Of a DNA stretch of 64,000 nucleotides, positions 1 to 64,000 are shown one piece after another; positions within the stretch are counted from its first letter, which is position 1; each line of letters begins with the position of its first letter. Under the pieces are notes generated by a model. That model did not search any database. It was not told the origin of the DNA and saw only the letters and a list, made by a program, of their open reading frames with translations. The translations under genes and the position numbers were made by a program. The stretch lies in contig JAOUPR010000002.1 in assembly GCA_029879725.1 (NCBI GenBank), positions 62,001 through 126,000 on the forward strand. Reading direction: 5' to 3'. The DNA is from Gemmatimonadota bacterium (GTDB lineage: Bacteria > Gemmatimonadota > Gemmatimonadetes > Longimicrobiales > Gaopeijiaceae).

Positions 1-15
1 GGGAGCACGTCCGAC

Positions 16-588
16 GTGCTCCTGGAGATCACGCCGATCCAGGCCAACGTGGACGTGCACTCGGTGGTCGACCGCGTACAGGCGCGTGCCGGAGCCATCC
101 TGGCGTCGAAGCTCGGATATCCCGCCTCCGCGGTGGTGCAGTTCTCGGTGATTCTCTCCGAGGTCTGTCAGAACATCATCGAACACGCCGAGGCGCCGGG
201 GTGGGTGGCGGCGCAGGCGTACAACTGGGCCCGGCGCCTGGGCCGAAACGTGGTGGTCATCTCGGTGATGGACCTGGGGCGTGGATTTCGTGGCTCCCTG
301 GGTGACGAGCACTCCGGGAGGTACGCGGATCGATGGAGTGACGCCACGGCCCTCGAGGCGGCGTTCCTCCATGGCCTCACCCGCTTCCCGGACTCGGGGC
401 GAGGGCAGGGGATCCAGCAGATCCGGCGCCAGGTGCGGAGGTGGGACGGCGCCATCACCATACGGAGCGGCACCGCGCGGATCGGCCAGGTTCCCGAGTG
501 GGACGACACGCCTCCCATGGTGGATGGCCTGGCCCCGTTTCCCGGTGCACAGATCAGCATGATCCTTCCGGCCCGGGAGGAGGCGTGA
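16..588 (+). CDS. Anti-sigma-type ATP-binding protein (HATPase_c, RsbW-like)
   Basis: This 190-residue protein looks like a GHKL ATPase of the RsbW/SpoIIAB type, which binds or phosphorylates partner-switching proteins. An N-box-like segment (SEVCQNIIEHA, about residues 48-58) is followed by DLGRGF (about 87-92) and a G-rich lid, GRGQGIQQI (about 128-136). The GTG at 16 has a GGAG upstream, but the frame is open to the window edge, so the true start may lie outside. Its stop overlaps the next gene by 4 bases, and that neighbour has a STAS-like segment, which fits a partner-switching pair. The ATPase fold call is fairly safe; the target sigma factor is unknown. Confidence 0.7.
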   Translation: MLLEITPIQANVDVHSVVDRVQARAGAILASKLGYPASAVVQFSVILSEVCQNIIEHAEAPGWVAAQAYNWARRLGRNVVVISVMDLGRGFRGSLGDEHSGRYADRWSDATALEAAFLHGLTRFPDSGRGQGIQQIRRQVRRWDGAITIRSGTARIGQVPEWDDTPPMVDGLAPFPGAQISMILPAREEA

Positions 589-1169
589 CGGACCTTCCCC
601 TGGACCCCATCGCCATCGACGTGGGGAGCCTGGTCCAGCGCACCGTCGCTTCCCTGTACTCCCATCTCGTCACGCGGCAGACCGGTCGGGCCGTGCGTAT
701 GGCCATCGAATCCCAGCTCTCCGAAGCCGGTAGGAGCACGCTCTCGCTGGTGGACCTCTCCGAAGTGACCATCCTCGACTTCTCCTGCGCGGACGAGGTG
801 GTGGCGAAGTTGATCCAGGCGCACGCCCCGGGTCAGGGTGCCCGGGATGCCTTCTTCGTGTTCCGTGGTGTGACGGAGCCCCACCGCGACCAGATCGAGG
901 TCGTGCTGGAGCGGCATGGGCTGCTGGCGGTCGCCGAGACCGAGCCGGGACGCTTCGAGCTCCTGGGGATCCGGAGTGACGCCGAGGCCCGTGCGTGGTC
1001 CACGGTGGAGGAGCGTGGCCTGGTGGGTCACGAGGAGGTCGATACGCTCCTCGAGGACGGAGAGGCGCGCCAGGCGCTGGAGACGCTCGTGGGCCGCCAC
1101 GTGATCTTCCGCAGCCCCATATCGGGACGATACCACGCGCTCAGCAGGCTGGTGGATCGTCTGATGTAG
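585..1169 (+). CDS. STAS-like domain protein, probable partner of the upstream ATPase
   Basis: This 194-residue protein starts at a GTG that overlaps the preceding stop (GTGA). Its middle (about residues 45-80) reads as a STAS-like beta-alpha unit, with VDLSEVTILDFSCADEVV where anti-anti-sigma factors carry their strand and phosphorylation-site helix. The C-terminal 75 residues are charged and could form a small winged-helix-like module; I do not recognise that part. Pairing with an RsbW-like ATPase suggests an anti-anti-sigma or scaffold role, but STAS similarity is judged by eye only. No other partner-switching gene lies in the window, so the rest of the system may be upstream of base 1. 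Confidence 0.55.
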   Translation: MTDLPLDPIAIDVGSLVQRTVASLYSHLVTRQTGRAVRMAIESQLSEAGRSTLSLVDLSEVTILDFSCADEVVAKLIQAHAPGQGARDAFFVFRGVTEPHRDQIEVVLERHGLLAVAETEPGRFELLGIRSDAEARAWSTVEERGLVGHEEVDTLLEDGEARQALETLVGRHVIFRSPISGRYHALSRLVDRLM

Positions 1170-1251
1170 CCGGAGAGCGCCTCGCCACTCCGCCCGTGCC
1201 GCGGTAGGTTCAGCCACTCCATTCGGCATCCACATTCCATCCGTTTCTTCC

Positions 1252-2412
1252 ATGGATCACGACACCACTCCCGCGCTCCGACGGTCCACGCTGGGCATCC
1301 ACGCGGGGGAAGGCCCGAGGGAGCCGGGAACGCCCGTGGTCCCTCCTCTCGTCCAGAGCGCCACGTTCTTCTGGGGGGATCCGGCCGACGGCGAATTGCG
1401 CTACAGCCGTTACCTGAACAATCCCAACCACCTCGCCCTGGCGAAGAAGCTGGCCGCCCTCGAAGGAACCGAGGCCGCGCTCGCCCTCGCCAGCGGGATG
1501 GCGGCCATGTCCATGGCGCTCCTGGCCCACGTGGAGGCAGGGAGCCACATCGTGGCCTCACGGTACCTGTACGGCGCCACCCAGGGGCTCCTGAGCGGTG
1601 AGCTTCCTCGCCGGGGGGTCACCACCACCTTCGTGGATCCCTTCCAACCGGGTGCGTGGGAGGCCGCCATCCGACCGGAGACGCGGGTGCTCCTCATGGA
1701 GACTCCGACCAACCCGTCCCTCCGCATCCTGGACCCACGCCCGCTCGCGGCCCTGGCCCGGAGCCGGGGCCTGGTGCTCGTGAGCGACTGCACGTTCGCG
1801 TCGCCCACCAACTTCCGGGGCGCCGCCCACGGAATCGACATCGTGGTCCAGAGCGCCACCAAGTATCTGGGTGGACATTCGGACCTCATCGCGGGCACCG
1901 TGGCGGGTTCGAAGGCCCACGTGGACAGGATCATCCAGGTCGCTCGGCTCTACGGCCCCGCTCTGGATCCGCATGCTGCCTTTCTTCTGGACCGTGGGAT
2001 CCGTACGCTGGACGTGCGCATGGAGCGGCACAACCGCAGCGCGCTGGAGTTGGCGCGATGGTTCCAGGGGCAGGCCGGTGTGTCCCGGGTCATCCACCCC
2101 GGGCTACCCGACCACCCCGATCATGCGCTGGCGTCGGAGATCCTCGAGGGGTTCGGCGGAATGTTGAGCGTGGTCCTGGAGGGCGGCGGGGAAGCCGCGG
2201 ACCGGTTCCTGTCCCGCCTGCGCGTGGCCATGGCGGCTCCGAGCCTGGGGGGGGTGGAAACCCTGGTGTCCCAACCGCGGCACACGTCCCACGCGGGACT
2301 CTCCGTGGCCGAACGAGAGGCCCAGGGGATTCCCGACGGCTTCGTGCGCATCAGCGTGGGGCTCGAGGACGTGGAGGACCTGAAGTCCGATTTCGCGTCG
2401 GCGCTGGGGTAG
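1252..2412 (+). CDS. PLP-dependent transsulfuration enzyme (Cys/Met metabolism family)
   Basis: This 386-residue fold-type I PLP enzyme belongs to the cystathionine gamma-synthase / gamma-lyase / O-acylhomoserine sulfhydrylase family. The PLP lysine lies in SATKYLGGHSD (about residues 202-212), and the SGMAAMS segment (about 82-88) fits the cofactor phosphate site. The usual DNTFASP motif reads DCTFASP here. A SLGGVETL motif near residue 330 is typical of the family. A second family member is encoded at 18899-20068, so the two probably divide synthase and lyase or sulfhydrylase roles. Substrate cannot be settled from sequence. The ATG at 1252 gives a normal family N-terminus. Confidence 0.8.
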   Translation: MDHDTTPALRRSTLGIHAGEGPREPGTPVVPPLVQSATFFWGDPADGELRYSRYLNNPNHLALAKKLAALEGTEAALALASGMAAMSMALLAHVEAGSHIVASRYLYGATQGLLSGELPRRGVTTTFVDPFQPGAWEAAIRPETRVLLMETPTNPSLRILDPRPLAALARSRGLVLVSDCTFASPTNFRGAAHGIDIVVQSATKYLGGHSDLIAGTVAGSKAHVDRIIQVARLYGPALDPHAAFLLDRGIRTLDVRMERHNRSALELARWFQGQAGVSRVIHPGLPDHPDHALASEILEGFGGMLSVVLEGGGEAADRFLSRLRVAMAAPSLGGVETLVSQPRHTSHAGLSVAEREAQGIPDGFVRISVGLEDVEDLKSDFASALG

Positions 2413-2419
2413 GGCGGAG

Positions 2420-4024
2420 GTGGCGGGTAGGTTGGACGGTCTCGTCTTCGACAATCGGTTCACACGGGAGCTCCCGGCGGATCCGGAGACGGCGGTATTT
2501 CCCCGCCAGGTGACCGGCGCCTGCTATTCCCGGGTGAAGCCGGCCGGGGCCTCGCGCCCCCGCTTGATCGCCCACGCGGAGGAAGTCTCCGAGCTGTTGG
2601 ATCTCTCGCTCGATCCCACGGACGCGGGGGAGTTCGCCCGGGTCTTCTCGGGGACTCGGATCCTCGAGGGGATGGATCCCGTCGCCACGTGCTACGGCGG
2701 GCACCAGTTCGGAGTCTGGGCGGGGCAGTTGGGCGATGGGCGGGCCATCAACCTGGGCGAAGTGGTGAATGGCAGGGGGGAACGGTGGGTCCTTCAGCTC
2801 AAGGGGGCCGGCCCCACCCCGTACGCGCGCAAGGGAGATGGGTTCGCGGTGCTGCGCTCGTCCGTGCGGGAATTCCTCTGCAGCGAGGCCATGCATCACC
2901 TGGGGGTTCCGTCCACGCGGGCGTTGAGCCTGGTGAGCACCGGCGATTCGGTCATGCGGGACATGCTCTACGACGGGAACCTGAAGATGGAGCCGGGCGC
3001 CGTGGTGTGCCGGGTGGCTCCGTCGTTCACCCGTTTCGGCCACTTCGAGATCTTCGCTTCCCGACGTGACTTCGACACCCTGCGCCACCTGGCCGACCAT
3101 ACCATCCGTACCGACTTTCCCCACCTGGGAGAGCCCTCCCCCGAGGTGTATGCCGAGTGGTTCGCCGAGGTCTGCCGAACCACCGCGGAGATGGTGGTCC
3201 ACTGGATGCGTGTGGGGTTCGTCCATGGCGTCATGAACACCGACAACATGTCCATCCTGGGCCTCACCATCGACTACGGGCCGTACGGGTGGCTCGAAGG
3301 ATTCGATCCGGACTGGACGCCCAACACGACGGACGCCGCCGGTCGACGGTACCGGTTCGGCAATCAGCCCCACGTGGCCCACTGGAATCTCGGGCAACTC
3401 GGCAACGCTCTGCTGCCACTGGTCGGAGAGGCGGGTCCGCTCGAGGAGGGGCTGGCGACCTACGCGCGGACCTTCGACGCGGAATGGGGCGAGATGATGC
3501 TCCGCAAGCTCGGGTTGGACACGTTCCGGAAAGGGGAGGACGAGTCGCTCTTCACGGAGCTCCACGCGGTGCTGCAGGCGGTGGAGACCGACATGACCAT
3601 CTTCTTCAGACGACTGGCCGACGTGGGTACCCAGGAGGCGGCGGCGGGTGGAGAGCCCGACGGGGAACTCCCGGCTCCGCTCCGGGATGCCTATTACGAC
3701 CCGGAGGTGGTCAGTGGGAGATTCCGGGCCGACATCCTCGCATGGCTTGGCCGGTATCGTGCGCGCGTCCGCCAGGAGGGAACCCCGGACCCCGTCCGGC
3801 GGACGCGCATGAACCAGGTGAACCCGAAGTACGTGCTACGGAACTACCTGGCGCAGATGGCCATAGATCGGGCCGAACAGGACGACTTCACCCTGGTGAG
3901 CGAACTGCTGGACCTCCTCCGCGCGCCCTACGACGAACAGCCGGAGCGGGAGGAATACGCGGCGAAACGCCCGGAATGGGCGCGGCACCGCGTCGGGTGT
4001 TCCATGCTCTCGTGCAGCTCCTGA
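2420..4024 (+). CDS. selO: Protein adenylyltransferase SelO (YdiU family)
   Basis: SelO is a pseudokinase-fold enzyme that transfers AMP from ATP to Ser/Thr/Tyr of target proteins. The 534-residue product shows family hallmarks: GGHQFGVWAGQLGDGRA (about residues 93-109), LKGAGPTPYAR (about 129-139), RSSVREFL, and the GVMNTDNMSILG catalytic segment (about 270-281). The C-terminus ends CSMLSCSS; the penultimate-position cysteine occupies the place of selenocysteine in eukaryotic SelO. It starts at GTG 2420, 7 bases after the preceding stop, so it is probably cotranscribed with the PLP enzyme. SelO has been linked to redox-stress adaptation; no metabolic link to its neighbour is evident. Confidence 0.9.
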   Translation: MAGRLDGLVFDNRFTRELPADPETAVFPRQVTGACYSRVKPAGASRPRLIAHAEEVSELLDLSLDPTDAGEFARVFSGTRILEGMDPVATCYGGHQFGVWAGQLGDGRAINLGEVVNGRGERWVLQLKGAGPTPYARKGDGFAVLRSSVREFLCSEAMHHLGVPSTRALSLVSTGDSVMRDMLYDGNLKMEPGAVVCRVAPSFTRFGHFEIFASRRDFDTLRHLADHTIRTDFPHLGEPSPEVYAEWFAEVCRTTAEMVVHWMRVGFVHGVMNTDNMSILGLTIDYGPYGWLEGFDPDWTPNTTDAAGRRYRFGNQPHVAHWNLGQLGNALLPLVGEAGPLEEGLATYARTFDAEWGEMMLRKLGLDTFRKGEDESLFTELHAVLQAVETDMTIFFRRLADVGTQEAAAGGEPDGELPAPLRDAYYDPEVVSGRFRADILAWLGRYRARVRQEGTPDPVRRTRMNQVNPKYVLRNYLAQMAIDRAEQDDFTLVSELLDLLRAPYDEQPEREEYAAKRPEWARHRVGCSMLSCSS

Positions 4025-4042
4025 GGACGGCTCCGGCCCCGT

Positions 4043-5665
<1,623 letters not shown>

Positions 5666-5790
5666 GGATGACCGTATGCCTGTCGATGGGATTCGAGTCC
5701 AGAAATGTCACCAGTGGCACACCCTCACGCAACCGGTGTAGATGCCTTCGTCGCCGATCCGGAATCGGCCTGGAACGGGACGTTTTCCCG

Positions 5791-5820
5791 TTGACGGTCA
5801 CTTTCCGATCGGATTAGGTT
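5791..5820 (+). promoter_or_regulatory. Putative housekeeping promoter for the NifU-like/ApbC genes
   Basis: TTGACG at 5791-5796 is followed after 18 bases by TAGGTT at 5815-5820. A transcript would begin near 5827, leaving about 40 bases before the ATG at 5868. The -10 resembles those of other candidate promoters in this window. Confidence 0.45.
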
Positions 5821-5867
5821 TTCGTCGATTTTTCCGCCGCACCCCAGGGGGCGCGGTCCGATCCAGG

Positions 5868-6104
5868 ATGTCCATGACTGCCCATCAGAAGATCCTCGAC
5901 GTGCTCGACTCCATCCGGCCTGCCATCCAGGCCGACGGTGGGGACGTGGAACTCGTGGACTACCGGGCGGACGAAGGTATCGTCGAAGTCCGACTTCTGG
6001 GTGCGTGTGAATCGTGCCCCATCTCCATGATGACGCTGAAGGAAGGAATCGAGCGCCGCATCAAGAGCTCGGTCCCCTCGGTGGTCGAGGTCATGGCGCG
6101 CTGA
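5868..6104 (+). CDS. NifU C-terminal domain Fe-S scaffold/carrier protein
   Basis: This 78-residue protein is a stand-alone NifU C-terminal (Nfu) domain, which binds and passes on a 4Fe-4S cluster. The family motif GACESCPISMMTLKEGIE (about residues 47-64) includes the CxxC cluster ligands. I chose the ATG at 5868, since residues encoded upstream in the same frame are arginine/proline rich and not family-like. The next gene encodes an ApbC/Mrp Fe-S carrier 49 bases downstream, so the pair probably forms an Fe-S delivery unit. Confidence 0.88.
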   Translation: MSMTAHQKILDVLDSIRPAIQADGGDVELVDYRADEGIVEVRLLGACESCPISMMTLKEGIERRIKSSVPSVVEVMAR

Positions 6105-6153
6105 GGGATCGCTCTCTCGTGCGCCCTTCCCGTTCCAAGGAATCATACCGAAG

Positions 6154-7245
6154 ATGAATGTCGACGAGCTTCAACGCTCCGTCCTCTCCGCCCTGTCCCA
6201 GGTTCGCGGAGCGGGATCCGATCAGGACGTGGTGTCCGCAGGGCAGGTCCAGGGGGTGGAGGTGGCCGCGGACGGGAGCGTGCGGTTCGGCTTCCAACTC
6301 CGCGCGCAGGACTCCGGTGACCTCGTGAAGGCCGTCCGGGCCGCCGCCGAGGGCGTCGCCGGCGAGGGAAAGGTCAAGGTCAACGTCCAGCTTCCCCAGA
6401 CCTCCTCCACGCCACCGGGTCGGGGTCCCCAGCCGGGATCCGTGCCTGCACCCACGCCGAAGCCGGGCGTCCTCTCCGGGGTCGCGCACGTGGTGGCCGT
6501 GAGCTCGGGGAAGGGTGGTGTCGGGAAGTCGATGGTATCGGCGAACCTGGCGGCCTCCTTCGCCAAGCAGGGACTGCGCGTGGGGCTGCTGGACGCGGAC
6601 ATCTACGGTCCCAACATCCCGCTCATGTTCGGGGAGACCCGACGCCCGTCGGTGTCGGGTGAGAAGGGCCGCGAGATGATCGAGCCCCTGGAGGCGCACG
6701 GCGTGCGTCTCATGAGCCTCGGGTTCCTCCTCGACAAGGAGCAGCCCGCCATCATGAGAGGGCCCCTCATCACGGGGATCCTCCGTCAGTTCCTCGAGCA
6801 GGTGGACTGGGGTGATCTGGACGTGATGGTGGTGGACATGCCTCCAGGCACCGGAGACGCGCAGTTGTCCCTGGTGCAGAGCATCGACGTGGACGGCGTC
6901 GTGATGGTCACCACGCCCCAGGACGTGGCCACGGGAGACGTCCGCCGCGGTGTGAAGATGTTCGAACGCGTGAACACCCGTGTCCTGGGCATCGTGGAGA
7001 ACATGAGCGGCTACCTGTGCCCCCACTGCGGCGAAGAGGTGGACATCTTCGGGCGCGGGGGTGGAGAATCGCTGGCCGCGGAGATGAAGCTGGAGTTTCT
7101 CGGGAAGGTGCCCCTCGACCCGGCCGTGAGCCGGGCGGGAGATGCGGGCACGCCCACCGTGGTGGGCTCGCCCGAGTCTCCCGCGGGGTCCGCGCTGACC
7201 GCGCTCGCTTCGGATATCCGCGAACGGCTTGTGCGCGGGAGTTGA
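6154..7245 (+). CDS. apbC: Mrp/ApbC-family P-loop ATPase, Fe-S cluster carrier
   Basis: ApbC/Mrp proteins carry 4Fe-4S clusters to apoproteins using a MinD-like ATPase fold. The 363-residue protein has a MIP18/DUF59-like N-terminal domain (about residues 1-80), a Pro/Gly linker, and a deviant Walker A, SSGKGGVGKS (about 117-126). Downstream are DADIYGPNIP (Walker A', about 149-158), MPPGTGDAQL and a CPHC motif (about 289-292) expected to hold the shared cluster. It follows the NifU-like gene and converges on a small membrane-protein gene with a 15-base gap. Confidence 0.92.
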   Translation: MNVDELQRSVLSALSQVRGAGSDQDVVSAGQVQGVEVAADGSVRFGFQLRAQDSGDLVKAVRAAAEGVAGEGKVKVNVQLPQTSSTPPGRGPQPGSVPAPTPKPGVLSGVAHVVAVSSGKGGVGKSMVSANLAASFAKQGLRVGLLDADIYGPNIPLMFGETRRPSVSGEKGREMIEPLEAHGVRLMSLGFLLDKEQPAIMRGPLITGILRQFLEQVDWGDLDVMVVDMPPGTGDAQLSLVQSIDVDGVVMVTTPQDVATGDVRRGVKMFERVNTRVLGIVENMSGYLCPHCGEEVDIFGRGGGESLAAEMKLEFLGKVPLDPAVSRAGDAGTPTVVGSPESPAGSALTALASDIRERLVRGS

Positions 7246-7260
7246 GGCAGGGGGCGGCGG

Positions 7261-7497
7261 CTACTCGCCGTCGAGCCACTTCCGGTCGGCGGTGGAGAGG
7301 GAACCGCCCCCTTTCCGCCGGTCGATCACCTTCATCACGATCCAGCCGACCAGCAGGATCGGGGCGACCTTGAACACCAGGAAGCCCGCGAGCCCGAGGG
7401 TGAGGGAGAAGACCGTCCCGATCACCGAGAGGACCACGCCCGCGACCAGGAGGGTGACCAACCCCACGGCGAAGAACGTCAGCAACGTGCCGATCAT
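7261..7497 (-). CDS. Small two-helix membrane protein of unknown function
   Basis: This 78-residue protein has two hydrophobic segments (about residues 3-30 and 33-58), followed by a short basic and polar tail (DRRKGGGSLSTADRKWLDGE). I recognise no family. An AGGAGGAT sequence lies 3 bases before the ATG at 7497, a strong ribosome binding site. It is the last gene of the minus-strand run that starts with the ECF sigma factor at 11702, 29 bases after the toast-rack-like gene, so it is probably part of that envelope-related operon. Confidence 0.7.
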   Translation of the reverse strand: MIGTLLTFFAVGLVTLLVAGVVLSVIGTVFSLTLGLAGFLVFKVAPILLVGWIVMKVIDRRKGGGSLSTADRKWLDGE

Positions 7498-7526
7498 CGT
7501 ATCCTCCTCATCCTCATCGGTTCGGT

Positions 7527-8378
7527 CTAGTTGATCCAGTGGATCCGGACGCTCCCGAACGCGGCGTCGAGATTGATTTCGATCCGGTACTCGGCCTCGT
7601 CCCAGTCCACGGAGTAGTACGAGTCGCCACGCTTCACCATCCCTTCCGCGTCCAGCGACGAGAGGAAGCTATCCTTCTCCAGGTGGACACCCAAGCCCTC
7701 GGGAACGTGGATATCCAGGGCGCCCATCCCGATGTCGATGTCGACGTCCATGTCCTGTCTCCACTCCCCGTCGAACCACAGGGAGACCTTCCCCACGCCC
7801 GCGTCCACGTCCAGCGAACCGGTATTGAGGTTCCCGAGTCCCCTGACCGTGAAATCGGCCGCTCCCACCTCGAAGGACGCCTCGTCCATCTCCACCGGAT
7901 TCGGCTCCGAGATGTCCACCACGGCCTCGGACGCACCGGTGGAGAGTTGGAGGTCGGTGAGCGACAGTCCCCCCAGCTCCAACTCCGCGCGGACGGCTCC
8001 GAACTCGAGCGTGAGGTCCATGGGGACTCGCCGGGAGAGCGAGAGATCCATCTCCCCTCCGGATTGGTCCCGACCCATGCGGATGGAGTGGCTCCGACCG
8101 TCGATTCCCAAACGAAGGTCGTTGCCCACGAACTCCACTTCGGGCTCGAAGGAGTCCTCGTCGTAACGGAGTTGCATCCGGTACAGGAGCCCGCCTTCGG
8201 CCGGCCGGACGTAGAACCGGCCGGCGCCGTAGGTCACGTGGACGTCCAGGTCCCGCTCTCCGGAGAGCTGGCGGGACATGGTGACCGTCTTCCAGCTCTG
8301 CGCCTCCGCCCCGGCCGCGCTCCAGACGAGCGCGGCGAGTGCCGCCCATCCCAACCTCATCCACCGCACGTCACGCAT
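7527..8378 (-). CDS. Secreted beta-rich protein, toast-rack/DUF4097-like
   Basis: This 283-residue protein has a signal peptide (MRDVRWMRLGWAALAALVWS, cleaved probably after AEAQ). It is followed by many short alternating strands such as SLSRRVPMDLTLEFGAVRAE and GVGKVSLWFDGEW. This pattern resembles the toast_rack/LiaF or DUF4097 beta-helical adhesin-like folds found in envelope-stress proteins. The ATG at 8378 overlaps the preceding stop by 8 bases (GATGCGTGA) and puts the signal peptide at the N-terminus; the same frame is open further upstream but with no family-like sequence. Its place behind a sigma/anti-sigma pair suggests a periplasmic or membrane-surface role. Fold assignment is by pattern only. 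Confidence 0.65.
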   Translation of the reverse strand: MRDVRWMRLGWAALAALVWSAAGAEAQSWKTVTMSRQLSGERDLDVHVTYGAGRFYVRPAEGGLLYRMQLRYDEDSFEPEVEFVGNDLRLGIDGRSHSIRMGRDQSGGEMDLSLSRRVPMDLTLEFGAVRAELELGGLSLTDLQLSTGASEAVVDISEPNPVEMDEASFEVGAADFTVRGLGNLNTGSLDVDAGVGKVSLWFDGEWRQDMDVDIDIGMGALDIHVPEGLGVHLEKDSFLSSLDAEGMVKRGDSYYSVDWDEAEYRIEINLDAAFGSVRIHWIN

Positions 8379-9885
8379 CGGACCTCTCCTCGTCGTCGAC
8401 TTCCTTCCATTCCGCGCCCGCGTCGAAGTCGGCGGTCGCGTAGTACTCCCTTTGCCGCCCTCCACGCGTGAGGAGGACCGCTCCGAACCCCACCAGGGTG
8501 GCCGCGGTGGTCACCGCGACGCCCACGATTCCCAGGAGCACCTGGAATACCTTCCCCAGGCCACCCAGGACGTAGAGGGCGTCGATGGCGAACCAGGCCA
8601 GCGACAGCGCCATCAGCCCCGCCGCCATCGTGTAGACCGGGTTGGCGCGTACGATCCACTCCGTATACGGGAACCGGTTGTCGGCCAGCCATTCCCCGAC
8701 GTTCCGGGACACCGCCAGGTACCCCATGATGAGCGCCGCGAGGGCCGCCAGCGGGAAGAGTGGGATCCACGCGATCATCACCGGGATCCCCACGATGGAC
8801 ACCGCGAGAGCCACGATCCCCACGACCCACACGGGGCCCATGAGCACGACCCCCGCCAGCCCCACCATGGCGGCCCGTCCCGGAGCCGCTCTCGCCGTCT
8901 CGGACACGAGCGCCATGTTGGGACCCGCGAAGGCCAGCGCCACGGCTCCGATGACCGCGAGGATCAGGAGCTTGAGCACGTCGCCGACGAGGCTCCCCAC
9001 GGCCCTGAACACGCCGCCGAAGATTCCGGAGAAGAACGACCGCTTTTCACGCCGATCCACGTTCACCGACTCCATGATCTCTCTGCGGAGCTCGCTCCTC
9101 AACCGATCCCGGAGATCGTCCTCCCCTCGAGAGTCATGGGAGAGGGCATCGACGATGTCGCCGTCCACGACTCCGTCGTGGGTATGGAGATGCGCGTTGG
9201 CCAACCGCAGGTCTCCGGTGATGTGGCCACCTTCCGGGACGTCCACGTTCCCCTCCACCACCACCAGGTCTCCGTCGAGCGTGCCGGCGATCCGCACCTG
9301 TCCCTCCACCACGATGAGCGTGCCGGACAGGGTTTCACCCGCTTCGAGATCGAAGTCCTCGTCCACCACGAGGCGGACATCACTCAGGGAGAGGTCGGAG
9401 ATGGCCTGAGCCAGCCCCACCAGGTTCTGGGAACGCCCCAGGAGCACCTCCATGAGCGCGCCTTCGCTCTCCACGCGAACCGCCGACGAGGCATTCCGCG
9501 GGTCCGCCTGCTCGACCGTGAGGGCGGCCTCCAACGAGGCGTCCAGCGTTTCGGCGAGGGTCCTGGACTCCGCGTCCAGCGTCTCGGGAGGGGCCCAGTC
9601 GCGCAGGAGGGCTCCCAGGGGACCGTCGTCCAGCGCCACGGCCTTCCCCAGGAGGGAGCGCCACTCTCTGTCCAGGTCGTCACCGGGCTCGTAGGACCCC
9701 GCCGGCGTTCCGTCGATGCGGACCTCGCCTGCGTCGAACACGATCTCCAGTCCGCCGGTATCGGAGAACTCCAGCTTCAACGAGGCCTCCGCCCGTCCCA
9801 CGGAGATCTCCTTGGAGACCACGGGACGATCCTGGGCGGAAACGCCCAGCGGGACCAGCAAGCCGAGGAGGACGAGGCCTCTCAT
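8371..9885 (-). CDS. Bactofilin-like polymer-forming membrane protein
   Basis: The 504-residue product begins with a signal peptide (MRGLVLLGLLVPLGVSAQ). A charged helical region follows. A right-handed beta-helix-like stretch (about residues 215-270: SGTLIVVEGQVRIAG, DGDLVVVEGNVDVPEG, HITGDL) resembles the bactofilin polymer-forming repeat. The C-terminal half carries several membrane segments and ends in an acidic tail (EVDDEERSDA). I chose the ATG at 9885, one base after the anti-sigma stop, because it begins the signal peptide. Similar proteins occur next to ECF sigma/anti-sigma genes; the biochemical role is unknown. Confidence 0.68.
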   Translation of the reverse strand: MRGLVLLGLLVPLGVSAQDRPVVSKEISVGRAEASLKLEFSDTGGLEIVFDAGEVRIDGTPAGSYEPGDDLDREWRSLLGKAVALDDGPLGALLRDWAPPETLDAESRTLAETLDASLEAALTVEQADPRNASSAVRVESEGALMEVLLGRSQNLVGLAQAISDLSLSDVRLVVDEDFDLEAGETLSGTLIVVEGQVRIAGTLDGDLVVVEGNVDVPEGGHITGDLRLANAHLHTHDGVVDGDIVDALSHDSRGEDDLRDRLRSELRREIMESVNVDRREKRSFFSGIFGGVFRAVGSLVGDVLKLLILAVIGAVALAFAGPNMALVSETARAAPGRAAMVGLAGVVLMGPVWVVGIVALAVSIVGIPVMIAWIPLFPLAALAALIMGYLAVSRNVGEWLADNRFPYTEWIVRANPVYTMAAGLMALSLAWFAIDALYVLGGLGKVFQVLLGIVGVAVTTAATLVGFGAVLLTRGGRQREYYATADFDAGAEWKEVDDEERSDA

Positions 9886-9886
9886 G

Positions 9887-10873
9887 TCAGTTGGAAACAC
9901 GCGCATAACGACCGTCCACACGAGGGTGGGTGAAGAGGTTCTTGTACAACACCCAGGACGCGGATACCACGGCCAGGGAGAAGAGTGCGACGCTGGCTGC
10001 CAGGGCACCCGGCGTTCCCGTGAGGGTTTCGAGCGACGCATAGAGGCGGAACACGGGCGCGCTCTGTACGGCGCCGCCTGCCAGTCCTTGCCATGCGCCG
10101 ACGGCCAGGTCCGTCAACTGCCACCACAGGAAGGAAGCCAACGATCCCGCGGTGAGCGTCGGGTGGGTGGCCAGAGTGGTCACCAGGAGCCCCACGATGA
10201 CCGCGGGCGTGAACGCGACCCCGGACGCGGCGGCCCATGCCGTACGCCTGTCCGGGAGGACGGATCCCGCCCATGCCAGGGCGCGCGCCCCCAGGGTGGG
10301 CCGCCGTACCGTGGCCACGGAGACGGAGTGCCGCGGAACCGGGACCTTCACCCGCTTCATCACCGTCTCGGCGAAGTCGGACGAAGGGGAGAGCGTGTCG
10401 AGGTCCTCGAGACGGACCAACAGGTTCCGCCACTCCGCCGCCTCGGCGCCGCATGCCCCGCACGCGTCCAGGTGTGTCTGGACCCGGGCGAGGCCACGGG
10501 CGGGGAGAAGCCCCTCCACGAAGTCCTGGAGCGTCCCCGGGTCGATGTGTCCGGATGGGCCGCCGGTCCCTTGCGCCGGCGCGGGGAGCAGGCCCCTGAT
10601 CACGGCCTGGACCCGCGCGGCGAGCGAAGGAGCGCGCGCCGGCCGGACACCGGCCATCACCCGGGCGGAGAACTCCGCCGAAGGCGCCATCATCGGGAGT
10701 TCATCCAGACCGGCGAAGAGAACCCTCCAGCTGCCGAGCTCGGTGGCGCACTCCTCGCAGGAGGCGAGATGAGCCTCGCACCTCTCCCGTTCGGAGAGAG
10801 CGATCTCCCCGTCCACGAGCGCCTGGAACTGCTCTGCGCCGAGGTGACCGGGTCCGGGTTTATGCTTCAACAT
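9887..10873 (-). CDS. Anti-sigma factor with two zf-HC2 zinc fingers and membrane segments
   Basis: This 328-residue protein has two copies of the zinc-binding anti-sigma signature HxxxCxxC: H35-C39-C42 and H134-C138-C141. Each is set in a similar context (acidic helix, HLxxC, then SWR or EWR). After a basic linker come two clear hydrophobic segments (about residues 212-232 and 285-310), so the zinc fingers should be cytoplasmic and the C-terminus membrane-anchored. It sits 157 bases downstream of the ECF sigma gene in the same direction, with its own ECF-like promoter in that gap. Single-finger anti-sigma factors are the norm; the duplication is the odd feature here. Confidence 0.82.
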   Translation of the reverse strand: MLKHKPGPGHLGAEQFQALVDGEIALSERERCEAHLASCEECATELGSWRVLFAGLDELPMMAPSAEFSARVMAGVRPARAPSLAARVQAVIRGLLPAPAQGTGGPSGHIDPGTLQDFVEGLLPARGLARVQTHLDACGACGAEAAEWRNLLVRLEDLDTLSPSSDFAETVMKRVKVPVPRHSVSVATVRRPTLGARALAWAGSVLPDRRTAWAAASGVAFTPAVIVGLLVTTLATHPTLTAGSLASFLWWQLTDLAVGAWQGLAGGAVQSAPVFRLYASLETLTGTPGALAASVALFSLAVVSASWVLYKNLFTHPRVDGRYARVSN

Positions 10874-10932
10874 CTGAGTCCTCTCGCTTGCGTGGGAGTC
10901 GCCGTCGTGGCGCTCCGCCGCGGTTGTGATCC

Positions 10933-10960
10933 ACTACGGGCCCGCATCCGCTGAAGTTTC
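10933..10960 (-). promoter_or_regulatory. ECF-type promoter-like element before the anti-sigma gene
   Basis: Read on the minus strand, GAAACT (10960-10955) is followed after 16 bases by CGTAGT (10938-10933). Same hexamers and same spacing occur before the sigma gene and before the M48 peptidase gene. Transcription would start about 50 bases before the anti-sigma ATG at 10873. Confidence 0.55.
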
Positions 10961-11030
10961 ACTCCGCCCACACCGTATTTCGTATCTTTCCGGGCATCGG
11001 ACTCCGGATGCGTCGTCTCTCCGTTTCCCT

Positions 11031-11702
11031 TCATGCCAGGTGCCTCAGCCGTTCCTTCAACTCGCCGCGGGCCCGGTGGAGGTACGTCTTCACGGTACCC
11101 AGGGGGAGGTCCATGATCTCCGCGATCTCGTCGTACGCGTACCCCTCCACGTGGCGCAGGAGGATGACCGTCCGATACTCGCTGCGGAGCTCTCCGATGG
11201 CCTCCTCGATCTCCCCGCCGAGTTCCTTGTGCTCGAGACGTTCCTCGGGATTCTCGTCGGTCGACACGACGACCACGCTCGTCTGCTGCACCTCGTCGGC
11301 CGTGCCGGCGTGGGGTGACCCGTGGATGGAAACCGTGTTCAGCTTCTTCTTCCGCAGATGATCGATGGTGTGGTTGTTCGCGATCTTGAAGATCCAATTG
11401 CTGAACTTGTACTTGGGGTCGTACGAGCCGATGGCGTTGAAGGCGCGGATGAACGCCTCCTGAGAGAGGTCTTCGGCCAGGGTGCGGTCCCGCACCATCC
11501 GGTACACCAGGGAGAATACCGGGCGCTCGTAGCGGGAGAGGAGTTGGCGGAACGCGCCCTCGTGCCCCTTGGCGGCGAGAGCGGCCAACTCACGATCGTC
11601 CGCTTGCGTGTGATCGAATGCGGGCAGAGGTCGCGCTTCCGGGTGCGGGTGGGTGTACGGCCCGAGGGCGGTACCGGACAAAGAAGCGGTGAGGGTGGTC
11701 AT
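11031..11702 (-). CDS. ECF RNA polymerase sigma factor (RpoE-like)
   Basis: This 223-residue sigma-70-family protein has sigma-2 (DLSQEAFIRAFNAIGSYDPK, FSNWIFKIANN, DHLRKKK; about residues 80-125) and sigma-4 (LRSEYRTVILLRHVEGYAYD, IAEIMDLPLGTVKTYLHRAR; about 165-210). An extra N-terminal tail of about 35 residues is rich in proline and histidine. The ATG at 11702 lies only 8 bases after the -10 of the ECF-like element at 11711-11738, so its mRNA could be leaderless. The downstream anti-sigma, bactofilin-like and toast-rack-like genes suggest control of an envelope function. Confidence 0.92.
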   Translation of the reverse strand: MTTLTASLSGTALGPYTHPHPEARPLPAFDHTQADDRELAALAAKGHEGAFRQLLSRYERPVFSLVYRMVRDRTLAEDLSQEAFIRAFNAIGSYDPKYKFSNWIFKIANNHTIDHLRKKKLNTVSIHGSPHAGTADEVQQTSVVVVSTDENPEERLEHKELGGEIEEAIGELRSEYRTVILLRHVEGYAYDEIAEIMDLPLGTVKTYLHRARGELKERLRHLA

Positions 11703-11710
11703 GGACCCGC

Positions 11711-11738
11711 TCTACGGGCGGCCCGGTACTCCGGTTTC
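11711..11738 (-). promoter_or_regulatory. ECF-type promoter-like element before the sigma gene
   Basis: On the minus strand, GAAACC (11738-11733), 16 bases, then CGTAGA (11716-11711). Identical hexamers and spacing recur at 18862-18889. It implies autoregulation, with a start site at or just before the sigma factor ATG. Confidence 0.55.
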
Positions 11739-11748
11739 GCGTCCGCCG

Positions 11749-11777
11749 TTGAGCCCTCCCTCCGCTTCCCGTAACTT
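11749..11777 (+). promoter_or_regulatory. Putative housekeeping promoter for ubiE
   Basis: TTGAGC at 11749-11754, a 17-base spacer, then TAACTT at 11772-11777. Transcription would start near 11784, about 50 bases before the ubiE ATG. It lies back to back with the ECF-like element of the divergent sigma gene. Confidence 0.5.
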
Positions 11778-11835
11778 CCGTGCCCCCTGCCTGGCGGGGA
11801 CAAACGGAAACCTACGCCCCGAAACCCAGTCTGTC

Positions 11836-12564
11836 ATGCCATCCGCGGATCCGGCGGTACCCCGGGAGGGGACGCAGAGAGAAGAGCAGGTCCAGCGCCT
11901 CTTCTCGGAAATCGCTCCTCGATACGACCTGCTCAACCACGTCCTGAGCATGAACATCGACCGTGGATGGAGGAGGAAGGCGGTCGATCGACTCGGGTGG
12001 GACCGCGCCCCGGACGGGACGTTCCTCGACGCCTGCGCGGGAACCTTCGACCTCGCCCTGGAGCTTTCGGGACGGCCGGGCTTCGGGGGGCGGGTCGTTG
12101 CGTCCGACTTCGCCCAGCCCATGATGGTCCACGGGCTCCCGAAGGTTCGGTCCGCGCCGGTGCTCCCGGTGTGCGGCGATACACTCAGACTTCCCTTCGC
12201 CGACGAGTCGTTCGACGGGGTCACGGTGGGCTTCGGGGTCCGCAACCTCGCCGACCTTCCGAAGGGTCTGGCCGAATTCCACCGCGTGCTCCGTCCGGGT
12301 GGGAGGCTGGTCGTGCTGGAGTTCACCGTACCGCCCAATCCCCTGGTACGCACCGGCTACCTCTTCTACTTCCACCGGATCCTACCTCTGGTGGGCCGGA
12401 TCGTGTCGGGGCATCCGTGGGCGTACAGCTACCTCCCCGAGTCCGTGAAGGAATTTCCGGGCCCCTCGGAACTGGAGGGTCTCTTCTCGCGCGCGGGGTT
12501 TCGTGAGACCGGGTGGAAGTTGGTCACCTTCGGGATCGCTGCGATCCACTGGGGAACGAAGTAG
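11836..12564 (+). CDS. ubiE: Demethylmenaquinone/ubiquinone C-methyltransferase
   Basis: UbiE/MenG methylates the quinone ring with S-adenosylmethionine in the last step of menaquinone (or a late step of ubiquinone) synthesis. The 242-residue protein shows FSEIAPRYDLLNHVLSMNID (about residues 21-40), a SAM loop around DACAGTFDLALE, VTVGFGVRNLAD (about 131-142) and HRVLRPGGRLVVLEF, all typical. I chose the ATG at 11836; the upstream in-frame sequence is not conserved-looking. Its last 41 bases overlap the end of the convergent M16-like gene. Confidence 0.92.
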   Translation: MPSADPAVPREGTQREEQVQRLFSEIAPRYDLLNHVLSMNIDRGWRRKAVDRLGWDRAPDGTFLDACAGTFDLALELSGRPGFGGRVVASDFAQPMMVHGLPKVRSAPVLPVCGDTLRLPFADESFDGVTVGFGVRNLADLPKGLAEFHRVLRPGGRLVVLEFTVPPNPLVRTGYLFYFHRILPLVGRIVSGHPWAYSYLPESVKEFPGPSELEGLFSRAGFRETGWKLVTFGIAAIHWGTK

Positions 12565-14050
12565 CCGGGTCGTCGATCTCGAGGATCGTCACCGGTCCCA
12601 GCGCCTCCAGCGCGTCCCGGCCGATGCGGTCGGGGTCACCCACGATGAGGACGATCATGTCCTCGGGACGGATGTGCCGGGCGAGCACTTCGTGGACGCC
12701 CGCCGCGTCCACGCGTTCCACCCCGTCGAGGAATCGCTCCAGCCAATCATCCGGGAGGCCCTGAGCAAGGTAGAACATCCGGCGTGATACGATCTGGGCC
12801 GGTGATTCGAAGTTGAACACGAACCCGTTCACGATGCGCTCGACGGCGGTTTCCACCTCGGACGAGGACGGTGGGAGGATTCTCAACTCCTCCATGGTGT
12901 CGAGGATGAGCCGGATGGCGGGGACCGTGTTCTCCGGACGGGTGCGGGTGATGGCCCCCAGAAGGCCGTCGTGGTTCCGGGGGGTCGTCCACAGGGAGGA
13001 GGCGGAGTAGGCGTATCCTTCCTCGGTGCGTACGCGGGATAGGAGTCGGGACGAGAACCCGCCTCCCCCCAGGATGGAGTTGCCGATCTGCGCCGCGAAA
13101 TACTCCGGGCTGTCCTCCAGCCGGAGTGACACCGCGTGGGCCATGACGATGACGCTCTGCTCCGACTTCCTCGGGATGACGAAGATGCCCGATTCCTGCC
13201 GGATGTCGGGGACGGGCGAGGGGGGCACGTCTCCGGAGCACGCGGGCCAGCGCGCCAACATGGCTTCGATCCTGGGGCGAAGCTCGCTCCACGTCACGTC
13301 GCCGGTCACGCCGAGCGTGAGCCCCCTGGGGCAGACGATGCGGTCGTGCAACTCCGCGAGTACCTCCCGCCCGATCTGACCCGGGACGAGGTCGCCGGCC
13401 TCCATCTCCCATCCGATGGGGTGATCTCCGTAGAGGAGGCGGTTGAATTCGGAGAACGCGAGGCGGGCGGGATCGTCCCCTCGGCGGCGCACGCTCTCCA
13501 TCTCCCTGCCTCTCCAGATCTCGATCTGGGCGGAGTCGAAGGCGGGGCGCGCGAGAAGGGAACTCCACATGTCGAGGGCCACGTCCAGGTGCTCGGTGAG
13601 GGTGTTCACGCTGCTGAACACTCCTTCGCCACCACCACCGAACGAGGTCTGGATGGCGTACTGCTCCAGCGTACGGTCCACCGAGTCGGGTGACATCCCC
13701 ACCGACCCTCCGTAGCGGAGGATGGACGGGAGGGCCGTGGCGGCCGCCATCATGTCTCTAGGAAACCGCCCGAAGCCGCCCTTGAAGCGGGCGAATACGG
13801 TCACCAACGGGAGTGTGTGGCTTTCCAGGAAGAAGACCGGAACCCCCCGCACCTCGTGGACGACCGGGCTCGCCGGACGGAATTCCAGCTCCGGGTACCG
13901 GAGCCCCTCCGCCGCTTCGCGCCCCACGGGGCGACGCTGCGCCAGGAGCGGTTCCGGGGACACCGCTCCCGTCGTCCAGAAGGCCACCGCCAGCGCCGTC
14001 CACCCCACCCGGGGGATCCGTTTCACGAAGGTGCCGGTTCGACTCCTCAC
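12524..14050 (-). CDS. M16-family peptidase homologue lacking the zinc site
   Basis: This 508-residue protein has an M16 (insulinase/PqqL-like) fold pattern: an N-terminal unit (VHEVRGVPVFFLESHTLPLV) and a middle unit with GVTGDVTWSELRPRIEAML. The HxxEH zinc motif expected near residue 90 is absent; that stretch reads RFPRDMMAAATALPSILR. It probably forms the inactive half of a heterodimer with the zinc-bearing M16 protein encoded just upstream. A hydrophobic N-terminus ending in LLAQ suggests export. The GTG at 14050 overlaps the neighbour's stop by 4 bases and has GGAG upstream; a second GTG at 14026 is an alternative start. Confidence 0.8.
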   Translation of the reverse strand: MRSRTGTFVKRIPRVGWTALAVAFWTTGAVSPEPLLAQRRPVGREAAEGLRYPELEFRPASPVVHEVRGVPVFFLESHTLPLVTVFARFKGGFGRFPRDMMAAATALPSILRYGGSVGMSPDSVDRTLEQYAIQTSFGGGGEGVFSSVNTLTEHLDVALDMWSSLLARPAFDSAQIEIWRGREMESVRRRGDDPARLAFSEFNRLLYGDHPIGWEMEAGDLVPGQIGREVLAELHDRIVCPRGLTLGVTGDVTWSELRPRIEAMLARWPACSGDVPPSPVPDIRQESGIFVIPRKSEQSVIVMAHAVSLRLEDSPEYFAAQIGNSILGGGGFSSRLLSRVRTEEGYAYSASSLWTTPRNHDGLLGAITRTRPENTVPAIRLILDTMEELRILPPSSSEVETAVERIVNGFVFNFESPAQIVSRRMFYLAQGLPDDWLERFLDGVERVDAAGVHEVLARHIRPEDMIVLIVGDPDRIGRDALEALGPVTILEIDDPATSFPSGSQRSRR

Positions 14051-15591
14051 CGTGAACTCCGGGTCACGATGGTGGCCACGGTCCGGTTCTCCGCGGTCAG
14101 ATACGTCGAGACCACGCGGCGGACGTCTTCCGTGGTCACGTTCCTCAGTGTGTCCGTGACGCGGAACGTCTCGCGCCAGTCCCCGAAGAGAGCCACGGAC
14201 TCGGAGAGCTGAAAGGCCAGTCCCAGGTTCGACTGGAGCCGGCGCACCGTGGAAGCGGCCACGCTGTTCTTGATCCGGTCCAGTTCGTCTTCGTCCGGAC
14301 CGTACGTCGCCAGGGAATCGAGCATCCCGTAGATCGCCTCCTCCACCTCCGCCGGGGTGTGCGGAGATCTGGGCGTGGCATCGATCTGGAACAACTGAGG
14401 GTATCTCGAGCCCGGGCCGAGGGAAGTGAAGACGGCCGTGGCCAGGCGGTCGTCCTGCACGAGGGAGTGGTAGAGTCGCGTGCTCCTCCCCCCCGTCAGG
14501 AGGGCCGACGTCATCACGATGGCCGGGGCATCCGGATGGAAGGCGTCGGGGACGTGCCAACCGATACGGAGTTGGGGTTGCGCGTCGAGGACGACCTCCA
14601 CCCGCCTTTCTCCGTTCTGCACGGGCTCCACCGCGAGGATCGGGGGGGGCGGGTCCGACGGAGGGATGTTCGCGAAGTACGCGCGCGCCCACCGCTCGAC
14701 CTGCCGTACGTCCACGTCTCCCACCACCGTTACGATGGCGTTGTTGGGACCGTAGTACCTCCGGTAGTACGCGTCCACCATCTCCCGACCGAGGTTTTCC
14801 AGGTCCGACATGTATCCGACCACGGGGACGCCGTACGGATGAACCCTGTACGCCGCCGACAGGTGCGCTTCGTACAGGGCCCCCGAGGGCTCGGACTCCA
14901 CGCGCATCCTCCGCTCTTCCATGACCACGTCCCGCTCCGTATAGAACTCTCGGAAGACGGGATTCTGCATCCGGTCCGCCTCCATGACGAACCAGAGCTC
15001 CGCCCGATTCGCCGGGAGTTCCACGAAGTACGACGTGGCGTCGTTGGTGGTGGTGGCGTTCAGACCCTGGGCTCCCGCCCGGGTCAGGATGGCGTCGAAC
15101 TCGTTCCCCACCACGTACTGTCGGGCGGTGTCTTCCAGAGCTTCGATCCGCGTCCCGAGGCTCCGCATGCGGAGCGTGTCCCGGGCCCGCGACCCGCGGA
15201 GTCGCACCAGCGTATCGTGGGCGGCGTCCATGGCCCCGAACAGGGGCACTTCCCGGTCCGGATCTCGGGTTCCGACGGTGGTCGTGCCCTTGAAGAGGAG
15301 GTGCTCGAGAAGGTGGGCGACCCCGGTCACTCCGAGGTGCTCGTTGGCGCCCCCGATCTCGAAGCGCGTGATGAAGGCCACCGTCGGACTCGCTCTCCGC
15401 GGAAGAACCACGAAGCGCATCCCGTTCTCGAGCGTGAAGTCGGTCACGGGAAGGTCCGGTTCCTGCGCGGCGCCGGGGGCGGCGGCCACGAGCCCGAGCA
15501 CCGACGCGAGCTTCACCATCGAGGAAGAGGCGCGGCGCCCGCGGAAAGGTGCCGGTGGGGACTCACGGGGCGGCGGGTCAGTTCGCATCAT
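14047..15591 (-). CDS. M16-family zinc metallopeptidase, exported
   Basis: This 514-residue protein carries the inverted zinc motif HLLEH (about residues 93-97), followed about 75 residues later by an acidic segment expected to supply the third ligand. A hydrophobic stretch (about 26-42, ending in GAAQ) suggests secretion to the periplasm. Typical M16 sentences such as DFTLENGMRFVVLPRR and YYGPNNAIVTVVGDVD are visible. Two adjacent ATGs (15591, 15588) overlap the end of mutM by 14 or 11 bases; another ATG at 15519 would give a shorter leader. It is coupled to a zinc-less M16 partner, the usual active/inactive arrangement in bacteria. Confidence 0.85.
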   Translation of the reverse strand: MMRTDPPPRESPPAPFRGRRASSSMVKLASVLGLVAAAPGAAQEPDLPVTDFTLENGMRFVVLPRRASPTVAFITRFEIGGANEHLGVTGVAHLLEHLLFKGTTTVGTRDPDREVPLFGAMDAAHDTLVRLRGSRARDTLRMRSLGTRIEALEDTARQYVVGNEFDAILTRAGAQGLNATTTNDATSYFVELPANRAELWFVMEADRMQNPVFREFYTERDVVMEERRMRVESEPSGALYEAHLSAAYRVHPYGVPVVGYMSDLENLGREMVDAYYRRYYGPNNAIVTVVGDVDVRQVERWARAYFANIPPSDPPPPILAVEPVQNGERRVEVVLDAQPQLRIGWHVPDAFHPDAPAIVMTSALLTGGRSTRLYHSLVQDDRLATAVFTSLGPGSRYPQLFQIDATPRSPHTPAEVEEAIYGMLDSLATYGPDEDELDRIKNSVAASTVRRLQSNLGLAFQLSESVALFGDWRETFRVTDTLRNVTTEDVRRVVSTYLTAENRTVATIVTRSSR

Positions 15592-16423
15592 CGGCGGTGC
15601 CGGGTTGGCATTGGGGACAGAAGAAGGCGGAACGTCCACCGAACACGATTCTCCGGATGGGCGCGCCGCACCGTCCGCACGGTCGTCCCTCCCGGCCGTA
15701 CACGAGGAGGCGACGCGCGTATCGGCCCGGCTCGCCCTCGGCGTTGCGGTAGTCACGGATGGTGGTGCCTCCCTGATCGATGGCCTTTCTCAGGACGGAG
15801 CGAAGGCCCCGGTGGAGCGCGCTCGCTTCCTCCGCCGAGATGCTCCGTGCCGAACGAGCCGGATGGACACCGGCCAGGAACAGCGCCTCGTTGGCGTAGA
15901 TGTTTCCTACTCCCGCGACGCGCCGTTGGTCCAGGAGCCAACTCCGGGCGGGCGCCCGGGAGGCGAGGAGCGCCGCATGGAGCGTGCGTGCGGTGAACGA
16001 CGCCGAGAGCGGTTCGGGTCCCAGGAGGGCGCTTCGCTCCGTCCACCCTCGGGAGGTGAGCCACTCGGCCCGGCCGAATCTGCGTGTGTCGTCGAACACC
16101 ATGACCGCGCCCGAGTCGAAGTGGAGGACCAGAGTGGGGTGGGTGGGGGCGGTCTCTTCGGGCGGTACCGACGGGAAGGGGAGGAGGCTCCCCGTCATCC
16201 CCAGGTTGATCAGGATCACCGAGCCGTCATCCAGGCGGAGGACCACGTTCTTCCCCCGCCTCTCCACCGCTACCACGACCCGGTGGCGGATCGCGGCCGT
16301 GAACGCTTCCTGCGGCTGCACGACGATCCCCGGATGAACCACGTGGACGTCCCGGATCGCCTGGTCGAGGAGGGCGCCACGGAGTCCGCGGGCGATGGTC
16401 TCGGCTTCGGGAAGCTCGGGCAT
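15578..16423 (-). CDS. mutM: Formamidopyrimidine-DNA glycosylase
   Basis: MutM/Fpg excises oxidised purines such as 8-oxoguanine and nicks the strand by beta,delta-elimination. The 281-residue protein begins PELPEAET, with the catalytic Pro2 and Glu3, has a lysine in RRGKNVVL (about residue 57), and the LLDQRRVAGVGNIYANEALF helix (about 165-184). It ends with the CxxC...CxxC zinc finger (CGRCG and CPQC). It lies 6 bases downstream of purD on the minus strand and overlaps the next gene. Confidence 0.95.
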   Translation of the reverse strand: MPELPEAETIARGLRGALLDQAIRDVHVVHPGIVVQPQEAFTAAIRHRVVVAVERRGKNVVLRLDDGSVILINLGMTGSLLPFPSVPPEETAPTHPTLVLHFDSGAVMVFDDTRRFGRAEWLTSRGWTERSALLGPEPLSASFTARTLHAALLASRAPARSWLLDQRRVAGVGNIYANEALFLAGVHPARSARSISAEEASALHRGLRSVLRKAIDQGGTTIRDYRNAEGEPGRYARRLLVYGREGRPCGRCGAPIRRIVFGGRSAFFCPQCQPGTADDAN

Positions 16424-16429
16424 GGAATG

Positions 16430-17707
16430 TCAGCCGTCCCGGCCTTCCTCCCGCCAGCCGATGTCCCCGCGGAAGAAGGCACCGTCGAATTCCACCAGCG
16501 CGGCACCTTCCCGGCTGAGCCGAGCGGCCTCGGTGTGGGTCGGCGCGACGGCCGTCACCGCGAGGACACGTCCGCCGGAGGTTTCCAGCTGCCCCTGGCC
16601 GAACCGTGTACCCGCGTGGAAGACCATCCGGTTCTCCAGCCCCACTTCGCCGGGGATCCGAAGGGGCTTCCCCTTCCCGTAGCTCCCCGGGTACCCGCCC
16701 GAGGCGACCACGGTGGTCACGGCGTGGTCGGTCTTCCACCGCACCCGGGCGTCGGACAACGACTCCCCTCGCGCCACCGTGAGGAGCAGGTCCAGGAGCG
16801 AGGACTCCATGAGCGGGAGGACGACCTGCGTCTCCGGATCGCCGAAGCGGCAGTTGAACTCCACGACCTTCACCCCGTCCCTCGTGAGCATGAGGCCCGC
16901 GTAGAGGAGGCCCGTGAAGGGTGTGCCTTCCTCCCGCATGGCGCGGAGCACCGGCTCGAACACGCGCGCGCGGGCCTCGCCCATCACCCTGTCCGTGGCG
17001 ATGCCCACAGGCGCGTAGGCTCCCATTCCGCCGGTGTTGGGGCCGGTGTCGCCCTCTCCCACACGCTTGTGGTCCTGCGAGGGGACGAGGAGGACGAAGT
17101 GCTCCCCGTCCGCGACCGCGAACACGGAGAGTTCCTCTCCCTCCATGAACTCCTCCACCACCACCTCGTCTCCGGCCGATCCGAACTCGTGGCCGGACAA
17201 CATGGCCCGGACGGCCGAGACGGCTTCGTCCATCGTAGGGCACACCACCGCGCCCTTTCCCGCGGCGAGCCCCGAAGCCTTCACCACGATGGGGGCGCCC
17301 TGTTCCCGGACGTACGCCTCCGCCGAAGAGAGGTCGGTGAAGGTCCGGTACTCCGCGGTAGGGACCCCCGCTCGGGCCATGAGGTCCTTCGCGTAGGCCT
17401 TGCTGGACTCGATGCGGGCCGCCGCGGCCGTGGGTCCGAAGATGGGGATACCGGCTGCGCGGAAGCGGTCCACGATTCCCTCCGCGAGGGGCGCCTCGGG
17501 TCCCACGACCGCGAGATCGATGGCGTGCTCCGCCGCCCATTCCACCAGCCCGTCGACGTCGTCCGGCGACAGGTCCACGGGTGACACCAACGGGGCCATC
17601 CCCCCGTTGGGTCGCGTGGCGAAGAACGCCGCCGAGGGATCGTCCCGCCCGAGCTTCCAGAGCAGGGCGTGCTCACGCCCGCCGTTTCCCACCAGAAGAA
17701 TGCGCAT
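16430..17707 (-). CDS. purD: Phosphoribosylamine-glycine ligase
   Basis: PurD joins phosphoribosylamine and glycine with ATP in purine synthesis. The 425-residue protein starts MRILLVGNGGREHALLWKL, the GARS nucleotide-binding N-terminus, and contains an ATP-grasp domain with PIVVKASGLAAGKGAVV (about 135-150). NCRFGDPETQVVLP (about 285-298) is the metal and phosphate segment. I chose the ATG at 17707 because it places the conserved N-terminus first. No other pur gene is near; its company is DNA repair and proteases, which is unusual. Confidence 0.95.
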   Translation of the reverse strand: MRILLVGNGGREHALLWKLGRDDPSAAFFATRPNGGMAPLVSPVDLSPDDVDGLVEWAAEHAIDLAVVGPEAPLAEGIVDRFRAAGIPIFGPTAAAARIESSKAYAKDLMARAGVPTAEYRTFTDLSSAEAYVREQGAPIVVKASGLAAGKGAVVCPTMDEAVSAVRAMLSGHEFGSAGDEVVVEEFMEGEELSVFAVADGEHFVLLVPSQDHKRVGEGDTGPNTGGMGAYAPVGIATDRVMGEARARVFEPVLRAMREEGTPFTGLLYAGLMLTRDGVKVVEFNCRFGDPETQVVLPLMESSLLDLLLTVARGESLSDARVRWKTDHAVTTVVASGGYPGSYGKGKPLRIPGEVGLENRMVFHAGTRFGQGQLETSGGRVLAVTAVAPTHTEAARLSREGAALVEFDGAFFRGDIGWREEGRDG

Positions 17708-17747
17708 GATGGGAGTATCGAAGGGGTCCCGGGCCCCGGTCAACCGG

Positions 17748-18761
17748 TCAGGTGCCCGACCGGCGGAAGCCTCCCATGAAGTCCTCTCCCATCCGCTTGG
17801 CGGCGTCCGTCATCTGGTTGAGGAAGTCCTTGGCGCCCTCCGCGTAGGCCTGGGCCGCTTCACGGAGATCTTCCTGGTAGGGCCGGTTGGGCTCGCCCCT
17901 GCGGGTGTACTCGCCACGGAGGATCCGATCGTACGCACCACTCTCGATCCATTCCCTCAGCTCGCTCACGCGGAGGACGTAGAAGGGGTGCGTGGTCCCC
18001 ATGAGGTTGAGGATCTTGAAGACGTGGTCGGCCACGTCGCCGGTGGTCCGGTACTCCTCGGCCTGGACGATGAACTCCTGGAGACTGGTTTCGTCGGAGC
18101 TTCCGCCACCGGCCATCTTCAGCATGGTGCGCATGACCACGTCGGGGTCCTGAACCGCCAGGAGCCCGGCTCGGTCGCACGACAACTCGCTCTTGCGGTG
18201 CCATTCCAGGAGCGCGACGAGGATGGCGCGTGCCGCCAACCCCACGATGGGGAATCCCATGTTGGCGAGGTTCACCAGGAGGACCATCATCGTCTTGTAG
18301 AGGACGTGGTCGCTCATGATGTGACCCAGCTCGTGCCCCATGATGTAGGACAGTTCCTCGTCGTCCAGGAGGTTCACCGTCCCGGAGTTGAGGATGATGA
18401 AGGGCTGGTCCATCCCGTACGCGCCCGCGTTCACGATGGGCGTCTGGGAGACGAAGAGGGGGTAGTGCGCCGGCGCATCGAGGGTCTTGAGCACGTCCTG
18501 GTAGAGCGCGTGGACGCGGCCGAACTGGCTCGGACTCACCCGTACGGCGTTCGCCTGGAAGGCGAGGCGGATGGGCTTTTCGCCGAAGAACCCGAACAGC
18601 TTCTTCAGGATCTCGTCGAACAGGGGGAGCTTCCGGAGTGCCTCGAGGGCGGCCCGGTCCGCGGGGTGCTCCCAGGATCGGGGCGCGATATCCGTGAGGA
18701 TGCGGTGGGCGCGAGCGTCTCCGCCCGGCTCTCCCTCGGTACGGTCCTGGTCGTCGGCCAT
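17748..18761 (-). CDS. M48-family zinc metallopeptidase (HtpX/Ste24-like)
   Basis: This 337-residue protein carries the zinc motif HELGH (residues 143-147), the preceding NAGAYGMDQPFIILNSGTV strand segment, and a later SELSCDRAGL motif (about 191-200) that supplies the third ligand. A hydrophobic patch (about 155-185) may associate with the membrane, but no signal peptide is seen, so it is likely cytoplasmic-face. M48 peptidases often work in membrane protein quality control. GAGGAAG lies 5 bases before the start. An ECF-type promoter-like element identical to that of the local sigma gene lies about 100 bases upstream, linking it to envelope stress. purD follows after 40 bases. Confidence 0.85.
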   Translation of the reverse strand: MADDQDRTEGEPGGDARAHRILTDIAPRSWEHPADRAALEALRKLPLFDEILKKLFGFFGEKPIRLAFQANAVRVSPSQFGRVHALYQDVLKTLDAPAHYPLFVSQTPIVNAGAYGMDQPFIILNSGTVNLLDDEELSYIMGHELGHIMSDHVLYKTMMVLLVNLANMGFPIVGLAARAILVALLEWHRKSELSCDRAGLLAVQDPDVVMRTMLKMAGGGSSDETSLQEFIVQAEEYRTTGDVADHVFKILNLMGTTHPFYVLRVSELREWIESGAYDRILRGEYTRRGEPNRPYQEDLREAAQAYAEGAKDFLNQMTDAAKRMGEDFMGGFRRSGT

Positions 18762-18861
18762 GGGTCACTTCCTCTTGGATGGATTGGCGGTCGATTCCGG
18801 CCGGAGGGGGCCGGACGCGTTCCCTCGGGGTCCTCGCCTGGCGGCGAAGTGCCCTGACCCT

Positions 18862-18889
18862 TCTACGGTCGGAACGTCCCCAGGGTTTC
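18862..18889 (-). promoter_or_regulatory. ECF-type promoter-like element before the M48 peptidase gene
   Basis: On the minus strand, GAAACC (18889-18884), a 16-base spacer, then CGTAGA (18867-18862). Both hexamers and the spacing match the element before the ECF sigma gene exactly. The implied 5' leader to the ATG at 18761 is about 95 bases. Confidence 0.55.
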
Positions 18890-18898
18890 ACCCCGCGT

Positions 18899-20068
18899 TC
18901 ACCCGCCGGACAGCACCCGCTCCAGGTCCTCCAGGAGGTCGGCCTCGTCCTCGATGCCAACCGAGAGCCGCACCAGCCCGTCGGTGATCCCCATGGCTGC
19001 GCGACGGTCGGCCGGGACGGAGCCGTGGGTCATGAGGGCGGGGACGCTGATGAGCGACTCCACTCCACCCAGGCTCTCCGCCAGCTTGAAGATCCGCGTG
19101 TGCTCCGTGAATGCCTTGGCCCGCGCGAGTGAGCCCACGTCCACGGAAACCATCCCCGTGTAGCCCGTCATCTGCCGCGACGCGAGTTCGTGCTGCGGGT
19201 GGGACTCCAGCCCGGGGTAGAACACGCGGTCCACCGCGGGGTGTGCTTCGAGGTACCGGGCCACCGCCAACCCGTTCTCGTTGTGTTGCCGCATACGCAC
19301 GTGCAGCGTCTTGATGCCCCGCAGCGTGAGGAAGCAATCCATGGGTCCCGGGACCGCCCCGGTGGATTTGCGGAGAAAGTAGATCTCCTCGGCCAGTTCC
19401 GGATCCTTCACCGCCAGGACTCCGCCGATCACGTCGGAATGCCCGTTGATGTACTTGGTGGAGGAGTGGACGGTGAAGTCCGCGCCCATTTCCAGGGGGC
19501 GTTGGTTGTACGGCGAAGCGAACGTGTTGTCCACCGAGAGGAGTGCCCCGCCCGCGTGGGCGATCTCCGCGATGGCCGCGATGTCCGCGACGCGCATCAT
19601 GGGGTTGGTGGGCGTTTCCAGGTGGACCAGGCGCGTGTTGGGGCGCATGGCCGCCTCCACGGCGCCGGGCTCGCGGGAGTCCACGTACGTGAACTCGATC
19701 CCCAGTCGGCTCAACACCTTGTTGAACATCCGGGTCGTGCCCCCGTAGGTGTTCTCCTCGCTGACCACGTGATCGCCGGCCGAGAGGCGCTTCACGATGG
19801 CTTCGATGGCGGCCAGGCCCGACGCGAAGGCCACCGCGTGGGTGCCCGACTCCAGAGACGCCACGTTGGCTTCCAGAGCCTCTCTGGTGGGGTTCGCGGT
19901 GCGGCCGTAGTCGTAGCTCCCCCCGAGGGGCTCACCGACGGCGGGTTGGACGTACGTGGACGTCTGGAATATGGGCGTCATGATGGCGCCCGTGACGGGC
20001 TCGGGCTTCACGCCGGCGTGGATCGTGCGCGTGCCGAAGCGGAGGTGTCTCGATCCCTGATCGCTCAT
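18899..20068 (-). CDS. metB: Cystathionine gamma-synthase/gamma-lyase family enzyme
   Basis: This 389-residue PLP enzyme has the full family pattern: YDYGRTANPTREALE (about residues 50-64), FASGLAAIEA (about 80-89), VDNTFASPYNQRPLEMGADF (about 179-198), and the PLP lysine in SSTKYINGHSDVIGG (about 202-216). SLGGVESLISVPALMTH near 340 is typical of cystathionine gamma-synthase/lyase. It would act in methionine/cysteine interconversion. MetB and lyases are hard to separate by motifs, so the symbol is tentative. It is transcribed away from glmM across a 211-base divergent region. A paralogue is encoded at 1252-2412. Confidence 0.85.
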   Translation of the reverse strand: MSDQGSRHLRFGTRTIHAGVKPEPVTGAIMTPIFQTSTYVQPAVGEPLGGSYDYGRTANPTREALEANVASLESGTHAVAFASGLAAIEAIVKRLSAGDHVVSEENTYGGTTRMFNKVLSRLGIEFTYVDSREPGAVEAAMRPNTRLVHLETPTNPMMRVADIAAIAEIAHAGGALLSVDNTFASPYNQRPLEMGADFTVHSSTKYINGHSDVIGGVLAVKDPELAEEIYFLRKSTGAVPGPMDCFLTLRGIKTLHVRMRQHNENGLAVARYLEAHPAVDRVFYPGLESHPQHELASRQMTGYTGMVSVDVGSLARAKAFTEHTRIFKLAESLGGVESLISVPALMTHGSVPADRRAAMGITDGLVRLSVGIEDEADLLEDLERVLSGG

Positions 20069-20279
20069 CGGGAGGGTGTCCTCGTGATGTGGTGTTGAAC
20101 GTGGTGCCGGAAACCGTGGGCGAATCTACCGGAAGCGTCCGGTCCCTCGCCACCGAGGGCTCCATCACTCCGGGGAAGGCCCGCACGAAGATGGCGGGGT
20201 GCGTTGACGCGCCCCGGGGATACCGGCCAATTTCCGCAGGGTCGTCAGCCGACACCCTTCCACCCGCCGAGTCCGCCTC

Positions 20280-21665
20280 ATGCCGCTGGTCCTTCCCGAC
20301 AATCTGATGGTGAGCGTTTCCGGAGTCCGGGGACGCGTGGGCGATCCCCTCACTCCGGAGCTCATGGCGGGCATCGCCGCCGCGTTCGGGGCGTTCCTTC
20401 GCCGGGAGGGGGCGGAAGGGCCGGTGCTGGTGGGGCGGGACTCGCGCACGTCCGGCCCCATGTTCTCTCGGGCCGTGGTGGCCGGTCTCCAGTCCGTGGG
20501 ATGCCCGGTGGTGGAACTGGGGGTGGTGCCCACGCCGACGCTCCTTCTCGCGGTGGAGGATGCGAAGGCCGCCGGCGGACTGTGCGTCACCGCCAGCCAC
20601 AACCCGGCGGAGTGGAACGCGCTCAAGCTCGTCTCCGGCGAAGGGATGTTCCTCGATGCCGAGATGGCGGGCCGCTTTCAACGCTTCCTGGCCGAGGAGG
20701 ATCCGCCCCGGGTGGCCTGGGACCACATTCCCGAGGCGACCCACGACGCGGAAGCGTGGCCCCGGCATCGGGAACGCATCCTGGCGCTTCCGCACCTGGA
20801 CGTCGACGCCATCCGGGCGAGGAAGCTCCGTGTCGCCGTGGACTGTGTCCGCGGAGCCGGCGGGCCGGTGATGGTGGACCTGCTGCAACGGTTGGGGTGT
20901 GAACTCCACACAATGGGGATGGAGCCCGACGGACGTTTTCCGCGAGATCCCGAGCCCACCGCCGCGAATCTGGCGGGGCTAGGAGCGTTGGTGCGCGACT
21001 CGGGGGCCGAGATCGGCCTCGCCATCGACCCGGATGCCGACCGTCTCTCCCTGGTGGACGACGGCGGAACGCCCCTGGGAGAGGACCTCACGCTCGCGCT
21101 GGCGTCGGCGGTCGTGCTTCGCCGCACGCCGGGGCCGGTGGTGACCAACCTCTCGACGAGCCAGGTGGTCGAGGACGTGGCACGATCCTTCGACGTTCCC
21201 GTCGTGCGGGCGCCCGTGGGGGAGGTGAACGTGGCACGGCGTATGCAAGCAGAGGCGGCGGTCGTGGGTGGTGAGGGGAACGGAGGCGTGATCCTCCCCG
21301 CGCTGCACCACACCCGGGACGCCCCGCTGGCCGCGGCCCTCGTACTCCAGTACCTGGTGGACGAGGGGATGTCCATCTCGGAGGCCGCGAGGCGGCTTCC
21401 GGTGTACGCCATCGTCAAGGAGAAGGTGGGCTTCCCCCGGGAGGCTCTGACGCACGCCTACGACGCGCTGGAACACGATCTCGGTCCGGCGACGAAGGAC
21501 ACGTCGGACGGACTCCGGCTGGCATGGCCCGAGAGGGGCGCCTGGCTCCACGTCCGTCCGTCGGGAACGGAACCGGTGGTGAGGCTCATCGCCGAAGCCC
21601 GCACCGACGCGGAGGCGAAGGCCCTGGTGAAGCGGGCGGCACGGATCCTGGAGGGAGTCGCATGA
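20280..21665 (+). CDS. glmM: Phosphoglucosamine mutase / phosphohexomutase
   Basis: This 461-residue alpha-D-phosphohexomutase has the phosphoserine loop TASHNPAEWNALK (about residues 101-113), the metal site DPDADR (about 248-253), a sugar-binding GEGNGG (about 335-340) and the phosphate loop RPSGTEP (about 424-430). Location directly upstream of glmS, 39 bases apart, argues for the glucosamine-6-phosphate to glucosamine-1-phosphate step of UDP-GlcNAc synthesis. The serine loop differs from the usual bacterial GlmM form (SASHNP..DNGIK), so a phosphomannomutase activity remains possible. A TTGACG at 20204 could be a -35, but its -10 partner is poor. Confidence 0.8.
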   Translation: MPLVLPDNLMVSVSGVRGRVGDPLTPELMAGIAAAFGAFLRREGAEGPVLVGRDSRTSGPMFSRAVVAGLQSVGCPVVELGVVPTPTLLLAVEDAKAAGGLCVTASHNPAEWNALKLVSGEGMFLDAEMAGRFQRFLAEEDPPRVAWDHIPEATHDAEAWPRHRERILALPHLDVDAIRARKLRVAVDCVRGAGGPVMVDLLQRLGCELHTMGMEPDGRFPRDPEPTAANLAGLGALVRDSGAEIGLAIDPDADRLSLVDDGGTPLGEDLTLALASAVVLRRTPGPVVTNLSTSQVVEDVARSFDVPVVRAPVGEVNVARRMQAEAAVVGGEGNGGVILPALHHTRDAPLAAALVLQYLVDEGMSISEAARRLPVYAIVKEKVGFPREALTHAYDALEHDLGPATKDTSDGLRLAWPERGAWLHVRPSGTEPVVRLIAEARTDAEAKALVKRAARILEGVA

Positions 21666-21704
21666 CGGGTACGGGAAGCCATCACTGTCTAGGGAGTCGA
21701 TGAG

Positions 21705-23540
21705 ATGTGTGGAATCGTAGGGTACGTCGGAACCAGGGAGGCCGGCCCCATCCTCATCGAGGGGCTTCGCCGGTTGGAGTACCGCGGATACGATTCGGCG
21801 GGTCTCGCGGTGGTGAACGGTGCCCACGTGGTGACGGCCAAGGAGGCGGGGAAGCTGAACCAGCTGGAGGCCAGCGTGGCCTCCGGGATGCCGCGAGGAC
21901 GGTGTGGGATCGCGCATACCCGCTGGGCCACGCACGGTCCTCCCACGCGGGACAATGCCCACCCCCACGTGAGCGGCGACGGGGAGATCGCATTGGTCCA
22001 CAACGGGATCATCGAGAACGCGGACGTCCTGCGTCGCGGGCTCGAAGGCGAGGGCTACGTCTTCCAATCCGAGACCGACACCGAGGCCCTGGTTCACCTC
22101 ATCGACCACTTCTGGGCCGAGGGCGGACCGCTGGAGGATGCGGTGGCCGCGGCGCTCCGGAAGGTGGACGGAGCGTACGGGATCGCGGTGGTGTCCTCTC
22201 GCGATCCCGGGAAGATCGTGGTCGCGCGGCACGGGAGCCCACTCCTCATCGGGGTCGGACCCGAGGGTGAGATGATGGCGGGATCCGACGCCGCGGCCGT
22301 GGTGGCGCTCACTCGCGAGGTCGTCTACCTGGACGACGGGGACTACGCCGTGCTGGAGCCGGGAGGGTACCGCACCTTCCACCTGGAGACGGGAGAGGTG
22401 GAGAGGGCCGTGCATCACGTCTCGTGGGATCTCGCCGCCATCGAGAAGGGCGGTCACGACCACTTCATGCACAAGGAGATCTTCGAGCAGCCCACGTCCC
22501 TGCGCAACGTCATGAGGGGGCGTCTTCTCCCCGACGAGGGAGACAGCCGCCTGGGCGGCGTGGCCGAGCACCAGTTCGATCTCGGCCGCGTACGCCGGGT
22601 GGTGATCACCGCGTGTGGAACGAGTTGGCACGCGGGTCTGGTGGGCGAGCTCCTCCTGGAGGAGTACGCGGGGATCCCGGTTGAGGTGGAGTACGCCTCC
22701 GAGTTCCGCTACAAGAATCCGGTTCTGGAGGACGGGACCCTCGTGCTCGCGGTGAGCCAGTCGGGCGAGACCGCCGATACGCTCGCCGCCCTCAAGGAAG
22801 CGAAGCACCGCGGCGTGAAGACGATGGGTGTGGTGAACGTGGTGGGGTCCACCATCGCGCGCGCCACCGACTTCGGCATCTACCTGCACGCCGGTCCCGA
22901 GATCGGCGTCGCCTCCACCAAGGCGTTCACCAGTCAGATCGCCGCCCTGGCGCTGTTCACCCTCCACATGGCACGACGGAGGACGCTCTCCGTGGTGAAG
23001 GGAAAGGAGCTCGTGGACGCGCTGGAGCGGCTCCCCGGACAGGTGGAGCAGATCCTGGCCATGGAAGACGAGATCAAGCAGCTGGCGTACGAGTACAAGG
23101 ATGCCCGCAACTTCCTCTATCTCGGCCGGGGTTACCAGTTCCCCGTGGCCCTGGAAGGGGCGCTGAAGTTGAAGGAGGTCAGCTACATCCACGCCGAAGG
23201 GTATCCGGCCGCCGAGATGAAGCACGGGCCCATCGCCCTCATCGACGACGACATGCCGGTGGTATTCCTGGCTCCGCGTGACCCGATCTACGCCAAGGTG
23301 GTGTCCAACGTGGAGGAGGTGAAGGCGCGCGGCGGCCGGATCATCGCCGTCGTGACCGACGAAGCGCCGGAACTCCAGGGTAAGGTGGACCACCTCATCC
23401 GGGTGCCCCACACGGTTCCCGGGCTCATGCCCATCCTCACCAGCGTCCCGCTTCAGCTGCTCGCCTATCATGTGGCGGTGGCCCGGGGCGCCGACGTGGA
23501 CCAACCGCGGAACCTGGCCAAGTCGGTGACGGTGGAGTGA
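21705..23540 (+). CDS. glmS: Glutamine-fructose-6-phosphate aminotransferase (isomerizing)
   Basis: GlmS makes glucosamine-6-phosphate from fructose-6-phosphate and glutamine, the entry to UDP-GlcNAc. The 611-residue protein begins with the N-terminal nucleophile Cys after Met (MCGIVGYVG), has RWATHG and the glutaminase domain to about 230, then two SIS domains with [10 protein letters not shown] (about 346-355) and ASTKAFTSQ (about 404-412), and a C-terminal [11 protein letters not shown] tail. Length is normal. It overlaps dtd by 4 bases. I see no glmS-type ribozyme in the 39-base leader, which is too short for one. Confidence 0.96.
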
Positions 23541-23989
23541 GGGTGGTGCTGCAGCGGGTCTCGACGGCCCGCGTGGTGGTGGAAGGACGTACCGTGGGAG
23601 AGATCGGGGCGGGGCACCTCCTTCTCGTGGGGTTCCGTGACGACGACGGTCCGGACGAGTTGCGCTGGATGGCCGACAAGATCCTGGGCCTGCGGGTGTT
23701 TCCCGACGAAGAAGGGAAGATGAACCGTTCCGTGGAGGACGTGGGGGGAGATCTCCTTGTGGTGAGCCAGTTCACCCTCTACGGCGACGTGCGCAAGGGT
23801 CGTCGACCCAGCTTCGTGGACGCGGCCCCACCCGAGCGCGCGGTCCCGCTGTACGAGTCCTTCGTGGGGATGCTGCGGGAGTCGGCGCCCGGGGCCGTGG
23901 AGACGGGGGAGTTCGGCGCGGTGATGGATGTGGAACTCGTGAACCAGGGCCCCGTCACGCTCCTTCTCGAACGGGAGCCCGTCCGGTGA
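23537..23989 (+). CDS. dtd: D-aminoacyl-tRNA deacylase
   Basis: Dtd hydrolyses D-aminoacyl-tRNAs (and Gly-tRNA-Ala), protecting translation. The 150-residue protein has the two defining motifs, [17 protein letters not shown] (about residues 77-93) and the Gly-cisPro motif in NQGPVTL (about 136-142). It starts with a GTG overlapping the glmS stop (GTGA) and is itself overlapped by maf, suggesting translational coupling along the cluster. Confidence 0.95.
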
Positions 23990-24585
23990 TCCGTCGGCGC
24001 GTGGTGCTCGCCTCCGCGTCCCCCCGGCGAAGGGAGATCCTGGACCAGCTCGGGGTGGTCCACGAGGTGCACCCGGCGCACGTGGACGAGACGTACACGC
24101 CGGGAGAGACCGCCCCGGAACACGTGGAGCGCCTGGCCCGGGCCAAGGCGGCGGTGGTGGCCGAGGCCTTCTCCGACGCACTGGTGATCGGAGGAGACAC
24201 GGTGGTGGTTCGCGATGGCGAGGTCCTGGGCAAGCCCTCCGGGGTGGAAGACGCGGTGTCCACCCTTCTCTCTCTCTCCGGTCGTTCTCACACCGTCCTG
24301 AGCGGTCTCGCCGTCTCGCGAGGTGGCGCCGTCTTCTCCGGGATTTCCACGACCGAGGTTGTCTTCCGGGAATTCGGAGAGGAGACGGCCCGGGCCTACG
24401 CCGCCACGGGAGAGCCGTTGGACAAGGCCGGGGCCTATGGAATCCAGGGGCTCGGAGCCGCTCTGGTCCGGGAGATCCGGGGCGACTACTCCACCGTCGT
24501 CGGCTTTCCCGTCCCCGTCTTCATCGATCTCCTGGCCCGGGCGGGAACGCCGTACACCTTCCACCCTGGAGCCGACGCGCCATGA
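23986..24585 (+). CDS. maf: Maf-family nucleotide pyrophosphatase
   Basis: Maf proteins hydrolyse non-canonical or specific nucleoside triphosphates (dTTP/UTP or m7GTP type) to the monophosphate. The 199-residue protein has [16 protein letters not shown] (about residues 8-23), the ADTVVV-like segment [16 protein letters not shown] (about 68-83), and [13 protein letters not shown] (about 144-156). It starts by GTG (GTGATCCG) overlapping dtd, and its ATGA end overlaps glpK. It has also been linked to septum inhibition in Bacillus. Confidence 0.93.
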
Positions 24586-26084
24586 GCACTCCCGCCGTTC
24601 TCGCCATCGATCAGGGGACGACGGGGAGCACCTGCCTCGTGGTTGGACGGGACGGACGCGTGTTGGGGCGGGCCTACTCCGAGTTCACGCAGCACTTTCC
24701 TCACCCCGGTTGGGTGGAGCACGACGCCGTGGAGATCTGGGAGGTGACCCGGCGCGTTGCCCTGGAGGCGTTGGCGGCGGCGTCCGGCGCCGACGTGCGC
24801 GGAGTGGGGATCACCAATCAGCGGGAAACCGTGGTCCTCTGGGACCGAGCGACGCTGGAGCCCGTCCATCGCGCCATCGTCTGGCAGGACCGGCGTACCA
24901 CCGAGGCGTGCCGCGCGCTCAGGGCCGCGGGGCACGAGGCGGACGTACGGGAGCGGACCGGCCTTGTACTGGATCCCTACTTCTCGGGCACCAAGGTCCG
25001 GTGGCTCCTGGAGAGGGATCCCGGGCTGCAGAGCCGCGCGGAGGCCGGAGACCTGGCCATGGGCACCATCGACACGTGGCTCATGGCCCGCCTCACCGGC
25101 GGTGAGACCCACGCCACGGATCCCACCAACGCCTCCAGGACCCTCCTGTTCAATCTGGAGACGCGGAGTTGGGACCCTCATCTCCTCGATCTGTTGGGGA
25201 TCCCCGCGCCGCTCCTCCCCGAAGTGAGGGCGAGCTCCGGCCCATTCGGGACGGTGCGCGGCGATACCCTGGGAATCGAGGTTCCCATCCTCGGTGTGGC
25301 CGGCGACCAGCAGGCCGCGTTGTTCGGCCAGGGGTGCTGGGACGCCGGGCTCGCCAAGAACACGTACGGCACCGGGGCATTCCTCCTCCTCCACACCGGG
25401 GCGGAACGCGTGGTGTCGCGTCACGGTCTCCTCACCACGGCCGCGTGCGACGCCCGGGGTGGGATGGCGTACGCGCTCGAGGGTTCCGTGTTCATCGCCG
25501 GTGCCGCCATCCAGTGGCTCCGCGACGGGCTGGGGCTCCTGGAAAGCGCGGGAGACTCCGAAGGGTTCGCCCGTGCCCTGGGTGGGAACGATGGCGTCTA
25601 CTTCGTTCCCGCCTTCGTGGGTCTGGGCGCTCCGCACTGGGAACCCGATGCACGGGGGATGCTCTTCGGCCTCACCCGGGGGACCACCCGGGGCCACCTG
25701 ATCCGCGCGGCCCTGGAGTCCATGGCCTACGGGACGTCGGAGGTGCTCCGGTCCATGGAGGCCGACTCGGGTGTGGAGACGGCCGAACTCCGTATCGACG
25801 GAGGGGCGTCGCTCAACGATTGGCTCGCCCAGTTCCAGGCCGACATCCTGAACGTCCCGGTGCACCGCCCCGCCATGGTGGAGACGACCGCCATGGGAGC
25901 GGCCGGATTGGCCGGGATGGCCGGCGGCGTGTGGGCCGATGCGTACGAGTTCTCCGCGGCCCAGGCCGAGGGACGGCGGTTCCTTCCCTCCATGGAAGGA
26001 TCCGAGCGTGAGGGCCTCCTGCGCGGGTGGAACCGGGCCGTGAAGGCGGCCCTCGCGTGGGCGCGGGGAGGAGACACCGAGTAA
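24582..26084 (+). CDS. glpK: Glycerol kinase
   Basis: GlpK phosphorylates glycerol to glycerol-3-phosphate. The 500-residue FGGY-family protein has AIDQGTTGSTC (phosphate 1, about residues 8-18), NQRETVVLWDRATLEP, GTIDTWLMARLTGG (about 165-178), GDQQAALFGQGC (about 242-253), and KNTYGTGAFLL (about 260-270). GGASLNDWLAQFQAD near 407 is the C-terminal family signature. No glpF or glpD is adjacent, so it seems to be carried at the end of the glmMS-dtd-maf run through a 4-base overlap. Confidence 0.95.
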   Translation: MSTPAVLAIDQGTTGSTCLVVGRDGRVLGRAYSEFTQHFPHPGWVEHDAVEIWEVTRRVALEALAAASGADVRGVGITNQRETVVLWDRATLEPVHRAIVWQDRRTTEACRALRAAGHEADVRERTGLVLDPYFSGTKVRWLLERDPGLQSRAEAGDLAMGTIDTWLMARLTGGETHATDPTNASRTLLFNLETRSWDPHLLDLLGIPAPLLPEVRASSGPFGTVRGDTLGIEVPILGVAGDQQAALFGQGCWDAGLAKNTYGTGAFLLLHTGAERVVSRHGLLTTAACDARGGMAYALEGSVFIAGAAIQWLRDGLGLLESAGDSEGFARALGGNDGVYFVPAFVGLGAPHWEPDARGMLFGLTRGTTRGHLIRAALESMAYGTSEVLRSMEADSGVETAELRIDGGASLNDWLAQFQADILNVPVHRPAMVETTAMGAAGLAGMAGGVWADAYEFSAAQAEGRRFLPSMEGSEREGLLRGWNRAVKAALAWARGGDTE

Positions 26085-26156
26085 GGAGTTTCCCCACCCT
26101 CCGGAGGGTCATCATTCCGACTGGTCCAGGGGGACGTATGGGCATACCTTCCTTCA

Positions 26157-26203
26157 GGTACCGAGCCGGTCCGGGCGGCCTCCCATCGCTGGGCCGGGGT
26201 ACC
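26157..26203. repeat. Imperfect inverted repeat between glpK and ccmE
   Basis: GGTACC at 26157-26162 pairs with GGTACC at 26198-26203, and inner CCGG blocks (about 26166-26169 and 26194-26197) extend the stem through an internal loop. No T-run follows. It lies in the 210-base gap that separates glpK from the ccm cluster and could terminate glpK mRNA or form part of a ccmE leader. No convincing promoter was found in this gap. Confidence 0.3.
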
Positions 26204-26294
26204 CATCCGACACGCCGATTCACCGTGCTGGAACTTCGATGGCGCAGGGGGGAAGAAGATGCCGTCGTTGGTTCCCACGGTTCGAGGTTGAAAT

Positions 26295-26717
26295 ATGAAT
26301 AAGAACGGTCGCTTCATGGTGGGTCTGGTGGGTGTGGCGGCGGTGGTTTCTTACCTCATCTGGACTGGGGTGAGCGAGACCATGGTCTACTACCTCACTC
26401 CTTCCGAACTCGTCACCCGGGTCGAGGCCGATCCGACCTTCTACGACGTAGGGGTCAAGGTCAGCGGCAAGGTCGTTCCCGGTACGTACAACCGCGTGGA
26501 TGGTGAGCTCCTGCACGTCTTCCAGGTACGCGATCTCGAAGACGAGGGCGTCTCCTTCGCGGTGGAGTACCGTGACGCGCTTCCGGATACCTTCTCCGAC
26601 GACGTGGACGTCGTGCTGGAGGGGCATCTGCGCGCCGACGGAGTGTTCGAAGCCACGACGCTCCTCACCAAGTGCGGTAGCCGGTACGAAGCGGCTCCGG
26701 AGGATCTCGCCGGGTGA
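26295..26717 (+). CDS. ccmE: Cytochrome c maturation haem chaperone CcmE, cysteine-type
   Basis: CcmE binds haem covalently in the periplasm and passes it to CcmF/H. The 140-residue protein has one N-terminal membrane anchor (about residues 8-24) and the OB-fold sequence VGVKVSGKVVPGTYNRV to VVLEGHLRADGVFEATTLLTKC. The haem-binding motif reads C127-GSR-Y131 (CxxxY) in place of the classical HxxxY. Cys-type CcmE is known from some archaea and sulphate reducers. It overlaps ccmF by 4 bases and opens the ccm cluster. Confidence 0.92.
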   Translation: MNKNGRFMVGLVGVAAVVSYLIWTGVSETMVYYLTPSELVTRVEADPTFYDVGVKVSGKVVPGTYNRVDGELLHVFQVRDLEDEGVSFAVEYRDALPDTFSDDVDVVLEGHLRADGVFEATTLLTKCGSRYEAAPEDLAG

Positions 26718-28780
26718 CCATTCTCGGAGAATTCGCTCTCTGGATCGCGCTTCCCGTCGCGATCTGGGGGGCCACGCTGGGGTACGTCGGTGGGCGGACA
26801 CAAAGGGGGGACCTGGTACTGAGTGGCGAAAGGTCCGTCCACGCCGTCACCCTCCTCCTCGCCATCGCCGCGGCCGGCGTCATGGCCGCCTTCCTGGGGG
26901 ATCGGTTCGAGTACTGGTACGTCGCCAGCTATTCCAACCGTGAATTGGAGACCTTCTACAAGGTGTCGGGGCTCTGGGCGGGACAGAGGGGTTCGCTCCT
27001 CTTCTGGGCCCTCCTCCTCTCCATCTTCTCCTCGATCTGCGTGTGGCTGAACCGCAAGAAGAACAGGGAGTTCATGCCGTACGTGGTGGGGGTGCTCCTC
27101 ACCATCGTCGGATTCTTCCTCATCGTGCTTCTCTTCGCCGACGTGAACCCCTTCGAGAGGTTGGCCTTCACTCCGGCCAACGGTCAGGGACTGAATCCGC
27201 AGCTGCAGAACTACTGGATGACAATCCATCCGCCCACGCTGTACCTGGGGTTCACGGCGTTCACGATCCCGTTCGCCTTCGCGATCTCCGCGCTCCTCAA
27301 CGGGCGTCTCGACGCTCGGTGGATCGTGCTGACCCGGCGGTGGACGCTCGTCAGCTGGCTCTTCCTGTCGGTGGGGATCGTGTTCGGGATGCGGTGGGCG
27401 TACGAGGAACTCGGTTGGGGTGGATACTGGTTCTGGGATCCGGTGGAGAACGCGTCGCTCCTCCCGTGGCTCACGGCCACCGCGTTCGTGCACTCCATCC
27501 AGATCCAGGAAAACCGCGGGATGCTGAAGATCTGGAACATGTCTCTGGTGGTCCTGACCTTCCTCCTCACGATCTTCGCCACGTTCCTGACCCGCTCGGG
27601 GCTCATCGAATCGGTGCACTCGTTCGCCCAGGAACTCAAGATCGCGTACATCTTCCTGAGCTTCATGGCGGCACTGGTCGGCGTCTCGGTGATGCTCATC
27701 CTGTACCGCATGCCGCAGCTCCGGAGCGAGAACCGCATCGAGTCGTTCGTTTCCCGTGAGTCGGCCTTCCTCTTCAACAATCTCTTCCTGGTGGGCGTGG
27801 CCTTCGCGGTGATGTGGGGAACGCTCTTCCCGCTCATCGCCGAGGCCGTCACCGGCGAGAAGATCTCCGTGGGGCCGCCGTTCTTCCAGAAGGTGAACTT
27901 CCCCATCGGATTGGCGTTGCTGGCCCTCGTGGGGATCGGACCCGTCATCGCGTGGCGTCATGCCACCCGGCGCAACCTGAAGAAGAACTTCCTCTGGCCG
28001 GTGGTGTTCGGCGCCGTCGTGGTGGCCGCCCTGTGGAGCATGGGCGTGCGGCACGGTCTCGCGGTCACCACCTGGGGGATCAGCGCCTTCGTGCTGGCCG
28101 TGATCGCGGTGGAGTTCTGGAAGGGTACGAAGGCCCGCGCGCGCATCGAGGGCGAGGGGTATCCGCAGGCGCTCTTCCACCTGGTGACGAGGAACCGCCG
28201 GCGTTGGGGAGGCTATATCGTCCACGTCGGTCTGGTCATGATCTTCGTGGCGTTCGCCGGCTCGGCCTACAACGTGGACGTGCGGCAGCACGTGCAGCCC
28301 GGCGACCAGGTGGAGGTGGTTTCCCCCTTCGGAAACACCTACACCCTCACGTACGAAGGGCTTTCGGTCTCGGTGGGGCGCGGTCAGCGCAATCTGGACT
28401 GGCAGATCATCGCCATGCTGAGCGTCGCCGCCGATGGCGTGCCTGTGGGCACGCTCACCACGGAAAAGCGGCAGTACGTAACCACGGAACAGCCCATGAC
28501 GGAGGTGGGGATCCGGTCCGTCATCCGGGAGGACCTCTATGTGATCCTGTCCGCCCTCGACGATCCCGGCGGGGTGCTCGACAACGATCCGTCGGCCCAG
28601 GGGGCGGACCTCCAGGTGCTCGTGAAGCCGCTGGTGGGTTGGATCTGGTACGGTACCATGGTGCTCATCGTCGGCACGCTCATCTCACTGTGGCCTTCCG
28701 TGGACCGCCGGGAGTTGGAGCGTGAGCGCGCGTCGGGTTCGGGGGACGCGGAGCGTGTCCCCGCGGGTGTGGAGGCGTAA
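26714..28780 (+). CDS. ccmF: Cytochrome c haem lyase subunit CcmF
   Basis: CcmF is the large multi-pass protein that takes haem from holo-CcmE and attaches it to apocytochromes. The 688-residue protein begins at a GTG overlapping ccmE. It has more than ten membrane segments and the WWD domain WGGYWFWDPVENASLLPWL (about residues 235-253). Conserved histidines in HPPTLYLGF (about 171-179) and FVHSIQ (about 258-263) would bind haem. A periplasmic domain (about 515-640) precedes the final membrane helix. It belongs to the HCT/CcmF/CycK family without doubt. Confidence 0.95.
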   Translation: MTILGEFALWIALPVAIWGATLGYVGGRTQRGDLVLSGERSVHAVTLLLAIAAAGVMAAFLGDRFEYWYVASYSNRELETFYKVSGLWAGQRGSLLFWALLLSIFSSICVWLNRKKNREFMPYVVGVLLTIVGFFLIVLLFADVNPFERLAFTPANGQGLNPQLQNYWMTIHPPTLYLGFTAFTIPFAFAISALLNGRLDARWIVLTRRWTLVSWLFLSVGIVFGMRWAYEELGWGGYWFWDPVENASLLPWLTATAFVHSIQIQENRGMLKIWNMSLVVLTFLLTIFATFLTRSGLIESVHSFAQELKIAYIFLSFMAALVGVSVMLILYRMPQLRSENRIESFVSRESAFLFNNLFLVGVAFAVMWGTLFPLIAEAVTGEKISVGPPFFQKVNFPIGLALLALVGIGPVIAWRHATRRNLKKNFLWPVVFGAVVVAALWSMGVRHGLAVTTWGISAFVLAVIAVEFWKGTKARARIEGEGYPQALFHLVTRNRRRWGGYIVHVGLVMIFVAFAGSAYNVDVRQHVQPGDQVEVVSPFGNTYTLTYEGLSVSVGRGQRNLDWQIIAMLSVAADGVPVGTLTTEKRQYVTTEQPMTEVGIRSVIREDLYVILSALDDPGGVLDNDPSAQGADLQVLVKPLVGWIWYGTMVLIVGTLISLWPSVDRRELERERASGSGDAERVPAGVEA

Positions 28781-28785
28781 CGGCC

Positions 28786-29244
28786 ATGACCAGTCTCTTG
28801 GGAGCGGTGCTGGTGACCGCGATGGTGGTCTTCTTCATCCTCCAACCGGTGGTGAAGGGGTTGCAGGCGTCGCTGGCCCGGGAGGACGACGAGCTCACCG
28901 ATACCGAAGCCCGGAAACGGGTGGCGCTCCTGGCACTCCGCGACGTCGAGTTCGATTTCCTGTCGGGGAAGCTCGACGAAGAGGACTACCGGAACCTGAA
29001 GGGCGAGTTCACTGCGGAGGCGCTGGCGGCCCTGGAAGCGCACGAGGCCGCGTTGGACGGGACCGCCACGGAAGGAGACGAGGATCTCGAGGCGGAGATC
29101 GCCCTCGCCAGGGAGAGCCTGCGGGGCGGGGTGCCGTGCGGGGAGTGTGGTTACGGAAACGCGCCGGGGAGCCGCTTCTGCTCCTCGTGCGGATCCGGGC
29201 TCACCCGGGGCGCGTCGGCGGGGCACTCGCCCGCCACCGCTTGA
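28786..29244 (+). CDS. Membrane-anchored zinc-ribbon protein, CcmI-like position
   Basis: This 152-residue protein has an N-terminal membrane helix (about residues 2-22), a helical acidic region with LRDVEFDFLSGKLDEEDYRNL (about 51-71), and a C-terminal zinc ribbon: C118-x2-C121 and C132-x2-C135. The pattern of helix plus EDYRNLK repeat is reminiscent of the N-terminal part of CcmI, but the TPR part is replaced by the ribbon. It lies 5 bases after ccmF and 46 before ccmA, so a role in cytochrome c assembly is likely. The exact function is unknown. Confidence 0.72.
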   Translation: MTSLLGAVLVTAMVVFFILQPVVKGLQASLAREDDELTDTEARKRVALLALRDVEFDFLSGKLDEEDYRNLKGEFTAEALAALEAHEAALDGTATEGDEDLEAEIALARESLRGGVPCGECGYGNAPGSRFCSSCGSGLTRGASAGHSPATA

Positions 29245-29290
29245 CGTCGCTCTCACTTCGGTGACCGTGGACACTGCCCCGTCCCCGTCG

Positions 29291-30034
29291 ATGACCGCTT
29301 CGCCCCCCTCGCCCCCCTCCGGGTTCCCCGTGCTGTGCGCGACGAAAGTGACGCGGGAGTACGGGCCTCTGGTGGCGGTGGACGGGATCGATCTCTCGCT
29401 CCACGCGGGGGAGTTCCTCACCATCTTCGGACCGAACGGGGCGGGGAAGACGTCCCTCCTCCGCATCCTGGGTGGGGGGATGAGGCCCACGTCCGGCGAG
29501 GTCCGGGTGGGGGGAGAGGTCATGGACTTCGGCGAGACGGAGTGGCGCAGACGCATCGGAGTCCTCTCCCACAAGGGTCTCCTCTACGGGCACCTGACCC
29601 TGGAAGAGAACCTACGCTTCTTCGGAGACCTCTTCGGTATCCCGGACCTCGATCGGCGCATCCCGGCCAGGCTCGAGGAAGTGGGATTGGCCGACCGCGC
29701 CCGCTTCCAGGCCCGGCAGCTCTCCCACGGGATGAAGCAGCGCCTGGCCCTGGCGCGTGCACTCCTCCACGATCCGGACCTCGTACTCCTGGACGAGCCC
29801 TACACCGGGCTCGACCCCCACGCGGCGTCGGTCCTGCGGAGGGTGCTCTCGTCCTTGAAGGACGGGGAACGCACCGTCGTCATGGTCACCCACAACCTGT
29901 CCGAAGGGCTGGCACTGGCGACACGGCTGGCCATTCAGGTACGAGGACGCTTCGCGTGGGAGGGGCAGCGAGGCGACATGGCCGGGGACGAATTCGAGCG
30001 ATTCTACCACGGAGTGGTGGAGGGCGTGTCATGA
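29291..30034 (+). CDS. ccmA: Haem exporter ATP-binding protein CcmA
   Basis: CcmA is the ATPase of the CcmABC complex that releases holo-CcmE. The 247-residue ABC protein has Walker A GPNGAGKTS (about residues 44-52), the signature LSHGMKQRLALARALL (about 145-160), Walker B DLVLLDEPYTGLDP (about 165-178) and a switch histidine in VTHN (about 205). I chose the ATG at 29291; a GTG at 29261 would add ten residues. Neither has a clear ribosome binding site. ccmB overlaps its stop (ATGA). Confidence 0.92.
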   Translation: MTASPPSPPSGFPVLCATKVTREYGPLVAVDGIDLSLHAGEFLTIFGPNGAGKTSLLRILGGGMRPTSGEVRVGGEVMDFGETEWRRRIGVLSHKGLLYGHLTLEENLRFFGDLFGIPDLDRRIPARLEEVGLADRARFQARQLSHGMKQRLALARALLHDPDLVLLDEPYTGLDPHAASVLRRVLSSLKDGERTVVMVTHNLSEGLALATRLAIQVRGRFAWEGQRGDMAGDEFERFYHGVVEGVS

Positions 30035-30711
30035 GCGTCTACGTCCGTCAGGTGATCGCCATCCTGACGAAGGATCTCCGGCTGGAGTTGCGTACGCGGG
30101 AGCGGCTGGCGGCCATGGGCGCCTTCGCCATCCTCGCGGGTGTCCTGTTCAACTTCTCCATCGACACCACGGTGGTGCGACCCCAGGACGTCGCCGCCGG
30201 TCTGGTTTGGATGACCATCGTCTTCGGCGGTCTCCTGGGAGTGGGGCGGACGTTCGCGCTGGAGGCCCAGGATGGGGCGATCCAGGGGATTCTCATGAGC
30301 CCGGCGCCCAAGGACGCGGTCTTCCTGGGGAAGATGCTGGCGAACTTCGTGCTCCTCTACGCCATTTCCCTCCTGGTGCTGGGCGTCTTCGCGCTCTTCT
30401 TCTCGGTGGACCTCGGGGCGAACCTGGGAGCTCTTCTCTTCACGCTCGGGCTCGGCAGCCTGGGTTTCGTCGCCCTCGCCACGCTCTTCAGCGCGGTCAC
30501 CGAAGGGACGCACATGGGGGATACGCTCCTCCCCATCCTGGTCTTTCCGTTGTTGGTCCCGATGGTGATCTTCGGGGCCGGAGCCACCGGAAGGCTGCTG
30601 GCCGGCCGCCCGGTTGTGGAAGTAGCGGGAAATCTCCGTATGTTGGGGGCGTTCGCGCTCATGGCCGTGGCCGCCGGCGCCGGTCTCTTTCGATACGTCG
30701 TGGAGGAGTGA
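30031..30711 (+). CDS. ccmB: Haem exporter membrane protein CcmB
   Basis: CcmB is the six-helix membrane partner of CcmA. The 226-residue protein shows VIAILTKDLRLELRTRERL at the N-terminus, LVWMTIVFGGLLGVGRTFALE (about 52-72), a family hallmark, and LLPILVFPLLVPMVIFGA (about 164-181). The ATG at 30031 overlaps the ccmA stop by 4 bases, and its own stop overlaps the ccmC start (TGATG). Length is as expected. Confidence 0.93.
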   Translation: MSVYVRQVIAILTKDLRLELRTRERLAAMGAFAILAGVLFNFSIDTTVVRPQDVAAGLVWMTIVFGGLLGVGRTFALEAQDGAIQGILMSPAPKDAVFLGKMLANFVLLYAISLLVLGVFALFFSVDLGANLGALLFTLGLGSLGFVALATLFSAVTEGTHMGDTLLPILVFPLLVPMVIFGAGATGRLLAGRPVVEVAGNLRMLGAFALMAVAAGAGLFRYVVEE

Positions 30712-31403
30712 TGACGGACAAAGGCATTCGACGGGCGGGCGTAGGGCTCGCGCTGGTGGGTGTGATCCTGGTGATCGTGGTGCATTGGTTGTCGTTCTTC
30801 TGGGTCGCGACCGAGGTGAACCAGGGGGTCGTTCAGCGGATCTTCTACATCCACGTTCCCGCCGCCTGGGTCGGATTCATCGCGTTCGGGGTCGCGGCGC
30901 TCTGCAGTGCGATGTACCTCTGGCTCCGTGACGACAGGCTGGATCACGCCGCCGTGGCGGCGGCCGAGGCGGGGATGGTCTTCATGACCGTCGTCCTCCT
31001 CACCGGGCCATTGTGGGGGAAGGTCGCGTGGGGAACCTACTGGACGTGGGATCCCCGCCTGACGTTCACCCTGCTCCTGTGGTTCATCTTCCTGGGATAC
31101 TTCATGGTCCGCTCCTCGTCCGAGAATCCGGAGAGGGGCAAGCGCTTCGCGGCCGTGGTGGCCATCATCGGGGCGCTGGACATCCCCCTCATCCATCTGA
31201 GCGTCGTGTGGTTCCGGTCGCTCCACCCCACGCCGGTGGTGGCCAAGCCGGAGGGACCCACCCTTCCGGCGGGGATGCTGATCACGCTGATGCTGGGGCT
31301 CCTGGGATTCACGTTGATGTTCTTTGGACTCTTCCTCCTCCGGTACGCCCTGGAGTCCGCCCGGAATCGGGTGGTCCTCAGGGAGCGCCGGAGCCAATCC
31401 TGA
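30711..31403 (+). CDS. ccmC: Haem-handling membrane protein CcmC
   Basis: CcmC loads haem onto CcmE. The 230-residue protein has six membrane helices and the tryptophan-rich loop WGKVAWGTYWTWDPRLTFTL (about residues 99-118), flanked by the haem-ligand histidines in YIHVPAAW (about 45-52) and a later HLSVVWFRSLHP (about 160-171). It sits one base into the ccmB stop codon and ahead of a CcmD-like gene, the normal A-B-C-D order. Confidence 0.95.
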   Translation: MTDKGIRRAGVGLALVGVILVIVVHWLSFFWVATEVNQGVVQRIFYIHVPAAWVGFIAFGVAALCSAMYLWLRDDRLDHAAVAAAEAGMVFMTVVLLTGPLWGKVAWGTYWTWDPRLTFTLLLWFIFLGYFMVRSSSENPERGKRFAAVVAIIGALDIPLIHLSVVWFRSLHPTPVVAKPEGPTLPAGMLITLMLGLLGFTLMFFGLFLLRYALESARNRVVLRERRSQS

Positions 31404-31417
31404 CCGGAGGTAGCAGA

Positions 31418-31663
31418 ATGTCCCGTATCGTCATGCGTCTGGTTCGCGCGGTCCCGTTGGCCGTGTTCGCCGCCTTGGTCCTCGGGGCCGTGGTGGGCGC
31501 GCAGGAGTCGCCCTTCCCGGTGGCGCAGGGGATGGCCAGTCAGAGTCTCCGGCCGTATGCCCACGTCTTCATCGCCTACGCTCTGGCGTGGATCGTCGTC
31601 TTCGGGTGGGTGGTGTCCATCGGGCGCAGGCTCGCGCGGCTGGACGAACGGCTGAGGGACTGA
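31418..31663 (+). CDS. CcmD-like small membrane protein with signal peptide
   Basis: This 81-residue protein has an N-terminal signal-like segment (MRLVRAVPLAVFAALVLGAV, ending in GAQ), then a single membrane helix (HVFIAYALAWIVVFGWVVSI, about residues 48-67) and a basic/polar tail RRLARLDERLRD. CcmD proteins share exactly this one-helix-plus-charged-tail design and anchor holo-CcmE to CcmABC. The extra leader is unusual for E. coli-type CcmD. A clear GGAGG lies 7 bases before the ATG at 31418. It ends the ccm cluster; ccmG and ccmH are not in this window. Confidence 0.75.
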   Translation: MSRIVMRLVRAVPLAVFAALVLGAVVGAQESPFPVAQGMASQSLRPYAHVFIAYALAWIVVFGWVVSIGRRLARLDERLRD

Positions 31664-31675
31664 ACCAGAGGGGGG

Positions 31676-32092
31676 TCAGGCGTCCGCCCGCATCACGGTT
31701 TCCAGGATGCGGTTCACCGCGTTGAGCACGGCCCGCACCGCGGTGGGGCCCAGTTCCTCTTCCCTTTCGCAGGCGGCGGATCCGATGAGCCGGTGGTTCC
31801 GGTGCATCTCTTCGCCCACGAGCCGGGCGACGACCACCCATCCGTCGAAGGCCCGCACGGCTTTGACGCCCAACAACTCGAGGTGCATCCCCCGTCCCGC
31901 GGCGGCGGTGACGGCACGGACCGCCGCCTCAGCGGACGCCTTGATCCTTCCCTGCGGGGTGGCGAGGCCCACGGCCGAACCTTTGTGATGGTGGCCGTAC
32001 CATTCGAGGGAGACCGCGGCGGAGCAATGACCGTTGCTGGTGGTTTCGGACTGGAGGCGGTCGAAGCGGAGACGGGTGCGCGCGGTGCTCAC
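31676..32092 (-). CDS. Small protein resembling the LeuA allosteric (dimer) domain
   Basis: This 138-residue protein has two similar halves: strand-rich stretches (AVSLEWYGHHHKGSAVG and KAVRAFDGWVVVARLVG), each followed by a helix (ASAEAAVRAVTAAAG and TAVRAVLNAVNRILE). The RLIGSA..AVLNAVNR end resembles the C-terminal regulatory domain of 2-isopropylmalate synthase, without any catalytic part. I chose the GTG at 32092 because AGGAAA lies 5 bases upstream and a -10-like TATAGA lies upstream at 32139-32134; an ATG at 32134 would overlap that promoter. Function unknown. It is divergent from recA. Confidence 0.6.
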   Translation of the reverse strand: MSTARTRLRFDRLQSETTSNGHCSAAVSLEWYGHHHKGSAVGLATPQGRIKASAEAAVRAVTAAAGRGMHLELLGVKAVRAFDGWVVVARLVGEEMHRNHRLIGSAACEREEELGPTAVRAVLNAVNRILETVMRADA

Positions 32093-32133
32093 GTTGTTTC
32101 CTGGGCGTAGGAGTAGTGCCCGAGGGGGGGACA

Positions 32134-32161
32134 TCTATATTTGCCTCACGCGAGGCCGGAA
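32134..32161 (-). promoter_or_regulatory. Weak promoter candidate and hairpin between the LeuA-like gene and recA
   Basis: On the minus strand, TTCCGG (32161-32156), 16 bases, then TATAGA (32139-32134). A perfect small hairpin, GCCTC-ACGC-GAGGC, covers 32143-32156. A LexA-like half match, GAAC-N4-GTAC, lies at 32159-32170. None is strong alone. The rest of this 226-base region carries the unmapped recA promoter. Confidence 0.3.
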
Positions 32162-32318
32162 CGCAAGTACCACGGCTCACCCGGGCATTCCGAAGACCGA
32201 ATCGGCGCTCTAGCTTGATTGGCGTGCCCGCGGAAACGTGGGACTTTCGCTTTCTCTTCGGTATCGATACCTTGGGTGCCGGCTCCCCGATCGGGGGAGG
32301 AACAACCACGGAGGATAG

Positions 32319-33386
32319 ATGGCCACCGTCGAACTCAGCGATCAGAAGCAGAAAGCCCTCACCACGGCATTGAGCCAGATCGAGCGCTCCTACGGGAAGG
32401 GCGCCATCATGCGGATGGGGGCCGACGGTGCGAACCTCCAGATCGAAGCCATTTCCACCGGCGCTCTGAACCTCGATGCCGCCATCGGGATCGGGGGGAT
32501 TCCCCGGGGCCGGATCAGCGAGATCTACGGGCCGGAATCCTCGGGAAAGACGACCCTCTGTCTCCACGTCATCGCGAACGCACAGCGCGCGGGAGGCGTC
32601 GCTGCCTTCATCGACGCCGAGCACGCTCTCGACGTGAACTACGCGCGCAAGCTGGGCGTGGACGTGGACGACCTCCTGGTCTCCCAGCCCGACACGGGGG
32701 AGCAGGCCCTGGAGATCGCCGAGGTGCTGATCCGCAGCAACGCGGTCGACGTGGTGGTCATCGACTCGGTGGCGGCCCTCGTCCCCCGGGCCGAGATCGA
32801 AGGGGAGATGGGGGATTCCCACGTGGGTCTCCAGGCCCGTCTCATGAGCCAGGCGTTGCGCAAGCTGACCGGAGCGGTCAACCGCTCGCACACCTCCGTG
32901 ATCTTCACGAACCAGATCCGGGAGAAGGTGGGGGTCATGTTCGGAAGTCCGGAGACCACGTCCGGTGGGCGGGCATTGAAGTTCTACGCGTCGGTGCGTC
33001 TGGACATCCGCCGTATCGGAGCGATCAAGGACGGTCAGGAGGTCACCGGGAACCGGACCCGCGTGAAGGTGGTCAAGAACAAGTGCGCTCCGCCCTTCCG
33101 ACAGGCGGAATTCGACATCCAGTACAACGAGGGGATCAGCCACACCAGCCTTCTCGTGGACCTGGGCGTGGAGCACGAGATCATCGAGAAGGCAGGGTCG
33201 TGGTTCTCGTACGGAGATCTGCGCCTGGGGCAGGGGAAGGAGAACGCCCGGCAGTTCCTCGTGGAGAACGACGATATCCGGGACGAAGTGGAGACACGCC
33301 TCCGTGCGGCCATGCAACTCCCCGGGGCCCTGGGTAGCGCTTCCGACGGTGGGGACGACGGCGCATCGGATTCCGACGCGGAATAG
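32319..33386 (+). CDS. recA: Recombinase RecA
   Basis: RecA forms filaments on single-stranded DNA, drives strand exchange and triggers LexA self-cleavage. The 355-residue protein has Walker [11 protein letters not shown] (about residues 68-77), EHALD (about 97-101), [22 protein letters not shown] with Walker B (about 143-164) and [17 protein letters not shown] (about 213-229). It ends with the usual acidic tail ([13 protein letters not shown]). A GGAGGA lies 6 bases before the ATG. No recX follows; alaS is next, 147 bases downstream. Confidence 0.98.
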
Positions 33387-33446
33387 GTCCCGATGCGCGG
33401 TGGGGTGTGACCCGCGCAAGGAGGTGGGAGGAATCGCCGCCCTCCA

Positions 33447-33476
33447 TTGAGCCCCGTCGCTTCGTCCGGTTATCTT
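33447..33476 (+). promoter_or_regulatory. Putative promoter for alaS and the downstream run
   Basis: TTGAGC at 33447-33452, 18 bases, then TATCTT at 33471-33476. The start site would be near 33483, about 50 bases before the alaS ATG at 33534. Confidence 0.5.
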
Positions 33477-33533
33477 GATTTTTCGGTCATTTCCCGGCCC
33501 GACTGGGCCTTTCCCCGGACATTGCGGACGAAG

Positions 33534-36184
<2,651 letters not shown>

Positions 36185-36188
<4 letters not shown>

Positions 36189-36490
36189 CTCTCCTGCGGG
36201 AGTGGTTCACGACGCGGCGTCCGGCGGCGCCGGACGAGATCCGTGAGCGCCTGGAAGATTTCGCCTCGGCCGCGGAAGCGTCGGTGCCCCCTGGGGCCCT
36301 ACTGATCGCGATGGGTATGGCGGAGATGGGGGCGGCGCGTGCGCAGCCCGGGCCCGTGCGGGTGAGCGCCTACCATCTGCTTCTCTCCGACGCGCTGATC
36401 ACGTATGCCGCGGAGGCCGCCCTCGACGAGGTCGATCCGGTGGACGCGTTGGGCCGGGTCCTGTCCCGGGTGGTGGAGCCGCTGGAGTGA
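36185..36490 (+). CDS. Hypothetical 101-residue helical protein
   Basis: I recognise no family. The protein is largely predicted helical, with an acidic middle (PDEIRERLEDFASAAEAS) and a hydrophobic YHLLLSDALITYAAEAAL stretch that could form a dimer interface rather than a membrane helix. It starts by GTG overlapping alaS by 4 bases and overlaps the PHP-phosphatase gene, so it is translated with them. Base composition resembles the neighbours. A real gene on coupling grounds. Confidence 0.6.
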
Positions 36491-37314
36491 TGGATCCGGG
36501 CGTCCCCGTGGTGGTCGACTTCCACAATCACCTCGTCCCGGGAGTGGACGACGGGGCTCGGGATCTGGAGGACGTCCGGGGCGCCGTGGGACGCATGGCC
36601 GATCTGGGCATTCGCCGGATCATCACCACGCCTCACCTGATGGGGAGCCTCACCCATACGCCCGAACGGCTGGTGGAGCGTCTGGATGAGGTCTCGCAGG
36701 CGTTCGATACGGCGGCGGATCTCGTGGGCGCGGAGTATCCCGAAGTGGAGTTCCGGCGCGGACACGAGGTCATGTTGGACGTTCCCGACGTGGACTTTTC
36801 GGACCCGCGCACCCGCCTGGGCGGATCGCGGTTGGTCCTGGTGGAATGGCCGGGGCTCCGGATTCCGCCGCGCAGCGGCGAGGCTCTCGTGGCCATCCGG
36901 ACGGGGGGTTACGTTCCCATCGTGGCACACCCCGAGCGGTACGGTGGCCTCAACGGGAATCTGAATCTCCTGGCAGGGTGGAGAGACGCCGGTGCCTATC
37001 TTCAGGTGAATTATGGTTCCCTGGTGGGGCGCTATGGCGACAAGGCACGGGAGACCGCCGTGGCTCTCCTGGAGCGGGGGTGGGCGGACTATCTCTGCTC
37101 GGACTTCCACGCCCGGGAGGACCAGAAGATCCATCTCCGCGCGGTGCGTGAGAAGCTCGAGGAGTGGGGTCATGGCGAGACGTTGGTGCAACTCACGGTC
37201 ATCAACCCGGGGAGAGCGTGGGAGGGTGAGGAACCCCTTCCGGTGAATCCCGCCACGGCGACCCCGGGGGTGTGGCGTCGCATGAAGGCTATTCTCGGGA
37301 TGGAGCGAGGTTGA
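36490..37314 (+). CDS. PHP-domain phosphatase of the CpsB/CapC/YwqE type
   Basis: CpsB-type enzymes are metal-dependent tyrosine phosphatases that dephosphorylate BY-kinases controlling polysaccharide export. The 274-residue protein has the PHP metal motifs DFHNHLVPGVDDG (about residues 9-21), TTPH (about 46-49), RRGHEVM (about 95), VAHPERY (about 143) and SDFHA (about 203-207). A GTG at 36487 is an alternative start that would overlap the preceding stop by 4 bases. No capsule or BY-kinase gene lies beside it, though a CpsD-like degenerate P-loop protein is encoded at 58317-60797. Substrate here is unknown. Confidence 0.82.
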   Translation: MDPGVPVVVDFHNHLVPGVDDGARDLEDVRGAVGRMADLGIRRIITTPHLMGSLTHTPERLVERLDEVSQAFDTAADLVGAEYPEVEFRRGHEVMLDVPDVDFSDPRTRLGGSRLVLVEWPGLRIPPRSGEALVAIRTGGYVPIVAHPERYGGLNGNLNLLAGWRDAGAYLQVNYGSLVGRYGDKARETAVALLERGWADYLCSDFHAREDQKIHLRAVREKLEEWGHGETLVQLTVINPGRAWEGEEPLPVNPATATPGVWRRMKAILGMERG

Positions 37315-37322
37315 GGCAGAAC

Positions 37323-37757
37323 ATGGAACGTGTCCTCCAGGAGGGCCGCAGGAGGGAGAGGGCACAGGCCCGCTTCTATCGGCGGTTGTGTGGCGCCGCC
37401 GAGGAGGCGGGTGACGCCGCCGCGTCCGAGCGGCTGAATGCCCTCCTCGCAGACGAGCAGCACCACGTGTCGCGGATCACCGCGCGCCTTCTCGAGCTGG
37501 GAGTGGTTCCCGACGACGATGTCCCTGATCGGGAGGTCGAACGGGAACCCGACCTGGCGACGTGGGAGGTCGTGGCACGGGAGAGGGAGTCGGCCGAGGT
37601 GGAGTGGTACCGGAAGGCCGTGGAGGAGACGGCGGACCGGGCGACGAGGGATGTCCTCGAGGACATCCTCGTGTCGGAGGAACACCATCGCGACGAGCTG
37701 TCCGGCAAGTGGATGTCGGCGGCCGGTCGTTCGGAATACCGGAAGGAGGATCGATGA
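37323..37757 (+). CDS. Ferritin-like diiron (rubrerythrin-type four-helix) protein
   Basis: This 144-residue protein has two similar helical pairs. Each pair has a glutamate in its first helix (E12 and E92 or E94) and an ExxH in its second (E45-x2-H48 in DEQHH, E119-x2-H122 in SEEHH), the diiron ligand layout of rubrerythrins and ferritin-like proteins. It lacks the rubredoxin domain, so it may act in peroxide or iron handling with an outside electron donor. I chose the ATG at 37323, 9 bases after the previous stop. Its end overlaps the SDR gene (ATGA). Confidence 0.75.
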   Translation: MERVLQEGRRRERAQARFYRRLCGAAEEAGDAAASERLNALLADEQHHVSRITARLLELGVVPDDDVPDREVEREPDLATWEVVARERESAEVEWYRKAVEETADRATRDVLEDILVSEEHHRDELSGKWMSAAGRSEYRKEDR

Positions 37758-38518
37758 AGGGGCTGCTGGATCTTTCTGGGAAGAACGCCGTCGTCACCGG
37801 CGGGTCGCGGGGGGTCGGTCGGGCCACCGCGATCCTCCTGGCGCGCGCGGGAGCATCGGTGGGGATCGGGTACCGGAGCCGGAAGGACGCGGCGGATGCC
37901 GTGGTGGCCGAACTCCAGGACATGGGCGTTCACGCCTGGTCCGAAGCCGGAGATCTCGCCCGGGCCGAGGATGCCGACGCACTCTTCGCCCGCTCCGACC
38001 GGGAGTTCGACGGCCTGGACATCTTCGTGGGGAATCACGGGATCTGGCCTCCCGAGGACGTGGCCATGGCGGACATGACCGACGAGCAGTGGCATGGAAC
38101 CATGGCGGCGAACCTGCACTCCATCTTCTACACCTCCAGGGCGGCGGCACGCCGGCTTCGCGACCATGGACGGATCGTCCTCGTGAGTTCCACCGCGGGA
38201 CAACGCGGCGAGGCGTATCACGGGGACTACGCGGCCACGAAGGGTGCGCTGATCTCGCTGGTGAAGGGGTTCTGCGTCGAGTTGGGCCCGAGGGGAATCA
38301 CCGTCAATTGCGTGGCTCCGGGGTGGATCGATACGGAGATGGCACACCCCGCGTTCGGGGAGGGAGCCCGTGAGCGCATCGAGGCCGGAATTCCCATCCG
38401 GCGGGTCGCGTCCGCGGAGGACGTCGCGGGCCCCATCGCGTTCCTCTGTTCCGAACTCGGGCGGCACATCACCGGGGAGACGGTGAACGTCAACGGCGGT
38501 GCGGTTCTGGTCGGATGA
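37754..38518 (+). CDS. Short-chain dehydrogenase/reductase (FabG-like)
   Basis: This 254-residue classical SDR has the cofactor loop TGGSRGVGR (about residues 16-24), a GNHGIW at the NNAG position (about 94), catalytic serine in VLVSSTAG (about 140-147), the YxxxK as YAATK (about 160-164) and a PGWIDTEM segment (about 190-197). The R in the loop and the basic YRSRKD after strand 2 favour NADPH. 3-oxoacyl-ACP reductases look like this, but many other substrates are possible. An AAGGAGG lies 5 bases before the ATG. It overlaps the next gene by 4 bases. Confidence 0.85.
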   Translation: MKGLLDLSGKNAVVTGGSRGVGRATAILLARAGASVGIGYRSRKDAADAVVAELQDMGVHAWSEAGDLARAEDADALFARSDREFDGLDIFVGNHGIWPPEDVAMADMTDEQWHGTMAANLHSIFYTSRAAARRLRDHGRIVLVSSTAGQRGEAYHGDYAATKGALISLVKGFCVELGPRGITVNCVAPGWIDTEMAHPAFGEGARERIEAGIPIRRVASAEDVAGPIAFLCSELGRHITGETVNVNGGAVLVG

Positions 38519-39792
38519 CGCTGGCCACGCCTTCGCCGCCCGGGGCGGTGGGATGGATCGTCCGCACGCTCGAGGCTGAGGGGTTCGAGACCTGGGCGGT
38601 GGGCGGAGCCATCCGCGACGTCCTGGTGGGGCTTCCGGGAAGTGACTGGGACCTCACCACGCGGGCCCGACCGGGGGACGTGCGCCGGATCTTTCGCCGG
38701 ACTGTTCCCGTGGGGGTGGAGCACGGCACGGTGGGCGTCCTCGCCCGGGACGGCACGATGTACGACGTCACCACGTTCCGGAAGGACGTGGCCACGGACG
38801 GAAGACACGCCGTGGTGGCCTTTTCCGATACCCTCGCGGAGGATCTGGCCCGGCGGGACTTCACCATCAACGCCATCGCCTGGCATCCCATGAGTGGGGA
38901 GTTCGTCGATCCGTTCGGTGGCAGGACCGACCTCGAAGAGGGGGTCCTGCGCACCGTGGGGGAGCCCGGCGACCGTTTCAGGGAGGACTACCTCCGGATC
39001 CTGCGCGCGTTGCGCTTCGCCGGACGCTTTTCCCTGAAGGTGGAGCAGGAGACATGGCGCGCCCTTGGGGCGGGTGTGGATCACCTCGGGTCCCTTTCCG
39101 CGGAGCGTGTCCGCGAGGAGTTGCTCAAGGTCCTGGAGGCCGACGCGAAGCCCTCCGTCGCATTGGGACTCTACGCCGCCTCCGGCGCCCTGCGTGTGCT
39201 ATATCCAGAGCTCTCCGCGCTGGATCCGGACGAGTGGACCAGGACACTCGACGTGGTGGACGCGCTTCCCCGGGGGAGGCCACTCCTCCGTCTGGCCGCG
39301 CTCCTTCGCCCCCTATCCCGGGAGGGCGTCGTGGCGTTGCTCGTTCGACTCCGCCTCTCCAACGTGCAGACCGACCGGGTGGCGCTGTGGGCGTCGAGCG
39401 CACCGCGTCCGGCGGCGAGGGAGGGGGCTGCGGCTGTGAGAGGGTGGACCAGGACGGTGGGGAGGGAGAACGTGGCGGCGCTGAGCCGGATCGAGATGGC
39501 GGAATCGAGGGTCCGTGGTAGCCGGGGCGACACGGAGGCGGTTGCGGCCATGATCGACAAATGGCGCTTCACGCGGTCGGTGCTCTCCGAGGACCCACCG
39601 CTCACGGTGGGGAGTCTGGCCTTTTCGGGACGGGACCTCGTGGCGATGGGCGAGAGGCCCGGTCCCCACTTCGGCCGTGTGCTGGAGCGGCTCCTGGACT
39701 GGGTGGTGGAGGATCCGGCGCGGAATCGAGGGGAACTCCTGGCCGCGCGGGCGGTCGAGGTGCTCGAGGTGGAACGGCGCCGGGATGACTGA
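38515..39792 (+). CDS. cca: CCA tRNA nucleotidyltransferase / poly(A) polymerase family
   Basis: The 425-residue class II nucleotidyltransferase has VGGAIRDVLVGLPGSDWDLT (about residues 24-43), with the metal-binding DxD in SDWDL, and RRDFTINAIAWHP (about 122-134), plus the RFREDYLRILRALRFAGRF neck helix (about 155-173). This enzyme adds or repairs tRNA 3' CCA. The only tRNA gene in the window (46686-46756) does not encode CCA, so such an activity is needed. No HD domain is visible. It overlaps rarA by 8 bases. Confidence 0.88.
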   Translation: MTLATPSPPGAVGWIVRTLEAEGFETWAVGGAIRDVLVGLPGSDWDLTTRARPGDVRRIFRRTVPVGVEHGTVGVLARDGTMYDVTTFRKDVATDGRHAVVAFSDTLAEDLARRDFTINAIAWHPMSGEFVDPFGGRTDLEEGVLRTVGEPGDRFREDYLRILRALRFAGRFSLKVEQETWRALGAGVDHLGSLSAERVREELLKVLEADAKPSVALGLYAASGALRVLYPELSALDPDEWTRTLDVVDALPRGRPLLRLAALLRPLSREGVVALLVRLRLSNVQTDRVALWASSAPRPAAREGAAAVRGWTRTVGRENVAALSRIEMAESRVRGSRGDTEAVAAMIDKWRFTRSVLSEDPPLTVGSLAFSGRDLVAMGERPGPHFGRVLERLLDWVVEDPARNRGELLAARAVEVLEVERRRDD

Positions 39793-41161
39793 GCTCGATC
39801 TCTTCGGGGGGAAGGGTGGCGTCGCCGGCGGCGGGAGCGCCGGGGCCGGGGCAGGCGCGCCGTTGGCCGCGCGCATGAGGCCGGAGACACTCGCCGAATT
39901 CAGAGGCCAGGAGCACCTCCTGGGTGACGGGAAGGCCATCCGGGTGATGCTCGAGGGCGGACAACCCGCGAGCATGATCCTCTGGGGTCCTCCGGGGAGC
40001 GGGAAGACGACCCTGGCTCGTCTCATCGCCAACGAGTGCGACGTGACCTTCGTCCCCTTCAGCGCGGTCACCGAGGGGATCGCGCGGGTGAGGGAGATCA
40101 TCAAGGAGGCGGGGGAGCGTCTCCGCGCCACGGGGCGCCGGACCATCCTCTTCTGCGACGAGATCCATCGGTTCAACAAGGCGCAGCAGGACGCGTTCCT
40201 CCCCCATGTGGAGGCGGGTACCGTGATTCTGGTGGGAGCCACCACCGAAAATCCGTCCTTCGAGATCGTGCGACCGCTCCTCTCGCGTGCCCCGGTGTAC
40301 GTGCTCAACGCCCTGGGACCGGAAGACGTGCGTGGAATCCTGGACGCGGCCCTGGCCTCCGGGGACCGGGGGCTGGCCGGCCTGGACCTCACGGTGGACG
40401 ACGAAGCGCTCACCTTCATCGCCGAGGCGGCGGACGGAGACGCGCGGCGGGCACTGGGCGTTCTCGAAGCCGCGGCGGGGCTGGCCGGCCGCGCGGGTGG
40501 GAGGCTCGACCTCGAAGTCGCCCGTGAGGCGCTGCAGCATCGGTTCGCGGTCTACGACAAGGGCGGGGAGGAGCACTACAATCTCATTTCCGCGTTGCAC
40601 AAGTCGATTCGCGGGAGCGACCCCGACGGGGCGTTGTACTGGCTCGCCCGCATGCTGGAGGGGGGCGAGGACCCGCTCTACATCGCCAGACGCCTGGTGC
40701 GCATGGCCATGGAGGACATCGGTCTCGCCGATCCGGCGGCACTCCAGGTCGCTCTGGCCGCCCGGGACGGGTACCACTTCCTGGGGTCGCCCGAGGGGGA
40801 CCTGGCCCTGGCGGTGGCAGCCACCTACCTCGCCACGGCGCCCAAGTCGAACCGCGCCTACACGGCATGGAAGGTCGCCCGGGACGCGGCCCGGGCGACC
40901 ACAGGGGCGCCCGTTCCCCTCCATCTCAGGAACGCGCCCACGACCCTGATGAAAGACCTGGGATACGGTGAGGGGTACCAATACGATCCTGAACAGGCGC
41001 ACGGGGTATCCACACAGCGCTATCTTCCAGAAGGGATGGACGACGCCCGCTTCTACGAACCCGGGCCCTACGGACACGAGAAGACCGTGGCCGCCCGGCT
41101 GAAGTGGTGGGCCGAGCGCCGTCGCGAGGCGGCCGGGCGGGAGGCGCCCGGAGACGAGTGA
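39785..41161 (+). CDS. rarA: Replication-associated recombination protein RarA (MgsA)
   Basis: RarA is an AAA+ clamp-loader-like ATPase that acts at stalled forks. The 458-residue protein has PLAARMRPETLAEFRGQEHLL (start of the AAA module), Walker A GPPGSGKTT (about residues 67-75), Walker B FCDEIHRFNK (about 122-131) and ATTENPSFE (sensor 1, about 149-157). The C-terminal tetramerisation part has HYNLISALHKSIRGSD. The N-terminus carries a glycine/alanine-rich insert (GGKGGVAGGGSAGAGAGA) not seen in typical RarA. The ATG at 39785 lies inside the end of cca. Confidence 0.94.
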   Translation: MTELDLFGGKGGVAGGGSAGAGAGAPLAARMRPETLAEFRGQEHLLGDGKAIRVMLEGGQPASMILWGPPGSGKTTLARLIANECDVTFVPFSAVTEGIARVREIIKEAGERLRATGRRTILFCDEIHRFNKAQQDAFLPHVEAGTVILVGATTENPSFEIVRPLLSRAPVYVLNALGPEDVRGILDAALASGDRGLAGLDLTVDDEALTFIAEAADGDARRALGVLEAAAGLAGRAGGRLDLEVAREALQHRFAVYDKGGEEHYNLISALHKSIRGSDPDGALYWLARMLEGGEDPLYIARRLVRMAMEDIGLADPAALQVALAARDGYHFLGSPEGDLALAVAATYLATAPKSNRAYTAWKVARDAARATTGAPVPLHLRNAPTTLMKDLGYGEGYQYDPEQAHGVSTQRYLPEGMDDARFYEPGPYGHEKTVAARLKWWAERRREAAGREAPGDE

Positions 41162-41246
41162 GAGGGTGGCGACATCCTCGACCGCAGTACGCCGGGGTGG
41201 CCCGGATGGAATCAGGAACGAAGAACCACGAAAGGGGGGATACGAA

Positions 41247-41738
41247 ATGACGTTCAGACGTTGGGCACCGGCTTCGGCCGTACTGTTGATGGCCGCGGGC
41301 TGCGCCGTCGCGTTCCAGGAACCCACCGTGGAGGTCGCCGGCGTGCGCGTGGCGTCCATCGGGCTCAGGGGAGGAACGCTGGCCGTGAGCGTGGAGGTGG
41401 ACAATCCCAATCGGTACGATCTCGAAGTTCGCTACATGAGCTTCGCGGTGGATTTCGTGGACGGCGAAGCGGAGTCCGACGCGCCGCTCCGCCCGTTGGT
41501 GGAAGGACGGCTGGACGACCCGCCGCCCATACCCGCCAAGGGAAGCGGGACCGTGGAGGTCGAGGTGCCCCTGGAGTATTCCTCGGTGGGCTCCGCCATC
41601 CGCCGGATCCTCTCCACCGGAGAGCTGGGCTATCGATTCCGGGGTGAACTCCGGTTCGACGTTCCGTGGGGGACCATGGCCGTGCCCCTGGAAGACCGGG
41701 GTGTGTTCCGTCCGGAAGTTCCCTTCGGGAGGAACTGA
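41247..41738 (+). CDS. LEA-type-2-like lipoprotein
   Basis: This 163-residue protein has a lipobox, LLMAAGC with Cys19, so it should be lipid-anchored. The rest (GGTLAVSVEVDNPNRYDLEVRYMS, GTVEVEVPLEYSSVGSAI) matches the water-stress/LEA-14 (WHy) beta-sandwich pattern with its NPN motif. AGGGGGGA lies before the ATG at 41247. An upstream GTG in frame would put the lipobox too far inside. It stands between rarA and hflX, with 85 bases before it and 18 after. Role unknown; LEA-2 lipoproteins are often envelope proteins. Confidence 0.75.
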   Translation: MTFRRWAPASAVLLMAAGCAVAFQEPTVEVAGVRVASIGLRGGTLAVSVEVDNPNRYDLEVRYMSFAVDFVDGEAESDAPLRPLVEGRLDDPPPIPAKGSGTVEVEVPLEYSSVGSAIRRILSTGELGYRFRGELRFDVPWGTMAVPLEDRGVFRPEVPFGRN

Positions 41739-41756
41739 CCAGGACGCTCTACTGAC

Positions 41757-43046
41757 GTGATAGAGAACCGCACACCCGTCGAACGTGCGGTGTTGGTGGG
41801 CGCCCCCGAACGGGGGTTGGACCTACGCATCGCCGCCGAACACATCGAGGAGCTCGAGCGCCTCACCGACACGGCCGGAGGGAAGGTCGTGGGCACGCTC
41901 CAGCAACGCGTGGACCGTCCTCATCCCCGATTCTACATCGGGGAGGGGAAGGCCACGGAGTTGAAGGAGATGGTGGAGGCCACGGAGGCGGATCTCGTGA
42001 TCTTCGACGAGGAGCTCTCGCCGGCCCAGGGGAAGAACCTGGAAGAGCGGGTGGGGGTGCGGGTGATGGATCGACCCGAGCTGATCCTCGACATCTTCGC
42101 CACCCGGGCCCGTTCGAGGGAAGCGAAGATGCAGGTGGAGTTGGCCCAGCTCCAGTATCTCCTTCCCCGACTCCGGCGTATGTGGAGCCACCTCTCCCGC
42201 ATCCGGGGGGGCATCGGGCTGCGGGGACCGGGAGAGACCCAGTTGGAGACGGACCGACGCCTGATCGGCACACGGATCTCGGAGTTGAAGGCCAAGCTCC
42301 GGCAGGTGGCACTGGCGCGGGAGATTCAGCGCAAGGGGAGGGTCGGCCAGTTCCGCGCGGCTCTGGTGGGGTACACGAACGCCGGCAAGTCCTCTCTTCT
42401 CCGTGCGCTCTCGGGAGCGGATCTCTTCGTCGAGGATCGGCTGTTCGCCACGTTGGATTCGGCCACCCGCGAAGTCGATCTCGGCGACGGTCATTCGGTT
42501 CTGGTCACCGACACCGTGGGGTTCATCCGGAAGCTCCCCCACCATCTCGTGGCGTCCTTTCGCTCCACCCTCGAAGAGGCCCGTGAGGCGGACGTCCTCC
42601 TGCACGTCATCGACGCCTCCCACGCGGATTGGGAGGAGCAGCGCTCGGTGGTCCTGGAGGTGCTCGCGGACCTGGATCTCGAAGGGCGGGAGAAGATCCT
42701 GGTCTTCAACAAGGTGGACCGACTCACCCATGGAGAGGAAGAGGGCCTTCGGGACCGGATCAGGGCTCTGGAGCCGTACTCCGCGGTGTTCGTGTCCGCA
42801 CTCGACGTCGGGTCCCTGGATGCCCTGAAGGATGCCCTGAAGGCGAGGATCCGGGCGAGGCTCACCCGCGTGAGGGTGTCGGTTCCGCTCACGGACGGTG
42901 AGGTGCTGTCGTCGCTCTACCGGGACGGCGAGGTGCTCGACCGGACCGATCTGGATGAGGCGGTGGTCGTGACGGTGCGTCTCCCCGAGGCGCCTCTGGC
43001 GAGGCTCCGCCACCGTGAGGGTGTGCGCGTGGAGGCGCTGAAGTGA
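41757..43046 (+). CDS. hflX: Ribosome-associated GTPase HflX
   Basis: HflX splits stalled 70S ribosomes, notably under heat stress. The 429-residue protein has the HflX N-domain with PRFYIGEGKATEL (about residues 59-71), VIFDEELSPAQGKNLE (about 81-96), RIRGGIGLRGPGETQLETDRR, and then the G domain: GYTNAGKSS (G1, about 204-212), DTVGFIRKLP (G3, about 250) and NKVDR (G4, about 319). It starts by GTG 18 bases after the lipoprotein gene, and overlaps the DUF2520 gene by 4 bases. Confidence 0.95.
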   Translation: MIENRTPVERAVLVGAPERGLDLRIAAEHIEELERLTDTAGGKVVGTLQQRVDRPHPRFYIGEGKATELKEMVEATEADLVIFDEELSPAQGKNLEERVGVRVMDRPELILDIFATRARSREAKMQVELAQLQYLLPRLRRMWSHLSRIRGGIGLRGPGETQLETDRRLIGTRISELKAKLRQVALAREIQRKGRVGQFRAALVGYTNAGKSSLLRALSGADLFVEDRLFATLDSATREVDLGDGHSVLVTDTVGFIRKLPHHLVASFRSTLEEAREADVLLHVIDASHADWEEQRSVVLEVLADLDLEGREKILVFNKVDRLTHGEEEGLRDRIRALEPYSAVFVSALDVGSLDALKDALKARIRARLTRVRVSVPLTDGEVLSSLYRDGEVLDRTDLDEAVVVTVRLPEAPLARLRHREGVRVEALK

Positions 43047-43921
43047 ACGGCAACCGAGAGGGCATCGTCATCGTCGGCCCGGGTCGGATGGGTCTGGCCC
43101 TGGGATACGCGTTGTCCGGGAGTTCGGCCGTGTCGAGGATCACGGTGTGCGGGCGGGCCATGGAGCCGCCGCACCATCCTCTGTTCACGGAGGGCGCGGT
43201 CGAGTACTCGCCGGGATTGCGAATCCCCTTCGAGGACACGGAAGCCGTCTTTCTCGCCGTACCCGACCATGTGGTTCCGGAACTGGCGCATACCCTGGCC
43301 GGACTGGGAGACGCGCCCCCGGGGTGTGTCGCCTTCCATCTCTCCGGGGCGCTCTCGACGGAGGTTCTGGCACCGCTCCATCATCGTGGCTACGCGGTGG
43401 GGTCGTTCCACCCCCTCCAGGCGGTATCGCTTTCCGTCGGGTCTGCCCGCCGCTTGAGGGGAGCCTGGTTCGGGATCACCGGTGGGCCGGAGGCCATGTC
43501 GGTGGCGCGGAGGCTGGTGACGGCTCTGGAGGGCGCCGTTCTGTCCGTGCCGGAGTCCCGCAAGGCGGTCTATCACGCGGCGGCGGTCATGGCGTCGAAT
43601 TTTCTCCCGCCTCTTCTGGACGCGGCGTGCCGGATGTTGGAGCGGGCGGGGGTCTCCCATGAGGACGCGCTCCCCGCGCTCCTTCCGTTGGTGGAGGGAG
43701 CCCTGGCGAACGTCAGGGAACTCGGAGTCCAGGGAGCGGTAACCGGGCCGGTGGCCCGGGGCGACCTGGAGACCGTGGGGTTGCACCTGCGCGCCATGGA
43801 GCCGGATGAGCGGTTCCTGTACACGGTGTTGGCCTGTGAATTGATCCAGATTCTGGGCGAGGCCCTGTCCGACGATGCGCGGGCCGCCCTCATGGACGTC
43901 TTTCAACACGAACTCGAGTGA
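43043..43921 (+). CDS. Rossmann-like plus DUF2520 domain oxidoreductase-like protein
   Basis: This 292-residue protein starts with a nucleotide-binding loop, [17 protein letters not shown] (about residues 8-24), followed by [13 protein letters not shown] and [14 protein letters not shown] (about 95-110). The C-terminal helical half ([20 protein letters not shown], about 173-192) is typical of DUF2520, related to ketopantoate/pyrroline reductase C-domains. Substrate unknown. Homologues often sit near pantothenate or folate genes; here it lies between hflX and pdxJ with a GTGA overlap. Confidence 0.82.
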
Positions 43922-43928
43922 CCGCGCA

Positions 43929-44660
43929 ATGCGCTTGTACGTGAACATCGACCATGTGGCCACGGTCCGTCAGGCCCGTCGCACGGACGAGCCCGACCCG
44001 GTCCGGGCGGCCGTATTGGTGGAACTCGCCGGTGCCCAGGGGATCACGATCCATCTCCGCGAGGATCGCCGGCATATTCAGGACAGGGACGTGCGCCTCC
44101 TCATGGAGACGGTCCGTTCGGGGGTCAACTTCGAGTTGGCCACCTTTCCCGACATCCTGGATATGGCGTGTGAGTTGAAGCCCATGCAGGCCACGCTGGT
44201 ACCGGAGAAGCGAGAGGAGGTCACCACCGAGGGTGGGCTGGACCTCTCGAACGAGGCCACGCGCGCCCGCAACGGCGAGGCGTTGGATCGCCTCGCCCGG
44301 GCGGGAATCCGGACGTCTCTGTTCATCGATCCGGACCCCGAGGCGATCCGTGCCGCGGCGGACATGGGTGCCGACGCCGTGGAGATCCACACGGGGGCGT
44401 ACGCCAACGCGCGGGGCCACGAGCGCACAGAGCAACTTCATCGCCTGCGGGAGGCGGCCGTCACGGCACGCGAGGCCGGGCTCGCCGTGCACGCCGGTCA
44501 CGGCCTCACCTACGAGAACGTGATGGCCGTGGCGGCGATTCCCCAGATCGAGGAACTGAACATCGGCCACAGCATCGTCTCTCGGGCGCTGTTCACAGGA
44601 CTGGGAGAGGCCGTACGGGAGATGGCGACCCTGATCCGCCGGGCGAGGGACGTACGTTGA
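43929..44660 (+). CDS. pdxJ: Pyridoxine 5'-phosphate synthase
   Basis: PdxJ condenses 1-deoxyxylulose-5-phosphate and 3-amino-2-oxopropyl phosphate to pyridoxine phosphate (DXP-dependent route). The 243-residue TIM barrel has [15 protein letters not shown] (about residues 4-18), [12 protein letters not shown] (about 41-52), [16 protein letters not shown] (about 96-111) and [10 protein letters not shown] (about 190-199). I chose the ATG at 43929. The DXP substrate links it to the MEP pathway gene ispE two genes downstream. Confidence 0.96.
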
Positions 44661-45727
44661 GGGCGCATTGGGGCAAGACCGTATTCGGCGTGGCCGTCAC
44701 CGTTCTCCTCCTCTGGTGGGCGCTCCACGACGTGTCACTCAGGGAAGTCTGGGAGCTGATCGGGGAGGGGGATCCCCTCCTCCTCCTGGCCGCGGTGACC
44801 GTCGCCACCCTGGGGTTCCTGATCCGGGCCATGCGGTGGAGGATCCTCCTCGCGCCGGTGAAGCCGGACACGACGTTCCGGTCGCGCTTCACCGCGGTCA
44901 GCATCGGCTTCATGGCGAACAACGTGCTTCCGGCCCGCGTGGGGGAATTCGCCCGGGCGCTCGCGTTTTCCAGACTCGAACCCGTGTCCGCCAGTGCCGC
45001 CTTCGGATCGTTGGTCGTGGAACGGGTCCTGGACGGGTTGGTGCTCCTCCTCTTCCTCGTCCTTCCGGTGTTTTCGCCGGGGTTTCCCGGCGCGGCCGTC
45101 TTCAGCGAGGGGATGGGTTCCCTCGTCCTGAAGGGTGCGGTGGCCGCCCTCGCCGTGGTGGGGGGCTGTTTGGCGGTGATGGTGGTGTGGCCCCGGGCCT
45201 TCGTGCGCTTTGCCGTGGGAGTGTCCCGATGGCTTCCCCGGAGCCTCGCCCGTCCGTTGGTGGATTCCCTCGAGTCCTTCCTCTCCTCGCTTCAGGTGCT
45301 GAGGAGTCCACGGCTCCTCACCCTCGCCGTGCTCTGGTCCTTGGCGTTCTGGAGTTGGCACGCAGTCTCGTTCTGGCTCGGAATGAAGGCCTTCGGCATC
45401 GACACCGGTTTCGTCTCGGCGGTGTTCACGGAGGCGGTGGTGGGTTTCGGCGTGGCCATCCCGTCGGCCCCGGGGTTCGTGGGTACCTTCCATGCTTCGG
45501 CCAGCTTCGCCCTGTCGGATGTGTACGGCGTGGAGGCCGCGCGTTCCCTTGCCTTCGCCTTCGGATACCATTTCGGGGGGTGGATTCCTGTGACCGTCAT
45601 CGGACTGCACTACGCGTGGAAGATGGGCCTCTCCCTGGGTGACGTGGGGGCCGCCGAGGAGATCGTGGAGGAGGCCATCGAGGCGGTGCACCCGGAGGGG
45701 AAGCGAGCCCTGGAGGGGGAGGTCTGA
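44657..45727 (+). CDS. Multi-pass membrane protein of the UPF0104/LPG-synthase-TM (flippase) type
   Basis: This 356-residue protein has about eight hydrophobic segments and the family pattern of AglD/YbhN-like proteins: [14 protein letters not shown] (about residues 59-72), [21 protein letters not shown] (about 83-103), [16 protein letters not shown], and [14 protein letters not shown] (about 274-287). Members include the MprF flippase domain and putative polyprenyl-sugar transporters. The start is a TTG overlapping the pdxJ stop, chosen for coupling. Substrate unknown. Confidence 0.82.
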
Positions 45728-45730
45728 AGG

Positions 45731-46618
45731 ATGGCGCTCCGTTCGGTCGGGATCTCCGCGCCGGCCAAGGTGAACCTGTACCTTCGCGTCCTTCACCGTC
45801 GCCCGGACGGATTCCATGAACTGGACACCGTCTTCCTGGCCGTGAGCCTCCACGACGAGCTTCTGGTCGAGTCGGGGGGCGCCCCGGGACCGGTGACGCT
45901 CACGCTTCAGGGGCCCGATCCGTGTGCCGTGGCGGACAACCTCGCCTTCCGTGCGGCGGAGGCGTTTCGTGCCGCGTCGGGGATCCCCCATGCGATATCC
46001 GTGCACCTGGAGAAACGGATTCCCGCCGGGGCGGGACTGGGAGGTGGGTCTTCCGACGCCGCCGCCGTGCTTCGGGCCCTGGACCACCTCCATCCGGGGG
46101 TCGTCCCACGGTCGGAACTCATGGCCGTGGGCGCCGCGCTGGGTTCCGACGTTCCCTTCTTCCTCGGGGAGAGCGCCATGGCCCGAGGCACGGGTCGAGG
46201 CGAGGTGCTGCGCCCGCTCCCTCCCCTCCCCGAAGCCTACGTCGTCCTGGTGCTCCCTCCCGTGCACGTGGCGACGGGGCCGGCGTTCGCGGCGTTGAAG
46301 AGGAACGAGTCCGCGGTCCGCGAGGCACTGCCCGCGCCGCCTGGATCCTGGGAGGCCGTCAGCGAAATGGCCACCAACGATTTCGAGGGAGTGATCGCGG
46401 CGACGCACGCGGAGGTCGCGGCGGCCTTGGGTGCTCTCCGGGACGAAGGTGGGCGACCCGCCCTCCTGTCCGGGAGCGGCGCGGCGTGCTTCGGCGTGTT
46501 CCCTTCGTTGGAGCGAGCCACGGCCGTCGCCGGCCGTCTGGAGGAGAGGCTGGGATGGCCTGCACCCGTCGTGACTACGCTCGGTGCGCTTCCCCGGCCG
46601 GGGTCTCCCGGGGGTTGA
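45731..46618 (+). CDS. ispE: 4-diphosphocytidyl-2-C-methyl-D-erythritol kinase
   Basis: IspE is the ATP-dependent kinase step of the MEP isoprenoid pathway. The 295-residue GHMP kinase has APAKVNLYLRVLHRRPDGFHEL (about residues 9-30, interrupted here for display) and the ATP loop PAGAGLGGGSSDAAA (about 98-112), plus a C-terminal LLSGSGAACFGVF (about 242-254). It begins 3 bases after the flippase-like gene. A strong GC hairpin overlaps its stop codon, and the tRNA-Gln promoter begins within that hairpin. Confidence 0.94.
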   Translation: MALRSVGISAPAKVNLYLRVLHRRPDGFHELDTVFLAVSLHDELLVESGGAPGPVTLTLQGPDPCAVADNLAFRAAEAFRAASGIPHAISVHLEKRIPAGAGLGGGSSDAAAVLRALDHLHPGVVPRSELMAVGAALGSDVPFFLGESAMARGTGRGEVLRPLPPLPEAYVVLVLPPVHVATGPAFAALKRNESAVREALPAPPGSWEAVSEMATNDFEGVIAATHAEVAAALGALRDEGGRPALLSGSGAACFGVFPSLERATAVAGRLEERLGWPAPVVTTLGALPRPGSPGG

Positions 46619-46632
46619 ACCACCCCCCCGGG
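46607..46632 (+). terminator. Hairpin at the end of ispE, likely operon terminator
   Basis: CCCGGGGG (46607-46614) pairs perfectly with CCCCCGGG (46625-46632) around a 10-base loop that contains the ispE stop. No T-run follows, so it could be a weak or factor-assisted terminator. Confidence 0.45.
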
Positions 46633-46644
46633 GTTGGGTAGGAT
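46615..46644 (+). promoter_or_regulatory. Putative promoter of tRNA-Gln
   Basis: TTGAAC (46615-46620), 18 bases, then TAGGAT (46639-46644). The -35 lies in the loop of the preceding hairpin and overlaps the ispE stop codon. The start would be near 46651, 35 bases before the tRNA. Confidence 0.5.
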
Positions 46645-46685
46645 GTTGCGGCGCGGGTTCGACTCCATCGGCGACTCGCTCCTAG

Positions 46686-46756
46686 TGGCCCGTCGTCTAA
46701 TGGCAGGACACCGGTCTTTGGAACCGGCGGTGGTGGTTCGAATCCACCCGGGCCAA
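46686..46756 (+). tRNA. tRNA-Gln (anticodon TTG)
   Basis: A full cloverleaf folds: acceptor TGGCCCG (46686-46692) with CGGGCCA (46749-46755), D stem GTCT/GGAC, anticodon stem CCGGT/ACCGG with loop CTTTGGA, a 4-base variable region, and T stem GGTGG/CCACC with loop TTCGAAT. The loop gives anticodon TTG, reading CAA (and CAG by wobble). The discriminator base is A; CCA is not encoded, so the cca enzyme must add it. Confidence 0.95.
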
Positions 46757-46789
46757 CTGTTGCTCGCCCACTCCCGATCCGGGATCCGG

Positions 46790-48610
46790 ATGAGAGCCAC
46801 ACTTCTCCTCCTCTCGCTGGCGCTGCCGGCGCCGGGCCTCCTCGCCCAGGCGGGACACCCCGACTCCGTCCGTCTGCATGATGCGGCCGTGGACGCTCAC
46901 CGTCGCTTCGAACGTCGACGCCTGCGGCTCATCCCTTCCACGAACGACTCACCACCCGGCGAATGCGAGGAGCGGGTGGGGCGCTTTTGCGTCTGGTACG
47001 ACGCGGGCGAGTCGATACCGGAGGACGATCCGCGGGTGGGGGAGTACCGGCTGGAGCTCCTGGCTACGCTGGACTCCGTCGCCGGCATCATCCCCGGCGA
47101 TGATTGGGTGTTGGGTCAGCGCGTCTGGTACCTCTGGGAGTCCGGCGCGGGCGAGCGGGCCCGCTCCGTGGCCGCGAGCTGCGACGGGGCGGCTCCCTGG
47201 TGGTGTGCCGCCCTGGAGGGCTGGATGCTCCACGAGATGGAGCGATACGACGATGCCGCCGAGGTCTTCGCGCGGGCCGTGGACGGCCTGGGGGCGGTGG
47301 ATCCCGAGGAGGCGGATCGTTGGCGCGTCCCCCGCTGGATTCTCGACTCCGACGGGCGGGAGGCCCTGGACGATGCATCCGAGGCCGTGCTCCCCGCCCT
47401 CCTCGACCGCTTCTGGCGCCTCTCCGACCCCCTGTACCTGGTTCCGGGGAACGATCGCCGTACCGCGGACCTGTCCCGGTGGACGGTGAGCCTCATCAGG
47501 GAGCGGCAGCGTACTCCCTACCAGATCGGGTGGGCGGCGGATCTGGAACAGCTCCTGGTCCGGAACGGCTGGGAGCTCGGATGGGAGCGGACGCGGCACT
47601 GGGACATCTCGAGAACCGACGGGATGATCGGTCACAACCATCCGGAAGGGAGGGACTTCGGTGCTCCGGGGAGGATTCTCCGGGACCCGGCGTCCGCGAA
47701 GCCCCACGACCTGGTGGCGGACCTCACCCGGCCGCGAAGCCTGTACGCGCCCGCATACGCTCCGGTCCTTCTTCCCATGCAGGGACAACTGGCCGTGTTC
47801 CCCCGGGGGGGAGACATGACCGTGGTGGTGACCACGTACCTCTCCGCCGACACCACGGTCGCGGCCGCGAAGGGAGATCCGAGGCCGTGGATGGATCCCG
47901 GCGAACGGGTCGCCGAACCCGACGTGTCGGGGGTCTTCGTCTGGAACGTGGCGGTACCGCCTGCTGTGGACACGTGGGCACGGGGGAGTGTGCGTACGCT
48001 GACCGGTCAGCCCGGGCCGGGCGGGGACGGGTTGGCGGGTGAATCCCATGTGCTCGAGCTCCCGGCCGGTGACTACGTGCTGTCCGCGGAACGCTGGAGC
48101 CCGTCCCGCCGCCGGGCCGGGCGGATGCGCACCGGGCTCAGCCGGGACACGGTGCCGCCGGACGTGCCCCGGTTGTCCGACCTGCTCCTCGTGGCCGGTG
48201 ATGTGAGCGGGATCACTTCCGTGAGGGAAGCCGCGGAGAACGCACTTCCGTCCACCCGGGTCTCGCGGAGCGGAAAGCTCGGCATCGCCTTCGAGGTGAC
48301 GGGATTGGGATGGATTCCGGAGACCGTTTCGTTCGAGGTGGCGGTCGTGAGTTCCGAGGCAGGCCCGTTACGTCGCCTGGGCACACGGCTGGGAATCCTC
48401 GGGGACGAGGCCGTGGTGTCGGTGCGATGGGAGGAGCCCGGTCCCGAACGTCCCCAACCCATGTTCCAGGTGGTGGCGCTGGAGATGCCCTCCCTCGACG
48501 TAGGAAGGTACCGCGTCGTTCTCGACGTCATCCTTTCTGGGCGGGAGATCATGAGGGTGGAGAAGGAATTCTCGGTGGTGGTGAGTGACTGGACGGTGGT
48601 GCCGCGGTGA
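46790..48610 (+). CDS. Large secreted protein, GWxTD-like, function unknown
   Basis: This 606-residue protein has a signal peptide (MRATLLLLSLALPAPGLLAQ). Residues about 95-165 look like TPR helices (ALEGWMLHEMERYDDAAEVF). The segment from LLDRFWRLSDPLYLVPGND to IGWAADLEQLLVRNGW (about residues 205-260) resembles the GWxTD domain of Gemmatimonadota/Acidobacteriota secreted proteins, with GWAAD in place of GWxTD. The C-terminal half is beta-rich (VSFEVAVVSSEAG, ILSGREIMRVEKEFSVVV). The ATG at 46790 lies only 34 bases after the tRNA, so both may share the tRNA promoter. The GWxTD reading is by eye. Confidence 0.68.
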   Translation: MRATLLLLSLALPAPGLLAQAGHPDSVRLHDAAVDAHRRFERRRLRLIPSTNDSPPGECEERVGRFCVWYDAGESIPEDDPRVGEYRLELLATLDSVAGIIPGDDWVLGQRVWYLWESGAGERARSVAASCDGAAPWWCAALEGWMLHEMERYDDAAEVFARAVDGLGAVDPEEADRWRVPRWILDSDGREALDDASEAVLPALLDRFWRLSDPLYLVPGNDRRTADLSRWTVSLIRERQRTPYQIGWAADLEQLLVRNGWELGWERTRHWDISRTDGMIGHNHPEGRDFGAPGRILRDPASAKPHDLVADLTRPRSLYAPAYAPVLLPMQGQLAVFPRGGDMTVVVTTYLSADTTVAAAKGDPRPWMDPGERVAEPDVSGVFVWNVAVPPAVDTWARGSVRTLTGQPGPGGDGLAGESHVLELPAGDYVLSAERWSPSRRRAGRMRTGLSRDTVPPDVPRLSDLLLVAGDVSGITSVREAAENALPSTRVSRSGKLGIAFEVTGLGWIPETVSFEVAVVSSEAGPLRRLGTRLGILGDEAVVSVRWEEPGPERPQPMFQVVALEMPSLDVGRYRVVLDVILSGREIMRVEKEFSVVVSDWTVVPR

Positions 48611-48638
48611 CCTCCCGGAAGGCCGTTTTCACGTGTCG

Positions 48639-48667
48639 TTGACGCTTCCCCTCGGCATGTCTAGCTT
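48639..48667 (+). promoter_or_regulatory. Putative promoter of prs
   Basis: TTGACG (48639-48644), 17 bases, then TAGCTT (48662-48667). Transcription would start near 48674, about 46 bases before the prs ATG. This is the best-matching housekeeping-type promoter seen in the window. Confidence 0.6.
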
Positions 48668-48719
48668 TTCAGGCTGTCGCGAGCACCAGATCCAGAGGCG
48701 ATAAGAGCCCCACGACATC

Positions 48720-49685
48720 ATGGACGATACCTTTCGGCGGGGACCTCTCCTCCTCCTCTGCGGCCGGGCGAACCGCCCCCTCGCAGCGGAGATAGGCGAG
48801 CTCATAGGAAAGTCGCCCGATGGAGCGACGATCAAGAATTTCGCGGACGGAGAGATCTTCGTGCGCATCGACCGGAATGCACGGGGGCGGGATGTGTTCA
48901 TCATCCAGTCCACGACGGCGCCGGCCGACAACATCATGGAACTGCTCCTGCTCATCGACGCGGCCAAGCGGGCCTCGGCGGCTCGGGTGACGGCGGTGGT
49001 GCCGTACTTCGGATACGGACGGCAGGACAGGAAGGATCAGCCGAGGGTGGCGATCGGAGCCAAGCTCGCCGCCAATCTCATGGTGGCCGCGGGGGCCGAT
49101 CGGGTCATCTCCATCGACTTCCACCAGCATCAGATCCAGGGTTTCTTCGACATTCCGGTGGACCACCTCTACGCGGCGCCGGTTCTGACGAAGTACTTTC
49201 GGGAGCAGGGGCTGGAGGATCTCGTGGTCGTGGCGCCGGACGTGGGTTCGGCCAAGATGGCCCGCGGGTTCGCGAAGCGGCTCGGCGGGACCTTCGCCAT
49301 CATCGACAAGAGGCGTCCCACCGCCAACGTGGCGGAGGTGCTCAACGTGGTGGGCGAGGTGGAGGGAAAGACCTGCCTCCTCGCCGACGATATGGTGGAT
49401 ACGGGGGGGACGCTGGCCAACGCCGTCGTCGCCCTGAAGGAACGGGGGGCCAAGGCGGTGTACGCCTGCGCCACCCATGCCCTCCTCTCGGGGAAGGCGG
49501 TGGAGCGTCTCGCGGAGGCGCCCCTGGAGGAAATGGTGGTGACCAACACCATCGACATCCCGGAGGAGCGGAGGTTCCCGAACCTCAAGATCCTTTCGGT
49601 TGCGGACCTTCTGGCGAAGGCCATCGACCACGTGCATTCCAACGAGTCGGTGAGCCAGCTCTTCGAAGGGCCCGTCGACCACTGA
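48720..49685 (+). CDS. prs: Ribose-phosphate pyrophosphokinase
   Basis: Prs makes PRPP from ribose-5-phosphate and ATP for purine, pyrimidine, His and Trp synthesis. The 321-residue class I enzyme has FADGEIFVRI (about residues 40-49), PYFGYGRQDRKDQPR (about 98-112), SIDFHQHQIQGFFDIPVDH (about 129-147) and the PRPP loop LADDMVDTGGTLANAV (about 221-236). It is followed after 80 bases by rplY and pth, a gene order (prs-rplY-pth) common in bacteria. Confidence 0.97.
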   Translation: MDDTFRRGPLLLLCGRANRPLAAEIGELIGKSPDGATIKNFADGEIFVRIDRNARGRDVFIIQSTTAPADNIMELLLLIDAAKRASAARVTAVVPYFGYGRQDRKDQPRVAIGAKLAANLMVAAGADRVISIDFHQHQIQGFFDIPVDHLYAAPVLTKYFREQGLEDLVVVAPDVGSAKMARGFAKRLGGTFAIIDKRRPTANVAEVLNVVGEVEGKTCLLADDMVDTGGTLANAVVALKERGAKAVYACATHALLSGKAVERLAEAPLEEMVVTNTIDIPEERRFPNLKILSVADLLAKAIDHVHSNESVSQLFEGPVDH

Positions 49686-49765
49686 AAACCACACGGGCGG
49701 TCTCCGATCAATCGGGGCGGACCCCAAGAAGTCTCTTGCGAGACGCGAACGGCAGGTAGAGAACC

Positions 49766-50398
49766 ATGACGACCACGACGACGTTGGAAGCGGCGAAGAG
49801 GGACCAGGCAGGGAAGGGAGTCGCACGGAAGCTCCGGGCCCAGGGAAGGGTTCCGGCGGTCCTGTACGGCGGGGACGGTGAGGCCGTGAGCCTGTCCGTG
49901 GACGCCCACGACGCGCTCCACCTCTTCCAGTCCATCTCGGTGGAGAACACGATCATCGAGCTCAAGGTCGAGGGTGAGAAGAAGCCCGTGTCCACGCTGG
50001 TGCGGGAGATCCAGGCTCACCCTTTCCGGATGGAGCTGGTCCATGTGGACTTCCTCCGCATCCAGAAGGGAGTTGCCCTGGACCTCGAGATCCCCCTCCA
50101 TCTGGTGGGCGTGCCCGAAGGGGTGAAGCTCCACGGCGGGACGCTGGAGCAGATGATCCACGAGCTTCCGGTACGCTGCATTCCGTCGAACATCCCCGAC
50201 TCCATCGAGGTGGACGTGTCGGCGCTCGATCTCAACGAGGTGCTGCACGTGAGCGACATCGAGTTGGGAGAGGGTGTCGAGGTCACCATCGACCCGTCGC
50301 GCACCATCTGCGCCGTGGCCTCGCCGAGGGGTGGAGCCGAGGGGACCGAAGCGGAAGCCACGGAAGCGGAGGAAGGCGAGGACGGCTCCGGCGAATAA
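49766..50398 (+). CDS. rplY: Ribosomal protein bL25 (general stress CTC type)
   Basis: bL25 binds 5S rRNA. This 210-residue form is the long TL5/CTC type, with an N-terminal L25 domain (EAAKRDQAGKGVARKLRAQG, RVPAVLYGG; about residues 8-37) and a C-terminal beta domain (IPLHLVGVPEGVKLHGGTLEQ, about 110-130; SIEVDVSALDLNEVLHVSDI, about 151-170). It ends with an acidic tail (GTEAEATEAEEGEDGSGE). It precedes pth by 15 bases. Confidence 0.96.
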   Translation: MTTTTTLEAAKRDQAGKGVARKLRAQGRVPAVLYGGDGEAVSLSVDAHDALHLFQSISVENTIIELKVEGEKKPVSTLVREIQAHPFRMELVHVDFLRIQKGVALDLEIPLHLVGVPEGVKLHGGTLEQMIHELPVRCIPSNIPDSIEVDVSALDLNEVLHVSDIELGEGVEVTIDPSRTICAVASPRGGAEGTEAEATEAEEGEDGSGE

Positions 50399-50413
50399 CC
50401 GGAGTCGCCTGGC

Positions 50414-50977
50414 GTGAAGGTGGTGATGGGGTTGGGAAACCCCGGTGCAGAGTACGACGACACCCGCCACAATGTGGGGTGGTGGGTCCTGGACCGGCTG
50501 GCGTACGACTGGAAGTTCGGTCCGTTTCGCCGGGAACGCCGGGCCCTGGTCGTGGAGGGTATCGTGGGCGCCGAGAAGGTGGTGCTCGTGAAGCCCACCA
50601 CGTACATGAACCGGAGTGGCCAGGCCTTGCGCCTCCTGCAGGGTCTCGATGAATTCGAGGCCGAGGAGGATCTCCTCGTGGTCGTGGACGATGCGTCTCT
50701 GGACGTGGGGAGGATCCGTCTGAGACCACGGGGTTCGGACGGTGGGCACAACGGTCTGAAATCGATCTCGGGTGCGCTGGGCTCTCACGAGTACGCCCGC
50801 CTGAGGGTTGGAGTTGGTGTGAAGGAAGGGGATGTCGACCTGGCGGATTGGGTCCTGTCTCCCATGCCTCCTCAGGACGAGGAGGTCGTAGTGGGGCTCT
50901 TGCCTATGATGACCGAGGCGGTCCACGCCTGGGTCGAAGAAGGCGCGGAGGCGGCGATGAACCGCTTCAATCGTTGA
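50414..50977 (+). CDS. pth: Peptidyl-tRNA hydrolase
   Basis: Pth cleaves peptidyl-tRNA released from stalled ribosomes. The 187-residue protein begins [20 protein letters not shown], which holds the catalytic His (about residue 19) and Asn, and has [13 protein letters not shown] (about 64-76) and [15 protein letters not shown] (about 103-117). The start is a GTG at 50414, which gives the conserved N-terminus directly. Length is normal. Confidence 0.96.
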
Positions 50978-51011
50978 ATTCCAACGCGATGTACGGAGGA
51001 ATACCGAACCG

Positions 51012-53129
<2,118 letters not shown>

Positions 53130-53172
53130 GGCGGGGGACGCCTACGGCCCTGTAGTCATCGATCTCCGTCTT

Positions 53173-53209
53173 CGGGGCCGGCTCTCTCTCAGCGAGAGGT
53201 CCGGCCCCG
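53173..53209 (+). terminator. Hairpin after hppA
   Basis: CGGGGCCGG (53173-53181) pairs perfectly with CCGGCCCCG (53201-53209). An inner CTCTCTC/GAGAG arm extends the stem with a 3-base loop. No T-run follows. It sits 44 bases after the hppA stop and 21 before the next gene. Confidence 0.5.
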
Positions 53210-53230
53210 TCGCATACCGGGAAGCATTCC

Positions 53231-54430
53231 ATGTCCAAGGCCCCCACCTTCGAGAACGCTCTGGCATTCGCCGCGGACCTCATTCGCATCCCTTCGCTCT
53301 CGGGGAGCGAACAGGCGGTGGCCGAACGCGTCCGGGAGGAAATGGACGCCCTCGGACTCTCCGACGTCCGGATCGACGACACCGGCAACGTGATCGGGGT
53401 GGCCAGGGGCGGGGGAGACGCACCCGCGGTGATGCTCTCCTGCCACCTGGACGTGGTCGCGGAAGGGGACCCCGCGGAGTGGGAGGTGCCACCCTTCTCC
53501 GGAGAGGTACGGGACGGTTTCCTTCACGGACGGGGTGCCATGGACATCAAGGGTCCGCTGGCGCTCCAGACGTATGCGGCCGCATCTCTCATCGGAGAGG
53601 CTCCGGGTGACGTCATCGTGGCCCATACCGTCTACGAAGAGCGGGGGGGGCTGGGGATGAGGCGCCTCGTCGAGTCCGGCGCCGTGCGACCCGCAGCCGT
53701 GGTCATCGGCGAATCGACCCACGGAGACATCTGCATCGGGCACCGGGGACGCGCCGAGTTGGAGGTGGTCCTCACCGGGGTGGCCGGTCACGCGAGCGCT
53801 CCGCAGCGGGCGCGAAACGCCCTCGACCTTCTCGCTCCCGTCATGAGCGCCCTGGCCGACGTGTCCGCCGATCAGCCCGACGATCCCATTCTGGGACGAT
53901 CGACCATGGTGCCCACCATGGTGGAGGTCCTTCCCGAGACCCGAAACGTGATCCCGGACCGCGTCGTGATCGCCCTCGATTGGCGGATCCTTCCCGGTGA
54001 TGACGATGCCGGTCTTCTGGGAAGGGTGCGGGACGCCATCGCGAAGCGGCTTCCCGTCGTCCCCGAAGGGCTCGGAGTCGAGGTCCGCATGGCGGAGGAA
54101 CACCAGGTCACGTGGACCGGCCGGGCGGAGGACCGGAATCTCCTGACACCGGGGTTTCTCATGGCTCCGGACCACCCGGTGATCCGGGCCGCGGCGGCCG
54201 CGGTGGGGAAGCGCGGGAAAGAGGCCGAGCCGGCGTCGGTGCGGCCGTGGACGTTCGCCACCGACGGGGGGTGGACGTGCGGCGTCCACGGAATTCCGTC
54301 GCTGGGGTTCGCTCCAGGAGAAGAGCGATACGCGCACACGAACACGGAACGCCTGGACGTGGAAGAGGCCCGGTGGGCGTTCGGCCGGTATCCGGACCTC
54401 ATCGTGGCGATGCAGAACGCGCTTCGCTGA
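53231..54430 (+). CDS. M20-family metallohydrolase (ArgE/DapE-like)
   Basis: This 399-residue protein has the M20 di-zinc layout: HLDVVAEGD (about residues 76-84), GRGAMDIKGP (about 103-112) with the bridging Asp, YEERGG with the catalytic and binding Glu pair (about 136-141), and GESTHGDI (about 158-165). The lid domain shows GHRGRAELEVVLTGVAGHAS. It could hydrolyse acetylornithine, succinyl-diaminopimelate or a dipeptide, or be a YgeY-like enzyme; no arg or dap gene is near to decide. No signal peptide is seen, so it acts in the cytoplasm. Confidence 0.85.
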   Translation: MSKAPTFENALAFAADLIRIPSLSGSEQAVAERVREEMDALGLSDVRIDDTGNVIGVARGGGDAPAVMLSCHLDVVAEGDPAEWEVPPFSGEVRDGFLHGRGAMDIKGPLALQTYAAASLIGEAPGDVIVAHTVYEERGGLGMRRLVESGAVRPAAVVIGESTHGDICIGHRGRAELEVVLTGVAGHASAPQRARNALDLLAPVMSALADVSADQPDDPILGRSTMVPTMVEVLPETRNVIPDRVVIALDWRILPGDDDAGLLGRVRDAIAKRLPVVPEGLGVEVRMAEEHQVTWTGRAEDRNLLTPGFLMAPDHPVIRAAAAAVGKRGKEAEPASVRPWTFATDGGWTCGVHGIPSLGFAPGEERYAHTNTERLDVEEARWAFGRYPDLIVAMQNALR

Positions 54431-54490
54431 CACCGCCGGCACCGGACCCATTCTCGAGGTACTTCAAACACTTCACGCGGTACATCAGTC

Positions 54491-55588
54491 ATGCTCAAGG
54501 TCGGCATCGTGGGACTCCCCAACGTGGGGAAGTCGTCCCTCTTCAACGCGCTCACTTCCGCAGGAGCTCCTTCCGAGAACTATCCTTTCTGCACGGTGGA
54601 TCCCAACGTCGGGACGGTGGAGGTCCCGGACACGCGACTCCAGCGGATCCACGAGGCGACCGGGTCGGCCCGCATCGTGCCCACGGTGATGCAGTTCGTG
54701 GACATCGCGGGGCTGGTGAAGGGCGCCTCCGAAGGTGAAGGGTTGGGAAACCAGTTCCTGGCGAACATCCGTGAAGTGGATGCCATCGCCCACGTGCTGC
54801 GCTGTTTCGACGATTCCGACGTCGCCCATGTGGCGGGGAGCGTCGATCCCCTGCGGGACCGGGAGATCGTGGACACCGAACTGGCGCTGGCCGATCTGGA
54901 GACCGTGGAGCGACGGCTCGACAAGGTGACCAAGAAGGCCAAGTCCGGCGACAAGGAGGCCAAGGCCGAGGAGGCGGCGCTCAGGGCGGCTCTCGAGCCT
55001 TTGAGTGAAGGGAAGGCGATCCGCCTGGCGGAAATCGCCGAAGAGCACCGCGTGACCCTTCAGCAGTTCCAACTCCTCACCGCCAAGCCCGTCCTGTACG
55101 TGGCCAACGTGGGAGAGGAGGACCTCCCGGAGGGGCGGAACGCGTGGACGGAGCAGGTGGAGCGGGTGCTGGCCGAGGAGCGGGACGGTGAGATGGTCTC
55201 CGTGTGCTCCGCCATCGAATCGGAGTTGGCCGAGTTGGAGGTGGACGAGCGGGACGAATTCCTGGCGGACCTCGGGCTGGACGAGCGAGGGCTCGACAGA
55301 TTCATCCGGGGAGCGTACCACCTGTTGGGCCTCATCACCTACTTCACGACGGGTGAAAAGGAGTCCCGGGCGTGGACCGTGCGTCGTGGCGCCAAGGCGC
55401 CGGAGGCCGCCGGCGTGATCCACTCGGATTTCGAGAAGGGATTCATCCGCGCCGAAACCATCGGGTACGAGGCATTTCTCGGCCTCGGCTCCATGAAGGA
55501 GTGCCGCGACAAGGGGCTCATCCGATCGGAGGGGAAGGAATACGTCGTGAAGGACGGTGATATCCTCCTCTTCCGGTTCAACGTGTGA
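54491..55588 (+). CDS. ychF: Ribosome-associated ATPase YchF (OLA1-type)
   Basis: YchF is an Obg-family protein that prefers ATP, binds ribosomes and dampens oxidative-stress response. The 365-residue protein has GLPNVGKSS (about residues 8-16), DIAGLVKGASEGEGLGN (about 71-87), and NVGE (about 205) in place of NKxD, which explains the switch to ATP. The TGS domain follows the helical arm (ITYFTTGEKESRAW to KGFIRAETI). The ATG at 54491 gives the family N-terminus LKVGIVG. Confidence 0.96.
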   Translation: MLKVGIVGLPNVGKSSLFNALTSAGAPSENYPFCTVDPNVGTVEVPDTRLQRIHEATGSARIVPTVMQFVDIAGLVKGASEGEGLGNQFLANIREVDAIAHVLRCFDDSDVAHVAGSVDPLRDREIVDTELALADLETVERRLDKVTKKAKSGDKEAKAEEAALRAALEPLSEGKAIRLAEIAEEHRVTLQQFQLLTAKPVLYVANVGEEDLPEGRNAWTEQVERVLAEERDGEMVSVCSAIESELAELEVDERDEFLADLGLDERGLDRFIRGAYHLLGLITYFTTGEKESRAWTVRRGAKAPEAAGVIHSDFEKGFIRAETIGYEAFLGLGSMKECRDKGLIRSEGKEYVVKDGDILLFRFNV

Positions 55589-55611
55589 CGAGGAGGGACA
55601 GCGCGGGTCGC

Positions 55612-55628
55612 CCGGGGACGCACCCCGG
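55612..55628 (+). terminator. Small GC hairpin after ychF
   Basis: CCGGGG (55612-55617), loop ACGCA, CCCCGG (55623-55628), 23 bases after the ychF stop. No T-run follows, so termination is uncertain. Confidence 0.35.
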
Positions 55629-55636
55629 TGGGCTCC

Positions 55637-55665
55637 TTCCACGCGTGCCTGTCCTGTACTAGCTT
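55637..55665 (+). promoter_or_regulatory. Weak promoter candidate for the S6-S18 gene
   Basis: TAGCTT at 55660-55665 is the same -10 as at prs, but the -35 at 55637-55642 reads TTCCAC, a poor match, 17 bases away. Start would be near 55672, leaving a leader of about 90 bases before 55764. That leader might carry an autoregulatory site of the S6:S18 complex, but no structure was resolved. Confidence 0.35.
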
Positions 55666-55763
55666 TACTGGCTCAACATCCCGCTCCGTACCAGAGTCCT
55701 CGCCGCAACGCGGGCACTGGATCGATACGGGGCCCGTTTCACCCACGGACCGAGGGACCTGAC

Positions 55764-56393
55764 ATGCGGCTCTACGAGGTCGTCTATATTCTCGACCCGG
55801 CGCTCGATGAGGGCGCCGTGACCCAGAAGCTCGAAAAGTTCCACGCCCTGGCCACCGTCGGTGGTGGCGAGGTCGTCATGGTGGACCTCTGGGGCGTCCG
55901 CCAACTCGCCTATCCAATCCAGAAGAAGACCTCCGGTTACTACGTCGTGGCGCACGTCAACGCCGCCGCGGAGGCCCTTCCGGAATTCGAGCGGCTCCTC
56001 AAGCTCGACGAAGAGGTCATGCGCTATCTCCTCGTCCTCAACGAGGGAGAGCCCACCACGGGTAACTCCATCGTGGCCGAGTCCACCCGTCCCGAGCGTC
56101 CCGACGACGACGATGCCGAGGACGAGGAGGAGGAGGACGACGACGACGGGCGGGAGTCCCCACCCGAGTTCCAGGGGGGACGTGGCCGCCGTCGCCGGAT
56201 GGAGGGGCCGCCCATCATGCTCCTCAACTACAAGGACGTGTCGACGCTTTCGCGCTTCATGACCGAGCAGGGGAAGATCCTTCCGAAGCGGACGACCAAG
56301 GTGACCGCGGCGTTCCAGCGGCAACTGGGGCGGTCCGTCAAGCGGGCCCGATACCTGGCGTTGGTGCCCTACACGCGCCGAAACGAGGGGTAG
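55764..56393 (+). CDS. Fused ribosomal proteins bS6 and bS18
   Basis: This single 209-residue reading frame encodes two 30S proteins. Residues 1-95 are bS6 (MRLYEVVYILDPALDE, GVRQLAYPIQKKTSGYYVV, DEEVMRYLLVL). Residues 96-139 are a linker with an acidic run (DDDDAEDEEEEDDDD, about 114-128). Residues 140-209 are bS18, with an RGRRRR start, NYKDVSTLSRFMTEQGKILPKR (about 155-176, cited in parts) and AFQRQLGRSVKRARYLALVPYT. bS6 and bS18 form a heterodimer in the 30S platform. The usual rpsF-ssb-rpsR order is lost and no ssb is here. An internal ATG at 56217 has GGAGG 11 bases upstream, so separate S18 synthesis is possible but would drop the arginine-rich start. Confidence 0.9.
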   Translation: MRLYEVVYILDPALDEGAVTQKLEKFHALATVGGGEVVMVDLWGVRQLAYPIQKKTSGYYVVAHVNAAAEALPEFERLLKLDEEVMRYLLVLNEGEPTTGNSIVAESTRPERPDDDDAEDEEEEDDDDGRESPPEFQGGRGRRRRMEGPPIMLLNYKDVSTLSRFMTEQGKILPKRTTKVTAAFQRQLGRSVKRARYLALVPYTRRNEG

Positions 56394-56397
56394 CAGG

Positions 56398-57360
56398 GTG
56401 CCCGAGAGCCACGACGCTCCCGCGATTCCGAGCCGGTCCGGTCGGGGTTGGCAGCGGGCGGCCGCGTTGGCGGTGGCCACGGCCACCCTCGCGCTGGTGC
56501 ATCCGTTCCTCCTCATCGGCGTGCCGTTCCTGGCCCTCGCGCTGGTTCTGGGGGCTTCCGGGGGTGTGCTGGTCGCCGCGGGGGTGGTCGGAGTCGTGGT
56601 CGTGGGAGGATGGGCACAGGCCGACGCGACCTGGCTGGTGGAGCGGGGGTGGTCGGTGATGGTGGCGGGGTGGTTCGTCGCGCTCACGTTGAAGAGGCCC
56701 CGCGCGTCTCTTTCGGACCGGGCCATCTTTTCCGTTCTCGGAGCCGCCCTGGCGTCGGCGATGGTCTTCCGGATGCGTCCGGGTTCCTGGAGTGCGGTCG
56801 AGTGGGTGTTCTCCGAGCGCATTCTCAACGGCGTGGGGATGGCGGTTCAGACCTTCCGCGCGGTGTTGGAAAGCAACGGGCTCACGTCCGAGCAGGAAGC
56901 GTTGGTGTACGAGTCCGCGCAGCTGAACGCACAGGTGTTCCCCGCCATCCTCGGGTTGGCCACCGTGTCGGCGCTGGGCGTGGCGTGGTGGGTGTACGTG
57001 CGATTGCGGACCGGCGGCGATCAGGGGATCGGACCGCTCGTCGAGTTCCGATTCAACGATCACTTGATCTGGTTGTTCATCGGAGGACTCGCCCTGGTGA
57101 TGGCGCGGTGGGGAAACGCGCTGGTACGGGTCGGGACCAACGGTGTTGTATTCATGAGCGGCCTCTACGCGGTTCGTGGGGTCGCCGTCGCGCTGTTCAT
57201 GAGTGGTGGGCTGTCTCTGGTGGGTTTTCTCATCCTGGTGCCCCTGGTGTTGCTCTTCGGGTCCGTGGTGTTGCCTTTGTTGATCACGGGCGCACTGGTC
57301 ATCGGTGTGAGCGATACGTGGCTGGATGTGCGGACCCGTGTCCGGTCGATGGTCGCCTGA
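56398..57360 (+). CDS. DUF2232-type membrane protein (YybS-like)
   Basis: This 320-residue protein has eight or so hydrophobic segments, a pattern matching DUF2232/YybS proteins, which in many bacteria stand between rpsR and rplI. FNDHLIWLFIGGLALVMAR (about residues 219-237) is the most family-like stretch. It starts by GTG, 4 bases after the fusion stop, and is followed by rplI after 22 bases. Function is unknown; conserved position beside ribosomal genes suggests co-regulation. Confidence 0.8.
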   Translation: MPESHDAPAIPSRSGRGWQRAAALAVATATLALVHPFLLIGVPFLALALVLGASGGVLVAAGVVGVVVVGGWAQADATWLVERGWSVMVAGWFVALTLKRPRASLSDRAIFSVLGAALASAMVFRMRPGSWSAVEWVFSERILNGVGMAVQTFRAVLESNGLTSEQEALVYESAQLNAQVFPAILGLATVSALGVAWWVYVRLRTGGDQGIGPLVEFRFNDHLIWLFIGGLALVMARWGNALVRVGTNGVVFMSGLYAVRGVAVALFMSGGLSLVGFLILVPLVLLFGSVVLPLLITGALVIGVSDTWLDVRTRVRSMVA

Positions 57361-57382
57361 CATCAAATCGGTAGGAGGAAGG

Positions 57383-57838
57383 ATGAAGCTGATCTTGACG
57401 AAGTCCGTGGAGTCTCTCGGTGAGGCCGGAGACGTGGTCGACGTGAAGGCCGGATACGGCCGGAACTACCTCGTCCCCCAGGGATTGGCCTATGCCGCCA
57501 GCGAGGCGAACATGAAGCGTCTCGAAGAGGAGAGGCAGCGCGCCGAGGAGCGCTCACGGAGGGACTATCTCGAGGCTCGGCGGCGTGCCTCTCAGCTCGC
57601 CGACGTTTCCCTCGTATTCCACGCCCGGGCCGGTGAAGACGGGAAGCTGTTCGGCTCGGTGACCGCGGCGGACATCGCGGATCGGCTGAACGAGGGAGGG
57701 CTCGACTTCGAGCTCGAAAAGCGCGCGGTGGTGCTGGACGAGCCCATCAAGGCTCTCGGTGACGCCAGTGTGCCGATCCGCCTGCATGCCGAAGTCGAAT
57801 TGTCGGTCGAGGTGCGCGTGGAGCGCGAGGCAGACTGA
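57383..57838 (+). CDS. rplI: Ribosomal protein bL9
   Basis: bL9 sits at the L1 stalk base of the 50S subunit. The 151-residue protein has the N-terminal domain MKLILTKSVESLGEAGDVVD and VKAGYGRNYLVPQGLA (about residues 1-37), a long charged central helix (about 40-75), and the C-terminal domain (GKLFGSVTAADIADRL, about 89-104). An AGGAGGAAGG lies just before the ATG at 57383. Confidence 0.97.
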   Translation: MKLILTKSVESLGEAGDVVDVKAGYGRNYLVPQGLAYAASEANMKRLEEERQRAEERSRRDYLEARRRASQLADVSLVFHARAGEDGKLFGSVTAADIADRLNEGGLDFELEKRAVVLDEPIKALGDASVPIRLHAEVELSVEVRVEREAD

Positions 57839-57843
57839 TCACC

Positions 57844-58209
57844 GTGGAGCGTCTCCTCCCCGGTGACCTGCCCGCTCCGGTGCGACGAGCCGCGGAGCTG
57901 ACCCTCGAACGCAAGGCCCACGCCGTGGTCGTGCTGGACCTTCGCGGCATCTCGTCGGCCACCGACTTCTTCGTCATCGCCAACGGGACGTCCGATGTCC
58001 AGGTCGGAGCCATCGCTGAGCACGTGAGGGATACGCTGAAGGACGAAGGCGTACCACCGGAGCACGTCGAGGGGATGAAGGGGGGGCGTTGGGCGCTCCT
58101 CGATTACATCGACTTCGTGGTGCACGTGTTTCACCCCGAAGCCCGTATGTTCTATTCACTGGACAACCTCTGGGGCGACGCGCCCCGGTGGGAGGTGGAG
58201 GAGACGTAG
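57844..58209 (+). CDS. rsfS: Ribosomal silencing factor RsfS
   Basis: RsfS binds uL14 and blocks subunit joining in slow growth. The 121-residue protein has KAHAVVVLDLRGISSATDFF (about residues 24-43) and FVIANGTSDVQVGAIAEHV, then WALLDYIDFVVHVFHPEAR (about 82-100). It starts by GTG 5 bases after rplI, an order fitting a ribosome-biogenesis operon. Confidence 0.95.
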   Translation: MERLLPGDLPAPVRRAAELTLERKAHAVVVLDLRGISSATDFFVIANGTSDVQVGAIAEHVRDTLKDEGVPPEHVEGMKGGRWALLDYIDFVVHVFHPEARMFYSLDNLWGDAPRWEVEET

Positions 58210-58316
58210 CGCCCCCGGGTGTCCGCGTCCTAAGTTGTGTGCCGTCGCGCCGCAGGGCGCTATGAATGAGAGGCGGACCTGGAGGAGGCCCGCCCGACCC
58301 TCGAACCCTTCGATGC

Positions 58317-60797
58317 ATGACCGTGGAATTGCCGCCATGGACACCGTTCAGCGCCGATAGCGTACCGGCGCTCCCCTACTTCGGGGAGGACCGGGGCGGG
58401 GTCGTGACCATCGTGGCGTCCAAGGGTGTGGGGCGGACCCATGAGGCGGGGGACCTCCTCCTCACGGCGGTGCGCCGGTGGGCTCACTGGGGTGAGCGCG
58501 TCGTCGTGATGGACATCGGACTGGACAACCCCACGCTGCACGTGAATCTGGGGCTGCCCAACTCCGAGGGGGTGTCGGACGCACTCCTGTTCGGATCGTC
58601 GTTGGAAAGGGTCGCCCAGCCCGTGTCCGGTGGTGCCGGGTTCTTCTTCGTTCCTGCGGGGATGCCGGTGGCCGATCCGGGCTCCGTCGTCGCGGCAGGG
58701 CGGTGGGCTCGCCTCTGCGAAGGGTTCCGCGACGCCGGGGTGGTTCTCGCCCTCTTCGTTTCGGAAGAGGAGTCGACACGGGTCCAGGCAGTGGCCCACG
58801 CGGATCGGGCCATCGTGATCTGCCTTCCCGGGGAGGACGCCGGAGAAGTGCTCGGGCGTACGGACATCCCCACGCTGGCGGTTTTCGGTCCCGAGGTGTC
58901 CGGTGGTCCGGTGGAGGTCATCGAGTCTGAGGCCGCGGTTCCGGCGGCGACGGTCGAGGAGCCGGAGAGGTCGGTGGCGGATCCCGTGGTGGAAACCCCG
59001 GTTGAGGCGACCGCGGAAGAAGCCGATCGGTACATCAGCCTCGAAGAGGCGTTGTCGATGTCCGCCGCGTCCCTGGTCGACGAAGGGACGGCGGTCGAGT
59101 CGGACCGTGTGGTGGAAGAAGACGCGACGGTCGATCCGGCCCCCGTGGTCGAGGAGGAGACCGTGTTCGGTGCGGGACCCGCATCCGACGCGGAGCCGGT
59201 CGCCGAAGCACGCCCGGGAGTCACGCCGGAACCGGACACCTTCTTCGGCATCGGCGCGGCCGCCGGCTCGGACCTCAGCGAGGAGGAGGCGTTCCTCGGT
59301 GGCGCGCTCGAGATCGATCTCCCCGACGAGGGCATGGCGAACATCTGGGCCGTCGAGACGGAGTCCGACGACTTCTTCACCGAACTGGATACCGCGGCCC
59401 TCGGTCCGGACGAACCCTCCTCGGAGGCCGAACCGACCGCGGAAGTCGTTGAGGAGCCCGCCGTCGTGACTTCGGCGGCCGAGCCTCTCGTAGCCGAGCC
59501 CGAAGGTGAGACGGTGGACACGCCGGACGAGTCGGCGGCATGGTCCGCCGGGGCGGCTCCGTCGGCGGTCTCCGATGGCGGGACGTCCGAGAAGGCCGTC
59601 GGCGACGTCGCCGAGGACGCTCCCCTGGAGCAGTTCGACACGGCGTTCCTCGCCGATCTCATGGCGGACCTGGCCGGGGACTCCGATGCGGAACCCGATG
59701 ATCCGTCCATGGAGGCGTCGGACTCCGCCCCCGAAGAGGAGGAGGCCCTCCCCTCCGACATGCTGGACACCTTCCGCAGCGCGGCCGCCGAGGACATCCA
59801 GTCCCTCCTCCTGGGGCAGTCCGGGTCATCGGAAGACGAGGAGGATCTTCTCTCCGATCCGCTGGGCGCCTCTCACGAGGGGGGCGACGATGCGCTTTTC
59901 GACCCCCTGGCGGCCGATCCCATCGATCTGGTGCCGGATGCCGGGGTGTCGGCGCCGGCCGGAGGACCCCAGCGGGAGGTCGCGGCGGAATCGGCGGAGG
60001 GGGTGCGGATCGTCGGATCGCCGGACATCCACGAGGACATGGAGGTGTTCGTCACCTCGTCGCGGCCCGCGCCGGTGGTCAGGACGGTGCCGAACTACAC
60101 CCGGGCCCTCCTCCTCCTCCTCCTCCTGGTCCTCGTCTCGGCCGGGTACATGGGGTATGTCGAGATTCCCTGGATCACCTCCGGGGTGGACATGCACGAC
60201 ATCTTCCCGGAGGCCTTCGACGAGGAAGCAGGGAGTGCCGCCGACGCGGCCTCGGCAGGCGCGCCGGTGACTCCAGCGGCGCGGGTGCGATACACGAGTC
60301 CGGTGGTGCCCTACACGGTGACACTCGGCGCCATCCGCGACGTCGATCAGGTCGAGAGCTTCGTGGCGGACGTGCGGGAGCGGGTTCCCGAAGTGCTCTT
60401 CTACGTCGTCCCCGTGGAGGTGAGCGGCATCCTCTACCACCGGGTGATGGCGGGCGCGGAAGGAGACGAAGCGGGCGCGGCGGCGTTGGCCGATCGGCTC
60501 GCCGAGGCGCTGGGGCGTGAAGTGGACGACATGTTGGTTCGGTCCACTCCATTGGCGTTCCGGATCGGGGAGCTTCCCGACGTGGAAACGGCCCGTGCCC
60601 GAGCCGCCAGCATCGAGGCGGCCGGCGTGCCCGGCTACGTCCTCGCGGTGGACGTCTCCGACGGCCGGACTCTATTCCGGGTGTACGCGGGGGCCTTCGA
60701 AAAGGAACCCGACGCCACCTACCTTCAGAACCAACTCGCGCAGCGGGGCCTCGGCATGGCCGTGCTGACCCAACGGACGGGCCGTCTTCCCGAATGA
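58317..60797 (+). CDS. Degenerate P-loop, acidic linker, membrane helix, SPOR-repeat protein
   Basis: The 826-residue protein has four parts. Residues about 20-190 resemble a MinD/CpsD-type P-loop domain: GGVVTIVASKGVGRTHEAGD (about 27-46) sits where the deviant Walker A would be but reads KGVGRT, and RVVVMDIGLDNPTLHVNLG follows. Residues about 200-590 are a very acidic, low-complexity linker. NYTRALLLLLLLVLVSAGYM (about 595-617) is one membrane helix. The C-terminus (about 660-815) has two SPOR-like repeats (PYTVTLGAIRDVDQVESF; AFRIGELPDVETARARAAS), which would bind denuded septal glycan. The ATG at 58317 excludes a glycine-rich lead-in. It overlaps smc by 4 bases (ATGA). Confidence 0.75.
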   Translation: MTVELPPWTPFSADSVPALPYFGEDRGGVVTIVASKGVGRTHEAGDLLLTAVRRWAHWGERVVVMDIGLDNPTLHVNLGLPNSEGVSDALLFGSSLERVAQPVSGGAGFFFVPAGMPVADPGSVVAAGRWARLCEGFRDAGVVLALFVSEEESTRVQAVAHADRAIVICLPGEDAGEVLGRTDIPTLAVFGPEVSGGPVEVIESEAAVPAATVEEPERSVADPVVETPVEATAEEADRYISLEEALSMSAASLVDEGTAVESDRVVEEDATVDPAPVVEEETVFGAGPASDAEPVAEARPGVTPEPDTFFGIGAAAGSDLSEEEAFLGGALEIDLPDEGMANIWAVETESDDFFTELDTAALGPDEPSSEAEPTAEVVEEPAVVTSAAEPLVAEPEGETVDTPDESAAWSAGAAPSAVSDGGTSEKAVGDVAEDAPLEQFDTAFLADLMADLAGDSDAEPDDPSMEASDSAPEEEEALPSDMLDTFRSAAAEDIQSLLLGQSGSSEDEEDLLSDPLGASHEGGDDALFDPLAADPIDLVPDAGVSAPAGGPQREVAAESAEGVRIVGSPDIHEDMEVFVTSSRPAPVVRTVPNYTRALLLLLLLVLVSAGYMGYVEIPWITSGVDMHDIFPEAFDEEAGSAADAASAGAPVTPAARVRYTSPVVPYTVTLGAIRDVDQVESFVADVRERVPEVLFYVVPVEVSGILYHRVMAGAEGDEAGAAALADRLAEALGREVDDMLVRSTPLAFRIGELPDVETARARAASIEAAGVPGYVLAVDVSDGRTLFRVYAGAFEKEPDATYLQNQLAQRGLGMAVLTQRTGRLPE

Positions 60798-63700
60798 AGC
60801 TCAAATCCCTGAAGATCCACGGTTTCAAGTCCTTCGCCGACAGCACCAAAGTGGAGTTCCACGACGGCATCACCGCCATCGTCGGTCCCAACGGGTGCGG
60901 CAAGTCGAACATCAGCGACGCCATCCGCTGGGTGCTGGGTGAGCAACGCCCCACCGCGATCCGCGGCGCCAAGATGGAGGAGGCCATCTTCCAGGGCTCG
61001 GTGAACCGCCGGCCGGTGAACCGCGGTTTCGTCTCCATGACGGTGACCAACGAGGACGGCGCGCTCCCGGTTCCCTTCGAGGAGGTGGAGATCGGCCGGC
61101 AGGTCTACCGGGACGGGGGGAGCGACTACAGCCTCAACCGCTCGTCCTGCCGTCTCAAGGACGTGGTGGACCTCTGCCGGGACACCGGCTTGGGGGCGAA
61201 CGCGTACAACGTCATCGAGAACCGGATGGTGGACGCCATCCTCTCCGATCGGGCCGACGAGCGCCGGAGCCTCTTCGAGGAGGCGGCGGGGATCGGGAAG
61301 TACAAGGATCGCCGCAAGGCCGCGCTACGGAGGCTGGAACGAGCGGAGATGGACCTCCAGCGTCTCGACGACGTGATCGCGGAGATCCAGACGAAGGTCC
61401 GTTCGCTGGCCCGGCAGAAGGGGAAGGCCGAGCGGTACATGGAGTATCGGAAGCGGAGGCTCGACGTCGAGGTGACCGTGGTGCGGCACCAGCTCGACGT
61501 CCTTTCCCAGCGTCTTTCCGGCGTCGCCAGGGAACTCGAGGGCGATCTCCAGGACGGGGAAGGCAAGATCGCCGAGTTGAGGGCCGCGGAAACGGAGTTC
61601 GAGTCCCTCCGACTGAAGGAAGTCGAGGCCCAGCAGGCCAGGTCCGGGGCGGCGGGCGTTCTGGAGCGTCTGCGAGAGCAGTTGGTGAAGTGGGAGCGTG
61701 ACCTGGCGGTGGCCGAGGAGAGGGCGGTGTACGCCGAACGGCGCCTCGCCCAGATCGGCGAGGAACGGGCGGAGGCGGACACCCGGCAAGGGCAGCTCGG
61801 CACCGACGCCGACGAGCTCCAGACTCGCCGGGCCGCCATGCAGGGTGAGCTCGACGAGTTGAGGAGCGTGGCGGAGGCGCGCCGTGCCGAGTTCCAGGAG
61901 GTTCGCGACCGTATGCAGGAGGCGCGGAGCGTCCTCGAAGGCGTGGAGAGCCGCGAGCGGGAGTTGGCGCGCCGCGGGGCCCAGCTCGAAGGAGACGCCG
62001 AGGCGTCGGAAGCGCAGGCGGCCGAATTGGAGAGGAGGCTGGAGCGACTCACGTCCGATCTCGAGGCGGCGGCGACCGAGTTGACCGACCTCGAATCCCA
62101 GGGAGACCTGTTCTCCGGACGGATGGACGACCTGGCACGCGCCGCCGATGACAGCCGGGTGGCCGTGGATGCCGCGGTGACGGCGGTCTCCGAGGCACGC
62201 AGGACGCTGGAGGAGTTCCGCACCCTCGAGCTCGGGGCCGCGGACCGCGCCTCGTCTCTCGCGGCGCGGAAGGGAGCCCTCGAGCGGATGGACCGCGACC
62301 AGGAGGGCGTGGAGCCGGCGGCCAAGGCGGCCCTGGCTCTGGGGGAAGAGGGGATCCTGGGGATGCTGACGGATTTCATCGAAGCCGACACCGCGCTGGC
62401 GCCCGCCGTGGAGTCCTATCTGGGCAATCTCGCGCGGGGGTTGGTGGTCCGCGATTCGGCCTCCGTGGGCCGGGTGCGCGAGTGGTTCCGGGACGAGTGG
62501 AGCGGGGGGGGAGGCCTGGTGCTTCTCTCCCTCGACCGCGTGCCGGACGAACAGCATGGTGGGTCGCTTCTCCGGGAGGTGAACGCCACCGGCGCGGGCG
62601 CTCCGTGGGTACGGGCGCTCCTGGGTGGGGTCGACGTGGTGGACGAGGCCGCGCTGGATGCTCCCGGGACTGGTGAGCGGGTCGCGCGCTCCGGCGGCGT
62701 CGTGGACGGGCGCGGCGTGGTCCGCATCGGGAACCCCGCCGGAGCCACCGGCGTGCTCGAGCGACGTGAACAGCTCCGCACGCTGGCCATGGAGCACGAG
62801 GAGGCCGTCGCGGCCGCCGACGAGGCCCGCGCGCGGCGCGAAGCCGCGGAGGAGGCGTTCCGCGTCGCGGAGTCCGCTCTCGACGGGGCGCGCCAGGCCC
62901 TGGTGGAAGCCGACGATTCGCACCGTAAGGCGCGCGCGGTGGTGGAGGCCCAGTACGATCAGACGACGCGGCTGAACCGCCATCGCGACGAGCTGGCCCG
63001 ACAGGCCGAGGGGACGCGTGCCGCTCGTTCACGTTCGCTGGACCGGGCGCGGGAGGCGCGGGAGGACCGGGGTGTCCTCGTCTCCGAGGAGGAGGGGATC
63101 CATACCCGCCGCGCCGAGGCGAGGGCGGTGGTGGAGGCGGTTCAGGAGGAATGGGAGACGGTTCGTGCCGAAGAGGCCCGCATCGCCGTGGATCTGGCCC
63201 GTATGGAGGGAGAGTACGCGCGCATCGTCGAGCGCCTCGAGTCCGTCGAACGCGCGCGAGCGGAGGCGCAGAGCCGAATCCAGTCCCTCGCGGTCGAGGA
63301 GGAGTCTCTGGGGGCCGAGCTCGCGTCCGCCCGATCCCTTCGGGAGGACGGTGGAGATGCCTTGGAGAAGCTCTTCGCGGAACGGACCGCCGCCGAGGGG
63401 GCGCTCAGGGAGAAGGAGGAAGCCCTGACCCGGGTGGTGGAGGCCCTGGCGAGTACGGAGCGCCGTGTCCGGGAAGCCCGCACGGAGGAGCGCGCGGCAT
63501 CGGACAGGAGGCATACCCTGGAACTCGAGCGCCAGGAGTTGGGCGGGCGGATCGACCGGATCCGTGAGCGTCTGGAGGGGGAGTGGGGTCGGACCCTGGA
63601 GGCGCTGCTCGCCGACGCCGACGAAGTCGAAGGAGAGCAGGAGGCGCTCCAGCAGGAGCTCAGAGAGCTCGTGATCGCCCTCGAGAAGCTCGGGCCGGTG

Positions 63701-64000
63701 AACATGTTGGCGGTGGAGGAGCACGAGGAGGAGAGCAAGCGCCTCCAGTTCCTCACCGAGCAGAGAGACGATCTGGTGGAGGCGCGCAACGATCTCCGGT
63801 CCGCCATTCGCGAGATCAACCGCACCGCCACGGAACTCTTCGAAGGGACCTTCAACAAGATCCGCGAGAATTTCCGCGAGACGTTCCTGAGGCTCTTCGA
63901 GGGGGGCGAGGCCGATATCTGGCTCGAAAACCCCGAGGACCCCCTCGAGTCGCCCGTGGAGATCCACGCGTCTCCCAGGGGGAAGAAGACCCAGCGCATC
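60794..64000 (+). CDS. smc: Chromosome segregation protein SMC (cut by window end)
   Basis: SMC forms V-shaped dimers that compact and segregate the chromosome with ScpAB. The window holds 1069 codons of the frame, with no stop up to the edge. Visible are LKSLKIHGFKSFADSTKVEF (N-terminus), Walker A GPNGCGKSN (about residues 31-39), two long coiled-coil arms, a hinge (GMLTDFIEADTALAPAVESYLG, about 523-544, cited in parts), and the beginning of the C-terminal head (NFRETFLRLFEGGEADIWLE). The signature motif and Walker B lie beyond the window. Start ATG at 60794 overlaps the SPOR protein stop. Confidence 0.96.
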   Translation, partial: MKLKSLKIHGFKSFADSTKVEFHDGITAIVGPNGCGKSNISDAIRWVLGEQRPTAIRGAKMEEAIFQGSVNRRPVNRGFVSMTVTNEDGALPVPFEEVEIGRQVYRDGGSDYSLNRSSCRLKDVVDLCRDTGLGANAYNVIENRMVDAILSDRADERRSLFEEAAGIGKYKDRRKAALRRLERAEMDLQRLDDVIAEIQTKVRSLARQKGKAERYMEYRKRRLDVEVTVVRHQLDVLSQRLSGVARELEGDLQDGEGKIAELRAAETEFESLRLKEVEAQQARSGAAGVLERLREQLVKWERDLAVAEERAVYAERRLAQIGEERAEADTRQGQLGTDADELQTRRAAMQGELDELRSVAEARRAEFQEVRDRMQEARSVLEGVESRERELARRGAQLEGDAEASEAQAAELERRLERLTSDLEAAATELTDLESQGDLFSGRMDDLARAADDSRVAVDAAVTAVSEARRTLEEFRTLELGAADRASSLAARKGALERMDRDQEGVEPAAKAALALGEEGILGMLTDFIEADTALAPAVESYLGNLARGLVVRDSASVGRVREWFRDEWSGGGGLVLLSLDRVPDEQHGGSLLREVNATGAGAPWVRALLGGVDVVDEAALDAPGTGERVARSGGVVDGRGVVRIGNPAGATGVLERREQLRTLAMEHEEAVAAADEARARREAAEEAFRVAESALDGARQALVEADDSHRKARAVVEAQYDQTTRLNRHRDELARQAEGTRAARSRSLDRAREAREDRGVLVSEEEGIHTRRAEARAVVEAVQEEWETVRAEEARIAVDLARMEGEYARIVERLESVERARAEAQSRIQSLAVEEESLGAELASARSLREDGGDALEKLFAERTAAEGALREKEEALTRVVEALASTERRVREARTEERAASDRRHTLELERQELGGRIDRIRERLEGEWGRTLEALLADADEVEGEQEALQQELRELVIALEKLGPVNMLAVEEHEEESKRLQFLTEQRDDLVEARNDLRSAIREINRTATELFEGTFNKIRENFRETFLRLFEGGEADIWLENPEDPLESPVEIHASPRGKKTQRI

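Follow-up and report, generated by a model that had tools for sequence, protein, structure and literature searches.

In the usual picture of ECF regulation, an anti-sigma factor offers one inhibitor domain, and that domain holds one sigma factor. ChrR, a soluble protein, carries the domain together with a cupin sensor. In class I anti-sigma domains (ASDs), helix 1 contacts region 4 of the sigma factor and helix 4 contacts region 2, and in E. coli RseA residue D11 pairs with R149 and R178 of RpoE (in the part of PMC7406223 covered here). Among solved structures, the sigma factor closest to the one described below is B. subtilis SigW, whose membrane anti-sigma factor RsiW has a single transmembrane segment and the ligands C3, H30, C34 and C37 (in the part of PMC5358783 covered here).

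The window, as we call the whole 64,000-nucleotide stretch of DNA that was analysed, encodes a membrane anti-sigma factor of 328 aa (9887-10873, minus strand; recognised by ORF translation and zf-HC2 matches). This protein has two ASDs in place of the one per protein that is expected, an expectation that is not itself a defining criterion of class I membership. Two conserved ASD modules, about one cognate sigma per genome, gene order and a promoter-like motif recur among its relatives. Our preferred reading, in which we place roughly even confidence, is that the protein is a two-site membrane trap that would hold copies of one SigW-like envelope-stress ECF sigma factor.

A Duplicated Anti-Sigma Domain

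Module 1 spans residues 10 to 78 (10640-10846, minus strand), with ligands H10, H35, C39 and C42, a helix-1 acid at D21, and helix 4 at about residues 66 to 74. Module 2 spans residues 109 to 177 (10343-10549, minus strand), with ligands H109, H134, C138 and C141, a helix-1 acid at E120, and helix 4 at about residues 165 to 174. An earlier note on this DNA had claimed two HxxxCxxC modules of similar sequence followed by membrane segments, and these features are present: HLASCEEC starts at residue 35 and HLDACGAC at residue 134. It had missed the fourth ligand of each module, H10 or H109, which lies 25 residues N-terminal of the motif His, and also the extension of the repeat into helix 4 ('APSAEF..RVM' in module 1, 'SPSSDF..TVM' in module 2). 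Because the repeat includes helix 4, the duplicated unit is a complete ASD of about 70 residues. The resulting zinc site pattern in each module is Hx24Hx3Cx2C, spaced as in ChrR, and the ZAS-family ligand pattern [H/C]x(n)Hx3Cx2C is likewise found in both. Profiles of the zinc-type modules begin at ChrR residue 6, its first zinc ligand.

Statistical comparisons agree with the motifs. Pfam zf-HC2 matches both modules above its curated cut-off of 22.2 bits (31.1 and 26.3) and gives the full-length protein 47.2 bits over 2 stretches; across the window's genome, this profile gives 7 matches, spread over 6 proteins. When the two halves of the protein are aligned locally, the score is 119, versus a best of 53 among 2000 full shuffles and a best of 74 among 2000 shuffles in which the motif H, C and C were kept fixed. 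The program hhalign matches a profile of 26 module-1 sequences to one of 26 module-2 sequences in 72 of 73 columns (99.9%, E 2.2e-33). A chance likeness of the two motifs is ruled out by the shuffles and hhalign. At the level of sequence, each module is confirmed as a complete class I ASD with a predicted four-ligand zinc site.

The linker between the modules (residues 79 to 108; 10550-10639, minus strand) is of low conservation and has one predicted helix, at residues 84 to 95. Across loci, successive modules lie 65 to 130 residues apart from start to start (median 92), the lowest spacings being those of partial repeats and the spacings between full modules running from about 71 upward. The membrane part (residues 210 to 314; 9932-10246, minus strand) has, in the topology we infer, helices at 210-236 and 288-314 with a hydrophobic stretch between them. 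AlphaFold2 places helices at 210-236, 242-268, 273-285 and 288-314, C-terminal of the modules as had been claimed, and hydropathy exceeds 1.4 in 19-residue windows with starts at 211-225 and 284-296.

Predicted Fold of the Modules

The AlphaFold2 model of the 328-aa protein was built from 14 sequences and has a mean pLDDT of 73.2 and a pTM of 0.28. Its helices fall at residues 13-21, 26-38, 40-57 and 66-74 in module 1 and at 112-119, 125-137, 139-158 and 165-174 in module 2. Both module cores include 10-residue blocks with pLDDT above 90; the mutual placement of the two modules is undefined because the pTM is low. The earlier note had named a module lacking the fold as a finding that would count against duplication. 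In the model, each module is predicted to have all of helices H1 to H4 (residues 13-74 and 112-174) and matches solved ASDs.

In a Foldseek search of the PDB with E up to 10, 20 of 21 rows are anti-sigma chains, from 7 entries (RsiW, ChrR with two entries, RslA, MucA, RskA and DdvA), at E-values that are weak (best 0.16, none below 0.001). VIA-align superimposes module 2 on ChrR with a Z of 9.7 over 57 residues, and module 1 on RsiW with a Z of 6.3 over 70 residues, helix 4 included; such Z values are common for helical bundles and alone are not decisive for small ones. Against the PDB, the module-1 profile matches DdvA (3.5e-7) and RsiW (4e-6), and the module-2 profile matches RsiW (2.5e-8) and ChrR (7.9e-5), whereas phmmer with the sequence of module 2 alone finds no ASD in the PDB. 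The class I fold, a three-helix bundle plus helix 4 homologous to RseA, RsiW, ChrR and RskA, is found twice. Together, the H1 to H4 models, the repeat of helix 4, and the profile and fold matches indicate that the whole sigma-binding domain has been duplicated.

Relatives with three modules or without zinc ligands give less distinct results. The AlphaFold2 model of a three-module protein is poor (mean pLDDT 54.5, 4 rows); the helix pattern appears in it three times. Two comparisons link the zinc-free modules with the zinc type: hhalign of module 2 (99.15%) and the module HMM. In the PDB, the zinc-free module-1 profile finds one weak RslA match (0.25) amid unrelated chains, and the zinc-free module-2 profile finds no ASD match.

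Distribution and History of Module Number

The family search covered 121 genomes; at E<=1e-8, 89 of them had a match and 32 had none. Five of the 32 (G051, G055, G060, G061 and G073) matched the profile later and stand outside the locus set; G022 was added. The set comprises 102 loci, 91 of them in the window's own family, f1 (90 genomes), and 11 in f2 and f3, its sister families. Because many of the loci share ancestry, counts over them are not counts of independent events. By module profile, f1 divides into 79 loci with two full modules, 8 with three (all in genus g6) and 4 with one, a contig-edge fragment (L069) being counted among these four. All 11 loci of f2 and f3 have one ASD. Both modules are conserved across most of f1, a point the earlier note had missed.

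A survey of 295 Gemmatimonadota genomes, with at most 7 candidates scored per genome, found a match in 223. Outside f1, the proteins among the matches listed have one module and at most a membrane part, in frames mostly of 200 to 260 aa. Similarly, when 11 genomes (three of f1) were scanned with zf-HC2, the sole case of two matches in one frame, out of 53 matches, was the f1 orthologue in G004. Among named relatives, 18 of 19 loci lie in metagenome assemblies labelled Gemmatimonadetes, Gemmatimonadota or orders therein; the one exception is a deltaproteobacterial assembly, with a weak match of a single module.

A few loci are unusual. Two from genus g19 (L022 and L077) have a partial third repeat after module 2, with only the end of helix 3 and helix 4, which is a fragment of a further duplication. 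In genome G077 the anti-sigma gene is in two pieces, one with the start of the gene beside the sigma gene (L137) and the rest far off beside other operon genes (L066), by either a rearrangement or an assembly artefact. Genome G059 has two complete loci, each with a sigma and a two-module anti-sigma gene (L088 and L104); one is zinc-free like the rest of its genus, g37, and the other, the zinc-type L088, groups with genus g12. Here, horizontal transfer or a mixed assembly would account for the double locus.

A tree of the adjacent sigma factors (96 rows, a quick method with SH-aLRT support only) requires 3 changes in module number. The gain from one to two modules falls after the split of genera g41 and g42 (support 90), the gain from two to three in g6 (support 80), and the third change is probably a return to one module in g47 (L106), which has a long branch and hence an unsure place on this tree. 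On the same tree, the absence of all complete zinc sites is 1 change (support 92), covering the 17 rows whose sigma is adjacent. A tree of the modules themselves (120 of 199 module rows, 69 columns) is poorly resolved, with unsure deep forks. In it, copies of module 1 mostly group apart from those of module 2, and the single modules of f2 and f3 lie near module 2, which suggests, from sequence, that the membrane-near copy may be the original one.

The Adjacent Sigma Factor

The gene at 11031-11702 (minus strand) encodes a SigW-like ECF sigma factor of 223 aa. It matches PF04542 and PF08281 above cut-off and has Sigma70 regions 2 and 4 only, as an ECF factor does. Its best NCBIfam match is SigW, at 166.1 bits against an equivalog cut-off of 209, so it is a SigW-like relative and not an equivalog. 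Its best solved match is SigW chain 5wuq_A (1.3e-33), and B. subtilis SigW is, by these searches, its nearest relative.

A sigma gene lies directly upstream of the anti-sigma gene in 96 of 102 loci. Two of the other six are at contig ends, and L066, L097, L098 and L100 have their sigma elsewhere in the genome. In the last three, all from g37, the block of anti-sigma, bactofilin-like and LiaF-like genes stands apart from its sigma gene, which by eye sits beside a ubiE-like gene and other familiar neighbours. Residues R183 and R212 of the sigma factor are presumably the counterparts of RpoE R149 and R178, as judged by matching the motif to the RpoE sequence; R212 is kept in 96 of 96 loci and R183 in 86 of 96. 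That the protein would be the anti-sigma factor of this sigma, as the earlier note had assumed, is by all signs right. A mirror-tree comparison with the bactofilin-like gene as control (50 of 70 loci, near-identical sigmas dropped, zinc-free ones included) leaves no residual link between either module and the sigma when the other module and the control gene are accounted for (partial r -0.13 and 0.11); it does not distinguish the modules and gives no support for binding by either of them.

Zinc Ligands and Sigma-Contact Surfaces

Among the 79 two-module loci, the ligand set is complete in both modules in 55, in neither in 20, in module 2 only in 4 and in module 1 only in 0. One of the four with an incomplete module 1 is L066, in which the missing first ligand is not a true loss because the gene is split from its start; its second His is absent as well. 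The 20 loci without ligands form a clade of genera g37, g13 and g23 in which both domains are retained.

Conservation of the putative contact residues was counted in 56 zinc-type loci (modules 1 and 2) and in the 20 zinc-free loci, with L069, L088, L022 and L077 left out. The helix-1 acidic residue is present in 53 of 56 zinc-type loci in module 1 and 54 of 56 in module 2, in 20 of 20 zinc-free loci in each module, and in 8 of 8 g6 loci in each of three modules. The F/L of helix 4 is invariant (56/56 and 56/56 in modules 1 and 2 of the zinc type, 20/20 and 20/20 in the zinc-free loci), and the V/I and M/L after it persist in 54-56 of 56 zinc-type and 17-20 of 20 zinc-free loci. The R/K three residues past the helix-4 F is found in 50 of 56 loci in module 1 and 37 of 56 in module 2, where the 328-aa protein has T170. 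A decayed second module was considered as well, and is ruled out by the conserved residues and the ligand counts.

Since the helix-1 acid and the helix-4 motif are kept in both modules, both appear to retain the features for holding a sigma factor, with or without zinc. Judged by their evolution, the domains can be retained without zinc, which is dispensable in that sense.

A Promoter-Like Motif and Neighbouring Genes

SigW-type promoter-like sites of the form GAAAC-N17-CGTA lie on the minus strand 5' of the anti-sigma gene (10935-10960) and 5' of the sigma gene (11713-11738). A third copy of the motif (18864-18889, minus strand) precedes a gene for an M48 peptidase (17748-18761, minus strand; PF01435, 5.8e-25), which is likely to be a member of the regulon. 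These 3 sites in the 64,000-nt window compare with 0.08 expected, and the 18 in the window's genome with 2 for the pattern read backwards. Genes 3' of the 18 sites (L149-L166) include, by eye, FtsX/MacB-like permeases, TolC-like and DUF305-like proteins, and the M48 peptidase. They have an envelope-stress flavour, as judged by a Pfam scan for the peptidase only and by eye for the others.

The site in front of the anti-sigma gene is conserved. In 96 of 100 loci the strict motif occurs in the 250 nt that precede module 1, and on the opposite strand in 0 of 100; when spacers of 12 to 22 were allowed, 97 sites had a spacer of 17 and 1 a spacer of 22. The relaxed motif is found between sigma and anti-sigma genes in 94 of 96 loci. 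Upstream of the sigma gene it occurs in 68 of 96 loci. For comparison, it turns up in 3 of 96 reverse complements, in 36 of 1920 shuffles and in 134 of 1877 windows drawn at random from these loci, a set in which further true sites may lie. Only 1 of 17 zinc-free loci has this sigma-upstream motif, and the three g37 loci with a separate sigma have no motif before the sigma gene. Where the sigma gene is elsewhere, 3 of 4 loci (those of g37) still carry a site 5' of the anti-sigma gene. The other one is L066, with its split gene, where a site precedes the start piece beside the sigma (L137).

The B. subtilis SigW consensus is TGAAAC-N16,17-CGTA (in the part of PMC2375139 covered here), and the motif fits it except for the first T. 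From the conservation of the motif and the likeness of the sigma to SigW, we infer that the sigma factor would read this motif. Feedback is likely, since 96 of 100 loci have the motif ahead of the anti-sigma gene.

Two genes follow on the same strand. The first (8371-9885, minus strand, with 9885 a chosen ATG; searches used 8371-9933) encodes a bactofilin-like extracytoplasmic and membrane protein with a Pfam match of 23.8 bits, below the cut-off of 27.9. By eye, this protein has a beta-helix, an apparent signal peptide and later membrane helices. A same-strand homologue adjoins the anti-sigma gene in 100 of 102 loci. The second (7527-8465, minus strand) encodes an envelope protein of the toast_rack/LiaF-like type, assigned by Pfam; it is reached in 70 of 102 loci, many flanks being too short to include it.

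Models for Two Modules on One Chain

The evidence above strongly suggests that there are two sigma-binding sites per chain. In the trap we favor, each ASD would grip one copy of the neighbouring SigW-like sigma, helix 1 on region 4 and helix 4 on region 2, so that two copies might be held at once and the g6 proteins would be three-site traps. Zinc would merely stabilise each domain. An envelope signal would act via the membrane part, and probably also via the bactofilin-like and LiaF-like proteins, to release the sigma. The released factor would then transcribe its own gene, envelope genes and, from a separate promoter, the gene of its inhibitor, closing a negative feedback loop.

The modules are, by several features, not strictly equal, and this leaves a real if minor chance that only one of them holds the sigma, the other acting as a spacer, associating with itself, or docking a protease, RNA polymerase or products of the operon. 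A single module with incomplete ligands is always module 1 (4 of 4, one of them the split gene); helix 3, another of the contact helices, varies more in module 2 (mean entropy 2.23 versus 1.60 in module 1); and the two modules separate in the poorly resolved tree, with the f2 and f3 singles near module 2. Yet the helix-1 acid and the helix-4 core are kept at similar rates in both, the mean column entropies are 1.84 (helix 4) and 1.61 (helix 1) for module 1 versus 1.60 and 1.73 for module 2, and zinc has been lost in 20 loci without the loss of either domain.

A smaller probability attaches to a split grip, in which both modules would wrap one sigma, one giving the helices that bind region 4 and the other the helix 4 that binds region 2. 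The contacts of an ASD are separable in this way, helix 1 on one region and helix 4 on the other (in the part of PMC7406223 covered here), and the linker would permit it. Such an arrangement predicts, however, the decay of helix 1 in one module and of helix 4 in the other, and neither is seen; in addition, the spacing of the modules varies widely, more like that of independent beads.

The earlier note had proposed that two modules could hold two sigma factors. Partnerless ECF-type sigmas probably do exist in the window's genome, which has 24 Sigma70_r4_2 matches, 21 above cut-off, versus 6 zf-HC2 proteins. However, a search there for a second partner gave 11 further matches to the cognate sigma and no close paralogue among them: the best-ranked of the 11 has 34% identity, and the maximum is 38%. 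At E<=1e-30 there is one match per genome in 23 of 23 genomes, four of which have three-module proteins. Of 8 further genomes, 7 have one cognate sigma, and the two in G059 each stand beside their own two-module anti-sigma gene. Nor did tblastn find another sigma copy nearby in the four loci with a sigma elsewhere (L066, L097, L098 and L100). One cognate sigma in 30 of 31 genomes argues against two different partners, making that form of the proposal very unlikely; two copies of the same sigma, as in the two-site trap, is the best reading of it.

The note's other suggestion was that the modules sense two signals. Taken as a pair of zinc or redox sensors, each with its own signal or joined in an AND gate, it is the least probable of all, for although some zinc anti-sigma proteins such as RsrA respond via the zinc site, RsiW, the nearest solved relative, still holds SigW when zinc-free and with its motif oxidised (both in the part of PMC5358783 covered here), and 20 of 79 two-module loci (the g37/g13/g23 clade, one change on the sigma tree, which includes 17 of its 20 loci) lack any zinc ligand in either module while keeping both domains, the helix-1 acid and the helix-4 motif. 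Zinc sensing in the members that do bear the ligands is compatible with the zinc-free clade.

Comparison with Known Systems

A literature search for tandem or double anti-sigma domains gave nothing among the matches listed, most subscription journals being outside its scope, and the part of PMC7406223 covered here has no hit for tandem, duplicated or two ASDs. That reference survey took a single hit from each protein, the one that scored highest (in the same part), and surveys of this design would not see tandem domains.

The two-site trap we propose resembles SigW/RsiW of B. subtilis: SigW is the closest solved sigma, and RsiW, a membrane zinc-ASD anti-sigma factor, is the best solved match of the module-2 profile (2.5e-8). 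RsiW has one ASD and one membrane segment, whereas the 328-aa protein has two ASDs, at least two membrane helices and a His as first ligand. The fold of each module is common to the class I ASDs of ChrR, RslA, RseA and RskA; the solved chains of this class that were matched have a single ASD, in contrast to the two found here.

A further comparison is with the 11 single-ASD orthologues of f2 and f3 (L025-L027, L029-L031 and L033-L037). They share the orthologous sigma upstream, the relaxed motif before the anti-sigma gene (11/11) and the bactofilin-like neighbour (11/11). They differ in having one module, in frames of 210 to 251 aa in 9 of 11, the other two being longer by running on upstream.

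Against this background, the valency of an anti-sigma factor might be an evolvable control knob, set at one, two, three and probably back to one while sigma, motif and gene order stay constant, an idea we put forward tentatively and at somewhat less than even confidence. If it is true, multivalent traps would set the threshold and the sharpness of an envelope stress response. Because domain number runs from one through two to three on a constant block with one sigma, the effect of valency is testable in natural variants. In the same way, the clade that has no complete zinc site offers a natural means to ask whether the zinc of a membrane anti-sigma factor acts as a sensor or only supports the fold.

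Follow-up and report, generated by a model that had tools for sequence, protein, structure and literature searches.

The question raised by this locus is what may be done by a single protein, P0001, in which a degenerate nucleotide-binding fold is joined to a pair of SPOR repeats and whose gene runs directly into smc. The gene lies in a 64,000-nucleotide stretch of DNA from a Gemmatimonadota bacterium, which we refer to as the window (Table 1). The original prediction, made from the sequence of the window, described a MinD/CpsD-like pseudo-ATPase carrying a linker, one membrane helix and two SPOR-like repeats, coupled to smc by an ATGA overlap; the overlap is present. Alignment with relatives shows that the open reading frame and its start (MTVELPPW...) were called correctly from the outset: the open frame extends further upstream, to an ATG at 58266, but relatives align from 58317. 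In the family to which the window belongs, the gene order is rpsF-rpsR, a membrane protein gene, rplI, rsfS, the P0001-type gene and smc.

Two features of this neighbourhood were noted in passing. A 210-aa frame of the window encodes a fusion of ribosomal proteins bS6 and bS18 with an acidic linker between them (55761-56393; Pfam S6 E 7.6e-27, S18 E 1.2e-18), and the two are fused likewise in locus L035 of the same family; the genes are separate in L049 (family f3). The membrane protein between rpsR and rplI (56398-57360) shares ~32-50% identity among relatives and has no Pfam or NCBIfam match. A NifZ match for this neighbour of P0001 (E 0.56) was below cut-off and was dropped, as was a CysS_C match (E 0.056).

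Table 1. Positions of P0001, its parts and its flanking genes in the window.
Feature	Coordinates	Strand	Remark
rsfS	57844..58209	+	directly precedes smc in genomes without a P0001-type gene
P0001 gene (826-aa pseudokinase-linker-TM-SPOR-SPOR protein)	58317..60797	+	
BY-kinase-fold domain, predicted cytoplasmic, catalytically degenerate, residues ~20-190	58374..58886	+	
P-loop relic KGVGRT, residues 36-41	58422..58439	+	no P-loop in relatives
Asp66, first Asp of Walker A'	58512..58514	+	invariant in 35/35 aligned members
Acidic low-complexity linker, residues 201-585, net charge -92	58917..60071	+	
Single membrane helix, near residues 591-613	60087..60155	+	hydropathy
SPOR repeat 1, 25.9 bits	60309..60509	+	strand-1 Gln replaced by Thr
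SPOR repeat 2, 36.2 bits	60561..60755	+	
P0001 stop / smc start overlap, ATGA	60794..60797	+	
smc, runs off window	60794..64000	+	SMC_N E 1e-35, hinge

The fold of the N-terminal domain is nearer to BY-kinases such as CpsD than to MinD. Searched as a single protein against NCBIfam, residues 19-169 show a weak but significant resemblance to the tyrosine kinase EpsG (E 3.6e-6), with a score of 26.3 bits that is under the NCBIfam cut-off of 313.8. Among the 35 aligned family members, the EpsG model is matched by 30 and the XrtA-associated kinase model by 32. When the profile of this alignment was compared with PDB sequences, BceF and Wzc were found at E 4e-10, and MinD only at E 1.5. An AlphaFold2 model of residues 1-200, computed with seven relatives, has a pLDDT of 87.3 and a pTM of 0.85, and its best 50 structural matches in the PDB are all BY-kinases (Wzc, Etk, CapB, VpsO, BceF; TM ~0.7 by query). 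The similarity to P-loop proteins on which the original prediction depended is thus recovered by HMM searches. Because both the PDB profile and the model matches point to BY-kinases, CpsD is the closer of the two likenesses named in the original prediction, and MinD the more distant.

The catalytic motifs are lost. Aligned to the P-loop of BceF, KGVGRT has an Arg in place of the catalytic Lys, and nothing closer to a P-loop was seen in the family. In relatives, the segment at that position has no glycine loop (a typical example is TPFARNQGWAERAAVALA); a motif search found no P-loop there in any of ~75 members across the phylum, and the family does not match the deviant Walker A motif KGGxGK[ST] of MinD/ParA either. 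The Walker A motif had been predicted to be broken, which is correct for P0001 and understates the case for its relatives, none of which was found to have a conserved Walker A. The second Asp of Walker A' is replaced, the family alignment contains no conserved Walker B Asp, and the C-terminal Tyr-rich cluster is absent, with one Tyr within residues 201-585 of P0001. Further positions are invariant (G85, D88, G93, G115) or nearly so (W130), which suggests that a binding surface has been retained. Judged from these alignments, the P0001 family is an old pseudo-enzyme, with the P-loop lost in every relative examined, which rules out an ordinary ATPase or kinase activity of its inner domain.

The linker was predicted as nearly 400 acidic residues and measures 385, of which 26% are Asp or Glu. 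It is followed by the one expected membrane helix and, after the helix, by a G..xIPx motif that is also kept in short forms of the protein. Hydropathy and flanking charge place the N-terminus of P0001 probably inside and the SPOR part in the periplasm; the domain order of this bitopic layout agrees with a single N-in helix and a C-terminal periplasmic SPOR part.

Both predicted SPOR repeats score above the curated cut-off of the Pfam SPOR model (PF05036; 21 bits). Structure prediction, which gave a BY-kinase fold for the N-terminal domain, yields two SPOR-like units here: an AlphaFold2 model of residues 656-826, computed with four relatives, consists of two beta-alpha-beta-beta-alpha-beta (RNP-like) units with a pLDDT of 89.7. 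In Foldseek, the SPOR-pair model matches the RlpA SPOR-glycan structure 6i09 with a probability of 1.00 and a TM of 0.73 by target at an E-value of only 0.011, and DedD (6ztg) is also among the matches; the E-values are modest, since a tandem query also picks up ferredoxin-like pairs that are unrelated. Compared with the PDB by sequence, the SPOR part gave chance matches only. Glycan recognition by RlpA is reported to depend critically on Q270 and basic residues (PMC6895207). Septal binding is likely in the family as a whole and less certain in P0001 itself, because the strand-1 Gln, equated with RlpA Q270 by motif only, is replaced in both of its repeats (by Thr in repeat 1 and by Arg in repeat 2) and is kept in relatives from families f4 and f11. 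The search of the same genome found a single further SPOR protein, which is secreted and TPR-like and has a canonical VQLGAY strand (L001:520-1752, C177).

P0001 was matched in 49 of 59 near relatives. Its profile was matched in 341 of the 395 genomes of the phylum, which is an upper bound, as the weaker matches include probable true BY-kinases with frames of ~760-900 aa; the relatives thus probably encode full-length BY-kinases elsewhere, matched separately and more weakly. When genomes were scanned with the N-terminal sequence of P0001 by itself, no matches were obtained. With a narrower alignment and one peptide pattern, seven named loci were obtained, all from Gemmatimonadota, a result that says nothing on absence from other phyla. 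Fourteen of the members sampled in the window's family lack SPOR, and the 13 of these that were checked all keep the dead domain, the linker, the helix and the motif after the helix. Other genera of this family no longer have the gene. SPOR-bearing forms are present in nearly every family sampled, and for this reason loss of SPOR appears simpler than gain; on the SMC tree, the SPOR, SPOR-less and gene-absent states require ~10 changes. Since the dead domain is kept in short forms without SPOR, its function inside the cell seems to be under selection.

In the loci sampled, the P0001-type gene adjoins smc across most of Gemmatimonadota. Where both gene ends are readable (63 loci, a few of them near-copies of each other), the gap to the smc start is -4 in 43, -1 in 10 and 0 in 4, together 57 of the 63. 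Families f4 and f5 differ upstream, with other genes, among them those for a second SPOR protein and a ~1080-aa protein, separating rsfS from the P0001-type gene, and smc still adjoins. The second SPOR protein has ~500 aa and is encoded just upstream (L117:5605-7083 and equivalents); at L146:3961-5652, a SPOR protein of this kind is encoded before smc in a locus that has no pseudokinase gene. At L038:8119-11962, the pseudokinase-SPOR gene is present twice in tandem ahead of smc, and SPOR-bearing relatives occur away from smc at L072 and L073.

The association with smc is common and not universal. Nine sampled genomes have no such gene at the smc site, and in most of them smc follows rsfS after a few to a few hundred bases; smc has no P0001-type gene beside it in the sampled genomes of genera g15, g23, g25, g26 and g27, and in one of g35. 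We rejected the idea that a small remnant is always left between rsfS and smc, as most genomes lacking the gene have a clean gap. A 48-aa frame resembling the family N-terminus, 55 bases before smc in genome G034 (L141), is probably a decaying copy. In the deep-branching family f11, the protein (frames of 759-1,208 aa, the shortest truncated at the end of its contig) is not encoded beside smc; partial SMC-like matches near these loci were not taken as smc, as no smc N-terminus is present there. Judged by gene order, a functional link of P0001 to smc is favoured over one to polysaccharides, and the link to SMC, being drawn from gene order only, could also reflect operon packing.

We tentatively propose, with slightly less than even confidence, that P0001 acts at the division site as a bitopic scaffold without catalytic activity, with a dead BY-kinase fold inside and a SPOR pair outside, made together with SMC. 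To the domains, predicted fold, lost catalytic motifs, conservation and gene coupling, this proposal adds a septal localisation, suggested by the SPOR repeats, and a scaffold action, suggested by the loss of catalysis and by the precedent of EcpK. The two periplasmic SPOR repeats would hold P0001 to septal (denuded) peptidoglycan, the single helix would cross the inner membrane with the N-terminus inside, and a long, negative and probably disordered tether would carry the BY-kinase-fold domain, which would act by partner binding and not by ATP turnover. The outside role would be that of the SPOR domains of FtsN or DamX and the inside role that of EcpK; we favour a scaffold because EcpK, a BY pseudokinase, binds its partner directly and is itself a proposed scaffold (PMC12004946). 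Translated together with SMC, P0001 would probably help to match septum formation to the nucleoid. The SPOR-less relatives, the sampled genomes that have smc and no such gene beside it, the location of the f11 protein away from smc and the replaced strand-1 Gln of P0001 count against this proposal. SPOR proteins usually reach the septum after constriction has begun, and therefore coordination or closure seems likelier than first placement of the ring.

A plainer role is a real possibility that we nevertheless doubt: P0001 may be an ordinary envelope SPOR protein for cell-wall maintenance or division, encoded in a compact ribosomal-protein/smc operon with no tie to SMC, the ATGA being a matter of packing. 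The conservation of the upstream run rpsF-rplI-rsfS fits this well, as do the genera that keep smc without the gene, the location of the f11 protein elsewhere than smc, the tandem copy at L038 and the relatives away from smc at L072 and L073. It accounts less readily for a coupling to smc that survives the change of upstream neighbours in f4 and f5, for overlaps that are mostly of exactly 1 or 4 bases, and for short forms that keep the dead domain without SPOR.

The inner domain also admits other interpretations. Its fold is specifically that of a BY-kinase, and EcpK and HfsB provide a precedent for non-catalytic domains in polysaccharide synthesis; P0001 could thus be a pseudokinase of their kind that serves as scaffold for an envelope polysaccharide machine and has acquired SPOR for septal placement. 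We consider this unlikely, as no co-polymerase or synthesis gene was recognised nearby in the loci read, where the neighbours are ribosomal proteins, rsfS and smc, and as probable full-length BY-kinases sit elsewhere in relatives. Far less probable still is an active positioning ATPase of the MinD/ParA kind with a merely unusual P-loop. The invariant first Asp of Walker A' and the G, G and T kept in KGVGRT would suit such an enzyme, but the P-loop Lys is Arg in P0001, the motif is missing in ~75 relatives, no Walker B Asp is conserved, and the profile prefers BY-kinases to MinD by E 4e-10 against 1.5.

The original prediction knew of no described family with this architecture, and our literature search likewise found no paper on SPOR with a BY-kinase, nor on SPOR together with smc and MinD; the parts of P0001 are known, and their combination was not found in the literature searched. 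A 2024 study (PMC11271474) reports that cell division in Gemmatimonadota is an FtsZ-based fission in unusual planes, that MinCDE, MipZ, PomZ, MapZ and SsgAB seem to be missing, and that ParA-like proteins may serve instead. The P0001 family, widespread in the phylum, coupled to smc and predicted to reach from the cytoplasm to the wall, offers a concrete candidate here. We speculate, and think it improbable in this strong form, that a Gemmatimonadota-specific system ties the choice or closure of the division site to the nucleoid through a SPOR-tethered dead ParA-superfamily domain made with SMC, in replacement of the absent Min, MipZ and PomZ. If the scaffold role that we prefer is true, BY pseudokinases would be extended from polysaccharide export to cell division, and the natural losses of SPOR or of the whole gene offer ready comparisons for the function of the family.

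Among known systems, the BY-kinases CpsD, CapB and Wzc are closest to P0001 in fold and sequence profile; P0001 differs in having lost Walker A and B and in having neither a Tyr-rich tail nor a Wzz part. EcpK and HfsB resemble P0001 in that their BY-kinase fold has neither Walker motifs nor a Tyr-rich tail, and a non-catalytic scaffold role has been proposed for them (PMC12004946). EcpK is a stand-alone protein of an exopolysaccharide cluster, whereas the domain in P0001 is fused to a membrane helix and a SPOR pair and coupled to smc, and in the loci read neither a PCP-2 partner nor a polysaccharide gene cluster, both traits of EcpK, was recognised beside it. MinD, ParA, MipZ and PomZ have the same superfamily fold and a similar setting near a chromosome-organising gene; they are cycling proteins, whereas P0001 has no P-loop and is anchored by its helix. 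FtsN and DamX, like P0001, combine a cytoplasmic part and one membrane helix with a C-terminal SPOR part in the periplasm, and the DamX of some gammaproteobacteria has an additional ExeA-like AAA domain. In FtsN, however, a short cytoplasmic part is paired with one SPOR, whereas P0001 pairs a predicted cytoplasmic part of ~590 residues, made up of the dead fold and the acidic linker, with two.
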